Shown here: positions 1 through 44,189 of the stretch, in pieces
Layout of the letters: each line of letters opens with the position of its first letter
Numbering within the stretch: position 1 is the stretch's first letter
Origin: Spirochaetes bacterium ADurb.BinA120
GTDB taxonomy: Bacteria; Spirochaetota; UBA4802; UBA5368
NCBI GenBank assembly: GCA_002069125.1
Contig: MVZN01000021.1
Location: 1-44,189, forward strand
Length of the DNA stretch: 44,189 bases
Reading direction: 5' to 3'
Notes under the pieces: model-generated
What the model saw: the letters and a program-made list of their open reading frames with translations, nothing else
What the model was told of the DNA's origin: nothing
Databases searched by the model: none
Made by a program: the position numbers and the translations under genes

Positions 1-1947
1 CTGAGTCATGGCGTCAACCTCGGCTATGCCGTTTCCGTAGCGAGGCATCCGGCGTAGTAGCTCCGCGCGAAGGTCCTCGTGATCCCTGTAGTTTCTTTTT
101 AGAATTCCAACGAGCTCAGATAACCCCATCCTGCGCTCCTCGAAGACCAGTTTCTTTATGGCGTAGAGGGAGTCGCCGGCCGTGGCGAGCCCGGCCGCCT
201 GAATGGAGGTGTAGTCGTACATGGCGGCGCCCCAGGTGGCATCGAGCCCTTTGTCCATGCATCCGGCCGTCAGCATGGAGTTGACAGGCGTTGTGCGCCA
301 TATCCTGTACGCGCCCTCCAGTGCGGTTATTACCTCCGCCATATCGTCGATCCCCTTTTGGACCTGGGCCCTGAAGGCCACGAGCACGTCCTCGAATATC
401 AGCATACTTGCTATTGGACCGGTGGCCGCGCCAATGCGCTTCCAGGAATTAAACTGTCTGCCTTCGTTAAGGGCGAGTTCGAGGCAAAGGGGCAGATTGA
501 AAAGGGCCGCGTCGGACGAGTTGTAGGTTCTTCCCTGGCTGCACATCTCCACGCAGCCTATGACGGCGTAATCGCGCGCGTGCTCCCTGCTGATTCCGCA
601 GCCCGAGAGCGCCCTTACGATCGATTCATCGCCCATTATGGAGGGCTTTCCGCAGCCGAGCTGCAGTACGCGGGCCGAGCGTTCCAAAAGCCAGGCGGGC
701 GTTTGGGCGTGGACGCGCACGTGGAGCGCGGGCTCGCGTGTGCGGACCTGGGCATAGGCGTCGAGGATGAGGCCGGAGAGTTCGTTCGTGACATCGCGGC
801 CTTTAGCGTCTGTGCCGCCAACGGTTATGGCCTGGGCCACTCCGTTGCCGCTGAAGAATCGGTCGATGCGCTCGGAGTAGATGGGGATGGTCTCGCACGT
901 CTTAAGGTAGAAGCTCGCGAGGACCTCGAGCGCCCGGTTTCGGTCAAGGCGCCCTTTTTCGATGTCGGCTTTGTAGAGCGGGTACAGTATCTGGTCGAGC
1001 CTTCCGAACGAGAGGCCCTGCTCGAAGTCCTCGAGGTTTAGGGCGATGTGAACGAGCCAGCAAGACTGGAGCCCTTCGAGAAAAGTCCTCGCCGGTTCGT
1101 AGGGCACGCGCCTGCAGGCCTCGGCCGACTCCAATAGCTCGGCTCTTCTGGCGGGGGAGGTTTCCGGGAGAGCGGCGAGGCGCTCGGCCTCGGCGGCGAG
1201 GTTTGAGGCCATCCTTCGTATTCCGGCTATGGTGCGGCGGACGGACAGGTAAAAGGCGGTCTGGTTCGCGTCGAGCGTGCCGTTTTCGTTTTTGCCCTCG
1301 GCTAAGTATTTCTCGGCCCGCCTGTCCAGGGATTGCAGCCCATCATGGACTGCCGTTCGATAATCCACGCACTGGTGGGAGATTCCGGCCTCCTCCGTGA
1401 TGAAGTAGCGCTTTGCCCTGAAAAAATCCAGAAAGTCCGAAAACCTTCCCTTTAGTACGAGGGCCCTTCCCGCGATGCTTGTCAGCATGTACTTGAGGCC
1501 GAGACGAAGCAGGCTTATCTTCTCGCGCCAGTTGAGATGGAACGGGCTTGCGCGCTTCTTCATCCTGAAAAGGTCTTCGAGTATGTTGACCGAACCTCCC
1601 TCGTGGTAATAGTTTGCGCCGATGCGCCTGGAGGTCATGTTGCCGATGATGAGTTCGCCTTCGTAGATGCGGGGGACGCGGTGCGAAAGAACGTATTCGA
1701 GGGCGAGGCTGCGCCTTAGAAACGGGTGCTCGCGTTTGGCGCGCTTCCCCTCGGGCGACTTCCAGAACCGGTCGAAGAGGGTGGGGCGCTCCAGGCAGAT
1801 GGAGTTGGGGGTGTCGAAGAGGGTTTTTCTGATGCCGAGTATGCGCTCCGTGGGCTCCACGAACCCGTCCCACCCCCTTTTGTCCGCCTTTGGCGTTTTT
1901 CCAATCGCGGATGCGCTTCGTACCGCTGTTCCTGCCTGTGTGGCCAT
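1..1947 (-). CDS. Glycyl radical enzyme, PFL/glycerol-choline lyase family (3' end outside window)
   Basis: The reading frame stays open from ATG at 1947 to position 1, giving 649 residues; family members are usually near 800, so the C-terminal part with the glycyl-radical loop is missing here. The active-site cysteine is visible as VIGCVEM (Cys465, Glu467), followed by GRTYNSSDAALFN and LELALN, as in the dehydratase/lyase branch (glycerol or diol dehydratase, choline lyase, PFL2). Cys-Val-Glu argues against true pyruvate formate-lyase, which has a Cys-Cys pair. The branch usually reads GCVEP; here Met replaces Pro. The start has a strong AGGAGG five bases upstream. A TTGACA lies at 2039-2044 upstream on this strand, but no good -10 goes with it. 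The gene follows the radical SAM gene in the same direction after 138 bp. No canonical activase is in view; it may lie beyond the left edge. Substrate unknown. Confidence 0.88.
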   Translation of the reverse strand, partial: MATQAGTAVRSASAIGKTPKADKRGWDGFVEPTERILGIRKTLFDTPNSICLERPTLFDRFWKSPEGKRAKREHPFLRRSLALEYVLSHRVPRIYEGELIIGNMTSRRIGANYYHEGGSVNILEDLFRMKKRASPFHLNWREKISLLRLGLKYMLTSIAGRALVLKGRFSDFLDFFRAKRYFITEEAGISHQCVDYRTAVHDGLQSLDRRAEKYLAEGKNENGTLDANQTAFYLSVRRTIAGIRRMASNLAAEAERLAALPETSPARRAELLESAEACRRVPYEPARTFLEGLQSCWLVHIALNLEDFEQGLSFGRLDQILYPLYKADIEKGRLDRNRALEVLASFYLKTCETIPIYSERIDRFFSGNGVAQAITVGGTDAKGRDVTNELSGLILDAYAQVRTREPALHVRVHAQTPAWLLERSARVLQLGCGKPSIMGDESIVRALSGCGISREHARDYAVIGCVEMCSQGRTYNSSDAALFNLPLCLELALNEGRQFNSWKRIGAATGPIASMLIFEDVLVAFRAQVQKGIDDMAEVITALEGAYRIWRTTPVNSMLTAGCMDKGLDATWGAAMYDYTSIQAAGLATAGDSLYAIKKLVFEERRMGLSELVGILKRNYRDHEDLRAELLRRMPRYGNGIAEVDAMTQ

Positions 1948-2085
1948 AATGTCCTCCTGTATCCGGCGTGACGAGCGATCGGCACGCGAAGGCCGATGCG
2001 GATTCGGTGATATACAATGAGACGCATTTAGAATGAAATGTCAACGATCTATCAGGCCGCGAGCGGAACGCACGACGGCAGGGGC

Positions 2086-3399
2086 CTATCTCAGGCAGTG
2101 AAACAGGCCCGTGCACCACAGACATGAGGCGCATGGCACGCTCGTTATGAAGCAGTCCTGTTCGGATTCCTCATCCCGCGCCAGATCGCAGAGCGCGAGG
2201 CTGCAGTCGTAGCAGAAAGGAAAATTGTACCGAATGACGTTTTCGCGGAACGCCCGGAACTCCTCCGAGTTCCAGATTGCGAGTATTCCGTCGCTTTCCA
2301 GATCCCCGAAGACCTTCGGCTTAACGCTGTTTGCGACACCGCCCAGATAGCACTGGAAGCGGTGCCACAGAAAATGGCAGGGATGGACCTTCCCGTCCCA
2401 CGAGACGAAGGCCGAGCCCTCCTCGACGAAGTCGCAGCGCCTGGCGCTTCTGGGGGCTGTGCCGGGCAGGGTGAGCTCTATCCCATTCTCGATGGCGATG
2501 CGCCCGGCCTCCTCGAGCGCCTTTTCGACCGCGGCCAGCATCTCCTCGTCGCGTCCAATGAGGGCTTGGAGGTTGAGGGATATTCCATGGGCCGCCGCAT
2601 CGGCGACCATCGCTTCGATGTGCCTTACGATCCGATCCTCCTCATCGCTGCGGATAAATTTCATGAATATTTCGAAATAACGGGACATGTCGATCCCCTC
2701 TGCGCGCGCCCGCCGCCGCCATTTTTCGTAAAACGCGAGCGCGGAGTCGGTGTTTGTATCGAAGGCGGATTCCCCGGCCATCGACGCCTCGTAGGGCAGG
2801 AGCTGGGTGATGATTGCGAAGCGGATGCCAAGCTTTGCCCCCCACTTCATCACGGCTGGAAGCTCCTCGATGTTTTCCCGCATGGCGACGAATTCGATTC
2901 CGGGCATAAAGTCGTCCCTTGCCTGTTCGCGCGCCGCCCTAATGAGCTCGGAGAGCGCCCTTGCGGTGACCGAGGGGTCGCCGACTCCCCTTACGGCCTT
3001 AAATGTCCCCGCTGAGGAGGCGTCCACCGAAACACATATCCTCCCGGCCCCCGCGCCTATGATGGAATCGGCGCGCCTGCCGCTCATAAGAAAGCCGTTT
3101 GTCTGGAAGCCCACCCAGGCTTCAGCAGGCATGAGGTCCCTGGCCCGACCGATGAAATATTCGAGATCCGGGTGCAACAACGGCTCGCCGATGCCGCTGA
3201 GCACCATGGCCTTTAAGCCGGGCATGCCCTCCTCGAGTCGCGCGAAATGGGCCCGGGAGAGGTCCCCTTCAGGCAGGCAGGCCGCGTGGCTGTGCTTGAC
3301 GCACATAGCGCACTTAAGATTGCAGCGCGTGGTTACCTCCACGAAAAGTTTGGAGGGATGGCTCCTTAAGGCCGCCTGTGTGTTCGTTTCTTTCGTCAT
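2086..3399 (-). CDS. Radical SAM/SPASM protein, probable tungsten-oxidoreductase maturase
   Basis: A 437-residue protein with the radical SAM cluster motif TRCNLKCAMC (Cys26, Cys30, Cys33), then LSGIGEPLLHPDLE and FQTNGFLMSG typical of the SAM barrel. The C-terminal 130 residues hold about ten cysteines, including FCYDCSLALCDLA and VPCASCLWCTGLFHC, a SPASM-like region that would bind auxiliary Fe-S clusters. This tail and the divergent position next to the AOR gene fit the family annotated as tungsten cofactor oxidoreductase radical SAM maturase; that assignment is from memory of the family. It lacks the W-x-G-C and ferredoxin-like insert expected of a glycyl-radical-enzyme activase, although a glycyl radical enzyme follows it. 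ATG at 3399 is preferred; a TTG at 3441 would add 14 residues. Neither start has a clear ribosome site. Confidence 0.85.
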   Translation of the reverse strand: MTKETNTQAALRSHPSKLFVEVTTRCNLKCAMCVKHSHAACLPEGDLSRAHFARLEEGMPGLKAMVLSGIGEPLLHPDLEYFIGRARDLMPAEAWVGFQTNGFLMSGRRADSIIGAGAGRICVSVDASSAGTFKAVRGVGDPSVTARALSELIRAAREQARDDFMPGIEFVAMRENIEELPAVMKWGAKLGIRFAIITQLLPYEASMAGESAFDTNTDSALAFYEKWRRRARAEGIDMSRYFEIFMKFIRSDEEDRIVRHIEAMVADAAAHGISLNLQALIGRDEEMLAAVEKALEEAGRIAIENGIELTLPGTAPRSARRCDFVEEGSAFVSWDGKVHPCHFLWHRFQCYLGGVANSVKPKVFGDLESDGILAIWNSEEFRAFRENVIRYNFPFCYDCSLALCDLARDEESEQDCFITSVPCASCLWCTGLFHCLR

Positions 3400-3503
3400 G
3401 TGCCGGTCTGCCGGGCGCCGCCCGAAACGGCCCCATGTCAATTCTATTGAATGTTGGGGTATTTTTCAAAATTAAATACTATCATGTGATGATATAAAAC
3501 TGT

Positions 3504-3534
3504 TTGACGCGCGCCATGTACGGTAGTCTATTAT
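3504..3534 (+). promoter_or_regulatory. Candidate sigma70-like promoter for the AOR gene
   Basis: TTGACG at 3504-3509 and TATTAT at 3529-3534 are separated by 19 bp, slightly wide. The site lies in the AT-rich part of the divergent gap between the radical SAM gene and the AOR gene. Transcription from it would start near 3541 and leave a leader of about 197 nt. Confidence 0.4.
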
Positions 3535-3540
3535 TTACAA

Positions 3541-3737
3541 TCATGTGTGCGCATCCCCCCGTCATTTTATGGCGGGCCGGGGATTCCACCTCGCACCTAT
3601 CCATCGCATGGCCGGCCCAAAGAGGGAGGTTTCACCGGGGTGTATGGCGGCTCGGGGCGCTCCTTCGAGCGGGAGGGCGTGTTCCATCCAATCATATCGT
3701 GTTACCCGCCGCACACAACCACTTCAGGAGGGAGCCA
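3541..3737 (+). promoter_or_regulatory. Structured 5' leader of the AOR gene, possible Moco/Tuco-type riboswitch
   Basis: This GC-rich leader has no convincing reading frame of its own and can fold extensively. GGGCCGG (3574-3580) pairs perfectly with CCGGCCC (3612-3618), enclosing GGAT (3581-3584) with ATCC (3599-3602). A second hairpin is CGCTC-CTTC-GAGCG at 3658-3671. GCTCC at 3659-3663 could alternatively pair with GGAGC at 3731-3735, beside the ribosome site. Known Moco/Tuco riboswitches sit upstream of pyranopterin-cofactor genes, so the position is suggestive, but I could not match the consensus by eye. Most of the 338 bp gene-free divergent gap (3400-3737) is accounted for by this leader and the promoter. 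Confidence 0.35.
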
Positions 3738-5474
3738 ATGGACAAAATTCTCAGGATCGACATGGGCGCGAAGGGAGGGCCGAAGGCAAGCACATTGCCA
3801 TTGGGCGATTACGCGGGCCTCGGCGGACGCGCAATGACCACGGCCGTGGTTTCGAAGGAGGTCCCGCCGCTGTGCCACGCGCTTGGGGCCGAAAACAAGC
3901 TGGTCATAGCGCCAGGTTTGCTTACCGGTTCGGCTGCGGTAAACTCCGGGCGCATCTCGGTGGGCTGCAAGAGCCCGCTTACCGGCACCATCAAAGAGGC
4001 GAATTCCGGCGGACAGGGGGGCATCGCTCTCGCCCGCCACGGCTACGCCGCCATTGTCCTCGAGGGGAAGCCGGTTACGGACGACCTGTATAAAATTCAT
4101 ATAAGCTCCGGGGGCGTAAAGATACAGGCGGACAACAGCCTTAAAATGCTTCTGAATTACGACCTGGTGGAGAAGATGAAGGCCGAATACGGCGAGAAGA
4201 TCGTCTGCATATCGATAGGCCCGGCGGGAGAGATGAAGCTCGGCGCGGCCTCTGTCGCGGTAACCGACATGGAGACGAGGCCCAGCCGTCACGCGGGTCG
4301 CGGCGGGGTCGGCGCCGTAATGGGCTCCAAGGGCGTGAAGGTCATAGTGATAGACACCTCCGGCACCAAAATGCGACAGCCCAAGGATCCGGAAAAATTC
4401 AAGGAGGCAAACCGCAAGTTCACCGAGGGCTTGCGCTCCCACTCGGTGACAGGGCAGGCCCTGCCGAAGTTCGGAACCAATGTTCTTACGAACATCCTCT
4501 GCGAGGCGGGGGGATATCCCACCTATAATTTCAAGGAGGGCGTATACAAGGACGGCGCCAGCATAAGCGGGGAGGCTTTCGCCGAAATCGAGACCAGCCG
4601 AGGAGGCAAGGCGACGCACGGCTGCCACACCGGGTGCATCATCCAGTGTTCGGGAATATACGTGGACAAGGACGGAAACTTCATCTCGAAGCAGCCGGAG
4701 TATGAGACCGTCTGGGCCCACGGAGGCAACTGCGGAATAAACGACCCGGACATACTGGCGAAACTGGATTTTCTGGACGATAATATCGGCCTGGACACGA
4801 TAGAGATGGGCGTGACGATCGGCGTTGCGATGGAGGCGGGGCTTCTGCCCTTCGGCGATGGCGAAGGCGCGCTCAGGCTCATCGCGGAGGTCGGCAAGGG
4901 CACATCGCTTGGCCGCATTCTGGGAAGCGGTGCGGAGGTGACGGGCAAGGCCTTCGGCGTTGAGCGCGTGCCCGTGGTTAAGGGCCAGGCGATTCCGGCG
5001 TACGACCCCCGCACCGTGCAGGGTATCGGCGTGACATACGCCACCAGCACCATGGGCGCGGACCATACGGCGGGTTACGCGGTGGCCACAAACATCCTCA
5101 AGGTGGGCGGCTTCGTAGATCCGCTGAAACCGGAGGGGCAGATAGAGCTCTCCCGCAATCTTCAGATCGCCACGGCCGCCATCGACGCGACAGGGATGTG
5201 CCTGTTCATCGCCTTCGCGGTTCTCGATCAGCCCGAGACCTTCCAGGCCCTGGTGGACATGATAAACGCCTTCTACGGCCTCTCGCTTACCGGTGACGAC
5301 GTGACCGAGCTCGGCAAGAAGATACTTTCAATGGAGCGTGATTTCAACAGCAGGGCGGGCTTCGGACCCAGGCACGACCGGCTGCCGCGCTTTTTCTACA
5401 ACGAGAAGCTGCCGCCTCACAACATCACATGGACCATGAAAGACGAGGATCTTGACCGGGTGTACAACTGGTAA
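3738..5474 (+). CDS. Aldehyde:ferredoxin oxidoreductase family enzyme (tungsten/molybdenum pterin)
   Basis: A 578-residue AOR-family protein that would oxidise an aldehyde (or reduce an acid) with ferredoxin, using a bis-pyranopterin W or Mo centre and one 4Fe-4S cluster. Visible landmarks are GRGGVGAVMGSKGVKVI (near 188-204), the cluster ligands CHTGCIIQC (Cys296, Cys300, Cys304), the NIGLDTIEMG stretch near 349-358, and IDATGMC (Cys488) for the fourth ligand. The first three cysteines are spaced CX3CX3C, not the CX2CX3C of Pyrococcus AOR, so it belongs to another subgroup and the substrate cannot be inferred. ATG at 3738 is chosen because AGGAGGGAG precedes it and the protein begins there like its family; an in-frame extension to 3504 is unlikely. 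A terminator follows. Confidence 0.93.
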   Translation: MDKILRIDMGAKGGPKASTLPLGDYAGLGGRAMTTAVVSKEVPPLCHALGAENKLVIAPGLLTGSAAVNSGRISVGCKSPLTGTIKEANSGGQGGIALARHGYAAIVLEGKPVTDDLYKIHISSGGVKIQADNSLKMLLNYDLVEKMKAEYGEKIVCISIGPAGEMKLGAASVAVTDMETRPSRHAGRGGVGAVMGSKGVKVIVIDTSGTKMRQPKDPEKFKEANRKFTEGLRSHSVTGQALPKFGTNVLTNILCEAGGYPTYNFKEGVYKDGASISGEAFAEIETSRGGKATHGCHTGCIIQCSGIYVDKDGNFISKQPEYETVWAHGGNCGINDPDILAKLDFLDDNIGLDTIEMGVTIGVAMEAGLLPFGDGEGALRLIAEVGKGTSLGRILGSGAEVTGKAFGVERVPVVKGQAIPAYDPRTVQGIGVTYATSTMGADHTAGYAVATNILKVGGFVDPLKPEGQIELSRNLQIATAAIDATGMCLFIAFAVLDQPETFQALVDMINAFYGLSLTGDDVTELGKKILSMERDFNSRAGFGPRHDRLPRFFYNEKLPPHNITWTMKDEDLDRVYNW

Positions 5475-5494
5475 TGTTCATGGAAGCGGTCCGC

Positions 5495-5527
5495 GGGGAG
5501 AGGCCGTTGGCCCTCTCCCCCTTTTTT
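5495..5527 (+). terminator. Rho-independent terminator after the AOR gene
   Basis: GGGGAGAGGCC, a GTT loop and GGCCCTCTCCCC form an 11-bp stem with one bulged C, followed by six T. It starts 20 bp after the AOR stop and is the clearest intrinsic terminator in the window. Confidence 0.85.
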
Positions 5528-5614
5528 AAGCGGGGCCTGGCGGCCTGTTTTCGGCGCGAAGAGCGAAGCCGGTTGGATTCGCCCCGTGAGTTGGCATGAT
5601 GGAGTCCCACGCCC

Positions 5615-6202
5615 ATGAACGGTAGCGAAGTTGAAAAAACCGGCGGCAGGCCCGAGACGCTTTTGCTTACCGTCGTACCCGGGGCCATTGCGCGCTTCTT
5701 TCCGCTCTTCCTGGAGGGGGTGGCGCTTGAAACCGAAACGGGAAAGACCGTGCGGGAGTTCCTGTGCGCCGTGCTTGGCGTCGACGAGGCTTATGTGGAG
5801 GGGCGGATAAGCACGATTTTTCTTAACGGCAGGCCGGTCGACGACCTGGATGCCGCGATCGTGGACGACGGATCGGTGCTCGCGCTCTCGGCGGCAATGC
5901 CGGGGCTGGTGGGGGCGGCCATGCGCCGCGGCGGGTATTACGCGGCTATGCGCAGCGGTATAAGCCACCTTCCCGGTGAGGGCCACTCCGGGGCGCGGCG
6001 TGGAAGGATACGCCTGAAGCTCTTCAATATGATTCTCGAGGAGATAGCCCCCTCGCTCCTCCGCGCCGGCGTGATCGTGGGCGCCGAGGGGCTCTCCCGC
6101 GTTATTGCCGGTCTGGACCGCGACGGCCTGATCGAGCCGGGCGCCGGATCAAAAATTTCGTCTGAGACGCGGATTGTCGTTGTAAGCCGAAACGGCCCCT
6201 GA
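5615..6202 (+). CDS. Unrecognised protein with MoaD/ThiS-like N-terminal half
   Basis: 195 residues, no family I can name. Residues about 12-100 read like a beta-grasp sulfur-carrier fold: TGKTVREFLCAVLGV, then IFLNGRPVDDLDAAIVDDGS and LALSAAMPGLVGA. The last part matches the place where MoaD ends in PPVxGG, but here the chain continues for about 95 residues (MRRGGYYAAMR, then RIRLKLFNMILEEIAPSLL and a GVIVGAEGL stretch), so it cannot act as a free C-terminal diglycine carrier unless cleaved. It lies between the AOR terminator and the MoaD-like and ThiF-like genes, suggesting a job in cofactor assembly or AOR maturation. ATG at 5615 has only a weak GGAG upstream. Function inferred from context only. 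Confidence 0.75.
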   Translation: MNGSEVEKTGGRPETLLLTVVPGAIARFFPLFLEGVALETETGKTVREFLCAVLGVDEAYVEGRISTIFLNGRPVDDLDAAIVDDGSVLALSAAMPGLVGAAMRRGGYYAAMRSGISHLPGEGHSGARRGRIRLKLFNMILEEIAPSLLRAGVIVGAEGLSRVIAGLDRDGLIEPGAGSKISSETRIVVVSRNGP

Positions 6203-6246
6203 TATCGTACCGCCTGAGGGCGGCCAGCCCCATGGGGGACCGGAAG

Positions 6247-6483
6247 ATGAAAAGCACCATAAATGTAACGGTCAAGCTTTTCGCCACGCTGCGCGAGGGA
6301 CGGTTCGATATACGATCCATGGAGCTCGCCGATGGCGCGACGGTCGCCGACGTGGTGAGCCTTCTCGGCATAGCGGAGGAGGAGGTCGCTCTCATCATGG
6401 CAGATCATCGGCACCGAGAAATGGATTACGCTCTTGCGGACAGGATGACGCTCGCGCTCTTTCCGCCGGTGGGGGGAGGCTGA
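6247..6483 (+). CDS. MoaD/ThiS-family sulfur carrier protein
   Basis: A 78-residue beta-grasp protein: INVTVKLFATLREG at the start, ELADGATVADVVSLLGI in the middle, and a C-terminus ending LALFPPVGGG. The terminal double glycine is what an E1-type enzyme adenylates before thiocarboxylate formation; in MoaD this sulfur goes to the dithiolene of molybdopterin, the ligand also used by tungsten enzymes. ATG at 6247 has GGACCGGAAG in front; an alternative ATG at 6232 adds five residues. A small hairpin (CCGCC-TGAG-GGCGG, 6211-6224) lies just upstream. The stop overlaps the next start by one base (TGATG), so it is translationally coupled to the ThiF/MoeB-like gene, the expected partner. Confidence 0.85.
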   Translation: MKSTINVTVKLFATLREGRFDIRSMELADGATVADVVSLLGIAEEEVALIMADHRHREMDYALADRMTLALFPPVGGG

Positions 6484-7301
6484 TGGACATTCGAAACGAA
6501 CTGAGGAAGGCCGCCCGTGAGGGCTGTATTCGGACCGCGGACATCGAGAGAATCGCGTCTTCGGCGGGACTCGCTACCGCCTCGGTAGAGCGTTCGGCGC
6601 TCGAGGCGGGAATAGTCCCCGAGCGATATCGGCGTAACGGCTCAACCATTTCGCCGGAGCAACAGCTCAGGCTTTTGAGCAGCACGGCCGCGGTCGTAGG
6701 CTGCGGAGGCCTGGGCGGGTATGTGGTCGAGGAGCTCGCCAGGCTCGGCGTGGGGCGCCTCATAGCGATCGATCCGGACGTGTTCGAGGAGCACAACCTG
6801 AACCGCCAGCTCTACGCCGTCGGGGAGTCGTTAGGCAAGCCGAAGGTCGAGGCGGCCGCGGCGAGAATCGCTATGGTCAATCCCTCGGTCAGCATGGTTC
6901 CCTTATACGAGCGCTTTACGTCCGATTCCGCGAAGCGCCAGCTTTCGGGTTCTGTTGTGGTGGTGGATGCCCTGGATTCGGTTTCGGCGCGGAGAGAGCT
7001 GGCGGCTTCGTGCTCGGCTCTCGGACTGCCGCTGGTGCATGGCTCCATAGCGGGCTGGTTCGGCCAACTGACCGTTCAGTATCCGGGCGAGTCGACCATA
7101 GACTCGCTCTATGCCGGCTTCGGCGGGGACAAGGGGGTGGAGGCGCGCCTTGGGAACCCGTCGTTTACACCCGCGGTGGTGGCGAGCCTTCAGGCGGCAC
7201 TGGCGTGCAAGCTGATCCTCGGAATGGAAAGCGGCCTGCGCCGCCGCGTGCTTATGATCGACCTCCTGGCGATGAGCTTCGAAACGATCTCGATGGGCTG
7301 A
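6483..7301 (+). CDS. ThiF/MoeB/HesA-family adenylyltransferase (E1-like)
   Basis: 272 residues. A helical N-terminal extension of about 45 residues precedes the E1 domain, which starts at ERYRRNG (MoeB: RYSRQ). The nucleotide-binding loop is VVGCGGLGG (from residue 71), followed by IDPDVFEEHNLNRQLY with the conserved Asp97/Asp99 and Arg108, Lys121 in GKPKVEA, and VDALDS (162-165). It should adenylate the diglycine tail of the carrier encoded immediately upstream. The two CxxC pairs that bind zinc in MoeB and ThiF are absent, so it is a zinc-less variant as in some HesA-like proteins. The gene ends five bases before the convergent chemotaxis gene, inside a shared hairpin. Confidence 0.88.
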   Translation: MDIRNELRKAAREGCIRTADIERIASSAGLATASVERSALEAGIVPERYRRNGSTISPEQQLRLLSSTAAVVGCGGLGGYVVEELARLGVGRLIAIDPDVFEEHNLNRQLYAVGESLGKPKVEAAAARIAMVNPSVSMVPLYERFTSDSAKRQLSGSVVVVDALDSVSARRELAASCSALGLPLVHGSIAGWFGQLTVQYPGESTIDSLYAGFGGDKGVEARLGNPSFTPAVVASLQAALACKLILGMESGLRRRVLMIDLLAMSFETISMG

Positions 7302-7313
7302 CGCCCTCAGCCC
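7295..7313. terminator. Hairpin joining the stop codons of two convergent genes
   Basis: GGGCTGA-CGCCC-TCAGCCC is a perfect 7-bp stem with a 5-nt loop. The TGA of the ThiF-like gene (7299-7301) is in one arm and the complement of the chemotaxis-gene TGA (7307-7309) in the other. There is no T tract on either side, so termination efficiency is uncertain. Confidence 0.5.
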
Positions 7314-8875
7314 GTAGCGCCGCCCATCATACTGCCCGTCATCGCGCCTAGCTCCTCCGAGAGACGGCGGATGGTCGCCGACGATTCCGATATTCTTGAG
7401 GCGAAATTGACCACCTCCTGCGCGCTTTCGGAGATCAGGAGGACCGTTTTATTGGATTCCAGGGTGGCCGACTGCTGCTCGCTTATCGAGGCCTCTATGG
7501 AGTGGCTGGTGGCGGAGATCCTGTTGTTTAGGCCGGTGATGATCTTGACGGTGTTGCCGATGTCGGAGAGAAGGCCGCCGACCTCCGTGATCTCGCGCGT
7601 AATCTCGATAATCGCCTTGTTGAGTCGCTCGAGCATTCCGGCGGACTCCTCGAGCGACTGGCGGCTGTTGTCGATGAGGTCGCGATTCTCCCGTATGAGC
7701 TTCTCTATCTCGCTCGAATTCTGCGACGTGGCGTCGGCGAGCTTGGAGACCTCGTTGGCGACCACGGCGAACCCGCGCCCGTGTTCACCCGCGCGCGCCG
7801 CCTCTATCGAGGCGTTCAAGGCCAGGAGGTTCACCCGGTCGGCTATCTCGTTTATGACCTGAATGAAATTCGCCATATTGGCGCCCTTCTCGCCGAGCAG
7901 CCTGAACTTGTCCAGCGTGTTCTCCATACCGCCGAACGAGTCGCTCGAGTAGCGTTTGACCTCATTTATGGAGTTCATGATGCTGGAGGACCCGGTCTGG
8001 ATCTTGTCGTACACCTTCCTGAGATCGTTTATCGATTCGGAGGTGATGCCCATCTCCTCCACGAGCGTGCGCGCCGTATTGGTGATGGATTCCGCGTTGC
8101 TGGAGAGCTCCTCTATCGAGGCCGAGATCTCCTCGAGCGAGGCGGCCTGGGTCTGCGTGCGCTGGTGGATCTCGGCGACTACGTTGTCCTGCGCGCGCGA
8201 TTCCCCGGCAAGGACCCCGACCGAGCGGTCCACCGTGCCGGCCATGCGCCGTATGGCCTCGAGGCTCTCGTGCGCCTCGTCGGTTTTTCGTATGGAGAGC
8301 ATCATGAGCTCGCGCGTGGCGCGCGCGCCGAAGGAGGAGACTATGCCGAGAAGAAAATAGACGATGTATCGGATCGCAAGGCTCGAGCCGGGTCCTCCCG
8401 GAAGGAGCTCGGGCCGGATCATGAAGAGCGTGGTCTGTGAAATCACTACGAGCAGCAGGGCGAAAAGCGGCACCCTGGCGTTGAAGTAAAAGACGCTTAG
8501 GGCCAGTATGAGGTAGTGGGCGGCGAACAGCTCCTTCGAGCCGTAGATCATGTACTGGAAGACGTAGAAGAACAGCGTGATGCCGGTGATGGTAATGTAC
8601 ATCGATATTGAAGATGTTTTGAAAAACCGAATGAGGAACATCGTCAACAGGAGGATGGCGGCGCAGCCCGCAAGCTCTATCGCGATGGCCTCGTAGGTTA
8701 GGTACTGGGAGCCTATTCCCGTCGCCTTGATGGCTATTGCGGCGATGTTCGCGATTCCCGCGATGAATATGGCCGAGCCAAAAAAGCGCCGGTGATTTTT
8801 CCGCATGAGGCTCGTGAATATCTCGGAATGGCGCAGGTCGAGGTTTGAAGCGGCGGGGCGGTCTTTCGGTTTCAT
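7307..8875 (-). CDS. Methyl-accepting chemotaxis protein with six-helix membrane domain
   Basis: 522 residues. About six hydrophobic segments fill roughly residues 30-205, with very short loops and no sizeable periplasmic sensor domain, so the membrane part itself may be the sensor. No clear HAMP domain follows; the chain goes straight into a long coiled coil (about 215-510). The highly conserved signalling tip is clear: [20 protein letters not shown] then [20 protein letters not shown], which contacts CheA and CheW. Upstream and downstream helices contain Glu/Gln pairs such as [13 protein letters not shown] that could be methylation sites. ATG at 8875 has AGAAGGAG eight bases upstream; an in-frame extension to 9013 has none. 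No che genes are nearby, so the protein must join a chemotaxis system encoded elsewhere. Confidence 0.95.
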
Positions 8876-9221
8876 GGATGACTCCTTCTCACTTCGCGGT
8901 ATTGGCCTGTGGAATTCCCTGCATGGCTTTCCCGGCATTCCACGGATGATGCCGGAGGGGTGCTGCGATTCGACAAAACGCCGATAGTGTTGCAATGCGT
9001 TTTTTTGTGTCATTTGTCAATACATAATACGAAAATGTCGGAATAATACGATGAACGACGTTCACTGGAGGATTTTTTGATTGATCGTTCGTATGGGGCG
9101 GCGCACCATCCGCATCCACGGCGCTGATGTCCCGCCGGCCAATCCATAAAGCAGGAGGGCGCCCATCAGGCCGCGCCGGCAGGCCGGCGAATTATATGCG
9201 GCAGCGGCGCAAGGAGGCTCT
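8876..9221. other. Divergent gene-free stretch with direct repeat and palindrome
   Basis: This 346-bp gap separates the chemotaxis gene from the flavin reductase gene. It has an AT-rich core near 9000-9055 with a 9-bp direct repeat ATAATACGA at 9024-9032 and 9043-9051 (19 bp apart) and, directly beside it, the perfect palindrome TGAACGACGTTCA at 9052-9064. A TTGACA faces the chemotaxis gene at 9017-9022, but no good -10 is correctly spaced. The repeats may be regulator sites; no gene, tRNA or convincing promoter was found. Confidence 0.4.
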
Positions 9222-9800
9222 ATGTCAAAGGTGGTATGGAAGCCCGGCACCATGCTCTACCCGGTGCCGGCGGTGCTGGTGACTTCGCACAACGGAGGGA
9301 CCGACAACGTGCTTACCGTATCCTGGGCCGGGACCGTCTGCACCGAACCCGCGATGCTGTCCATCTCGCTTCGGCCGGAGCGTCACTCCTACGGGTTGAT
9401 ACGCGGGTCCGGTGAGTTCGCGGTGAACCTGCCGACGGCGGACATGGCGCGCGCGGTCGATCTCTGCGGCGTAAGATCGGGCGCGGATTGCGACAAATTC
9501 AAGGCGGCGAAACTGACCCGCCGCACAGCCGGACATGTATCCGCGCCGCTCATAGCCGAGTGCCCTGTGTGCATCGAGTGCCGGGTGAGGGACATCATCC
9601 CCCTTGGAAGCCATCATCTCTTCATTTCCGAGGTGCTCGCCGTTCACGCGGAGGAGTCCCTCATGGATTCGAAGGGGAAGTTCCACCTGGAGAGGGCGGG
9701 ACTGCTCTGCTACAACCACGGCCATTACTGCGCCGTAACGAAGCCTCTGGGGGACTTCGGGTTTTCCGTTCGAAAGAAGCGCCCCAGGAAAAAAAGCTGA
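9222..9800 (+). CDS. Flavin reductase-like (DIM6/NTAB family) FMN-binding protein
   Basis: 192 residues of the split-barrel FMN-binding fold seen in flavin reductases and related electron-transfer proteins. The start, KPGTMLYPVPAVLVTSHNG, the VLTVSWAGTVCTEPAMLSIS stretch (about residues 28-47) and SGEFAVNLPTADMARAVDLC (about 64-83) are family hallmarks; in homologues the first two segments contact the flavin phosphate and ring. Four cysteines near residues 105-125 (ECPVCIEC) are unusual and could bind metal or simply be fortuitous. The C-terminus is very basic (RKKRPRKKS). An AAGGAGG lies five bases before ATG 9222. Substrate and partner are unknown; it is a single gene between two divergently arranged neighbours. 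Confidence 0.88.
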   Translation: MSKVVWKPGTMLYPVPAVLVTSHNGGTDNVLTVSWAGTVCTEPAMLSISLRPERHSYGLIRGSGEFAVNLPTADMARAVDLCGVRSGADCDKFKAAKLTRRTAGHVSAPLIAECPVCIECRVRDIIPLGSHHLFISEVLAVHAEESLMDSKGKFHLERAGLLCYNHGHYCAVTKPLGDFGFSVRKKRPRKKS

Positions 9801-9828
9801 CCCCTTCCCGGGCCGCGGGCGCCTGTCG

Positions 9829-10404
9829 TTAGAGCGCTTCGTGCAGATCTATCGCCAGGCGCATGGCCTCGTCGCGCGTAAGCTTCACCGTGGCCGTTCC
9901 GCCGCCGGGATGCGAGAGGCTTAGCCTGATAGAGTCCCCTTCGCCGCCGACCGACCATCGGCGCCCTTCAGGGAGCTTGACAGAGTCGGAGAGCCAGTCG
10001 TCGGGGGTGAACTCCGCCAGTTGGATGAGCACGCCGAAGGCGTCGCGGGGGTGGATGAAAAGCTCCTTCCATATACCGCCGGGGTACTCATTGTAGCCGA
10101 AGTAGGGGATTCCGTTGTCCTCCAGCGCCTTTCGGGCCCTTTGGATGTCCGGTGTCTGGAGCGTAATGTGGTGCACTCCACCTTCCCGGTTTTTCAAGAA
10201 ACCATCGAGAAAGCTCCCCTCTCCGGTCGGATTGAGCAATTCGAGCCGGGAAAGGTCGCCGAGCGAGAGGATGCGCCATACGTATTTCATGTTCGGGTCC
10301 TCCGCGGCCGCGCCCTGCACGACGCCGAGAACGTCCCGGAAGAACCTCTCCGCCTTTTCGTAATCGCGTACGGCAATTGAAACATGGTCGATCCGCGAGA
10401 TCAT
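9829..10404 (-). CDS. VOC-family (glyoxalase/epimerase-like) metalloprotein
   Basis: 191 residues. The N-terminal 135 residues form a vicinal-oxygen-chelate domain resembling methylmalonyl-CoA epimerase: IDHVSIAVRDYEKAERFFRD, LELLNPTGEGSF, HHITLQTPDI and FGVLIQLAEF. In the epimerase, metal ligands are His, Gln, His and Glu; here the His residues of DHVS and HHI are present but the last position reads Gln (LIQL, usually LIEL), so metal binding may differ. A 50-residue C-terminal extension (from PDDWLSDSVK) is not part of the usual domain. It converges on the flavin reductase gene with a 28-bp gap holding a GC-rich inverted sequence without T run. The reaction cannot be assigned. Confidence 0.87.
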   Translation of the reverse strand: MISRIDHVSIAVRDYEKAERFFRDVLGVVQGAAAEDPNMKYVWRILSLGDLSRLELLNPTGEGSFLDGFLKNREGGVHHITLQTPDIQRARKALEDNGIPYFGYNEYPGGIWKELFIHPRDAFGVLIQLAEFTPDDWLSDSVKLPEGRRWSVGGEGDSIRLSLSHPGGGTATVKLTRDEAMRLAIDLHEAL

Positions 10405-10536
10405 TGAAGCACCGCCTGGCGTGATGTTGTGCGGAAGCGGCAGGGAGGCCGGCCGCCAATGCGACGATACACCGGAGCATCGGGCTGTTCAAGCAGTTTT
10501 CGAGCGGATGATGGGCGCCGGGTGATGTTTTAATGA

Positions 10537-10564
10537 TTGAAAAATGAATTCATGGTGATAATGA
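10537..10564 (+). promoter_or_regulatory. Candidate promoter for the PfkB kinase gene
   Basis: TTGAAA (10537-10542) and TAATGA (10559-10564) are 16 bp apart in the only AT-rich part of the 250-bp divergent gap upstream of the kinase gene. The match is moderate. Confidence 0.4.
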
Positions 10565-10654
10565 AGGTATTGTACGCCCGCGCCAACGACGCCGCAGGGG
10601 ATATTGACCGGCGGCGGGGGGAGGGCCGCATATCCCTGTATTTTGGAGGACTGG

Positions 10655-11620
10655 ATGATCGATGTTGTCGGAATAGGCTCCGCTTTGATGGATCTGACAA
10701 TCGCCGTGGACGAGGCCCTGCTCGAACGGCTGAACTTGAAGAAGGGGACAATGCAGCTTGTGGACGAGGAGCGAAGCCGATCGATCCTCCAGGCGCTCTC
10801 GAATGCCCCAATCGAGAAAACCCCGGGAGGCAGCGCCGCCAATACGGCGGCCGGGGTCGCGGCCCTCGGCGGCTCGGCCGTATTCATGGGAAAGGTAGGA
10901 GGTGACGAATTCGGCGAGCTGTACAGGGCGGAGAGCGAGCGCATGGGGGTCGAAACGCGCCTGGCCCGGCACGGCTCCATGACCGGCCATGCCATCACCC
11001 TTATAACCGAGGATTCCGAACGGACCTTCGCGACCCACCTGGGGGCGGCGGTCCATTTTTCGAAAGAGGACGTGGCGGCCGATGATATCCGCGCGGCCCG
11101 GGCGCTCCACGTGGAGGGCTACATGCTGGAGGGAGCCATGAAAGAGGCCACTCTCCACGCGATGGGAATCGCGCGCGAGCACGGAGTGAAGGTGTCGATC
11201 GACCTGGCCGATCCCTCGCTCATCGAACGGAACCTGGATGAATTTCAAAGGATCGCCCTCGGCTATGCCGATATACTCTACGCCAACGAGGACGAGGCCT
11301 CGGCCTTTACCGGGGAAAAGGGGGAGATGGCCCTTATGGCCATGGCCGCGATGTGCGAGATAGCCGTGGTCAAACTGGGGGAGAGGGGGAGCCTGGTCCG
11401 CTCGCGGGACATCACGCACCGCATCGAGCCGTTCAGGGTGGAGGCGGTGAACACCAACGGGGCGGGCGACATGTACGCGGCGGGGATGCTCTACGGTTTT
11501 GCGCGGGGGTTTCCGCCGGAGAGGGCGGCGAGGATAGCCAGTTACGCCTCGTCGCGGGTGGTGGCCCAGGTGGGAGCGCGCCTCTCGTCGAAACTCGACG
11601 CCGCTCAGATCGGAATATAA
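10655..11620 (+). CDS. PfkB-family carbohydrate/nucleoside kinase
   Basis: 321 residues of the ribokinase/PfkB fold. Signature 1 is GGSAANTAAGVAALGGSAVF (58-77) and signature 2 is NTNGAGDMYAAGMLYG (266-281) with catalytic Asp272; the usual DTxGAGD has Asn in the first position, as in adenosine kinase-like bacterial proteins. The N-terminus VVGIGSALMDL and the NEDEA segment (211-215) also fit. It should phosphorylate a sugar or nucleoside hydroxyl with ATP. ATG at 10655 is chosen for its GGAGGACTGG spacing. The 3' end overlaps the convergent lytic transglycosylase gene by 16 bp, so both C-termini are encoded by the same DNA. Confidence 0.92.
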   Translation: MIDVVGIGSALMDLTIAVDEALLERLNLKKGTMQLVDEERSRSILQALSNAPIEKTPGGSAANTAAGVAALGGSAVFMGKVGGDEFGELYRAESERMGVETRLARHGSMTGHAITLITEDSERTFATHLGAAVHFSKEDVAADDIRAARALHVEGYMLEGAMKEATLHAMGIAREHGVKVSIDLADPSLIERNLDEFQRIALGYADILYANEDEASAFTGEKGEMALMAMAAMCEIAVVKLGERGSLVRSRDITHRIEPFRVEAVNTNGAGDMYAAGMLYGFARGFPPERAARIASYASSRVVAQVGARLSSKLDAAQIGI

Positions 11621-12762
11621 ATCGTGCGCCCCGGGCGAAGGCGCGTGGGGTCCTGGATGTTGTTGATGAGCATGATCGATTCGGGATTGCTGTTGTATCG
11701 CTTCGCGATTTTATTGATGGAGTCTCCGCGCCGTACCACGTGCTTTTTAATGGCAGTGAACCTGATTGCGTAGTCGTTTTCCTCGCTTTCCTCGAGCGCG
11801 AGCACCGCGGCGGCCGGGAGCCGGAGCCGGTAGTTGCGGGCGTAAATGGGCGTTAGCACGGACTTAAGCTGGGGATTGAGCGCTCGTATCTCCTCCACGG
11901 TAATGCCGGCAACGCGGGCAAGGCGCTCCAGGTGTGCGGGATATTCGAGCTCCATGACGCCGGTCTCGCGCCGCCCGCTCTCCGCCATCTCTTCGGCTAT
12001 TCCGAAAAGGTCCCGGTTTTTGTAGATGACCATTAGCGCCGCATAGCGGGCCACGTACTCGGAGGTCTCCCTGCGCAGCGCCCCGGACCTCTTGAGCCCC
12101 GGCAGGGTGGCGCGGCCGGTCCTTATCATTGCGCGGCGGAGGTAGCCCGCGCCGCCGTTATACGCCGCAAGCGCGAGATCCCACGAGCCGAAGACCGAAT
12201 TGAGGTTCGACAGGTGACGCATGGCCGCGGCCGTGGATTTTTCGATGTCGCGCCGCTCGTCCACCCATGCGTCGTCCCGCAGACCGAGTATTTTCGCCGT
12301 TTTGCCAAGAAACTGCCACAGGCCGACGGCCCGGCTGCGCGACACGGCGACCGGGCTGTATCCGCTCTCGAGAAGCGGCAGGAGCGCGATGTCGGGAGGC
12401 GCGCCGGGCGTGTCGCGCACAATGCGGTCAACATCCTCGATATAGAGTTCCGAGCGCTGGAAGGCGCGCAGGACATATGGCCGGCCACGAGTGAGGTAGA
12501 CGTGGATGAACATGCGAACCTCGGGGTCGTCGCAGACCGATAGATCGTCCACGGCGTCGAAGAGGCCTTTTTCGAAGGCCGGTCCCGCCCTCGCGGCGTC
12601 CATCGAGGGAGGCGGGGCTCCGGGAACACGCGCCAGGCCGCTGAGCGTCCATGCCCTAAGGTCGCCGCGCCACGATAAAATGGCCGTCATAATGGAAATG
12701 ACGACCGCAAGCGATCGAACGATGGGTGATGTCGATCCGGATGAAAACATGTGAGCCGCCAT
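11605..12762 (-). CDS. MltD-like membrane-bound lytic transglycosylase with LysM domain
   Basis: About 385 residues. A signal segment (roughly 14-32, IVRSLAVVISIMTAIL) targets it to the periplasm. The SLT domain contains LLPLLESGYSPVAVSRSRAV with catalytic Glu132, then GLWQF and LALAAYNGGAGYLRRA, the classic goose-lysozyme-like pattern; it would cleave the MurNAc-GlcNAc bond to form anhydro-MurNAc. A LysM-like segment (VAGITVEEIRALNPQL) and a full LysM at the C-terminus (HVVRRGDSINKIAKRYNSN) bind glycan. No lipobox cysteine is evident. The start is uncertain: ATG 12762 or ATG 12750, neither with a good ribosome site; longer in-frame extension to 12852 is unlikely. Confidence 0.93.
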   Translation of the reverse strand: MAAHMFSSGSTSPIVRSLAVVISIMTAILSWRGDLRAWTLSGLARVPGAPPPSMDAARAGPAFEKGLFDAVDDLSVCDDPEVRMFIHVYLTRGRPYVLRAFQRSELYIEDVDRIVRDTPGAPPDIALLPLLESGYSPVAVSRSRAVGLWQFLGKTAKILGLRDDAWVDERRDIEKSTAAAMRHLSNLNSVFGSWDLALAAYNGGAGYLRRAMIRTGRATLPGLKRSGALRRETSEYVARYAALMVIYKNRDLFGIAEEMAESGRRETGVMELEYPAHLERLARVAGITVEEIRALNPQLKSVLTPIYARNYRLRLPAAAVLALEESEENDYAIRFTAIKKHVVRRGDSINKIAKRYNSNPESIMLINNIQDPTRLRPGRTIYIPI

Positions 12763-12947
12763 TGTGCGGCATTTCCCGCCGCTGACAAGAAAAAATTGTG
12801 GTGATAACGCGGACCGGTATAACGGCGGTTCGCCCCGGATTACGATTGACATCTGAAATTCGCGTCGTCACAATAGACTTGTTGCATAACTGGCCGGGAG
12901 AGCACCTTCCCCCCGCCTGCGGCGGGGGAAACGTCGATCATTCCGAG

Positions 12948-12979
12948 TTTGGCAACAACTCTAATATTGTAGTTGCAAA
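12948..12979 (+). promoter_or_regulatory. Imperfect inverted repeat upstream of the acyl-CoA synthetase gene
   Basis: TTTGGCAACAAC (12948-12959) and GTAGTTGCAAA (12969-12979) form inverted arms with one mismatch and one extra base, around a 9-bp AT-rich centre. It sits just upstream of the candidate promoter and could be an operator. A separate GC hairpin at 12908-12931 (arms TTCCCCCCGCC and GGCGGGGGAA) lies upstream without a T tract. Confidence 0.4.
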
Positions 12980-12997
12980 TAAAATGGCGTCTCGGCA

Positions 12998-13027
12998 TTG
13001 TATTGTATTACAAAAGATGCATATATA
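12998..13027 (+). promoter_or_regulatory. Candidate promoter for the acyl-CoA synthetase gene
   Basis: TTGTAT (12998-13003) and TATATA (13022-13027) are 18 bp apart within a strongly AT-rich segment, placing a transcript start only about 20 nt before ATG 13053. Confidence 0.35.
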
Positions 13028-13052
13028 AATTTATGTAAGAGGGGTGGACGAG

Positions 13053-14756
13053 ATGAAGGATCCCAAGAAAGACGCTCTCTGCAGGGAGTCGTACGCAAAG
13101 CTCCTGCCCAATATCGCGGATTACGTGGCCCTCTACGCGAAGGAACGCCCGAAGGATACGGCGATCATCGAGCACAATACCGGCGAGGTCGTTTCCTGGA
13201 AGCAGTTCAATACGTCGGTGTCAGCATTCGCCGCGAAGCTGCTTTCGGTGGGCATAAGGAAGGGCGATATCGTCGCCACCAGCCTTCCGCTTTTAAAGGA
13301 GCACGTTTATCTCATGCACGCATGCTACCGCATAGGCGCGATAGCGGCGCCGCTCGACCTGCGCCTGAAGGCCGGGGAGGTGCAGTACTGCATGGACAAG
13401 ATGAAACCCAAGGCCTACTTTTTTCTCGGAAAAACCCCCGTGGCCGACTTCAGGCCCCTGATCAAAGAGGTTATGCAGGGCTCCCCATATGTGAATCACT
13501 GGGTGCAGTTCCAGAAGGAGGCGGACCTTATCATGGAGGGGGCCGTCGGAATCACGGATTTCGTCAAGGACATTAAAAAGGTATTCATAAAGAGCATTTT
13601 TACCGGCGCGGTAAAAAAGGCCCGAAGGCTCGTCAGCAAGCGCGATGCCTGCCTGATAATCTTTACGACCGGCTCCACCGGCTCGCCCAAGCCGGCGCTC
13701 CTGTGCCACGAAAACATCCTTATCCAGAACATCGGGCTTGCGGTCGCGTTCGAGCTGGATAAAAACGACCGCATGCTCATCAACCTGCCGCCCTCGCACG
13801 TTGGATGCACCACCGAACAGCTCGGCACCACCGTCTACGGCGGAGGAGTATCGGTGATACTGCACATCTTCGATCCCAAGCTGAGCCTGGAGGCCATTCA
13901 GAAAAACAAGGTGACGGTGCTCGGCCAGATCCCGGCCCTCTACAACATGGAATGGCGCCTGCCCGAATACAGGGATTACGACATCTCGTCGCTTCGCTTC
14001 GCCCTTTACGGCGGACAGGCGGTATCGCGGGAGTTTCTGGTGCGCATGAAGGAGATGGCCCCGCGCATCGGCACGGGCCTGGGGCTTACCGAGACGGCCG
14101 GTTTCTGCACATACACCAACGTGGACGCCGGAGTCGATGAGCTCGTACAGGGAATAGGTTTCGACAGCGTCCTGTGCCCAATAAGCATAAGGGAGGTCAT
14201 GAAGGCCGACGGTACAGCCGGCAACGAGAAACCGAAAGGCGAAATTGGCGAGATATGCTTCTCCGGGCCGCAGATATTCCTGGGCTATCTCGACGACCCG
14301 GCGAATACGGCAAAGACCGTCTCGAAGGACGGCATCTGCTACACCGGAGATATGGGGTATTACGACGAAAAAGGGCTGCACTTCGCGGGGCGCGCCAAAC
14401 TCGTCATTAAGCCCAAGGGCTACCAGGTATATCCCGAGGATGTCGAGAACCACATAGCCGGAAAACTCAAAGGCCGTGTCTCGATGGTGGCCGTCGTAGG
14501 GGTCGACCACGAGGTGTTCAGCGAGGGCATCATGGCCTTCGTGGAGTGCCTGCCCGATCAGAGCGTTACGCCCGAGGAGGTAATGAAGTCCTGCGAGGAT
14601 ATATCGTCCTACTCGCGGCCGTCCCATGTCGTGATCTTCAAGGCCGGGGAGCTCCCGCTTAACCGGGTCGCGAAGACGGACTATATGGTGCTCAAGGAGA
14701 CGGCCAGGGGGATCGTCAAAGATCTCCGCGGCAAGGGCCAGTGGGACAAGGCCTGA
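13053..14756 (+). CDS. AMP-forming acyl-CoA synthetase / ligase
   Basis: 567 residues of the ANL adenylating superfamily. Core motifs in order: the ATP loop IIFTTGSTGSPKPALLCHEN (202-221), YGGQAVSREF, GLGLTETAGF (aromatic/TE motif), YTGDMGYYDEKG (Asp binding the ribose), the hinge segment VIKPKGYQVYPEDVEN, and LPLNRVAKTDY with the catalytic lysine near the end. It would activate a carboxylic acid as acyl-AMP and transfer it to CoA or another thiol acceptor; the chain length cannot be read. ATG at 13053 has GAGGGG in front; a GTG nine bases earlier is also open. It stands alone, between a possible operator-promoter region and a strong hairpin. Confidence 0.93.
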   Translation: MKDPKKDALCRESYAKLLPNIADYVALYAKERPKDTAIIEHNTGEVVSWKQFNTSVSAFAAKLLSVGIRKGDIVATSLPLLKEHVYLMHACYRIGAIAAPLDLRLKAGEVQYCMDKMKPKAYFFLGKTPVADFRPLIKEVMQGSPYVNHWVQFQKEADLIMEGAVGITDFVKDIKKVFIKSIFTGAVKKARRLVSKRDACLIIFTTGSTGSPKPALLCHENILIQNIGLAVAFELDKNDRMLINLPPSHVGCTTEQLGTTVYGGGVSVILHIFDPKLSLEAIQKNKVTVLGQIPALYNMEWRLPEYRDYDISSLRFALYGGQAVSREFLVRMKEMAPRIGTGLGLTETAGFCTYTNVDAGVDELVQGIGFDSVLCPISIREVMKADGTAGNEKPKGEIGEICFSGPQIFLGYLDDPANTAKTVSKDGICYTGDMGYYDEKGLHFAGRAKLVIKPKGYQVYPEDVENHIAGKLKGRVSMVAVVGVDHEVFSEGIMAFVECLPDQSVTPEEVMKSCEDISSYSRPSHVVIFKAGELPLNRVAKTDYMVLKETARGIVKDLRGKGQWDKA

Positions 14757-14764
14757 GGCCGGCT

Positions 14765-14790
14765 CCGGGGAAGGCGCGCGCCTTCCCCGG
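14765..14790 (+). terminator. Perfect 26-bp palindrome after the acyl-CoA synthetase gene
   Basis: CCGGGGAAGGCGC (14765-14777) is followed immediately by its exact reverse complement (14778-14790), eight bases past the stop. The hairpin is very stable but lacks a T tract, so it is at best an atypical or bidirectional terminator. Confidence 0.5.
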
Positions 14791-14802
14791 ATTCGCACCG
14801 CC

Positions 14803-15084
14803 ATGTCGCTTGTAATACACCTGAGGCTCTCCGGGCATTGCGTCGAGACGTCGGCGCGTAACGAGTTCAAGCGCCTTATGGACCTGTATTTCGCGGGCGC
14901 CGATGAGTCCGGCGACATCGAACAGCGCCTGGCCCTGTTGCGGGAGTTCATAGAGAGGTCCGACTTCCAGGCCCTGCGCGCATCGGACGAGCGCCTTTCG
15001 GGGGCCATTGACTGCTCCGTTAGCCTGTATCGCGATGCCCGGGGCGCGGCGGTTATTTCCATAGGCGACGAACTCGCCCCATGA
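14803..15084 (+). CDS. Small hypothetical protein
   Basis: 93 residues, not recognised. It begins SLVIHLRLSGHCVETSARNE and continues as an acidic helical stretch (LMDLYFAGADESGDIEQRLA) ending in a short beta-like tail (AAVISIGDELAP). Codon use with GC-rich third positions looks coding and the frame fills the space between the palindrome at 14765-14790 and the convergent histidine kinase gene, 21 bp away. No ribosome site is visible before ATG 14803, and the palindrome lies just upstream. It could be translated from readthrough of the acyl-CoA synthetase transcript. Moderate confidence that it is a real gene. Confidence 0.5.
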   Translation: MSLVIHLRLSGHCVETSARNEFKRLMDLYFAGADESGDIEQRLALLREFIERSDFQALRASDERLSGAIDCSVSLYRDARGAAVISIGDELAP

Positions 15085-15105
15085 TGGTGCCCCGGCCGGG
15101 AACGC

Positions 15106-17052
15106 TCAGGCGTCGAGTATCGCGCGAAGCCTGGAGGAGAGTTCGTCGGGCCTGAAGGGTTTCTGTAAAAACGCCGCGTTCCTCTCGCCCGCGACGCGTT
15201 CGCGGACCGCCCTGTCGGTGTACCCGGAGATGTAAAGCACCTTGATGAGGGGTATTTCCTCGCGCAGCCGTGCGGCAAGGGCGGCTCCGCCGAGCCCGGG
15301 CATGACCATGTCGATTACGGCTATATGAATGCCGCCTTTATGTTTGCCCACGGTTTGGAGGGCCTCCTGGCCGTTACGCGCCGTAAGCACCGTGTAGCCG
15401 CGCAGCTCGAGGACGTGGCGGATGAGGCTTCGCACCACGTCCTCGTCCTCTACGACCAGCACCGTCTCGGTCCCGTTGAGCGCGGGTTTGCCGCCCGGCT
15501 CCGGCTCCCTCTCGGGCCCGGACTTTCTGGCGCGCGGAAGGAATATGGTGAACACGCTGCCTTTCCCGGGTTCGCTCGATAGGCCGATATGCCCATCGCT
15601 CTGCGCCACTATGCCGTAGACCGTAGGGAGGCCGAGGCCCGTACCCTCCCCCGGGGCCTTGGTGGTGTAAAAGGGCTCGAATATGTGCGCCCCTGTCTCC
15701 TCGCTGAATCCGTGGCCGGTGTCGCTTACCGTCAGCAGGACGTATTCCCCCTCCTCGATATCGGATGGATGCCTGGGGGAATCGCGGGAGACGACAAAGT
15801 TTGAGGTTTCTATAGTCAGGACTCCCCCGCCCGGCATCGCATCGCGCGCGTTTACGGCCAGATTCATGATGACCTGTTCGATCTGCCCCGGATCAACCTC
15901 GACCATCCAGAGATCGCCGCCAAGCCTGCTCCTTAGCTCAATGTGTTCGCCGATGAGCCGGCGGAGCATGGATTCGATGTTGACTACGATGGTGTTGAGA
16001 TCGATAACTCTCGGCTGCAGGACCTGTTTGCGGCTGAACGCCAGAAGCTGCCGCGTGAGGTGAGCGGCGCGCTCTCCCGCGCGGTTTATCTCCTCCATCT
16101 CCCGGACGAAGGGGCCGCCCTCCGCGGTCCTAGATAGTATGAACTCGCTGTAGCCGTTGATTACGGTCAGGAGATTGTTGAAGTCGTGGGCGATTCCGCC
16201 GGCAAGCCTTCCCACCGCCTCCATCTTCTGAGCCTGTTGAAACTGCAGCTCCAGCCTCCTGCGGTAGGTTTCGTCGAAGATGTAGCCGCGCAGCTCGACC
16301 AGGCCGCCACCCTCGAAGCCGCCGATAATATTGGTCACGATGTAGACCGGGGAGCCGTCGGCCCGGCGCAGTTCCCGCTCGTGGTAGACCAGCATCCGGT
16401 TCTCGTGGATCGAGCGCATGAACGACTCCCAGTCCGCGGGTGACGGAAAAAGCCGCGCGAAATCGGTCCCCATGGCCTCCTCAGTCGAGGAAAACCCGAA
16501 AATTCTCGCGAAAGCGGGATTGCAGGTAACGATCGTTCCCTCGGCCGAGGCGATGAAGTCCCCCGTGAGGTCCTCCTCGAAAAACCGGCGGTATCGCTCC
16601 TCGCTTCGCCTCAGTTCGTTCTCCATGCGGTGCTTGTAGAGCGCCATCTCGATCGTGGTGCGCAGCTCCCTCTCTTCGAAGGGTTTGAGGATGTAGCCGT
16701 ACGGCCCGGTGAGTTTGGCGCGATTGAGGGTGGCGTCGTCGGCATAGGCGGTGATGTAGATAATGGGTATGTCGCGCCGCTGGTTGATCGTCATTGCGAG
16801 CGACACGCCATCGGCCGAATCGCCGCCCGCCCCCTTCAACAGAATGTCCATGAGGATGAGGTCGGGCGCGCGCTCCGCGACCATCTCCAGCGCCTGCGTT
16901 CCATCGGAGGCTATTCGAACATCATGGTATCCGATCCGCTCGAGCGAGCTCTGGATGTCCATGGCGACGATAACCTCGTCTTCGACGATAAGCATGCCGG
17001 GCCCGGCCGCTGTGGCGGCGCCGGCCTTATGAATGGATTCCCCGCCGTTCAT
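15106..17052 (-). CDS. Hybrid sensor histidine kinase (REC-PAS-HisKA-HATPase-REC)
   Basis: 648 residues, soluble. An N-terminal receiver (about 18-135) has phosphoacceptor Asp69 in LILMDILLKG and Lys123 in YILKPF. A PAS domain follows (about 150-262). The HisKA helix carries His289 in GRLAGGIAHDFNNLL; the ATP domain has NLAVNARDAMPGGG, VSDTGHGF and GEGTGLGLPTVYGIV. A second receiver ends the chain (IAVIDMVMPG, FLQKPF). The layout suggests it takes phosphate from another kinase at its first receiver and relays through its second. ATG at 17052 is preferred because a promoter (17092-17119) would put the transcript start just upstream; in-frame ATGs at 17094 and 17112 overlap that promoter. No target regulator lies nearby. 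Confidence 0.93.
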   Translation of the reverse strand: MNGGESIHKAGAATAAGPGMLIVEDEVIVAMDIQSSLERIGYHDVRIASDGTQALEMVAERAPDLILMDILLKGAGGDSADGVSLAMTINQRRDIPIIYITAYADDATLNRAKLTGPYGYILKPFEERELRTTIEMALYKHRMENELRRSEERYRRFFEEDLTGDFIASAEGTIVTCNPAFARIFGFSSTEEAMGTDFARLFPSPADWESFMRSIHENRMLVYHERELRRADGSPVYIVTNIIGGFEGGGLVELRGYIFDETYRRRLELQFQQAQKMEAVGRLAGGIAHDFNNLLTVINGYSEFILSRTAEGGPFVREMEEINRAGERAAHLTRQLLAFSRKQVLQPRVIDLNTIVVNIESMLRRLIGEHIELRSRLGGDLWMVEVDPGQIEQVIMNLAVNARDAMPGGGVLTIETSNFVVSRDSPRHPSDIEEGEYVLLTVSDTGHGFSEETGAHIFEPFYTTKAPGEGTGLGLPTVYGIVAQSDGHIGLSSEPGKGSVFTIFLPRARKSGPEREPEPGGKPALNGTETVLVVEDEDVVRSLIRHVLELRGYTVLTARNGQEALQTVGKHKGGIHIAVIDMVMPGLGGAALAARLREEIPLIKVLYISGYTDRAVRERVAGERNAAFLQKPFRPDELSSRLRAILDA

Positions 17053-17091
17053 GATGTATGGGTATGAAAAGTACGATATTATGGCAAAAAT

Positions 17092-17119
17092 CATATACCC
17101 TTCAGGCCGCAAAAATCAA
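17092..17119 (-). promoter_or_regulatory. Candidate promoter for the hybrid histidine kinase gene
   Basis: On the minus strand TTGATT (17119-17114) and TATATG (17097-17092) are 16 bp apart. Transcription would begin near 17085, 33 nt before ATG 17052. Confidence 0.4.
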
Positions 17120-17185
17120 TAATTAAAATGTCGAACGCCCGTCCCGAGACGCGGAGAATTGCAAGGGTGGAAACCCAAAAAACGG

Positions 17186-17214
17186 TTGTCTTTTGTATCC
17201 GGCCCGTGTATTGT
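17186..17214 (+). promoter_or_regulatory. Candidate promoter for the receiver-like coiled-coil gene
   Basis: TTGTCT (17186-17191) and TATTGT (17209-17214) have the ideal 17-bp spacing and would start transcription near 17221, 28 nt before ATG 17249. Confidence 0.5.
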
Positions 17215-17248
17215 GTGGCGGTAGATATGGCGAAAACGGCGGTATACC

Positions 17249-18136
17249 ATGGAAAGGGTCGAAATCTGGTATCTCACGGACTCCAAGGCGGGCGAGGATC
17301 TGTCTCAATCCATCCGGTATCTCGGGCTTTCCCTCAACCTGGTTACGGACGCCGATTTCTCGAAAACTGAAATACTGGGCGGTAATTTAAACGTATTCAT
17401 CATCGACCTTTCCAAGCGCGACCTGCCTGACATCATGTCGGTGGTCCGCGACGACCAGCGACTTAAGGGCTTCCTTAAATTCATCATACTCAAAAAAAGC
17501 CTTGTCAGGCGGGCGCTGACGCTTGCGGCCAGCATGCTCCAGGTCGAGTTTATTTCACGGCCGGTCGACAGGCGGGAGTTCATCCTGCTGCTCGAAAAGT
17601 CGATCCTGGTCGAACGCTATCGGGAGATGATGCACAGCGTTTCCCGCGATGTGGAGGAGCGTATCGAGACCTTCGAAAGCCTTATGAGCATCAACCGGAA
17701 GGACCTGTTCGTAACCGACAAGGAACGCGACGCCTTCCAGCGAATCATCGAGCACGAGAAACACCTGGTGACCGAGCAGTCCAGGCTCAACCGGGCCATA
17801 CGGGAGTTCACCTCGCTGCGCCAGATGGAAATTTTCAACATGAAGGACCGCATCAAGGCCGAGGAGATGCTGACAGAATTAAGGCGCAAGGAGCTGATGG
17901 ACGCCAACAGCGTCATCAAGGCGCAGGAGTCGCTTATCGATTTCTCGAGCAAGGAGCTCCACGAGGCGAACAGGATCATCAACGCCGCGGAGACCGTGGT
18001 GGAGCTCGGCAGGCAGGAGGCGATCACGCTTCGCGAGGAGCTTGCGGTCGCGACGAGGCGCAACAACGAGCTCGCGGAAGAAAACGCCCGGCTCAGGCGG
18101 GAGATGGAATCCCTCAAGGGAAATGGAGATCGGTAG
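17249..18136 (+). CDS. Receiver-like domain plus long coiled coil, unrecognised signalling protein
   Basis: 295 residues. Residues 1-120 resemble a response-regulator receiver: NVFIIDLSKRDLPD puts Asp53 at the phosphoacceptor position and FISRPVDRREFILLLEKSI matches the end of the fold. The N-terminal acidic pair is replaced (WYLTDSKAGEDL) and the conserved Lys-Pro reads Arg104-Pro105, so phosphorylation is doubtful. From about 120 to the end the chain is helical and highly charged, including three tandem 21-residue repeats at 203-265. The final 20 residues remain heptad-like (ELAEENARLRREMESL). It probably acts as a scaffold or dimerising adaptor. A small gene follows after 9 bp and is probably co-transcribed. 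No ribosome site is obvious. Confidence 0.82.
   Translation: MERVEIWYLTDSKAGEDLSQSIRYLGLSLNLVTDADFSKTEILGGNLNVFIIDLSKRDLPDIMSVVRDDQRLKGFLKFIILKKSLVRRALTLAASMLQVEFISRPVDRREFILLLEKSILVERYREMMHSVSRDVEERIETFESLMSINRKDLFVTDKERDAFQRIIEHEKHLVTEQSRLNRAIREFTSLRQMEIFNMKDRIKAEEMLTELRRKELMDANSVIKAQESLIDFSSKELHEANRIINAAETVVELGRQEAITLREELAVATRRNNELAEENARLRREMESLKGNGDR
17855..18043 (+). repeat. Three tandem 21-residue coiled-coil repeats (63 bp each)
   Basis: Residues 203-223, 224-244 and 245-265 of the receiver-like protein align without gaps. Shared positions include an opening Ala, a Glu at position 4, and Glu at 13 (KEL, KEL, QEA); the first two units also share Ala-Asn at 17-18 and a closing Ile. Each unit is three heptads, so the repeat keeps the coiled-coil phase. 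Confidence 0.75.
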
Positions 18137-18145
18137 AGATAAGGC

Positions 18146-18418
18146 ATGGAATGGGAAAGGATACTGGCCGATTCGGTCACGGACGGCAGGCTTAAGGAGT
18201 TATATCTCAAGAAGATTCCCGTCCTTAAAACCTGCAACAACTGGCGGGAGGTGGAGCCCATAGGCTGGGTGGACCACCAGATGAAATTCACCCATTACAA
18301 GGGCGGGCTCGTAAAGCTAAAGGGTAACATCTACTTCGTCCCCGAGAAGACGATCAACGCGCTTTCCGAATACATCAACTGGAAATTCCCCGTCACGATC
18401 AGCGTATACAAGGATTAG
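18146..18418 (+). CDS. Small hypothetical protein co-transcribed with the receiver-like gene
   Basis: 90 residues, not recognised. It starts MEWERILADSVTDGRLKELY, has a cluster of aromatic residues in the middle (NNWREVEPIGWVDHQMKF) and ends in beta-like segments (GNIYFVPEKT, KFPVTISVYKD). There is no signal or membrane segment. GATAAGG lies just before ATG 18146, nine bases after the upstream stop, implying one operon and a shared role. Its TAG stop (18416-18418) overlaps the TAA stop of the convergent gene (18415-18417 on the other strand), so the two genes interlock by four bases. Confidence 0.72.
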   Translation: MEWERILADSVTDGRLKELYLKKIPVLKTCNNWREVEPIGWVDHQMKFTHYKGGLVKLKGNIYFVPEKTINALSEYINWKFPVTISVYKD

Positions 18419-20289
18419 TCTCCGACGTCGCCCTCCTCGAACAGCGTGAGCACAGCGTCCTTTTTCTGCGCCGCGCGCACCGTCTGGTCCAGGCTCTTCC
18501 TGTCGATAACGGCGTAGTGCGGCGCCAGGCGTTCCGCCGCCCCCTGCGAGAGCCCCATGAGCAGCTCGTCCAGAACGCCGGGATGGCTGCAGTGAAGGAG
18601 TGTAACATCGCTTATGCGGACTCGGACGGTCTGCGCGGACCATTCGTTTAAAAGGAAGCCGAGGTTCTGTGGAATTCCGTTTCGGGCGTATTTTTCCAGA
18701 GCGGCGATGAATTCCTGGTGCGACATCCCGCGTTTGTCGGCCCGCACCACCGAGTTCTTGCTTATGCGGGTGTGAAGCATCAGGTCGTCCTTTACGATGT
18801 CCGAATGAGCGGATAGCAGGTAGACCGCCTCGGCGGGCACCTCCCGGCGCGGGATGATGAGCGTGAAGTCCGGGTTGATATATACGCTTTTCTCCTGGGC
18901 CTCCGGACGCTCGGCGGCCGCTCGCCGGGTTTTGGAAAGCTTGGAGGATACCTCAACCCCGATTTCTGACAGATAATGCGAGTTGCCCCGGGTTTCGGTA
19001 ATGCCGAACAGGCACAGTATCATCATTCCCGCGTGGTACTGGCGCACAGCCTCGGTGCGCGCGCGGCCAAGCCCCTCGACGGCACGGGAGTCCTCGCCGG
19101 AGAGGGACTTCATTATAAACCTGGTAAACAGGGAGCTTTCGTTTTCGCCGCCGTGATGCATGATGATTTCGCACAGCCGGGAGATCGTATCCGTCCGCGG
19201 CATTGAAAAGGGCGGAGCGAACAGTCCGTCTTCGGCATCCTCGTCAAGCGGGCTTTTCATGATCCGCACCAGCCAGCGAAGGGGAAAGTCGAGCTCCTTT
19301 TCCAGCACGGAGAGCGATATCACAACGGCGTCGCGTTTTATCCGCACGCACTTAAGTCGATAGAAGGTATACAGGCACAGCCGGAGCAGCCGGTCGGATG
19401 GGACCGGGTCGCCGGAATGGTCGTATACCGAAAGCAGGGCGTCAGTCAGGCGCTTCCAGTCGATCTTTCGAAACTCCCTCTGGCGCGTGATGAAAAGGCC
19501 GCTGGAGGAGACTATATCGAAGACCGAGAGCATGTTGAGAAGGAGGTAATAGCCGTTAGAAACGAAACGGGCGCCGGTGGCCGGGTCGGACCGTTCGGCC
19601 GCCAGAGCGGGATAAAGCTCGGCAGCGATGAACACGAAAGTGGCAAAGGGTTCCTCGAGGCGGTGCCTGATGGCGACCATCCCGGCATCGGAGAGGAAGG
19701 CCAGGCCCTCCTCGGTCGGGCCGCGCCCCTCGGAAGCGAGCAGCTCGTCGAGCTCCATGAATCCGCCGTTTTCGAAAAGCGTGCCGAGCAGGCGCATCGC
19801 GCTCCGGTGCCTGCGGGGCGGCTGCGCCCGGGCGTCCTCCTTGTTCGCGCCGCCGAGCGCGATACGCACCGATTCGGCGTATTGACCGAAAAACTCCGGG
19901 TCGTATGGCAGGAGCATCGCACGGATCTCTGGATAGATGTAGATCTTGTCCAGTTTGTTGTGCAGCCGCTGGCGGTTCTTCAAAACATACACCAGAAGCT
20001 TCCGCGAGAGCGAGTTGGCGACCGCCTCGATCGCGGCGCCGTCCATTTTCAGCGCCTTGTCTATATCGCCGAAGGTGACGCCGTTCTCGTCCGAGAAGGC
20101 GACGGTGAGCACCTGCAGCTCCTCTCTGGGCAGGTTCCCCAGGAGATGATGGAATCCGACGTGGGTGAGGATGGAATCGGCCGCAGCCCGGCCGGCGTCT
20201 TTGGGCGGCGGTTCTATTTTAAGAAGCTGCGTGAGCCTGTTCGCGTCTTCTCCGGTGAGGTTTCTGGCGGCATCGCTGATTTTTTTCAT
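18415..20289 (-). CDS. Helicase-associated protein with XPB/Ssl2 N-terminal domain
   Basis: 624 residues. The region from about 465 to 590 matches the XPB/Ssl2 N-terminal (Helicase_C_3) domain: VYINPDFTLIIPRREVPAEA, then LLSAHSDIVKDDLMLHTRIS, KNSVVRADKRGMSHQEFIAA and a PQNLGFLLNEWSAQTVRVRI segment. The earlier 460 residues are helical and resemble winged-helix arrays, without Walker motifs, so this is not itself a helicase. In several bacteria a protein of this type is found near an XPB-like helicase; none is in this window. A role in DNA repair or helicase loading is inference. It starts at ATG 20289 with no clear ribosome site and interlocks stops with the convergent small gene. Confidence 0.8.
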   Translation of the reverse strand: MKKISDAARNLTGEDANRLTQLLKIEPPPKDAGRAAADSILTHVGFHHLLGNLPREELQVLTVAFSDENGVTFGDIDKALKMDGAAIEAVANSLSRKLLVYVLKNRQRLHNKLDKIYIYPEIRAMLLPYDPEFFGQYAESVRIALGGANKEDARAQPPRRHRSAMRLLGTLFENGGFMELDELLASEGRGPTEEGLAFLSDAGMVAIRHRLEEPFATFVFIAAELYPALAAERSDPATGARFVSNGYYLLLNMLSVFDIVSSSGLFITRQREFRKIDWKRLTDALLSVYDHSGDPVPSDRLLRLCLYTFYRLKCVRIKRDAVVISLSVLEKELDFPLRWLVRIMKSPLDEDAEDGLFAPPFSMPRTDTISRLCEIIMHHGGENESSLFTRFIMKSLSGEDSRAVEGLGRARTEAVRQYHAGMMILCLFGITETRGNSHYLSEIGVEVSSKLSKTRRAAAERPEAQEKSVYINPDFTLIIPRREVPAEAVYLLSAHSDIVKDDLMLHTRISKNSVVRADKRGMSHQEFIAALEKYARNGIPQNLGFLLNEWSAQTVRVRISDVTLLHCSHPGVLDELLMGLSQGAAERLAPHYAVIDRKSLDQTVRAAQKKDAVLTLFEEGDVGD

Positions 20290-20502
20290 GATAAAAAAGT
20301 TGTGGACATCATTGTTGGGCTATTCTATACAGGTGCGTGTAATTATGCAATAAAATTTCGTTGCGCGCCCTCCCGGCGGTTTTTTGCAACAAACAGTGGC
20401 GAAAGATTCCAATACACAACGACGAACTGCTGATAATTACCCACCGATCTCCAGCGGGGCGAAGTCCAGTAGATCGATCAATACGGGTTGGCGGAGAACC
20501 AG

Positions 20503-21573
20503 ATGCTACAATTTCTGAGGTTTGAAGGTTCGCTCGTTTCACAGGGCGAATACGCTGTCGTGTCCGGCGCCGAGGCGTGGCGCTTTCTGTCGAGACGAGC
20601 GCTCTACGCGTTCCTGCTTGCGTATTCCACAATATTCCTGGCGGCGGCCATTCCCTTCGACGGCGCATACTTTTTCGGCGGGCTCATCACCGGGATGGCG
20701 CTCATACGGCTCGCCGTAAACGTGCTAAAGTACCGGAGCTTCAGGGGCGGAAAGATCGCGATAGACCGCGACGGCTTCGGGATTTTCCACTCGGCCGGCG
20801 GCGTGCGCGTGAAGGCCGAGGATATCACCTATTGCGAGATAAACGTCTTCGGAAACCTGGTTGTTCGCGAGAAATACATGACCACCTCGTTTCCGCTGGC
20901 CCTTCTGAAAAAAGAGGACCGGCAGGCTTTGCTGGCGCAGATGCGCGACATGTCGCCGAAGAGGACGGAACTTTTCAAAAAGGCCTACGATATTTTCGAT
21001 GCGTTTCTGGTGGCCTTCATTCTCGCCATGCATATCCGGCAGTTCATCATTCAGGCCTATTATATACCCACCGGCTCCATGGAGGACACCTTGCTCGTGG
21101 GCGACCACCTGCTGGTGGAGAAGATAACCTATGGCCCGGCCATCCCCCGCATGATAGGAATGGAGAAGCCGCTGCATCTAAACTTCCTCGGCCTCAGGGA
21201 GGTAAAGCGCGGAGACATCATCATCTTCAGGCCGCCAGGAGAGGAGGAGAAGGACTTTATCAAGCGATGCATCGCCGTCGAGGGGGACGAATACCACATC
21301 GAGGACGGGTCCGTGTGGATCAACGGAAAGCGGCTCGATGAACCCTATGTAAAGGGCCTTACCAGCTATCGCGACTTCGTGGATAGAAAGATCGAGGGGA
21401 AGGTCCCCGCGGGCATGGTCATTGCGATGGGCGACAATCGGGAGAACTCCTTCGACAGCAGGGGCTTCGGCTACCTGCCCGTGGAGAGGATCAAGGGGCG
21501 GGCCCTCATGCTTTACTGGAACACGGCGCATATAAAGAACCTTGATTTTTCCCGCCTGGGCCTGATACGCTGA
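20503..21573 (+). CDS. lepB: Signal peptidase I with N-terminal membrane/PH-like extension
   Basis: 356 residues. The catalytic half starts after a hydrophobic segment (about 165-185) and reads YIPTGSMEDTLLVGDHLLVE with nucleophile Ser192, FIKRCIAVEGD with general-base Lys254, and MGDNRENSFDSRGFGYLP (309-326). It removes signal peptides on the outer face of the cytoplasmic membrane. Unusual is the first 160 residues: two hydrophobic segments (about 33-75) followed by GKIAIDRDGFGIFHSAGGVR and a VFGNLVVREKY stretch that look like a bacterial PH/YcxB-type domain. ATG at 20503 is preceded by GGCGGAGAA; a TTG at 20488 would add five residues. It is followed after 86 bp by a transpeptidase gene in the same direction. 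Confidence 0.93.
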   Translation: MLQFLRFEGSLVSQGEYAVVSGAEAWRFLSRRALYAFLLAYSTIFLAAAIPFDGAYFFGGLITGMALIRLAVNVLKYRSFRGGKIAIDRDGFGIFHSAGGVRVKAEDITYCEINVFGNLVVREKYMTTSFPLALLKKEDRQALLAQMRDMSPKRTELFKKAYDIFDAFLVAFILAMHIRQFIIQAYYIPTGSMEDTLLVGDHLLVEKITYGPAIPRMIGMEKPLHLNFLGLREVKRGDIIIFRPPGEEEKDFIKRCIAVEGDEYHIEDGSVWINGKRLDEPYVKGLTSYRDFVDRKIEGKVPAGMVIAMGDNRENSFDSRGFGYLPVERIKGRALMLYWNTAHIKNLDFSRLGLIR

Positions 21574-21659
21574 CGCGGACCGCAAGGCCATGCCGCGACG
21601 GCCTGGAGCGCCGTCGGCATGGCGGGGCTTGAAAACTCAGGAATGCTCGGTGGAGCCAA

Positions 21660-23510
21660 ATGAATCTCTCCATCTTCACGCGGCGCGTCGTGTTCACCGG
21701 CGTACTGGTCTTCGGCGCGGCGCTCTTTCTCGCCTATCGCCTCCTTACGCTTCACTTTTCCGATTCCATATATGTCCCTTCGGACGCGGACCGCGAGGTG
21801 CATCGCGGCGCCATACTTGACAGGGAGGGCGGCCTTCTCGCCGTAAGCGTGGAGCGCCGCTCTCTTTTCGCCAATCCCTCCGAAATACCCGACCCCGACG
21901 CTGTGGCCGGCGCTCTCGCTCCGCTTATCGGCGTTCCTCGTTCCACGCTGGCGGAACGTATGAAGCGTGAGAAGCGCTTCGTCTGGCTGCGCCGCAAGCT
22001 GGACGACGATACAGCCGACCGCGTGAGCGCCATGCGAGTAAAGGGGCTGTACCTCCGGGCGGAGCGGCACAGGGTCTACCCGCATGGGACCCTCGCGTCG
22101 AACATCATCGGTTTCGCCGGACTGGACAACAAGGGCCTGGAGGGCATAGAATACAAGTATGACGACGTGCTATCCGGAGCCAGGGGGCCGGCCCGGACGC
22201 CGCCGGACGCGGACTACATCGAGGGCGCGAGCGTGCGGCTTACCATAGACCGGGTGGCGCAGTATACGGCGGAGCGCGAGATAGAGAGGGCCGTAAGGGA
22301 GACGGGCGCCAGGCAGGGCGCCGCCGTAGTGATGGAGGTAAAGACCGGCAGGCTTCTCGCCGTGGCCAAATATCCGCTGGTGGACCCAAACTCCTACTGG
22401 GAGCACTCACCCGAGGACATGAAGAATTTCGCCGTGGTGGATTCGTTCGAGCCGGGCTCCACGCTGAAGGTCATAGCGGCGGCGGCGCTTTTGGAGGCGC
22501 ATCCCGATGTGCTAAGGCAGAAGTTCCGCTGCGAGGGTAAAATAGAGGTGGCCGACGCCACCATAAAATGCACCGCGGTGCACGGGGACCTCACGCTCGA
22601 TGAGATCATCAAGCATTCCTGTAACGCGGGAATGATTCAGGCCGTGCGGCGGCTCAAGCGCGAGGAGCTTTACTCGATGCTTCGGCGATTCGGTTTTGGA
22701 CGGGAAACCGGGGTGGAGATGCCGGGCGAATCGGCGGGGCTTTTACGCGGGGTGGGGGAATGGTCGGGGCTTTCGCGCTATTCGCTTTCCATTGGCCAGG
22801 AGATCTCTGTGACATCCATCCAGATGGCGGCGGCCTTCGGCGCCATCGCGAACGGGGGCGTGTACATGGCCCCTTCGATAATAGAATCGATCGAAGCCGA
22901 TGACGGTTCCGCGGCGCGGAGGTTTTCCCCAAAAAGCAGGGGCCGTGTAATACGGAAGGACATCGCCGCCCGCCTGCTCGATATGATGAAAGGGGTGGTC
23001 GAGGGGGGCACCGCCACCAGGGCTCGCCTGGCCTATTACGAGGCTGTCGGGAAGACCGGCACCGCCCAGAAATCGATGCCGAGGGGGGGCTATCACCCCG
23101 GAAAATATATGGCGTCCTTTGTGGGGATAGCGCCGCTCGACGACCCGGATGTATGCATTCTCGTCCTGCTGGACGAACCGCCGGAGAGCGCATCGGGAGG
23201 AGCTGTGGCCGCGCCGGTGTTCGCCCGCATTGCCGAACGCATACTGCCCTGCCGGGGCGTTTCGAAGCGGCATGTAAACGCGCCCGCCCCGCTTAAAGGC
23301 GCGCCGAGAGAGGTCGTTGCGCGGCGCGGGCAGACGCCAGATTTCCGCGGACTACGGCTCGGAGAGGCCGTGCGCGCGCTGGCGGGGCTGCGGAGGGATT
23401 TCCCGATCGAGTATTCGCTGGTCGGCCGGGGGGTTGTCCGCCGCCAGTCGCCAGAGCCGGGGAGCCCGCTGGGGCATCGGCGCAAAATCATACTGTATTT
23501 TGAAGAGTGA
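21660..23510 (+). CDS. Class B penicillin-binding protein (FtsI/SpoVD-like) with PASTA domain
   Basis: 616 residues. One N-terminal membrane segment (about 7-33) anchors it with the bulk outside. A dimerisation domain starts at REVHRGAILDREGGLLAVSV. The transpeptidase domain has all three active-site motifs: Ser267-x-x-Lys270 in FEPGSTLKVI, Ser320-Cys-Asn322 in KHSCNAG, and Lys465-Thr-Gly467 in GKTGTAQ. It would cross-link peptidoglycan with a SEDS partner. The last 65 residues (TPDFRGLRLGEAVRALAGL onward) form one PASTA-like domain. GGTGGAGCC precedes ATG 21660. It is not in a division/cell-wall gene cluster here, so whether it serves division, elongation or a special envelope stage is open. 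The stop overlaps the next gene start. Confidence 0.93.
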   Translation: MNLSIFTRRVVFTGVLVFGAALFLAYRLLTLHFSDSIYVPSDADREVHRGAILDREGGLLAVSVERRSLFANPSEIPDPDAVAGALAPLIGVPRSTLAERMKREKRFVWLRRKLDDDTADRVSAMRVKGLYLRAERHRVYPHGTLASNIIGFAGLDNKGLEGIEYKYDDVLSGARGPARTPPDADYIEGASVRLTIDRVAQYTAEREIERAVRETGARQGAAVVMEVKTGRLLAVAKYPLVDPNSYWEHSPEDMKNFAVVDSFEPGSTLKVIAAAALLEAHPDVLRQKFRCEGKIEVADATIKCTAVHGDLTLDEIIKHSCNAGMIQAVRRLKREELYSMLRRFGFGRETGVEMPGESAGLLRGVGEWSGLSRYSLSIGQEISVTSIQMAAAFGAIANGGVYMAPSIIESIEADDGSAARRFSPKSRGRVIRKDIAARLLDMMKGVVEGGTATRARLAYYEAVGKTGTAQKSMPRGGYHPGKYMASFVGIAPLDDPDVCILVLLDEPPESASGGAVAAPVFARIAERILPCRGVSKRHVNAPAPLKGAPREVVARRGQTPDFRGLRLGEAVRALAGLRRDFPIEYSLVGRGVVRRQSPEPGSPLGHRRKIILYFEE

Positions 23511-25375
23511 TGACGGAACCGTTCACAACGAACATGGAGGCCCTGGCGCGGCGTCACGGTCGGGTGCATGACGCGGTGCTCGAAGCCGGGGACGACCCGT
23601 GCATCCGCGTGATCGGCGCGCGCTCCGGAGGCCCGGTGCCCGAGGTCCTGCTGGAGGGCGGCGCCGTCTCCGTACACAGTAAATACGATCCGGTCAGGGA
23701 GGCCGCGCGGTTCATCGACGGCGTTGATCCGGCCGGCTTTAATCTATTCATAGTTTTCGGCTTCGGTTTCGGCTATCACATCAACGAGCTCCTCGCGCGC
23801 GTCGCGCGTGACGCCGTTGTGCTTGTGCTCGAGCGCAGCACCGCGATGGTCCGCTCCGCGCTGATCCACATGGATCTTGCGAAGGCGCTCGGGGACGAAC
23901 GCTTGCACCTACTCGTCGACCCCACGGAGGATGGCCTTGCCGACATTCTGCGCGGGAAGTCGACCTACAGGGTTTCCTTCCTTACCCACCGGGGCTCTTT
24001 CCAGATATCGCCCGCATATTATTCGAACCTTCACAGAATAGCGAAATCCTACCTTTCGGCGAAAGAGGTGAACATCGCCACGCTGGCCAAGTTCGAGCGG
24101 ACCTGGGGGGCCAATATCGCGCGGAACGCGGGTGTGTTCGTCGACAGCCCGGGTGCGGGGGCCTTTTACGGCAGGTTCGAAGGCGTTCCGGCAATCGTCG
24201 CCGCGGCGGGTCCGTCGCTTTCGGAAAGCATCGAATTCATCCGGAAGCACGCGGAGTGCGCCGTGATCGTGGCGGTCGACACATCGTACCGTATACTCAG
24301 ACGGCACGGGATCGAGCCTCACTTCTGCGTGTCGGTCGATCCCCAGCTTGTCAACGCGCGCTATTTCGAAGGCGACAGAGGCGGAAGGACCGTGCTGATC
24401 GCCGACCCGACGGTGCACCCGTCGGTCTTCCGGCTGTTCCGCGGACGGCGCGCTCTGGCGGGCATGGCCTTCCCCATGCTCAAATGGATCGAGGAGGCGG
24501 CCGGAGCGAAAGGTGAGCTTGCGTACGGAGGATCGGTTTCCACCAACGCCTACGATTTCGCCAGGAGGCTCGGCGCCTCGCCCGTCGTGCTCGTGGGTCA
24601 GGACCTGGCCTTTACGGGGGGACTCGCCCACGCGCGCGGCTCGTACCTGGACGAGCAGGTCTTCCTGCGGACGCGGCGCTTCTATACGCCGCTCATGTTC
24701 AACCGTTTCCAGCTTACGGCGCTGCCGGCCATCCGGGTCCGGGGGATACGGTCGGCGGCCGTGCACACAAACCAGAAGATGATGATTTTCCTCTCGTGGT
24801 TCGAGAAGCGCAACGATCCCGATCTCGTCAACGCCACCTTCGACGGCGCCTGCATCAAGGGGGTCCGGCACTCCCCGGCGGACGAGCTGTCCTTCGCCGG
24901 GGGGAATCTCGATATTTTCGGAAAGATCGACGAGGCGCTCGCGCTGGCCGCGGACGCGTTCGCGGACCCGGTTGAGGTTCGCCGCGCGATCAGGCGGCGT
25001 TGTGAGGCCATGATCGGGGAGCTCGACACGCTCGTACCGCTCCTGGAACGGGCCGTTCGTAATTCCGAGGAGCTGCGCTCGGTGGTATCGGGCGAAAAGC
25101 GCGACCGCTCCAAGATGGAATATCTGCTGAAAAAGCTGGCGGAGGCCGACAGGACCATCGAGTCGCTTGACGCGCTGAAGGACATGATAAGCTTCACGGC
25201 CCAGCGCGTCATACACACCATCACCGAGGGCTATGAGATCGGCGATGGTGAGGACGCGGCCGCGGACGACGAGCGCGTGGCGATGCGCTCGCGTTTCCTC
25301 TACATGGGATTTCTGGAGGGTAGCGCCTTTATCCGCAAGGTTATCGAGAAGATGTCGACGGCCCTCTCCGGCTAG
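23510..25375 (+). CDS. DUF115 (MptE-like / motility-accessory-factor-like) protein
   Basis: 621 residues. The central part (about 225-400) is the 6-hydroxymethylpterin pyrophosphokinase MptE-like domain: GVPAIVAAAGPSLSESIEFI, then VIVAVDTSYRILRRHGIEPH and FCVSVDPQ, later VLVGQDLAFTGG. An N-terminal domain has LFIVFGFGFGYHINELLAR, a nucleotide-fold-like loop, and the C-terminal 170 residues are helical. In other bacteria such proteins glycosylate flagellin (Maf) or modify surface glycans; archaeal MptE makes a pterin. I favour an envelope or flagellar sugar role because the gene is coupled to a peptidoglycan transpeptidase by a TGATG overlap at 23508-23512. A GTG three bases earlier is an equally good start. 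Confidence 0.85.
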   Translation: MTEPFTTNMEALARRHGRVHDAVLEAGDDPCIRVIGARSGGPVPEVLLEGGAVSVHSKYDPVREAARFIDGVDPAGFNLFIVFGFGFGYHINELLARVARDAVVLVLERSTAMVRSALIHMDLAKALGDERLHLLVDPTEDGLADILRGKSTYRVSFLTHRGSFQISPAYYSNLHRIAKSYLSAKEVNIATLAKFERTWGANIARNAGVFVDSPGAGAFYGRFEGVPAIVAAAGPSLSESIEFIRKHAECAVIVAVDTSYRILRRHGIEPHFCVSVDPQLVNARYFEGDRGGRTVLIADPTVHPSVFRLFRGRRALAGMAFPMLKWIEEAAGAKGELAYGGSVSTNAYDFARRLGASPVVLVGQDLAFTGGLAHARGSYLDEQVFLRTRRFYTPLMFNRFQLTALPAIRVRGIRSAAVHTNQKMMIFLSWFEKRNDPDLVNATFDGACIKGVRHSPADELSFAGGNLDIFGKIDEALALAADAFADPVEVRRAIRRRCEAMIGELDTLVPLLERAVRNSEELRSVVSGEKRDRSKMEYLLKKLAEADRTIESLDALKDMISFTAQRVIHTITEGYEIGDGEDAAADDERVAMRSRFLYMGFLEGSAFIRKVIEKMSTALSG

Positions 25376-25376
25376 A

Positions 25377-25391
25377 GCGGCCTCAGGCCGC
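25377..25391. terminator. Hairpin at the convergent junction of the DUF115 gene and lgt
   Basis: GCGGCC-TCA-GGCCGC is a perfect inverted repeat beginning one base after the DUF115 stop and containing the lgt stop codon (25383-25385). No T tract follows on either strand, the same design as at 7295-7313. Confidence 0.45.
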
Positions 25392-26135
25392 CACCGCGCG
25401 CCTCCCGCTGTAGTACCAGCCCGCTATCCCCGCGATTATAAACGCGATTCCTATGAACTGCGCCTGGGAAAGTCCCAGGAATCCCCTCGGGTTGAGCCTG
25501 ATGAATTCCACGAGGAAGCGGGGGAGTCCGTTCAGGATGAGATACAGGAAGAAGAGCTTTCCGTCCGCCAGCCCGTTTTTCCTGAGGCGCATGAGAAGAG
25601 CGAGCACGATGAAAGAGAAGAAGACCTCGAAAAGCGGAGTGGGATAGACCGTCGCCGTTGTTGGCACGATGCCGTTGGGATAGGCCGTTCCCCAGATCGA
25701 GGAGGTCTCTATGCCGTAGCAGCCGTCGCCGGCGACGTGGCATCCGAAGCGTCCGAAGCAGTAGCCCAGTGCCATGGAAGGCGAGGCCGCGTCGGCAACC
25801 TTGAAAAAGGGCTCGCCGCTGCGCCTGATGATCCACCATGCCAGAAGGAACGAGAGGATGAAACCGCCATACGCGGAAAGCCCCGCCCCGGAGAAAATCA
25901 TCCCCGCCGGGTCCGCGGCGAACTCGTCCATGTGCTCGAGGATGTGAAAAAGCTTGGAACCGACGATCCCGCCGGGGATCGCCGCGAGCAGGATGCGATA
26001 CGCGAGCTCCGGGTCCATGTCCCTGAGTTTAAGTTCGCGCTCGAAGAGAAGAAATGCCAGATAGAAACCGATGCCCAGCATGACGCCGTAGCCGCCGATC
26101 GAGATGAACTTGTACTGGAAGAGTATCGGGTACAT
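25383..26135 (-). CDS. lgt: Phosphatidylglycerol:prolipoprotein diacylglyceryl transferase
   Basis: 250 residues with about seven hydrophobic segments. It transfers diacylglycerol from phosphatidylglycerol to the lipobox cysteine of prolipoproteins. The start MYPILFQYKFISIGGYGVML and the GLSAYGGFILSFLLAW stretch (homologous to the substrate-facing H-x-G-G region) are typical. The signature reads YCFGRFGCHVAGDGCYG, the variant with GCxxxGDG rather than GNFINxE that I recall from Bacteroidetes-type Lgt proteins. Near the end, PRFLVEFIRLNPRGFLGLSQ matches the usual R-F-x-x-E-F-x-R motif. ATG at 26135 follows CGAGGCATCC; an in-frame extension to 26234 is unlikely. Confidence 0.93.
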   Translation of the reverse strand: MYPILFQYKFISIGGYGVMLGIGFYLAFLLFERELKLRDMDPELAYRILLAAIPGGIVGSKLFHILEHMDEFAADPAGMIFSGAGLSAYGGFILSFLLAWWIIRRSGEPFFKVADAASPSMALGYCFGRFGCHVAGDGCYGIETSSIWGTAYPNGIVPTTATVYPTPLFEVFFSFIVLALLMRLRKNGLADGKLFFLYLILNGLPRFLVEFIRLNPRGFLGLSQAQFIGIAFIIAGIAGWYYSGRRAVAA

Positions 26136-26430
26136 GGATGCCTCGTGCCTGTCAGGAAGTTTTACCGCCGCGTGTTCGCGCGCCGTCACAACTATCGGTG
26201 CGCTCGCCGTGCGCGTTGTTACAGTTTTTACCACCGGTCCGGCGTGTCACCGATTTCGCCGCCATGATGCGCGGCTTGTCAAGAGTAATATGGTTTTCAG
26301 CGTCGCGTGCGCCTTATAGTGGAGTGTATCGTGCGGCCTGGTACCGGGAGGGAGTGCTTTACCATCGCGCGGCTATCCCCGGTCGTGCCGTGTGCCCGGC
26401 GGCATCACATGCGTATATTTAGAAAAATAC

Positions 26431-26459
26431 TTGACGGGATGTGTCGTCTGCGCTACATT
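26431..26459 (+). promoter_or_regulatory. Promoter of the TetR-efflux operon
   Basis: TTGACG (26431-26436) and TACATT (26454-26459) have the optimal 17-bp spacing. The predicted transcript start, near 26466, lies inside the first operator-like site, so a bound repressor would block initiation. Confidence 0.6.
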
Positions 26460-26461
26460 GT

Positions 26462-26497
26462 TAACTAAATGGTTAGTTTATCTAACTGTTTGGTTGC
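26462..26497 (+). promoter_or_regulatory. Two tandem operator-like sites for the adjacent TetR regulator
   Basis: TAACTAAATGGTTAG (26462-26476) contains the perfect inverted repeat AACTAA-ATGG-TTAGTT if extended to 26478. TAACTGTTTGGTTGC (26483-26497) repeats it imperfectly. The two start 21 bp apart, two helical turns, so dimers could bind side by side on one DNA face. The position over the transcript start and ahead of a TetR gene suggests autorepression. Confidence 0.6.
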
Positions 26498-26665
26498 CTA
26501 TGAGGATGTCTGAACGTGGCCGGGTATGTATCGAACCGTGCCGGTAATGCGGGGGCGCGTGCTTTCCGTGCGAGGGGGGGGGAATCCCTGGTGGCATCGC
26601 CGTACGAGGGGGAATAGTTCGAAATGTCCGCTGATGGACGTTCACACGGATACAAGAGGAGAGAG

Positions 26666-27301
26666 ATGGGAAAATCGATAAAACAGTCGAGCGAGGACAA
26701 GGTACTTGAGGCGGCGCGTAAAGAGTTCGCGGAACACGGGTTCGACGGCGCGCGCGTCGACCGCATCGCGAAATCCGCGAAGGTGAACAAGGCGATGATC
26801 TATTATCACTTTAAAAGCAAGGAGTCGCTCTACGAACGCATCCTCTCGGATCTTGCCGGGATGATATACGAGCGTGTGGCGGGGGCCATAGCGGCCGAAA
26901 GCGGCCCGCGCGAGCAGTTGTACACCGTCATTCACCGCTATATCGAGACGATCACGATGGTGGACCGTAACATACTGCGCACGATGCTCCGCGAGATCGC
27001 CAGCGGCGGGAAGTTCTTCAAGAAGGTCGCCGTCCCGAAGCTGATCCTTCCGATCATCGCGAAGATCGAGCCGATACTCCGCGCCGCGCAGGAGCGCGGA
27101 GAGCTCAGGCGCGAACTCGATCCGCTGTACACATTTCTACAGATCATCGGTGGGATCATTTTCTTCAACATCATCCAGATTCCCATGCAGGGGACGGTTC
27201 TGGAGGAACGCGCGTTCCGGGGCGATTACACGGAACGGTTCGAGGAAAACCTCATGGGCATCCTGAAAAACGGAATCGAGTCCGGGGAGAAGACGCGATG
27301 A
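26666..27301 (+). CDS. TetR-family transcriptional regulator (CecR/YbiH-like)
   Basis: 211 residues. The helix-turn-helix is textbook TetR: KVLEAARKEFAEHGFDGARV, DRIAKSAKVNKAMIYYHFKS, KESLYERIL (about 12-60). The C-terminal 150 residues are all-helical and would bind an inducer, probably a substrate of the pump it precedes. ATG at 26666 has AGAGGAGAG directly upstream; an ATG at 26624 lacks one. The stop overlaps the next start by four bases (ATGA), making it the first gene of the seven-gene efflux operon. By position and partner genes it parallels E. coli YbiH (CecR), which controls ybhGFSR; homology to it specifically is inference. It likely binds the sites at 26462-26497. Confidence 0.92.
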   Translation: MGKSIKQSSEDKVLEAARKEFAEHGFDGARVDRIAKSAKVNKAMIYYHFKSKESLYERILSDLAGMIYERVAGAIAAESGPREQLYTVIHRYIETITMVDRNILRTMLREIASGGKFFKKVAVPKLILPIIAKIEPILRAAQERGELRRELDPLYTFLQIIGGIIFFNIIQIPMQGTVLEERAFRGDYTERFEENLMGILKNGIESGEKTR

Positions 27302-28716
27302 AAAAATCGAGAATTGGAATTCGGGCCGCTGTCACACTGGCCATTTCCGTACTCGCGCTGAATGCGCCGGCGCGTGCTTTCGCGGAGGACGGCGCGTTTC
27401 GGAAGATAAGCGTGGAAGATGCCGTTCGTACCGCGCTGGCGAACAACCGGGAGTACCGGATCGCCCTCTCAAGGCTCGCTCAGGCAAAGGAGCGCGTGAA
27501 CGGCGAATGGGGAAAACTCTTCCCGGTTCTGGAATCGGAGGCTTCAGCGAGCAGACAGCACGCCGAAAGCGGGATGATGAGCCTCTCCGACGGGCAGTAC
27601 GACATTCGCCTGGCCCAGGTTCGTCTCGGCCTTAATCCCGGGGTTTTTTACAACTCCCTCGCCGCCTCGCGGGCGGCCTACGCGGCGGCCAGAGAGGAAG
27701 TTCGTCGCGTGAAGGGGGGAATCGAGTCCGCGGTCATCAGGAGTTATTTCGGCGCGCTCGTGGCGGGCGAGATGATCAGGCTTCGAAATGAGTCGCTGGA
27801 GCTCCTGAAGGCGAACCTCAGGGACGTCGAGAACCTCTTCCGCACGGGAAGCGTCCCGCGCTTCGAGCTGTTGCAGGCGCAGGTCCAGATGAAGAGCCAG
27901 GAGCCGCTTCTCCTTGAGGCCGAAAACAATCGGGCCGTCATGCTCGACACCTTCAACTTCCATCTGGGCGGCGGGGCGGTACGTTACGCGCCGGACGACT
28001 CGGTGCTTGAAATTGAGTCCTTTCGCATGCCCTCCGGCGATCATGGAGCAAGGAAGGAGGTCCTGGTGGCCGCGGCGCTGCGCAATCGCCCCGAGATACT
28101 CCAGATCGAGCTGGCGGCGAAAGCCGAGTCGCACGCGCGTAAGGCGTACAGCGCGCTGTACCTGTGGCCCACCTTTACGGTGAGCGGTTCCTACGGGCGC
28201 ACCATGTACCTGCCCAACGAGGTGGACCTGGGCCTGCCGCCGGGGCCGATGACGCCGGACCTTTCGAGGATTTCGGGGGGCGATTCATGGCAGACGACCT
28301 GGCAGGTGCGCGCGGCGGCGACCTACAGATGGGGCGCGCTTCTTCCGGCGGATTCCACGCGCGCGGCCGAACGCGAGGCGATGGAGCGGGAAAAGGAGGC
28401 CGTGGTAAGGCTCGATCAGCTTAAAAGAAGCATAGAAATTTCGGTCAACGCCGAGTACTCGCGCCTGGTGACGGCCTGTCTTACAATCAGGTCGCAGAAG
28501 GACAACGTCGCCACCGCGGAGGAGGGGCTCAGGATAGCGCGCGAGAGCTACCGCGCGGGTGTCATCAAGAACTCGGAGCTTCTCTCGGCGGAGCTCGCGC
28601 GCACGAACGCGCGCACGGGATACATCAACGCGATCAACGCTTATTACGGTTCCCTCGCGGAGCTCAAGAGGGAACTCGGTGTGGAAGATACGGGAATCAT
28701 ACTGGAGGACAGGTGA
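27298..28716 (+). CDS. TolC-family outer-membrane efflux factor
   Basis: 472 residues. A signal peptide (basic MKKSRIGIR, then AAVTLAISVLALNAPARAFA) sends it to the periplasm. The mature chain starts with ISVEDAVRTALANNREYRIA, the classic first OEP helix, and has two halves of long amphipathic helices around beta-hairpin segments (YDIRLAQVRLGLNPGVFYNS; TWQVRAAATYRWGAL), as in TolC. The repeat near 430-465 (ARESYRAGVIKNSELLSAEL) is another family hallmark. As a trimer it would form the outer-membrane duct for the ABC pump encoded downstream. It is coupled to the TetR gene upstream and separated by one base from the adaptor gene. Confidence 0.92.
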   Translation: MKKSRIGIRAAVTLAISVLALNAPARAFAEDGAFRKISVEDAVRTALANNREYRIALSRLAQAKERVNGEWGKLFPVLESEASASRQHAESGMMSLSDGQYDIRLAQVRLGLNPGVFYNSLAASRAAYAAAREEVRRVKGGIESAVIRSYFGALVAGEMIRLRNESLELLKANLRDVENLFRTGSVPRFELLQAQVQMKSQEPLLLEAENNRAVMLDTFNFHLGGGAVRYAPDDSVLEIESFRMPSGDHGARKEVLVAAALRNRPEILQIELAAKAESHARKAYSALYLWPTFTVSGSYGRTMYLPNEVDLGLPPGPMTPDLSRISGGDSWQTTWQVRAAATYRWGALLPADSTRAAEREAMEREKEAVVRLDQLKRSIEISVNAEYSRLVTACLTIRSQKDNVATAEEGLRIARESYRAGVIKNSELLSAELARTNARTGYINAINAYYGSLAELKRELGVEDTGIILEDR

Positions 28717-28717
28717 A

Positions 28718-29524
28718 ATGAACAGGAAGAAGGCACTCCCGCTCGCGATCGTTGTCGCGCTGCTCATCGCGGCGACGCTCTATTTCGAGATATTCCGTCA
28801 TATCGGGGAGAACGGGTCCCGCATCGAGGGGGCGGGTACCATCGAAGTCACCGAGATTGAATTGAGCCCAAAAATCGCCGGCCGCGTGGCGAGCCTCTCC
28901 AGGGCCGAGGGCGAGGCCGTCGCGCGCGGAGAGCTCCTGGTGCGCCTTGAATACGACGAGCTGTCCGCCCAGCGGAACTCCGCGCTCGCAAACCTCACAA
29001 ACACCGAACGGAACCTGGCCAGAATCAAGGCGCTCTACGCCTCGGGCTCCGTTTCGCGGCGCGATCTCGACAACGCCGAGACCGCATACCGCGTGGCGCG
29101 CGCCGCGCACGACCAGGTATCGGCGTCCATCACCAACGCCGTATTGCATTCGCCGATCGCCGGAGTGGTGCTCGATACCAACCTGGAGGTCGGAGAGACC
29201 GCGTTTCCCGGTACGCCGGTTGTGACCGTCGCTGACATCACCCGCCCCTGGATGTACGTTTACGTGAACCAGGTGAAGCTCGGGCTGGTAAAGCTCGGGC
29301 AGAGGGCCGAGGTGTATGTGGACTCGTTTCCCGGAAGGGCGTTCGCCGGGAAGGTGGTGGCGATATCGAACAAAGCGGAATTCACCCCGAAGACCATCCA
29401 GACGAAGGAGGAGCGCGTGAAGCTCGTCTTCGCGGTGAAGATCGCGATCGACAATCCCGATCAGGCGCTCAAGCCCGGAATGCCCGCCGATGCGGTTATC
29501 ATTACCGACGGTGAAGGAAAATGA
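28718..29524 (+). CDS. HlyD/YbhG-like periplasmic membrane-fusion protein
   Basis: 268 residues. An N-terminal hydrophobic anchor (about 7-25, LPLAIVVALLIAATLYF) is followed by the beta/lipoyl domain IEVTEIELSPKIAGRVASLS with EGEAVARGELLVRL, a short helical hairpin (about 85-150), the returning lipoyl half VLHSPIAGVVLDTNLEVGET and a beta-barrel (VNQVKLGLVKLGQRAEVYVD). The GMPA segment near the end (LKPGMPADAVI) is conserved in adaptors. It would link the inner-membrane ABC complex to the TolC-like duct. ATG at 28718 follows GGAGGACAGGTGAA. The stop overlaps the first ATPase start by ATGA. Its size and position match E. coli YbhG better than the longer HlyD or MacA. Confidence 0.92.
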   Translation: MNRKKALPLAIVVALLIAATLYFEIFRHIGENGSRIEGAGTIEVTEIELSPKIAGRVASLSRAEGEAVARGELLVRLEYDELSAQRNSALANLTNTERNLARIKALYASGSVSRRDLDNAETAYRVARAAHDQVSASITNAVLHSPIAGVVLDTNLEVGETAFPGTPVVTVADITRPWMYVYVNQVKLGLVKLGQRAEVYVDSFPGRAFAGKVVAISNKAEFTPKTIQTKEERVKLVFAVKIAIDNPDQALKPGMPADAVIITDGEGK

Positions 29525-30441
29525 TACGCGCGCGCGGCATATCGAAGCGCTTCGGGGATACGACGGCGGTCGATGACCTCTCCTTTGGAGTGGAGCGGGG
29601 CGAGATCTTCGGCATCGTCGGTCCCGACGGGGCCGGCAAGAGCACTTTGCTTCGGATGATCGCGGGCATCCTCCCTCCCGACTCCGGAAGCATCGAGGTG
29701 GACGGTGTCGACGTGGCCTCGGACCCGTTCGCTATCAAAGAGAACCTGGCGTATATGCCGCAGCGTTTCGGGTTGTACGAGGACCTCACGGTCGAGGAGA
29801 ACATTCATTTCTTCGGAAGGGTGTTCGGGGTTTCTCGCGCCGAGATCAGGAAGCGCGAAAAGGGGCTGTACGAGTTCAGCAGGCTCGCTCCCTTCAGGGA
29901 ACGGCTTGCCGGGAAGCTCTCGGGCGGCATGAAACAGAAGCTGGGCCTGGCCTGCTGTCTGGTGCACCGCCCGGGGCTTATACTCCTCGACGAGCCGACA
30001 AACGGAGTGGACCCGGTCTCGCGGCGGGAATTCTGGAAGATCCTCTACGGACTGCTGTCCGAGGGCGTTACGATCGTCGTGAGCACCGCCTACCTGGACG
30101 AGGCCGAGCGATGCAACCGGGTGGCCCTCATGTACGAGGGGCGTTTCGTTCTGACCGGGACTCCCGGGGAAATAAAGGCATCGATGGGCGGATCGCTGGT
30201 GGAAATCCGGCCATCGGACGTGTGGAAGGCCGAGGCCGCGCTTGCGGAAAGCGGAGAGTTCGGCACCGTCATCCGCGAGGGTACCGCTCTCCGGTTCTTC
30301 GTTCCCGACGCACGGCGCGCCGACGCGCGCATCCGGGCGGTCCTCTCGCGCAAAGGCATCCGCGCGGGCACGGCGATGGTAAAGACCCCGTCTCTTGAAA
30401 ACTGTTTCATGGAAATCATATCGGGAGGTGGGGGTCGATGA
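29521..30441 (+). CDS. ABC transporter ATPase, degenerate half (YbhF N-terminal type)
   Basis: 306 residues. Walker A is GPDGAGKST (34-42), the Q-loop lies in YMPQRFGLYEDLTVEENIHF, the signature is LSGGMKQK (133-140) and Walker B is LILLDEPTNGVDP (153-165). The position of the catalytic switch histidine reads Ala190 (VVSTAYLDEAERC), as I recall in the first nucleotide-binding domain of E. coli YbhF. It therefore probably makes a degenerate ATP site and works as a heterodimer with the second ATPase at 32760-33689. A C-terminal regulatory-like tail of about 80 residues follows the domain. Start and stop both overlap neighbours by ATGA. Confidence 0.93.
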   Translation: MIRARGISKRFGDTTAVDDLSFGVERGEIFGIVGPDGAGKSTLLRMIAGILPPDSGSIEVDGVDVASDPFAIKENLAYMPQRFGLYEDLTVEENIHFFGRVFGVSRAEIRKREKGLYEFSRLAPFRERLAGKLSGGMKQKLGLACCLVHRPGLILLDEPTNGVDPVSRREFWKILYGLLSEGVTIVVSTAYLDEAERCNRVALMYEGRFVLTGTPGEIKASMGGSLVEIRPSDVWKAEAALAESGEFGTVIREGTALRFFVPDARRADARIRAVLSRKGIRAGTAMVKTPSLENCFMEIISGGGGR

Positions 30442-31595
30442 AATCCGGAAGATCGCTCGGCCGTATCCTCGCCGTGGCCGGCAAGGAATGGCTGCAGATC
30501 CGGCGCGACGCGCGGAGCCTCGCGCTGTCGCTCGTGGCGCCCGCGCTGCTCATCATGCTCTTCGGCTACGCGCTGACGGTGGACGTGAAGAACGTGTCCA
30601 TGGCCGTGTACGATATGGACCGGAGCACGCTTTCCCGCCGCCTCGTGGAGGAATTCTCCCACACGGAATACCTCACGGTCCGCGGCCATGTCTCGGGATA
30701 TGACGAGATCGACGGACTCATGGATCGTGAACACATCGCGATGGCGCTCGTCATCCCGGCGGGATTCGAGCGCCGCTACAAATCCGGAAAAAGCGTCGAG
30801 GTACAGCTCGTCACCGACGGTTCGGACGCGACGACGGCCACCGTGGCGATCGGTTACGCGAGCGCCATCGTAACTAATTTCAACCTTGACCTTAAAATCC
30901 GGGAGCTCGCGCGCTCCGGTATCCGCGGCCCGAGGATGCCCGTGGACGTGCGCAGCCGGATATGGTATAACCCGGAGCTCGAGAGCAAGAACTTCATCAT
31001 CCCCGGACTGATCGTCCTCATTCTGGCCATCATATCCGCGCTTATCGCCTCACTTACCATATCGCGCGAATGGGAGCGCGGCACCATGGAGACGCTCATC
31101 ACCACGCCGGTCCGCGGGCACGAGCTCGTGCTGGGGAAACTCATACCCTATCTGTTCATCGGGCTCTTCGACGTGGCGGCGACCATCACCCTGGGGTATT
31201 TTGTCTTCGATGTCCCATTGAAAGGAAGCTTCGTGGAGCTCGTGCTTGTGGCGCTCCTGTTCCTCGCCGGCACCTCCTCTCTCGGCGTTCTCCTCTCGGC
31301 CGCGACACGCGTGCAGGTGCTCTCGGTGCAGGCCGCCATGGTGGTTACCTACCTGCCGTCGTTTATACTCTCGGGCTTCATCTTCCCGATCAAGAGCATG
31401 CCGATCGTCGTGCAGGCAATTACCTACCTCGTCCCGGCTAAGTACCTGATCGTGCTCATAAAGGGAATCGCGCTCAAGGGTGTGAGCGTCGGCCTTTTAT
31501 GGATGCAGATCGTGTTTCTCGCCATCTTCGCGCTCCTCGTGCTCGCCGGGAGCGTGCGCAAACTCTCGATGCGGCTTCCGGAGGCGCGGTCATGA
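30438..31595 (+). CDS. ABC-2 type permease (YbhS/YbhR-like), first of pair
   Basis: 385 residues. One membrane segment near the N-terminus (LALSLVAPALLIMLFGYAL), a periplasmic domain of about 135 residues (VSMAVYDMDRSTLSRRLVEE onward), then five membrane segments from NFIIPGLIVLILAIISALIA to the end. The motif SREWERGTMETLITTPVRGHE between the first two of these (at 208-228) is the ABC-2 coupling region; PSFILSGFIFPIKSMP is also characteristic. It forms the transmembrane path with the next gene product, which has exactly the same length. ATGA overlaps at both ends indicate tight translational coupling. Transported substrate unknown; YbhFSR in E. coli exports cations and some drugs. Confidence 0.92.
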   Translation: MKSGRSLGRILAVAGKEWLQIRRDARSLALSLVAPALLIMLFGYALTVDVKNVSMAVYDMDRSTLSRRLVEEFSHTEYLTVRGHVSGYDEIDGLMDREHIAMALVIPAGFERRYKSGKSVEVQLVTDGSDATTATVAIGYASAIVTNFNLDLKIRELARSGIRGPRMPVDVRSRIWYNPELESKNFIIPGLIVLILAIISALIASLTISREWERGTMETLITTPVRGHELVLGKLIPYLFIGLFDVAATITLGYFVFDVPLKGSFVELVLVALLFLAGTSSLGVLLSAATRVQVLSVQAAMVVTYLPSFILSGFIFPIKSMPIVVQAITYLVPAKYLIVLIKGIALKGVSVGLLWMQIVFLAIFALLVLAGSVRKLSMRLPEARS

Positions 31596-32749
31596 AATGG
31601 ATACGCGGAAACATCCTTAAAAGCATGGTGATCAAGGAATTCAAGCAGGTACTCCGGGATCGGCGGATGATAGGCGTGCTCTTCGGCTCGCCCGTGGCGA
31701 TGCTCCTCATCTTCGGTTACGCGGCCAACACGGACGTGACAGGTATCGACATGGTCCTGGTGGACGAGGACCGGTCCGCTGCCAGCCGCGATTTTACACG
31801 CCGTTTTACCGCCAGCGGCTACTTCAGGCTGGAGGCGGCGCCGGATTCGCCGGCGGAGGGAACTCGTCTGCTCGACGCGGGCAGGGCGGACATGATGCTC
31901 CATATCTGCACGGGGTTCGCGAGCGACGTTAAATCGGGCCGCGGGACGGCGGTCCAGCTCATCCTGGACGGTTCCGACTCGAGCCGCGCTTCGGTGATCA
32001 TGGCGTACGTTAACCGTATAACGGGGGACTATTCATTCGGCTATCTCCAGGACCGGATACGGATTCTCGCCCTCGCGCGAGGCACCGGCGGCGTGCGCTC
32101 GAAACAGAGCGTACGGCTGGCAGAACGCGCTCTCTTCAATCCCGACCTGGCCTCGCGGAATTTCCTGCTTCCGGGCGTCCTCGGCCTCCTCATCGCGCTC
32201 ATCACGATAATGCTCACCTCCATGTCCGTGGTGAAAGAGAGGGAATCGGGCACCATGGAGCAGATCATCGTCTCGCCGCTCCGGCCGATGGAGTTCGTCG
32301 CGGGCAAAACGCTCCCCTTCGCGATTATCGGTTTCGCCGATATCTGTGTCGTAACGCTCATCGCCATCGCCTGGTTCCGGGTTCCGTTCAACGGGAGCTT
32401 CGCGCTTCTCCTGATGTCGGGCGTGCTTTTCATCCTCTCGACGCTTGCGGTGGGCCTTTACATTTCAACCGTGTCGCGCACGCAGCAGCAGGCGATGCTC
32501 TCCACGTTTCTGTTCTTCGTCCCGGCGATCCTCTTTTCAGGTTTTGTCTTCCCGATCTACGCGATGCCGATTCCTGTCCAGGCGGTGACCTTTCTTAATC
32601 CGCTCCGCTATTTCATCACAATCATCCGGGGGATTTTCCTTAAAGGGGTCGGTGCGGGGGTGCTCTGGCCCGAGATGCTCGCGCTTTTCGCGCTCGGCGG
32701 CGCGCTGCTCTTCTTCAGTGTGCGTCGCTTCAGCGGCAGGATGGAATAG
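31592..32749 (+). CDS. ABC-2 type permease (YbhS/YbhR-like), second of pair
   Basis: 385 residues, the same length and layout as the preceding permease: an N-terminal segment (VLFGSPVAMLLIFGYAAN), a periplasmic domain (IDMVLVDEDRSAASRDFTRR onward), then five membrane segments. The coupling region is KERESGTMEQIIVSPLRPME and the later motif is AILFSGFVFPIYAMPIPVQA. Shared spacing of these marks suggests the two permeases arose by duplication and form a heterodimer. ATG at 31592 overlaps the upstream stop (ATGA). The next gene follows after ten bases, the loosest junction of the operon, with its own strong ribosome site. Confidence 0.92.
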   Translation: MKWIRGNILKSMVIKEFKQVLRDRRMIGVLFGSPVAMLLIFGYAANTDVTGIDMVLVDEDRSAASRDFTRRFTASGYFRLEAAPDSPAEGTRLLDAGRADMMLHICTGFASDVKSGRGTAVQLILDGSDSSRASVIMAYVNRITGDYSFGYLQDRIRILALARGTGGVRSKQSVRLAERALFNPDLASRNFLLPGVLGLLIALITIMLTSMSVVKERESGTMEQIIVSPLRPMEFVAGKTLPFAIIGFADICVVTLIAIAWFRVPFNGSFALLLMSGVLFILSTLAVGLYISTVSRTQQQAMLSTFLFFVPAILFSGFVFPIYAMPIPVQAVTFLNPLRYFITIIRGIFLKGVGAGVLWPEMLALFALGGALLFFSVRRFSGRME

Positions 32750-32759
32750 GAGGGGCGCC

Positions 32760-33689
32760 ATGAACGGTAATACGGTCGAAGTCCGGGGCCTCACTAAGCG
32801 TTTCGGCGACTTTTACGCGGTAAACGACATCGGTTTCGCGGTCCGCGCGGGGGAAATATTCGGTTTCCTGGGGCCGAACGGGGCCGGCAAGAGCACGACA
32901 ATCCGCATGCTCTGCGGCATCCTGGCACCGACGGCGGGCGAGGGGAGTGTGGCCGGTTTCAACATCATGACCGAGCAGGAGGGCATAAAGAGCGCGATCG
33001 GCTATATGTCTCAGAGGTTTTCGCTCTATGATGACCTGACGGTGCGCGAGAACCTGGAATTTTTCGGCAGTGTGTACGGTCTCGAAGGCGCGCGCCTGCG
33101 GGAACGCATCGCGTACGTCATGAAAATGGCGGATATCGGGAGGCGGGGTGACGCGATGGTCAGGGGGCTCCCCGGCGGCGTGAAGCAGCGCCTGGCCCTG
33201 GGCGGAGCGATTCTGCACGATCCGCCGGTGCTCTTTCTCGACGAACCGACATCGGGAGTGGACCCCATCATGCGGCGCACCTTCTGGGAGATCATCTACG
33301 ATTTCTCGAGAAACGGCAAGACCATCTTCGTAACCACTCACTATATGGACGAGGCGGAGCACTGCGACCGCATGGCGCTCATCATCGCCGGGAAGATCAT
33401 CGCGCTGGACTCTCCCGCCGCGCTCAAGGCGGCCCTGCCCTACAGTGTGTGGTCTCTCCGCGCGGAACGCTTCATCGAGGTGTTCGAGGAGGTCGCGGCG
33501 TTTCCGTTTATCGACGAAGCGGCGATTTTCGGAAGTGACATCCACATCATGTGTAAAAAGGATTTACCGCTGAAGCGCGAGCTCTCACGCGCCCTGCGTG
33601 AAAGGGGGGTCTCCGGTTTCAGAATCGAGGAAGTGGACGCCACACTGGAAGACGTTTTCGTTTCCCACGCACGCAGGCTGGGGGTTTGA
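32760..33689 (+). CDS. ABC transporter ATPase, catalytic half (YbhF C-terminal type)
   Basis: 309 residues. Walker A GPNGAGKST (38-46), Q-loop in YMSQRFSLYDDLTVRENLEF, Walker B PVLFLDEPTSGVDP and the switch histidine His194 in VTTHYMDEAEHCDRM are intact. The signature is LPGGVKQR (137-144) instead of LSGG, again as I recall for the second YbhF domain. Together with the first ATPase this would give one full and one degenerate ATP site. AGGAGGGGCGCC precedes ATG 32760; in-frame upstream extension into the permease gene is unlikely. It closes the operon; no terminator hairpin is clear in the 128 bp that follow. Confidence 0.93.
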   Translation: MNGNTVEVRGLTKRFGDFYAVNDIGFAVRAGEIFGFLGPNGAGKSTTIRMLCGILAPTAGEGSVAGFNIMTEQEGIKSAIGYMSQRFSLYDDLTVRENLEFFGSVYGLEGARLRERIAYVMKMADIGRRGDAMVRGLPGGVKQRLALGGAILHDPPVLFLDEPTSGVDPIMRRTFWEIIYDFSRNGKTIFVTTHYMDEAEHCDRMALIIAGKIIALDSPAALKAALPYSVWSLRAERFIEVFEEVAAFPFIDEAAIFGSDIHIMCKKDLPLKRELSRALRERGVSGFRIEEVDATLEDVFVSHARRLGV

Positions 33690-33817
33690 GGCCGCTCGGC
33701 TGTCCCGAAAGTAAATGCCTCATGGTATTATAAAAAAACGTTGCAAACGGCGGCGGCGGCTTCATGGTTTACCGAGCCGGCGGATTCCGCCGCACTTCGA
33801 CAAGTTGAGGTTTGATG

Positions 33818-35071
33818 ATGACAGCCAGATTCTCCACGGGCCTGCGCTCTTTCATTTTTAATTCCGGAATCTGCGCCGTTCTCTTCGGCGTGATTCTCGC
33901 GGCGTATTACCTGTTCCCTGTGCAGTACGTGCATCTTATCGCGGAGGACACTCCCGCCGAATACGCCACCACCACCGCGTATCTCGCGGGATGTCTCCTG
34001 CTTCTGTGGGCGATGATACGGAACAGGGACGCGCGAACGATGATGTGCGCCCTCCTTCTGCTTTTTATGTTTTTCGTCGGCATGGAGGAGATAAGCTGGG
34101 GCCAGCGGATCATCGGTATCGAGACCTCGGATTTCTTCATGGAGCACAACCATCAGCGCGAGTTCAACCTCCACAACCTGAGCTTCGTGCGGTATACCAA
34201 AATGATCTTTCATAACGGGATGCTCGCATGGTTGTTGCTTTCCTGGATACCCTGGTCGAGGCTCGGCGCGTTTGGACGTCTGCTGGGGTGGCTCAAGGTG
34301 CCGAAGATACCTCCTCACGCGGCGCCGTATTGTATCCTGGCGCTCCTTTTCGCGTATCTCGGCGTCATTCCCAAATCGGAAGAACTGAACGAGCTCCTTT
34401 TCGCGTTCGGGTTCGGCCTGGTGTCGCTGGACATCCTGTATACGACCGGCCCGAAATCCTCGCCGGGCCGCTCTCAGCTCATCCCGTCCCTCGTGATGGT
34501 CGCCGCCGTGGTGGTGAGCGCGGTTGCCCTCTCAATACGCTGGCCGTGGCCCGACGTGCTGGCCTCGCGCATGAATCTCTTCGCCGTAAAGGAGTACCCG
34601 CGGCACGGGCTCGACGTTCAGGCCGAAAAGGTCTTCGAGTACCTGGTCGCCACGCCACAGCTCCGCAATCCCGACACGCTGTACAACTACGCGTCCTTTC
34701 TCCGAAAAAGGGGTGAGGAGGAGCGCGCGCAATCCCTGATATCCATGGCGATCGAGGAGAAAAAGAAACGCATCGCCGGCGGAACGGAGAACGGCACCGC
34801 CTATTATCGGATGGCCAACTTCTACGCCTCGCTTTCCAGGCGCGCCGAGGAACAACGTGCGCTGAAGAGGGCCATCGAGCTGTATGCCGCCGAGATCCGC
34901 GATCTCGAGCAGGGAATTCGCTCGGGGAAAATGATCAGAAAGGTCGCGGAGACCCGTCTTCGTTATGCGTACGACGAGATCGCCGACGCGTACGAGAGAA
35001 CCGGGAACGGGGAATCCGCGACGAAATACCGCGCTCTCCTCGAAGGGCTCGGCGGTGCGCCGGGGAAATAG
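33818..35071 (+). CDS. Membrane protein with EEISWGQRI motif and TPR-like tail
   Basis: 417 residues, no named family that I can assign. About seven hydrophobic segments fill the first 240 residues. A conserved-looking segment between them reads MEEISWGQRIIGIETSDFF and then NHQREFNLHNLSF (about 91-130), rich in Glu, His and Asn, which recalls a family of uncharacterised bacterial membrane proteins and could bind a metal or lipid head group. The last 150 residues are helical with TPR-like units (PDTLYNYASFLRKRGEEERA; NGTAYYRMANFYASLSRRAE; RYAYDEIADAYERTGNGESA). ATG at 33818 has GAGG seven bases upstream; ATG 33815 and TTG 33812 are alternatives. It converges on nqrF and is probably not part of the efflux operon. 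Confidence 0.82.
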   Translation: MTARFSTGLRSFIFNSGICAVLFGVILAAYYLFPVQYVHLIAEDTPAEYATTTAYLAGCLLLLWAMIRNRDARTMMCALLLLFMFFVGMEEISWGQRIIGIETSDFFMEHNHQREFNLHNLSFVRYTKMIFHNGMLAWLLLSWIPWSRLGAFGRLLGWLKVPKIPPHAAPYCILALLFAYLGVIPKSEELNELLFAFGFGLVSLDILYTTGPKSSPGRSQLIPSLVMVAAVVVSAVALSIRWPWPDVLASRMNLFAVKEYPRHGLDVQAEKVFEYLVATPQLRNPDTLYNYASFLRKRGEEERAQSLISMAIEEKKKRIAGGTENGTAYYRMANFYASLSRRAEEQRALKRAIELYAAEIRDLEQGIRSGKMIRKVAETRLRYAYDEIADAYERTGNGESATKYRALLEGLGGAPGK

Positions 35072-35116
35072 TACGCGGGGAGCGTCCTGGACGGAAAAGC
35101 GAAGGGCGCGGCCGCC

Positions 35117-36358
35117 TCAGCCGAACTTGTCGAAGCGGATCATCTCCGGTTCGACACCGAGGTCGTCCAGCATTTTCTGTACGGCGTCGAGCATCATCGG
35201 CGGGCCGCAGAGATAGTATTCGATCTCCTCGGGCGCGGGGTGCTTCTTTAAATAGTTTTCATATACCGCCTGGTGGATGAATCCGGTGTTGCCCTTCCAT
35301 TTGTCCTCGGGCAGCGGCTCCGAGAGCGCTATGTTGAACGAGAAGTTCTTGTGCCTCTTCTCTATCTGCCTGAATTCGTCCTCGTAGAAGATCTCCCTTT
35401 TGGAGCGCGCGCCGTACCAGTAGTTCACCTTTCGTTTCGTCTTCAGTGTATGGAAGAGATGAAAGATGTGCGAGCGCAGCGGCGCCATGCCCGCGCCTCC
35501 GCCGATGTACATCATCTCGCGGTCCGTCTCCTGTATGAAGAACTCGCCGAACGGGCCCGAGATCGATACCCGGTCGCCAGGCGTGCGGCTGAAGATATAC
35601 GACGAGCCGATGCCGGGGGGGAGGTCGCTGAAGTGCCGGCGTTTGAAGTCCCATGGCGGCGTGGCGATGCGGACGTTGAGCTTTATGAGGTTCCCCTCGG
35701 CCGGGTGGTTCGCCATGGAATAGGCGCGCGTGTCGGTCGATGCGTTCTTCGACGTGAAGTCGAAAATGTCCAGACGTTTCCAGTCGTCGATATATTCGGG
35801 CTCAACCTGTATGTCCTTCGAGAAGGCGATGGCGTACGGAGGGATGTCGATCTGTATGTAGCCGCCGGGCTTGAAGTCGAGAGTCTCCCCCTCCGGCAGG
35901 CGCACCACGAATTCCTTGATGAAAGTCGCCACGTTCGCGTTCGAGACCACCTCGCAGTCCCATCTTTTAATGGAGAAGATCTCCTCGGGAACCCGGACGG
36001 CCATGTCTCCGCGCACCTTCACCTGGCAGGAGAGCCGCCAGTGCTGCTTCTCCATGGCGCGCGTTATATGCGCCGTTTCCGTGGGCAGAATGTCGCCGCC
36101 TCCTTCCATCACCTGGCACTTGCAGGTGCCGCAGGTCCCCTTTCCGCCGCAGGCCGATGGGAGCAGAATGCCCTGCTGTGAGAGGATGGTGAGCAGGGAC
36201 TTGCCCGGCTGGGCCTCGAAGGCCTTTTCCGCGTCCTCGTTTATAAGGATGCGCGCCGCGCCCTTGGGCGCGAGGCGGGATTCGGCAGCGATGATTACCA
36301 GGCCGAGCGCAAGGATGATGAGAGAAAACGCCGCCACACCGGTCGCAATGACGATCAT
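35117..36358 (-). CDS. nqrF: Na+-translocating NADH:quinone reductase subunit F
   Basis: 413 residues. An N-terminal membrane helix (about 5-24) is followed by a plant-type 2Fe-2S domain with Cys70, Cys76, Cys79 and Cys111 (SACGGKGTCGTCKC, then RLSC). The FAD site is TRAYSMANHP and the NADH site includes MMYIGGGAGMAPLRSH and the C-terminal YYLCGPPMM. This subunit takes hydride from NADH and passes single electrons into the membrane complex. It is the last gene of the nqr operon, two bases after nqrE. No flavin transferase (apbE) or clear terminator follows; the convergent membrane-protein gene ends 45 bp away. Confidence 0.97.
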   Translation of the reverse strand: MIVIATGVAAFSLIILALGLVIIAAESRLAPKGAARILINEDAEKAFEAQPGKSLLTILSQQGILLPSACGGKGTCGTCKCQVMEGGGDILPTETAHITRAMEKQHWRLSCQVKVRGDMAVRVPEEIFSIKRWDCEVVSNANVATFIKEFVVRLPEGETLDFKPGGYIQIDIPPYAIAFSKDIQVEPEYIDDWKRLDIFDFTSKNASTDTRAYSMANHPAEGNLIKLNVRIATPPWDFKRRHFSDLPPGIGSSYIFSRTPGDRVSISGPFGEFFIQETDREMMYIGGGAGMAPLRSHIFHLFHTLKTKRKVNYWYGARSKREIFYEDEFRQIEKRHKNFSFNIALSEPLPEDKWKGNTGFIHQAVYENYLKKHPAPEEIEYYLCGPPMMLDAVQKMLDDLGVEPEMIRFDKFG

Positions 36359-36359
36359 A

Positions 36360-36977
36360 TCAGTGCCCCAGGCTTATTCCGGAGAATATCATGAACGCCA
36401 TGGCCATGAGGCCCGTGACGAGCATGGTGATGCCCAGTCCGCGCATGGCGGAGGGGATGTTCGAATAACGCAGCTTCCACCGTATCGCCGCCATGCTCAC
36501 GATCGCCATAAACCAGCCGATACCGGAGCTCACGCCGAACACGGCGGTCTCGGCGAGCGTGAGCCTTCGTTCCACCATGAAGAGCGAAACGCCGAGAATC
36601 GCGCAGTTGACCGTGATGAGCGGCAGGTAGATGCCGAGCGCGCTGTAGAGCTTCGAGGAGAATTTTTCTATTGCCATCTCCACCACCTGAACGAGCGCGG
36701 CGATAACGGCGATAAACGAGATGAACACAAGGAAGCTGAGGTCCACCTCGCGCATGCGCGGGTCGAGCCAGGCGAGCGCACCCTCGCGGAGCACATACTC
36801 GTGAAGTATCCAGTTGACCGGGGCGGTGATGGACAGCACGAAAATGACGGCCACGCCCAGGCCGAAGGAGGTCGACATTTTTTTCGAAAGGGCCAGGAAG
36901 GAGCACATCCCCAGAAAGTAGGCGAGAAGGATGTTCTCGGTGAATATGGCGCGGATTCCTATATTGATCAGTTCCAT
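36360..36977 (-). CDS. nqrE: Na+-translocating NADH:quinone reductase subunit E
   Basis: 205 residues and six hydrophobic segments, homologous to RnfA. The start MELINIGIRAIFTENILLAY and the FLGMCSFLALSKKMSTSFGL stretch are typical and carry the conserved Cys near residue 25; the second Cys is in LITVNCAILGVSLFMVERRL. In NqrD/NqrE pairs such cysteines hold an Fe centre inside the membrane. It forms an inverted-topology pair with NqrD. ATG 36977 follows the nqrD stop by six bases and its own stop is one base from nqrF. Confidence 0.97.
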   Translation of the reverse strand: MELINIGIRAIFTENILLAYFLGMCSFLALSKKMSTSFGLGVAVIFVLSITAPVNWILHEYVLREGALAWLDPRMREVDLSFLVFISFIAVIAALVQVVEMAIEKFSSKLYSALGIYLPLITVNCAILGVSLFMVERRLTLAETAVFGVSSGIGWFMAIVSMAAIRWKLRYSNIPSAMRGLGITMLVTGLMAMAFMIFSGISLGH

Positions 36978-36983
36978 TGCTTT

Positions 36984-37598
36984 CTACTCCTCGCGGTATC
37001 CGGAAATGGTGCGTTGCAGCCATATTATCAGAGCGAGGATGATGAACGCCCCCGGAGCGAGCACCATGAGGCCGTTGTTCTCGTAGCCCGCGGCGTAGAG
37101 CGATTCGGGGAGCACCTGGTAGCCGAGTATTTTCCCGAACCCGAAGAGCTCGCGGAAAAAGCCGACTATGAAGAGGATGAGCGCGTAGCCCAGGCCGTTC
37201 CCCAGCCCGTCGACGAGTGATGGGACGGGGCGGTTCCCCATGGAGAAGGCCTCGATGCGGCCGAGCACGATACAGTTGGTGATGATAAGACCCACGAAGA
37301 CCGACAGCTGCTTGGACATCTGGTAGGCGTAGGCCTTCAGAATCTGGTCCACCAGTATGACGAGCGAGGCCACTACCGTCATCTCGACGATGATCCGCAC
37401 CTTCTGCGGGATGTACTCGCGCATGAACGAAGTGATGAGGTTTGAAAGGGCGACAACCGCAATGACGGCAAGACCCATCACGATTGACGGCTTGAGCTGG
37501 GATGTGACGGCGAGCGCCGAGCATATGCCGAGCACCTGTGTGGTGATGGGATTGTTTTCATTTATGGGTGAGAGGAATATCTTTTTATCGACGGCCAT
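36984..37598 (-). CDS. nqrD: Na+-translocating NADH:quinone reductase subunit D
   Basis: 204 residues, six membrane segments, homologous to RnfE and NqrE. The start has FLSPINENNPITTQVLGICS with the conserved Cys in LGICSALAVT; the second is in VGLIITNCIVLGRIEAFSMG, matching the NqrE position. These cysteines are expected to ligate the shared Fe centre on the electron route from NqrF towards NqrC and NqrB. ATG 37598 lies inside the 3' end of nqrC, a 14-base overlap, so translation is coupled. Confidence 0.97.
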   Translation of the reverse strand: MAVDKKIFLSPINENNPITTQVLGICSALAVTSQLKPSIVMGLAVIAVVALSNLITSFMREYIPQKVRIIVEMTVVASLVILVDQILKAYAYQMSKQLSVFVGLIITNCIVLGRIEAFSMGNRPVPSLVDGLGNGLGYALILFIVGFFRELFGFGKILGYQVLPESLYAAGYENNGLMVLAPGAFIILALIIWLQRTISGYREE

Positions 37599-38379
37599 GG
37601 CCGGAACCTCCGCGTCGAATCATGGTGAAATAGGGCTCGTACATCGAGAGGCTGTTCATTAAGAGCTCGGTGACTCCCTTCGTGGTGAGGGTCGCGCCGC
37701 TGATGCCGTCCACCTGGTGAGCCGCCAGGGGCGAGGCCAGCTCGACCTTCCCCTTCAGCACGGTGATGGAGACAAGATTTCCTTTCGCGTCCAGTATCTT
37801 CTTGCCCTTGAACTCTTCCTGGAACCAGCGCGACTGTATCTCGGCGCCGAGGCCGGGCGTTTCCCCCTGCCGGTAGAAGGTGAGTCCCTTCACGGTATTG
37901 AGGTCCGGTTCGAGCGCGAGATAACCGTACAGCGAGGACCAGAGTCCCTTGCCGTAGATGGGAATGCAATAGGCGGTAACGGTGTCCTTCCCTTTGATCG
38001 TATCGACGCGCAGGAATACGGGGAAGCGGCGTTTCTCCACCGGCTTTTCGGCCTCGCGCGCCGGGTCGATCAGCTCGGGGCGCGTATCCGGTTCGTTCAC
38101 GGCGGCGCCGCGATGGTCGAGCAGTATGGCGCGCATGTGCTGCTCGTAGTAAAGGTGCACATCGGTGCAGACGCCCGCATCCATCTCGCGCCGGTGTTCG
38201 TCGGCGTCGGCATAGCATTCCATGAAGCCGGCGGCGATAAGGATGTTCCGCTTCATGTCGGCCTGCTGCAACAGGACCTGGCGCTCCTTGAGAAGCTGAG
38301 AGGACATCGCGAGGACGAGCGAGGCGGCGAGCGCCACAGCCGTCAGGAAGATGAGCGTGTACGCGTTACCCTGCCGCAC
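37585..38379 (-). CDS. nqrC: Na+-translocating NADH:quinone reductase subunit C
   Basis: 264 residues. One N-terminal membrane helix (about 7-27) and a periplasmic FMN-binding domain. The flavinylation motif is VDGISGATLTTKGV with Thr230 as the expected phosphoester-linked FMN site. GKGLWSSLYGYLALEPDL and FYRQGETPGLGAEI are conserved in NqrC. The start appears to be GTG at 38379, inside the end of nqrB (14-base overlap), and the end overlaps nqrD by 14 bases. Attachment of FMN would need ApbE, which is not encoded in this window. Confidence 0.96.
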   Translation of the reverse strand: MRQGNAYTLIFLTAVALAASLVLAMSSQLLKERQVLLQQADMKRNILIAAGFMECYADADEHRREMDAGVCTDVHLYYEQHMRAILLDHRGAAVNEPDTRPELIDPAREAEKPVEKRRFPVFLRVDTIKGKDTVTAYCIPIYGKGLWSSLYGYLALEPDLNTVKGLTFYRQGETPGLGAEIQSRWFQEEFKGKKILDAKGNLVSITVLKGKVELASPLAAHQVDGISGATLTTKGVTELLMNSLSMYEPYFTMIRRGGSGHGRR

Positions 38380-39526
38380 GGAGCCGCCTCCTTCGCATGT
38401 TGAGCCGCACGACCACGAAGTCGATGAGCGGCGCGAAAAGGTTCATGAAGAGTATGGCGAGCATCATACCTTCCGGATACGCCGGGTTGAGCGCGCGCAC
38501 CAGAACTGTCAGCACGCCGATCAGAAAGCCGTAGACGTACTTTCCGGCGTTCGTCCCCGCGGCCGAGACCGGATCGGTCGCCATGAAGACCGCCCCGAAG
38601 GCGAAGCCCCCCATCACGAAATGGTAGTGCGCGGGAAGCGCCATCACGTTCGCCGGCGATGGGGCGAACGCGTTGCAGACGAGCGCCATCGCCGCGCCCC
38701 CGGCGAAGACCGAAACGATGATGCGCCAGCTCCCGACACCGGTGGCGACGAGCAGTATCGCGCCTATCAGGATCGCTATGACGCTCGTCTCGCCGATGCT
38801 CCCCGGCTCGAGGCCGGTGAACATCCTCCAGAAATCGAAACCGCTGGCGGACAGGTGTGCGATGATCTCGCCCTTCGGCTCGATGCCCAGGTGCAGCGGC
38901 GTGGCCATGGTGTAGGCGTCGACAACTGTGCCGCCGGTAAGCGTCCATACCCCGGCGCCGGATATGGACTTCGGATAGGCGAAGAAGAGAAACGCGCGGC
39001 TTACCAGGGCGGGGTTGAAGATGTTCATGCCCGTTCCGCCGAAAAGCTCCTTTCCCAGCACCACGCCGAAGCTCACCGCGAGCGCGAGCTGCCACAGCGG
39101 AATGGTGGGCGGCATTATAAGGGGGATGAGCGCGCCGGTCACGAAAAAGCCCTCGTTGATCTCCTCGCCGCGCACGAGGGCGAAGAGCACCTCCCAGAAG
39201 CCGCCCACCGCGAAGGTGACCGCGTAGAGCGGAACAACCACCCAGAGCCCTTTGAGAAGGCACTCCAGGTGGCCGGCCGTGATTCCCGCCGAGGCGTAGA
39301 ACTGGTATCCGACGTTGTAGGTGCCGAACGCCATGCTGGGGAAGAGCGCGAGCACAACGATCATCATCATGCGCTTGAGGTCGTACGCGTCGCGAACGTG
39401 GGTGCCTCCGGCCGTACGCACCGGCAGCCGGAAAAAGAATGTTTCGGCGGCGTCCACGAGTGGCCAGAGGCGTTCAAAACGCCCCCCCTTCTCGAACGCG
39501 GACCGTATCGTGCCGTGGGCTTTCAT
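38366..39526 (-). CDS. nqrB: Na+-translocating NADH:quinone reductase subunit B
   Basis: 386 residues with about ten membrane segments; the largest subunit, carrying covalent FMN and riboflavin and the Na+ route. GKELFGGTGMNIFNPALVSR and FMATDPVSAAGTNAGKYVYG are conserved. The covalent-FMN motif reads VVDAYTMATPL with Thr209; the residue before Ala-Thr is Met where Gly is common (SGAT), a departure worth noting. ATG 39526 overlaps the nqrA stop by ATGA; an in-frame upstream extension is not needed. The N-terminal region includes the usual long cytoplasmic segment (GGRFERLWPLVDAAETFFFR). Confidence 0.97.
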   Translation of the reverse strand: MKAHGTIRSAFEKGGRFERLWPLVDAAETFFFRLPVRTAGGTHVRDAYDLKRMMMIVVLALFPSMAFGTYNVGYQFYASAGITAGHLECLLKGLWVVVPLYAVTFAVGGFWEVLFALVRGEEINEGFFVTGALIPLIMPPTIPLWQLALAVSFGVVLGKELFGGTGMNIFNPALVSRAFLFFAYPKSISGAGVWTLTGGTVVDAYTMATPLHLGIEPKGEIIAHLSASGFDFWRMFTGLEPGSIGETSVIAILIGAILLVATGVGSWRIIVSVFAGGAAMALVCNAFAPSPANVMALPAHYHFVMGGFAFGAVFMATDPVSAAGTNAGKYVYGFLIGVLTVLVRALNPAYPEGMMLAILFMNLFAPLIDFVVVRLNMRRRRLRAAG

Positions 39527-40890
39527 TCCGTCTCCCGTGTTTCCTTGAGCATGAGGTCTATTCCGTCGCGTATGATGCGCTGGATGTCCGTCTTCGAGGG
39601 ACAGGCGTATTCGCACAGCGCGAAATCTTCCGGAGCGACCTCGAGTATGCCGAGTTTTTCCATCTCTTCAATGTCGCCGGCCAGTATGGATTTTAACAGA
39701 AAGGAGGGAAGTATGTCCATCGGTAGCAGTCGATCGTAGATGCCCGTGGCGACAAAGGCGCGCACGCTCCCGTTGCGGTTCGAGTCGATGGAGAAGCGCC
39801 GCCGCGGCATGATCCTCGAAACGAACGAAGCGGAAACGCTCTCCAGCGAGAATCCCGGCGCGAGCCAGCCGAGGAAGACGCTCTTTCGCGCCTCCGGTAT
39901 CAGCGTGACCAGCGTGTCCGTGAATCCGAGGAATCCGTCCGCGCCGGCGTTCCTGCCAGTGAGGACGTTGCCCGAAATACAGCGTACCGGCCCCGCCTCG
40001 CCCGACGGTTCCGCGAATGACGAGAGCGCGGCACCCGCGATGGTCCGGACATGGCGCCTGCGCGCCGCGGCGCTTCCGGCGACGGCGACGGTCACCTCGA
40101 ACGAGGGAGCGCCGGTGATGAAGTATCGCCCTATGAGAATGACGCCCTGCGCGGTGCAGTGCCATACGACGTCGTTGACCCCGTTTACGGGCGCGACGTG
40201 ATGAATATGCATGCCGACATTGCCCGCGGGGTGAGGCCCTTCGAAATGATGGATCTCCGCGTTCGTGATGTCCGCAAGGAAGGAAGATTCTTTCGGCTTT
40301 CCGTCGACGCAGAGGTGCACTTTTCCTGTCGTGAGGGCCGCCAGCACGTCGATGCCGCGCTGGAATTCCCGTTCGTGGTCCCGCACGATGAGTCCCTGGT
40401 CGGGGGCGAGCGGAGAGGTGTCCATTGCCGTCACGAAGATATCGCGCGGTTGGACCAGCGGATCGGCGACCGTGCCGAAGGGGCGCTGGCGGATGAAGGG
40501 GAAGAGCCCGGTGGCGCAGAGCGCGGCGATGATGCTGTCCCGCGCCGGGGGGCCGATGCGTTTCGGCGGCGCCGGCAGGTTCGCCGAATGCTGTTTTCCG
40601 TCGGTCCGGATGATGACCGCCTCGAGGGCCCTGCGCTCGCCGCGGCGGACCTCGGCCACCGTGCCGCTCGCGGGGGATGTTACCACCAGCGATTCCCTCC
40701 GTCTGTCGCGCCAGAGCGGCGTGCCGACCTTTACTCTCTCGCCGCCCTCCACGAGCGGTTTGGGCGTCATGCCGTAAAAGTCGGCTGCGCAGAGACCGAC
40801 GGCTTCGGGGAACGGGGCGCGTTCGAGGTGCTTTTCGGCCTCGCCCGCGATTCGGATGTCGTAGCCTTTCTTGAGCCTGTAGTATGCCAT
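39523..40890 (-). CDS. nqrA: Na+-translocating NADH:quinone reductase subunit A
   Basis: 455 residues, soluble cytoplasmic subunit. Conserved stretches include the start YYRLKKGYDIRIAGEAEKHL, the biotinyl/lipoyl-like KPLVEGGERVKVGTPLW with SPASGTVAEVRRGERRALEA, FPFIRQRPFGTVADP, HIHHVAPVNGVNDVVWHCTA and the C-terminal FALCEYACPSKTDIQRIIRD. The CxxxC pair near the end is retained. NqrA contacts the quinone-binding region of the complex. ATG 40890 has no strong ribosome site, and the nqrM-like gene ends 73 bp upstream. Confidence 0.97.
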   Translation of the reverse strand: MAYYRLKKGYDIRIAGEAEKHLERAPFPEAVGLCAADFYGMTPKPLVEGGERVKVGTPLWRDRRRESLVVTSPASGTVAEVRRGERRALEAVIIRTDGKQHSANLPAPPKRIGPPARDSIIAALCATGLFPFIRQRPFGTVADPLVQPRDIFVTAMDTSPLAPDQGLIVRDHEREFQRGIDVLAALTTGKVHLCVDGKPKESSFLADITNAEIHHFEGPHPAGNVGMHIHHVAPVNGVNDVVWHCTAQGVILIGRYFITGAPSFEVTVAVAGSAAARRRHVRTIAGAALSSFAEPSGEAGPVRCISGNVLTGRNAGADGFLGFTDTLVTLIPEARKSVFLGWLAPGFSLESVSASFVSRIMPRRRFSIDSNRNGSVRAFVATGIYDRLLPMDILPSFLLKSILAGDIEEMEKLGILEVAPEDFALCEYACPSKTDIQRIIRDGIDLMLKETRETE

Positions 40891-40963
40891 ATCGATTCAG
40901 CCGATGCCAGAAGTGTAATGCCGCCCGACGGATAACGCAAGGCAAATAACGACCTGCCGGGGC

Positions 40964-41146
40964 CTATTTCGGATCTTCACAGTTATTCCGCCGCGCCGCG
41001 CCGCACCAGGCGCACGGGCCGGAAGAGCCCGGTTCGAGCCCGCATGTCTTTTTTGTCCGGCCGTCCCCCCCGCGCGTGTACACCAGCGCCATAACCGCCA
41101 TGAAGAGCGCGACGAGCGCGAACGCGAGAAGTGCAGAGGTCATCAT
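40964..41146 (-). CDS. nqrM: NqrM-like small Cys-rich membrane protein (DUF539-like)
   Basis: 60 residues. An N-terminal membrane helix (SALLAFALVALFMAVMALVY) is followed by KKTCGLEPGSSGPCAWCGAA and NNCEDPK, four cysteines in the order C-x8-C-x2-C-x6-C. NqrM of Vibrio has the same layout (one helix, then a CGGL motif and further cysteines) and is needed to load the Fe centre between NqrD and NqrE. Here the gene comes first in the nqr cluster, on the same strand, 73 bp before nqrA. AGGAAATA precedes the tandem ATG at 41146/41143. The Cys spacing differs from Vibrio, so I call it NqrM-like; its location supports this strongly. Confidence 0.68.
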   Translation of the reverse strand: MMTSALLAFALVALFMAVMALVYTRGGDGRTKKTCGLEPGSSGPCAWCGAARRNNCEDPK

Positions 41147-41415
41147 TATTTCCTGGTGTACGGTATTGACGGTTTACACCGACCGCCCCGGTACGGGCGG
41201 TGAACAGCGTACACGCCCGTCAGGCGCCCGGTGTTCGCCCGCGCCGGTTACGGCCCGGCAAACCCGTCCCGAAATATATCAGAACGCCGGTGGTGAAGCA
41301 AGAAATTTTTCGCGTGTTCCGGTGGAGGGTGGTTGAGGAACGGCGGTGGAAAAGGAGCTCGGTGCCGGTACTGGTCCTGTCGACCGGGTGTGCGCGATTG
41401 TGTCCGCGCCGGAGT

Positions 41416-41432
41416 CCGCGCCGGCGGCGCGG
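41416..41432 (-). terminator. GC hairpin directly after the gamma-subunit gene
   Basis: On the minus strand CCGCGCC-GCC-GGCGCGG is a perfect 7-bp stem with a 3-nt loop, three bases past the gamma-subunit stop. No T tract follows, so it may attenuate rather than end transcription towards the nqr genes. The rest of the 289-bp gap (41147-41435) holds a second inverted repeat, CCGCCC-CGGTAC-GGGCGG at 41183-41200, near the start of the nqr cluster, but no clear promoter. Confidence 0.4.
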
Positions 41433-41435
41433 GAT

Positions 41436-41987
41436 TCAGGATGCGCCGTTCGCAGCGATCTCGATGCCGCGCCGGATCGCCTCGAGGTTTGCGGGAATGG
41501 TGTTTTTAAGGCGTTCCGGGGTCACCTCGTCCATCACGGCCTCGACGTCATCGAAGCCGAGTATTCCGGATTTCTTGAGGAATGCGCCAAGGGCGATCAT
41601 ATTGGAGAGTTTAACGCTTCCCAGCGCCAGCGCCTCCTCGTTGCACCTCAGCGCGAGAGGCACGATGTCGCCGCGGTCGAGCATGGCCTCGGGCACAAGG
41701 CTTGCGTTGGCGATGAGCAGGCCCTTCGGCGCGACCTGGTCCCTGTACTTGTCGACAGCGATCGTGTCCATCGCGATGACGCACTTCGGGTGGTTGGTCA
41801 CCATGGAGCCGATCTCCTCGTCGGCGATTACCAGCGTGACGTTTGTCCGGCCGCCGCGCTTTTCGACTCCATACGAGGGCAGGTAGGTTACGTTGAGACC
41901 CCTGCGGATCGCCGCGAGGGCCACGATCTGGCTTATCATCTGTATTCCCTGGCCGCCGAAGCCCGCCATGATCACATCGTAGTACAC
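41436..41987 (-). CDS. 2-oxoacid:ferredoxin oxidoreductase, gamma subunit
   Basis: 183 residues of the pyruvate/ketoisovalerate oxidoreductase catalytic domain. IMAGFGGQGIQMISQIVALA at the start and YLPSYGVEKRGGRTNVTLVI are diagnostic; the first loop helps to bind CoA in related enzymes. The reading starts with GTG at 41987, with GAGGAGG eight bases before it, 28 bp after the beta-subunit stop. It is the last gene of a D-A-B-C operon, the order usual for 2-oxoglutarate and related ferredoxin oxidoreductases. Confidence 0.94.
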   Translation of the reverse strand: MYYDVIMAGFGGQGIQMISQIVALAAIRRGLNVTYLPSYGVEKRGGRTNVTLVIADEEIGSMVTNHPKCVIAMDTIAVDKYRDQVAPKGLLIANASLVPEAMLDRGDIVPLALRCNEEALALGSVKLSNMIALGAFLKKSGILGFDDVEAVMDEVTPERLKNTIPANLEAIRRGIEIAANGAS

Positions 41988-42015
41988 GAAATACCTCCTC
42001 TGTCCGCGGCCGTCT

Positions 42016-42764
<749 letters not shown>

Positions 42765-42768
<4 letters not shown>

Positions 42769-43829
42769 CGCGCACCTCCGCCGAGCGCCTTTTTGATTTC
42801 GGCGAGCACGTCGTCGGGGAAGGGGAAGCCCCCGCCGGGCCTGCCGTAAAAGCTGATCTCCGCGTCCTTGTGCGCGGCGATGCGCACGTCGCGCACCATC
42901 TGGCCCGTGTTCATCTCGACCACGAGGACCTTTCCGACGCGTCGCGAGTGCTCGAGTATCTGCTGTGAGGGAAACGGGAAGAGGGTGATGGGACGGATGA
43001 GGCCGACCTTCAGCCCTTCCTCGCGCGCCATGGCGATGGCCGTCTTCGCCACCCGCGCCGGCGTGCCGAAGGCTATGATGACGAGCTCGGCGTCGTCGAG
43101 GTGCTGCATCTCGACCATCACCTCTTTTTCCTGTATCTCGTCGTATTTCTGTTTTAAAAAGAGATTGTGCTCCTCCTGCTCGTAATCGCCCAGGTAGAGC
43201 GATTTGAGGAGCCGCGGCTCCCTTCCCCTGCGGCCGGTGAGCGCCCACGGCTTTTCCGGGAACTCCACGGGTTTCTCCGGGGTGAGCCGGCAGGGCTCCT
43301 GGAACTGGCCGATCATGGCGTCGGCGATGATCATGGCCGGATTACGGTATCTGTCGGCGAGCTCGAACGCCTTGATGGTGAGGTCGAACATCTCCTGCAC
43401 CGAGCCGGGCGCCAGCACGATGTTGCGGTAATCTCCGTGGCCGCCTCCGTGCACCGCCTGGTTGTAATCGCCCTGGGTCGGGGCGATGCCGCCGAGGCCG
43501 GGCCCGCAGCGCATGATGTTCACGATGACCGCCGGCATTTCGGAGCCCGCCAGGTACGATATGCCCTCCTGCATCAGCGAGATGCCGGGACCGGAGGAGG
43601 ATGTCATGGCGCGCTTGCCCGACGCGGCGGCGCCCATCACCATGTTGATCGACGCTATTTCGCTCTCGGCGGGAATGAACGTACCCCCGTGTTTCGGGAG
43701 GTTTCGCGCGAGGTATTCGGGAATGTCGTTCTGCGGCGTGATCGGGTAGCCGAAATAGAACCGGCATCCCGCCTGTATGGCTCCTTCGGCGAGGGCGATG
43801 TTGCCCTTGGTCAGCTTCTTTTCGGTCAT
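42765..43829 (-). CDS. vorB: 2-oxoacid:ferredoxin oxidoreductase, alpha subunit (VorB/KorA type)
   Basis: 354 residues: an N-terminal pyrimidine-binding domain (RFYFGYPITPQNDIPEYLAR; FIPAESEIASINMVMGAAAS; TSSSGPGISLMQEGISYLAG) and a C-terminal transketolase-like domain (LVIIAFGTPARVAKTAIAMA; VGLIRPITLFPFPSQQI; VLVVEMNTGQMVRDV). The insert GDYNQAVHGGGHGDYRNIVL matches proteins annotated as 3-methyl-2-oxobutanoate dehydrogenase subunit VorB, so branched 2-oxoacids are as likely as 2-oxoglutarate; the sequence alone does not settle the substrate. It overlaps korD-like and beta genes by ATGA at both ends. Confidence 0.94.
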
Positions 43830-44035
43830 TTATACACCTCTATCGCCGTGTCGGGACACATGACGGCGCAGGTCTTGCACCCCGTGCAGCGCTCGCGTTC
43901 CTCCTCGATGAATTCTGCCGGAAAATAGCCGATCCGGTTGTGTTCCCGGGAGACCCTGATCAGGTTGCGCGGACAGAACTCGATGCAGAAGCAGCATCCC
44001 TTGCAGCGGTCACGATCGATCACTATGTGTGCCAT
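43826..44035 (-). CDS. 2-oxoacid:ferredoxin oxidoreductase, 2x[4Fe-4S] delta subunit
   Basis: 69 residues holding two ferredoxin clusters: RCKGCCFCIEFCP (Cys11, 14, 17, 21, plus an extra Cys15) and RCTGCKTCAVMCP (Cys50, 53, 56, 60). It carries electrons from the catalytic subunits to free ferredoxin. ATG 44035 has GGAGG upstream at a rather long spacing of 12 bases. It is first in the operon and shares ATGA with the alpha gene. An in-frame extension up to 44161 would overlap the promoter and is rejected. Confidence 0.94.
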   Translation of the reverse strand: MAHIVIDRDRCKGCCFCIEFCPRNLIRVSREHNRIGYFPAEFIEEERERCTGCKTCAVMCPDTAIEVYK

Positions 44036-44100
44036 TGAAGAACCAGTCCTCCCGGGGTGTGCGCGTGAAGCGCGAGGGCCCTGTTGGATTTTTTGGAGTA

Positions 44101-44130
44101 TAATTAAGCGCGCGCGGGGGGCTGTGTCAA
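44101..44130 (-). promoter_or_regulatory. Promoter of the 2-oxoacid:ferredoxin oxidoreductase operon
   Basis: On the minus strand a perfect TTGACA (44130-44125) and TAATTA (44106-44101) are 18 bp apart, in an AT-rich pocket around a GC-only spacer. Transcription would start near 44094, leaving a leader of about 59 nt. Confidence 0.6.
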
Positions 44131-44189
44131 TAAAAATCACCCGGGGGAGGCCTTTTTTCACGGTCTCGACAAATGATGGTAAAAGCGGC

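Follow-up and report, generated by a model that had tools for sequence, protein, structure and literature searches.

MoaD genes have been known to lie beside genes for aldehyde:ferredoxin oxidoreductase (AOR) since 2006 (Iyer, Burroughs, and Aravind, PMC1779556). In Aromatoleum, the enzyme as purified does not contain the MoaD-like neighbors AorD and AorE (PMC6365974). Adding aorDE raised the specific activity from 4.5 to 16 U/mg, and in the Aromatoleum table of that study, aorDE alone left the W content unraised (PMC9295118). Another MoaD-family protein, UblC of T. kodakarensis (TK1065; PMC11323500), is encoded between AOR and radical SAM genes. The literature surveyed names no dedicated insertase for AOR-family enzymes, and the words maturation, chaperone, and MoaD are all absent from a 2025 tungsten-enzyme review.

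Here we describe a protein family, labeled FAM here and containing the product of nucleotides 5615 to 6202 of the DNA analyzed below. Like the MoaDs of PMC1779556 and like AorD and AorE (PMC6365974, PMC9295118), FAM is MoaD-type and AOR adjacent and is a putative cofactor maturation factor. The accounts of MoaD genes beside AORs in these three papers do not describe the probably tandem protein without a terminal GG that is FAM. UblC shares the genomic setting but differs in having a di-glycine, in being, according to that paper, a conjugating Ubl, and in having a single domain. The adjacency of MoaD and AOR genes is not new; a tandem, GG-less MoaD-like protein with an internal tail is absent from the family libraries and literature surveyed.

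An unannotated gene in an AOR operon

We analyzed a window of 44,189 nucleotides from Spirochaetes bacterium ADurb.BinA120 (contig MVZN01000021.1); the features that concern us are listed in Table 1. In the FAM product, FLNGRPVDDLDAAIVDDGSVLALSAAMPGLVGA makes up residues 69 to 101. The MoaD-like stretch closes with "...LALSAAMPGLVGA", and residue 101 is followed by one Ala and then MRRGGYYAAMR (93 residues from Met103; 94 past GLVGA). The first-pass annotation, made from the sequence, had read FLNGRPVDD...DGSVLALSAAMPGLVGA followed by about 95 residues. That reading of the text was accurate, with 94 residues by our count, as was the placement of the gene directly before a GGG-ending MoaD-like gene, which is the next ORF and matches ThiS over the cut-off.

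Table 1. Features of the FAM locus, with positions in the window
Feature	Position	Strand	Basis or remark
Radical SAM/SPASM putative metalloenzyme maturase	2086..3441	-	TIGR04311, 553 bits (cut-off, 400); oriented divergently to the AOR operon
AOR of the FAM-associated branch	3732..5474	+	Pfam AFOR_N/AFOR_C; CX3CX3C motif THGCHTGCIIQCSG
FAM gene	5615..6202	+	195 aa; probably two MoaD-like domains in tandem, no GG at the end
N-terminal MoaD-like domain of FAM, residues 14-92	5654..5890	+	hhalign to MoaD and to bridge family; AF2 strands and helices
Internal segment in the place of the MoaD tail, residues 92-117	5888..5965	+	SAAMPGLVGAAMRRGGYYAAMRSGIS; most conserved segment
C-terminal half of FAM, residues 128-195	5996..6199	+	Probable second, degenerate MoaD-like domain; hhalign, AF2
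Ordinary MoaD/ThiS-like sulfur carrier	6232..6483	+	GGG end (PPVGGG); PF02597, 35 bits (cut-off, 22.5)
ThiF/MoeB-type E1 adenylyltransferase	6483..7301	+	PF00899, 158.5 bits

We found no significant match for the window protein in Pfam, NCBIfam, PHROGs, or PDB sequences, and PF02597 and the MoaD/ThiS models of NCBIfam did not match it either. The protein had been called unrecognized, and for Pfam and NCBIfam families this holds. The plasmid records searched contained no FAM, and the window contained no Rfam element (such as a Moco/Wco riboswitch) at the gathering threshold.

FAM homologues were present in 18 of 59 related genomes, the window's own counted, with about 60 to 69% identity within the genus and more distant relatives elsewhere among the 18. 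Within the genus, dN/dS was 0.18 to 0.36, and FAM is under purifying selection. Homologues in the genus and in related genomes, together with the low dN/dS, show that the ORF at 5615-6202 did not arise by chance. Scanning GTDB genomes yielded at least 262 confirmed FAM loci, 80 of which were kept; these come from Spirochaetota, Desulfobacterota, Nitrospirota, Acidobacteria, one Betaproteobacterium, and others. FAM is therefore a widespread bacterial family without annotation. The median identity to the window proteins was 41% for FAM, 71% for AOR, 46% for MoaD, and 50% for E1. Thus, FAM diverges far faster than AOR and at a rate nearer to those of MoaD and E1, as would be expected of a maturation factor more than of a core subunit.

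Relationship to MoaD and predicted structure

The first-pass annotation had proposed a MoaD fold with its tail buried inside a longer chain. We compared residues 14 to 118 of FAM with the neighboring MoaDs by using hhalign and obtained a score of 32.1; the maximum was 21.0 for 100 column-shuffled MoaD profiles and 17.7 for 35 unrelated real alignment blocks. We also looked behind FAM-less AORs of 50 to 57% identity and there found a bridge family, A4, of MoaD-like proteins of 94 to 112 aa that have no terminal GG and have residues past the tail position. One A4 member is clearly over the Pfam ThiS cut-off (36.3 versus 22.5 bits), and the strong A4 matches in one class adjoin an AOR in 11 of 11 cases. 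A4 aligned with FAM with a probability of 95.8 and an E value of 6.6e-9 over 67 columns, and 0 of 100 shuffles came near. The signal comes wholly from the core, the tail excluded; the A4 tail is not significant alone, so homology of the two tails was rejected and they can be compared by position only. Taken together, the profile scores and the A4 bridge bear out the earlier proposal in part: the N-terminal half of FAM is MoaD/ThiS related by profile comparison, with a homologous core, and its tail region lies within a longer chain. AOR has a tandem beta-grasp module of its own (AFOR_N); we rejected homology of FAM to it, as hhalign did no better than with shuffles.

In the C-terminal half, RIRLKLFN resembles MoaD strand 1, VKLFA. 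Residues 126 to 195 scored 22.6 against MoaD (shuffle maximum, 18.8) and 26.7 against the FAM N-terminal half (1 of 100 shuffles as high). An AlphaFold2 model of the homologue at L091, built with 68 sequences, had a pLDDT of 93.6 and a pTM of 0.88, and each of its halves runs strand, helix, strand, helix, helix, strand, strand. The model of the window protein itself (pLDDT, 79.6) is mostly in agreement. The hhalign scores and the matching order of secondary structure make a tandem duplication likely, and the C-terminal half is probably a second, degenerate MoaD-like copy. The suggestion of a fused carrier-effector is thus only half right: what is added resembles the first half repeated, with the same fold, and not an unrelated effector.

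Differently from PF02597 proteins and from the textbook beta-grasp, the models have an extra helix between strands 1 and 2. With the confident L091 model, Foldseek matched nothing in the PDB significantly; with the weaker window model, H. pylori MoaD (3rpf_C) was first among weak matches (E, 0.41; probability, 0.47). Topology and profiles fit a beta-grasp, and a classical beta-grasp fold is not proven because the confident model has no significant match in the PDB.

FAM also differs from MoaD/ThiS in its tail, which is internal and is followed by the probable second domain. Across 81 sequences, conservation reaches at least 95% at 17 positions, and nine of these lie within residues 92 to 113; mean conservation is 0.76 in the internal tail versus 0.25 to 0.66 elsewhere. 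R104, R113, K135, F137, and N138, all past the start of the tail, are nearly invariant. The tail has glycines at 97, 100, 106, and 107; the pair at 106-107 is not conserved, as G107 is Ser in many members. A GG end occurs in 0 of 81 members, and many have a normal MoaD-GGG encoded beside them. Judged from its sequence, FAM as encoded therefore cannot act as a thiocarboxylate carrier. We found no conserved cysteine cluster in FAM (no Cys column exceeds 53%; median, 2 Cys per protein) and thus no signature of an Fe-S electron transfer subunit of the AorA type.

Single-domain MoaD-like proteins of this bridging kind, 94 to 112 aa long and without GG, lie directly behind AOR genes at L164 (1885-2169), L143 (6497-6832), L161 (2991-3317, minus strand), L162 (5775-6113), and L163 (5372-5671), with tails of the form PGxPGPYRxxLGF or PPELxFNTFVSLGFRKE. 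They share with FAM the homologous core (E, 6.6e-9), the absence of GG, the residues past the tail, and the place behind AOR. They differ in having one domain, in belonging to other AOR branches (50 to 57% identity), and in tails that do not align significantly with that of FAM. These five probably represent a wider class of noncarrier MoaD-likes that serve AORs.

Association of FAM with one AOR branch

The usual gene order is AOR, FAM, and MoaD(GGG), often with E1 next. FAM starts -60 to 300 nt from the AOR end in 58 of 64 same-strand pairs, and MoaD is close behind FAM in 37 of 39 cases. AOR and MoaD neighbors are general across FAM loci; E1 is out of view in many. A radical SAM (TIGR04311) gene is in view at about a tenth of the loci, and we rejected it as a fixed partner. 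Relatives of this gene near AOR or FAM also occur in L031, L049, L061, L063, L071, L073, L094, and L148.

In Spirochaetota, all 17 genomes that have this AOR branch (at least 70% identity to the window's AOR) carried FAM, versus 1 of the 42 without it (Fisher p = 6e-14, uncorrected for kinship). Other AOR branches occur in 25 of those 42 genomes, where FAM is absent or nearly so. In a class of Desulfobacterota, FAM was present in 22 of 31 genomes with the branch and 2 of 25 without it (22 with both, 9 with AOR only, 2 with FAM only, and 23 with neither; p = 2e-6). As FAM went undetected in 9 of 31 genomes whose AOR is at least 68% identical, it is not universally required. In 13 genomes, FAM has no intact AOR beside it; 10 of these carry the AOR elsewhere (71 to 76% identity), one has it in pieces, and two have none. 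The link is therefore strong but not absolute. Adjacency and co-occurrence in two phyla thus agree with the expectation that homologues would be tied to AOR loci.

The single FAM among the 42 Spirochaetota genomes without the branch is that of G035 (L147, 6905-7504; the same gene in L018). This homologue is divergent and has lost the MPG motif (MDAAPVSALQPGG), and AOR, MoaD, and E1 are all absent beside it. Genome G003 carries the operon as two complementary copies, each partly broken, on separate contigs (L149, 5314-6045, minus strand; L004). One copy has AOR-FAM-MoaD with a whole FAM and a truncated E1. In the other, FAM lacks its N-terminal part and has a frameshift near its end, MoaD and E1 are open, and no AOR lies beside. 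The whole FAM is in the copy with AOR, in this single case from a draft assembly.

The AOR branch linked to FAM carries a nearly invariant THGCHxGCxIxCSG (CX3CX3C; window 4614-4655, AOR residues 295 to 308), as judged from the window AOR and 57 aligned AORs. The motif is one residue longer than the CX2CX3C of the best PDB match and of some other AOR branches, and a fourth conserved Cys lies in MCLF near residue 490. We rejected the motif as the determinant of FAM, since FAM-less AORs (G022 and G119 to G122) have it too. Separately, we observed that G048 (L144, L145), a single-contig Spirochaetota genome, has 14 AOR-family matches and no detected MoaE.

A candidate maturation factor

Because FAM tracks one AOR branch, its probable role is that of a dedicated helper in the production of that AOR. 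Our best explanation, to which we give a probability of about one-half, is that FAM is a MoaD-derived, probably tandem-duplicated, GG-less maturation factor dedicated to one AOR branch; that the branch uses tungsten is presumed from the AOR family. The role in maturation is argued from neighborhood, rate of divergence, and analogy.

The main rival, which we consider less likely, sees in FAM an accessory subunit that belongs permanently to the AORs of this branch, either structural or shaping access of substrate or partner. AorA and AorC of Aromatoleum set a precedent, and the close spacing behind the AOR gene (58 of 64 pairs), the tie to a single branch, and the well-defined two-domain fold of the AlphaFold2 model would all suit a subunit. 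However, FAM is encoded apart from AOR in about ten genomes, goes undetected in 9 of 31 genomes with the branch, evolves far faster than AOR, and has no Fe-S or other cofactor motif. The divergence rate, the G003 case, and the Aromatoleum AorD/AorE data favor a maturation factor over a subunit.

FAM might also be a MoaD look-alike that regulates or decoys E1 or MoaE by filling the MoaD site without a reactive end, which the first-pass annotation had raised for E1. A GG-less MoaD-like domain beside MoaD and E1 would suit this, but we regard it as improbable: many FAM loci have no E1 in view, FAM follows the AOR branch instead of E1, and in G003 (one case) FAM is broken beside MoaD-E1 where AOR is absent. 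The earlier idea of a pro-protein, in which cleavage behind one of the tail glycines would release the N-terminal half as a MoaD sulfur carrier, has the MoaD-like core, the tail glycines, and the E1 nearby at many loci in its favor but is very improbable, because conservation runs across every possible cut, the flanking residues being invariant or nearly so, while there is no conserved GG, G107 varies, and most loci have a normal MoaD-GGG next door.

As a maturation factor, FAM would bind apo-AOR or bridge AOR and the molybdopterin machinery. A working site may be formed by the invariant internal tail (S92-A94-M95-P96-G97..G100-A101..R104..R113) and K135-x-F137-N138, and it would perhaps keep hold of the anionic metallopterin, or of apo-AOR, during cofactor insertion. 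Sulfur carriage would stay with the separate MoaD-GGG and E1, with none by FAM. MoaE was present in 16 of 17 FAM genomes, the exception being G030, a 71%-complete assembly; FAM is therefore no substitute for the large subunit of MPT synthase. A more specific version, quite speculative and somewhat less probable than the subunit, is that FAM is a tungstopterin carrier or insertase for AOR, with two MoaD-type domains and the former tail turned into an internal basic cofactor-binding site. If this were true, a sulfur carrier of pterin synthesis would have been recast as a delivery protein for the finished cofactor.

FAM is thus a concrete candidate for a dedicated insertase, being widespread, unannotated, and tied to one AOR branch. 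The single-domain counterparts suggest that AOR operons generally carry a MoaD-like protein without a sulfur-carrying role. FAM could also matter for producing active tungsten enzymes heterologously, as MoaD-like neighbors have raised activity once, in the experiment reported for Aromatoleum (PMC9295118).
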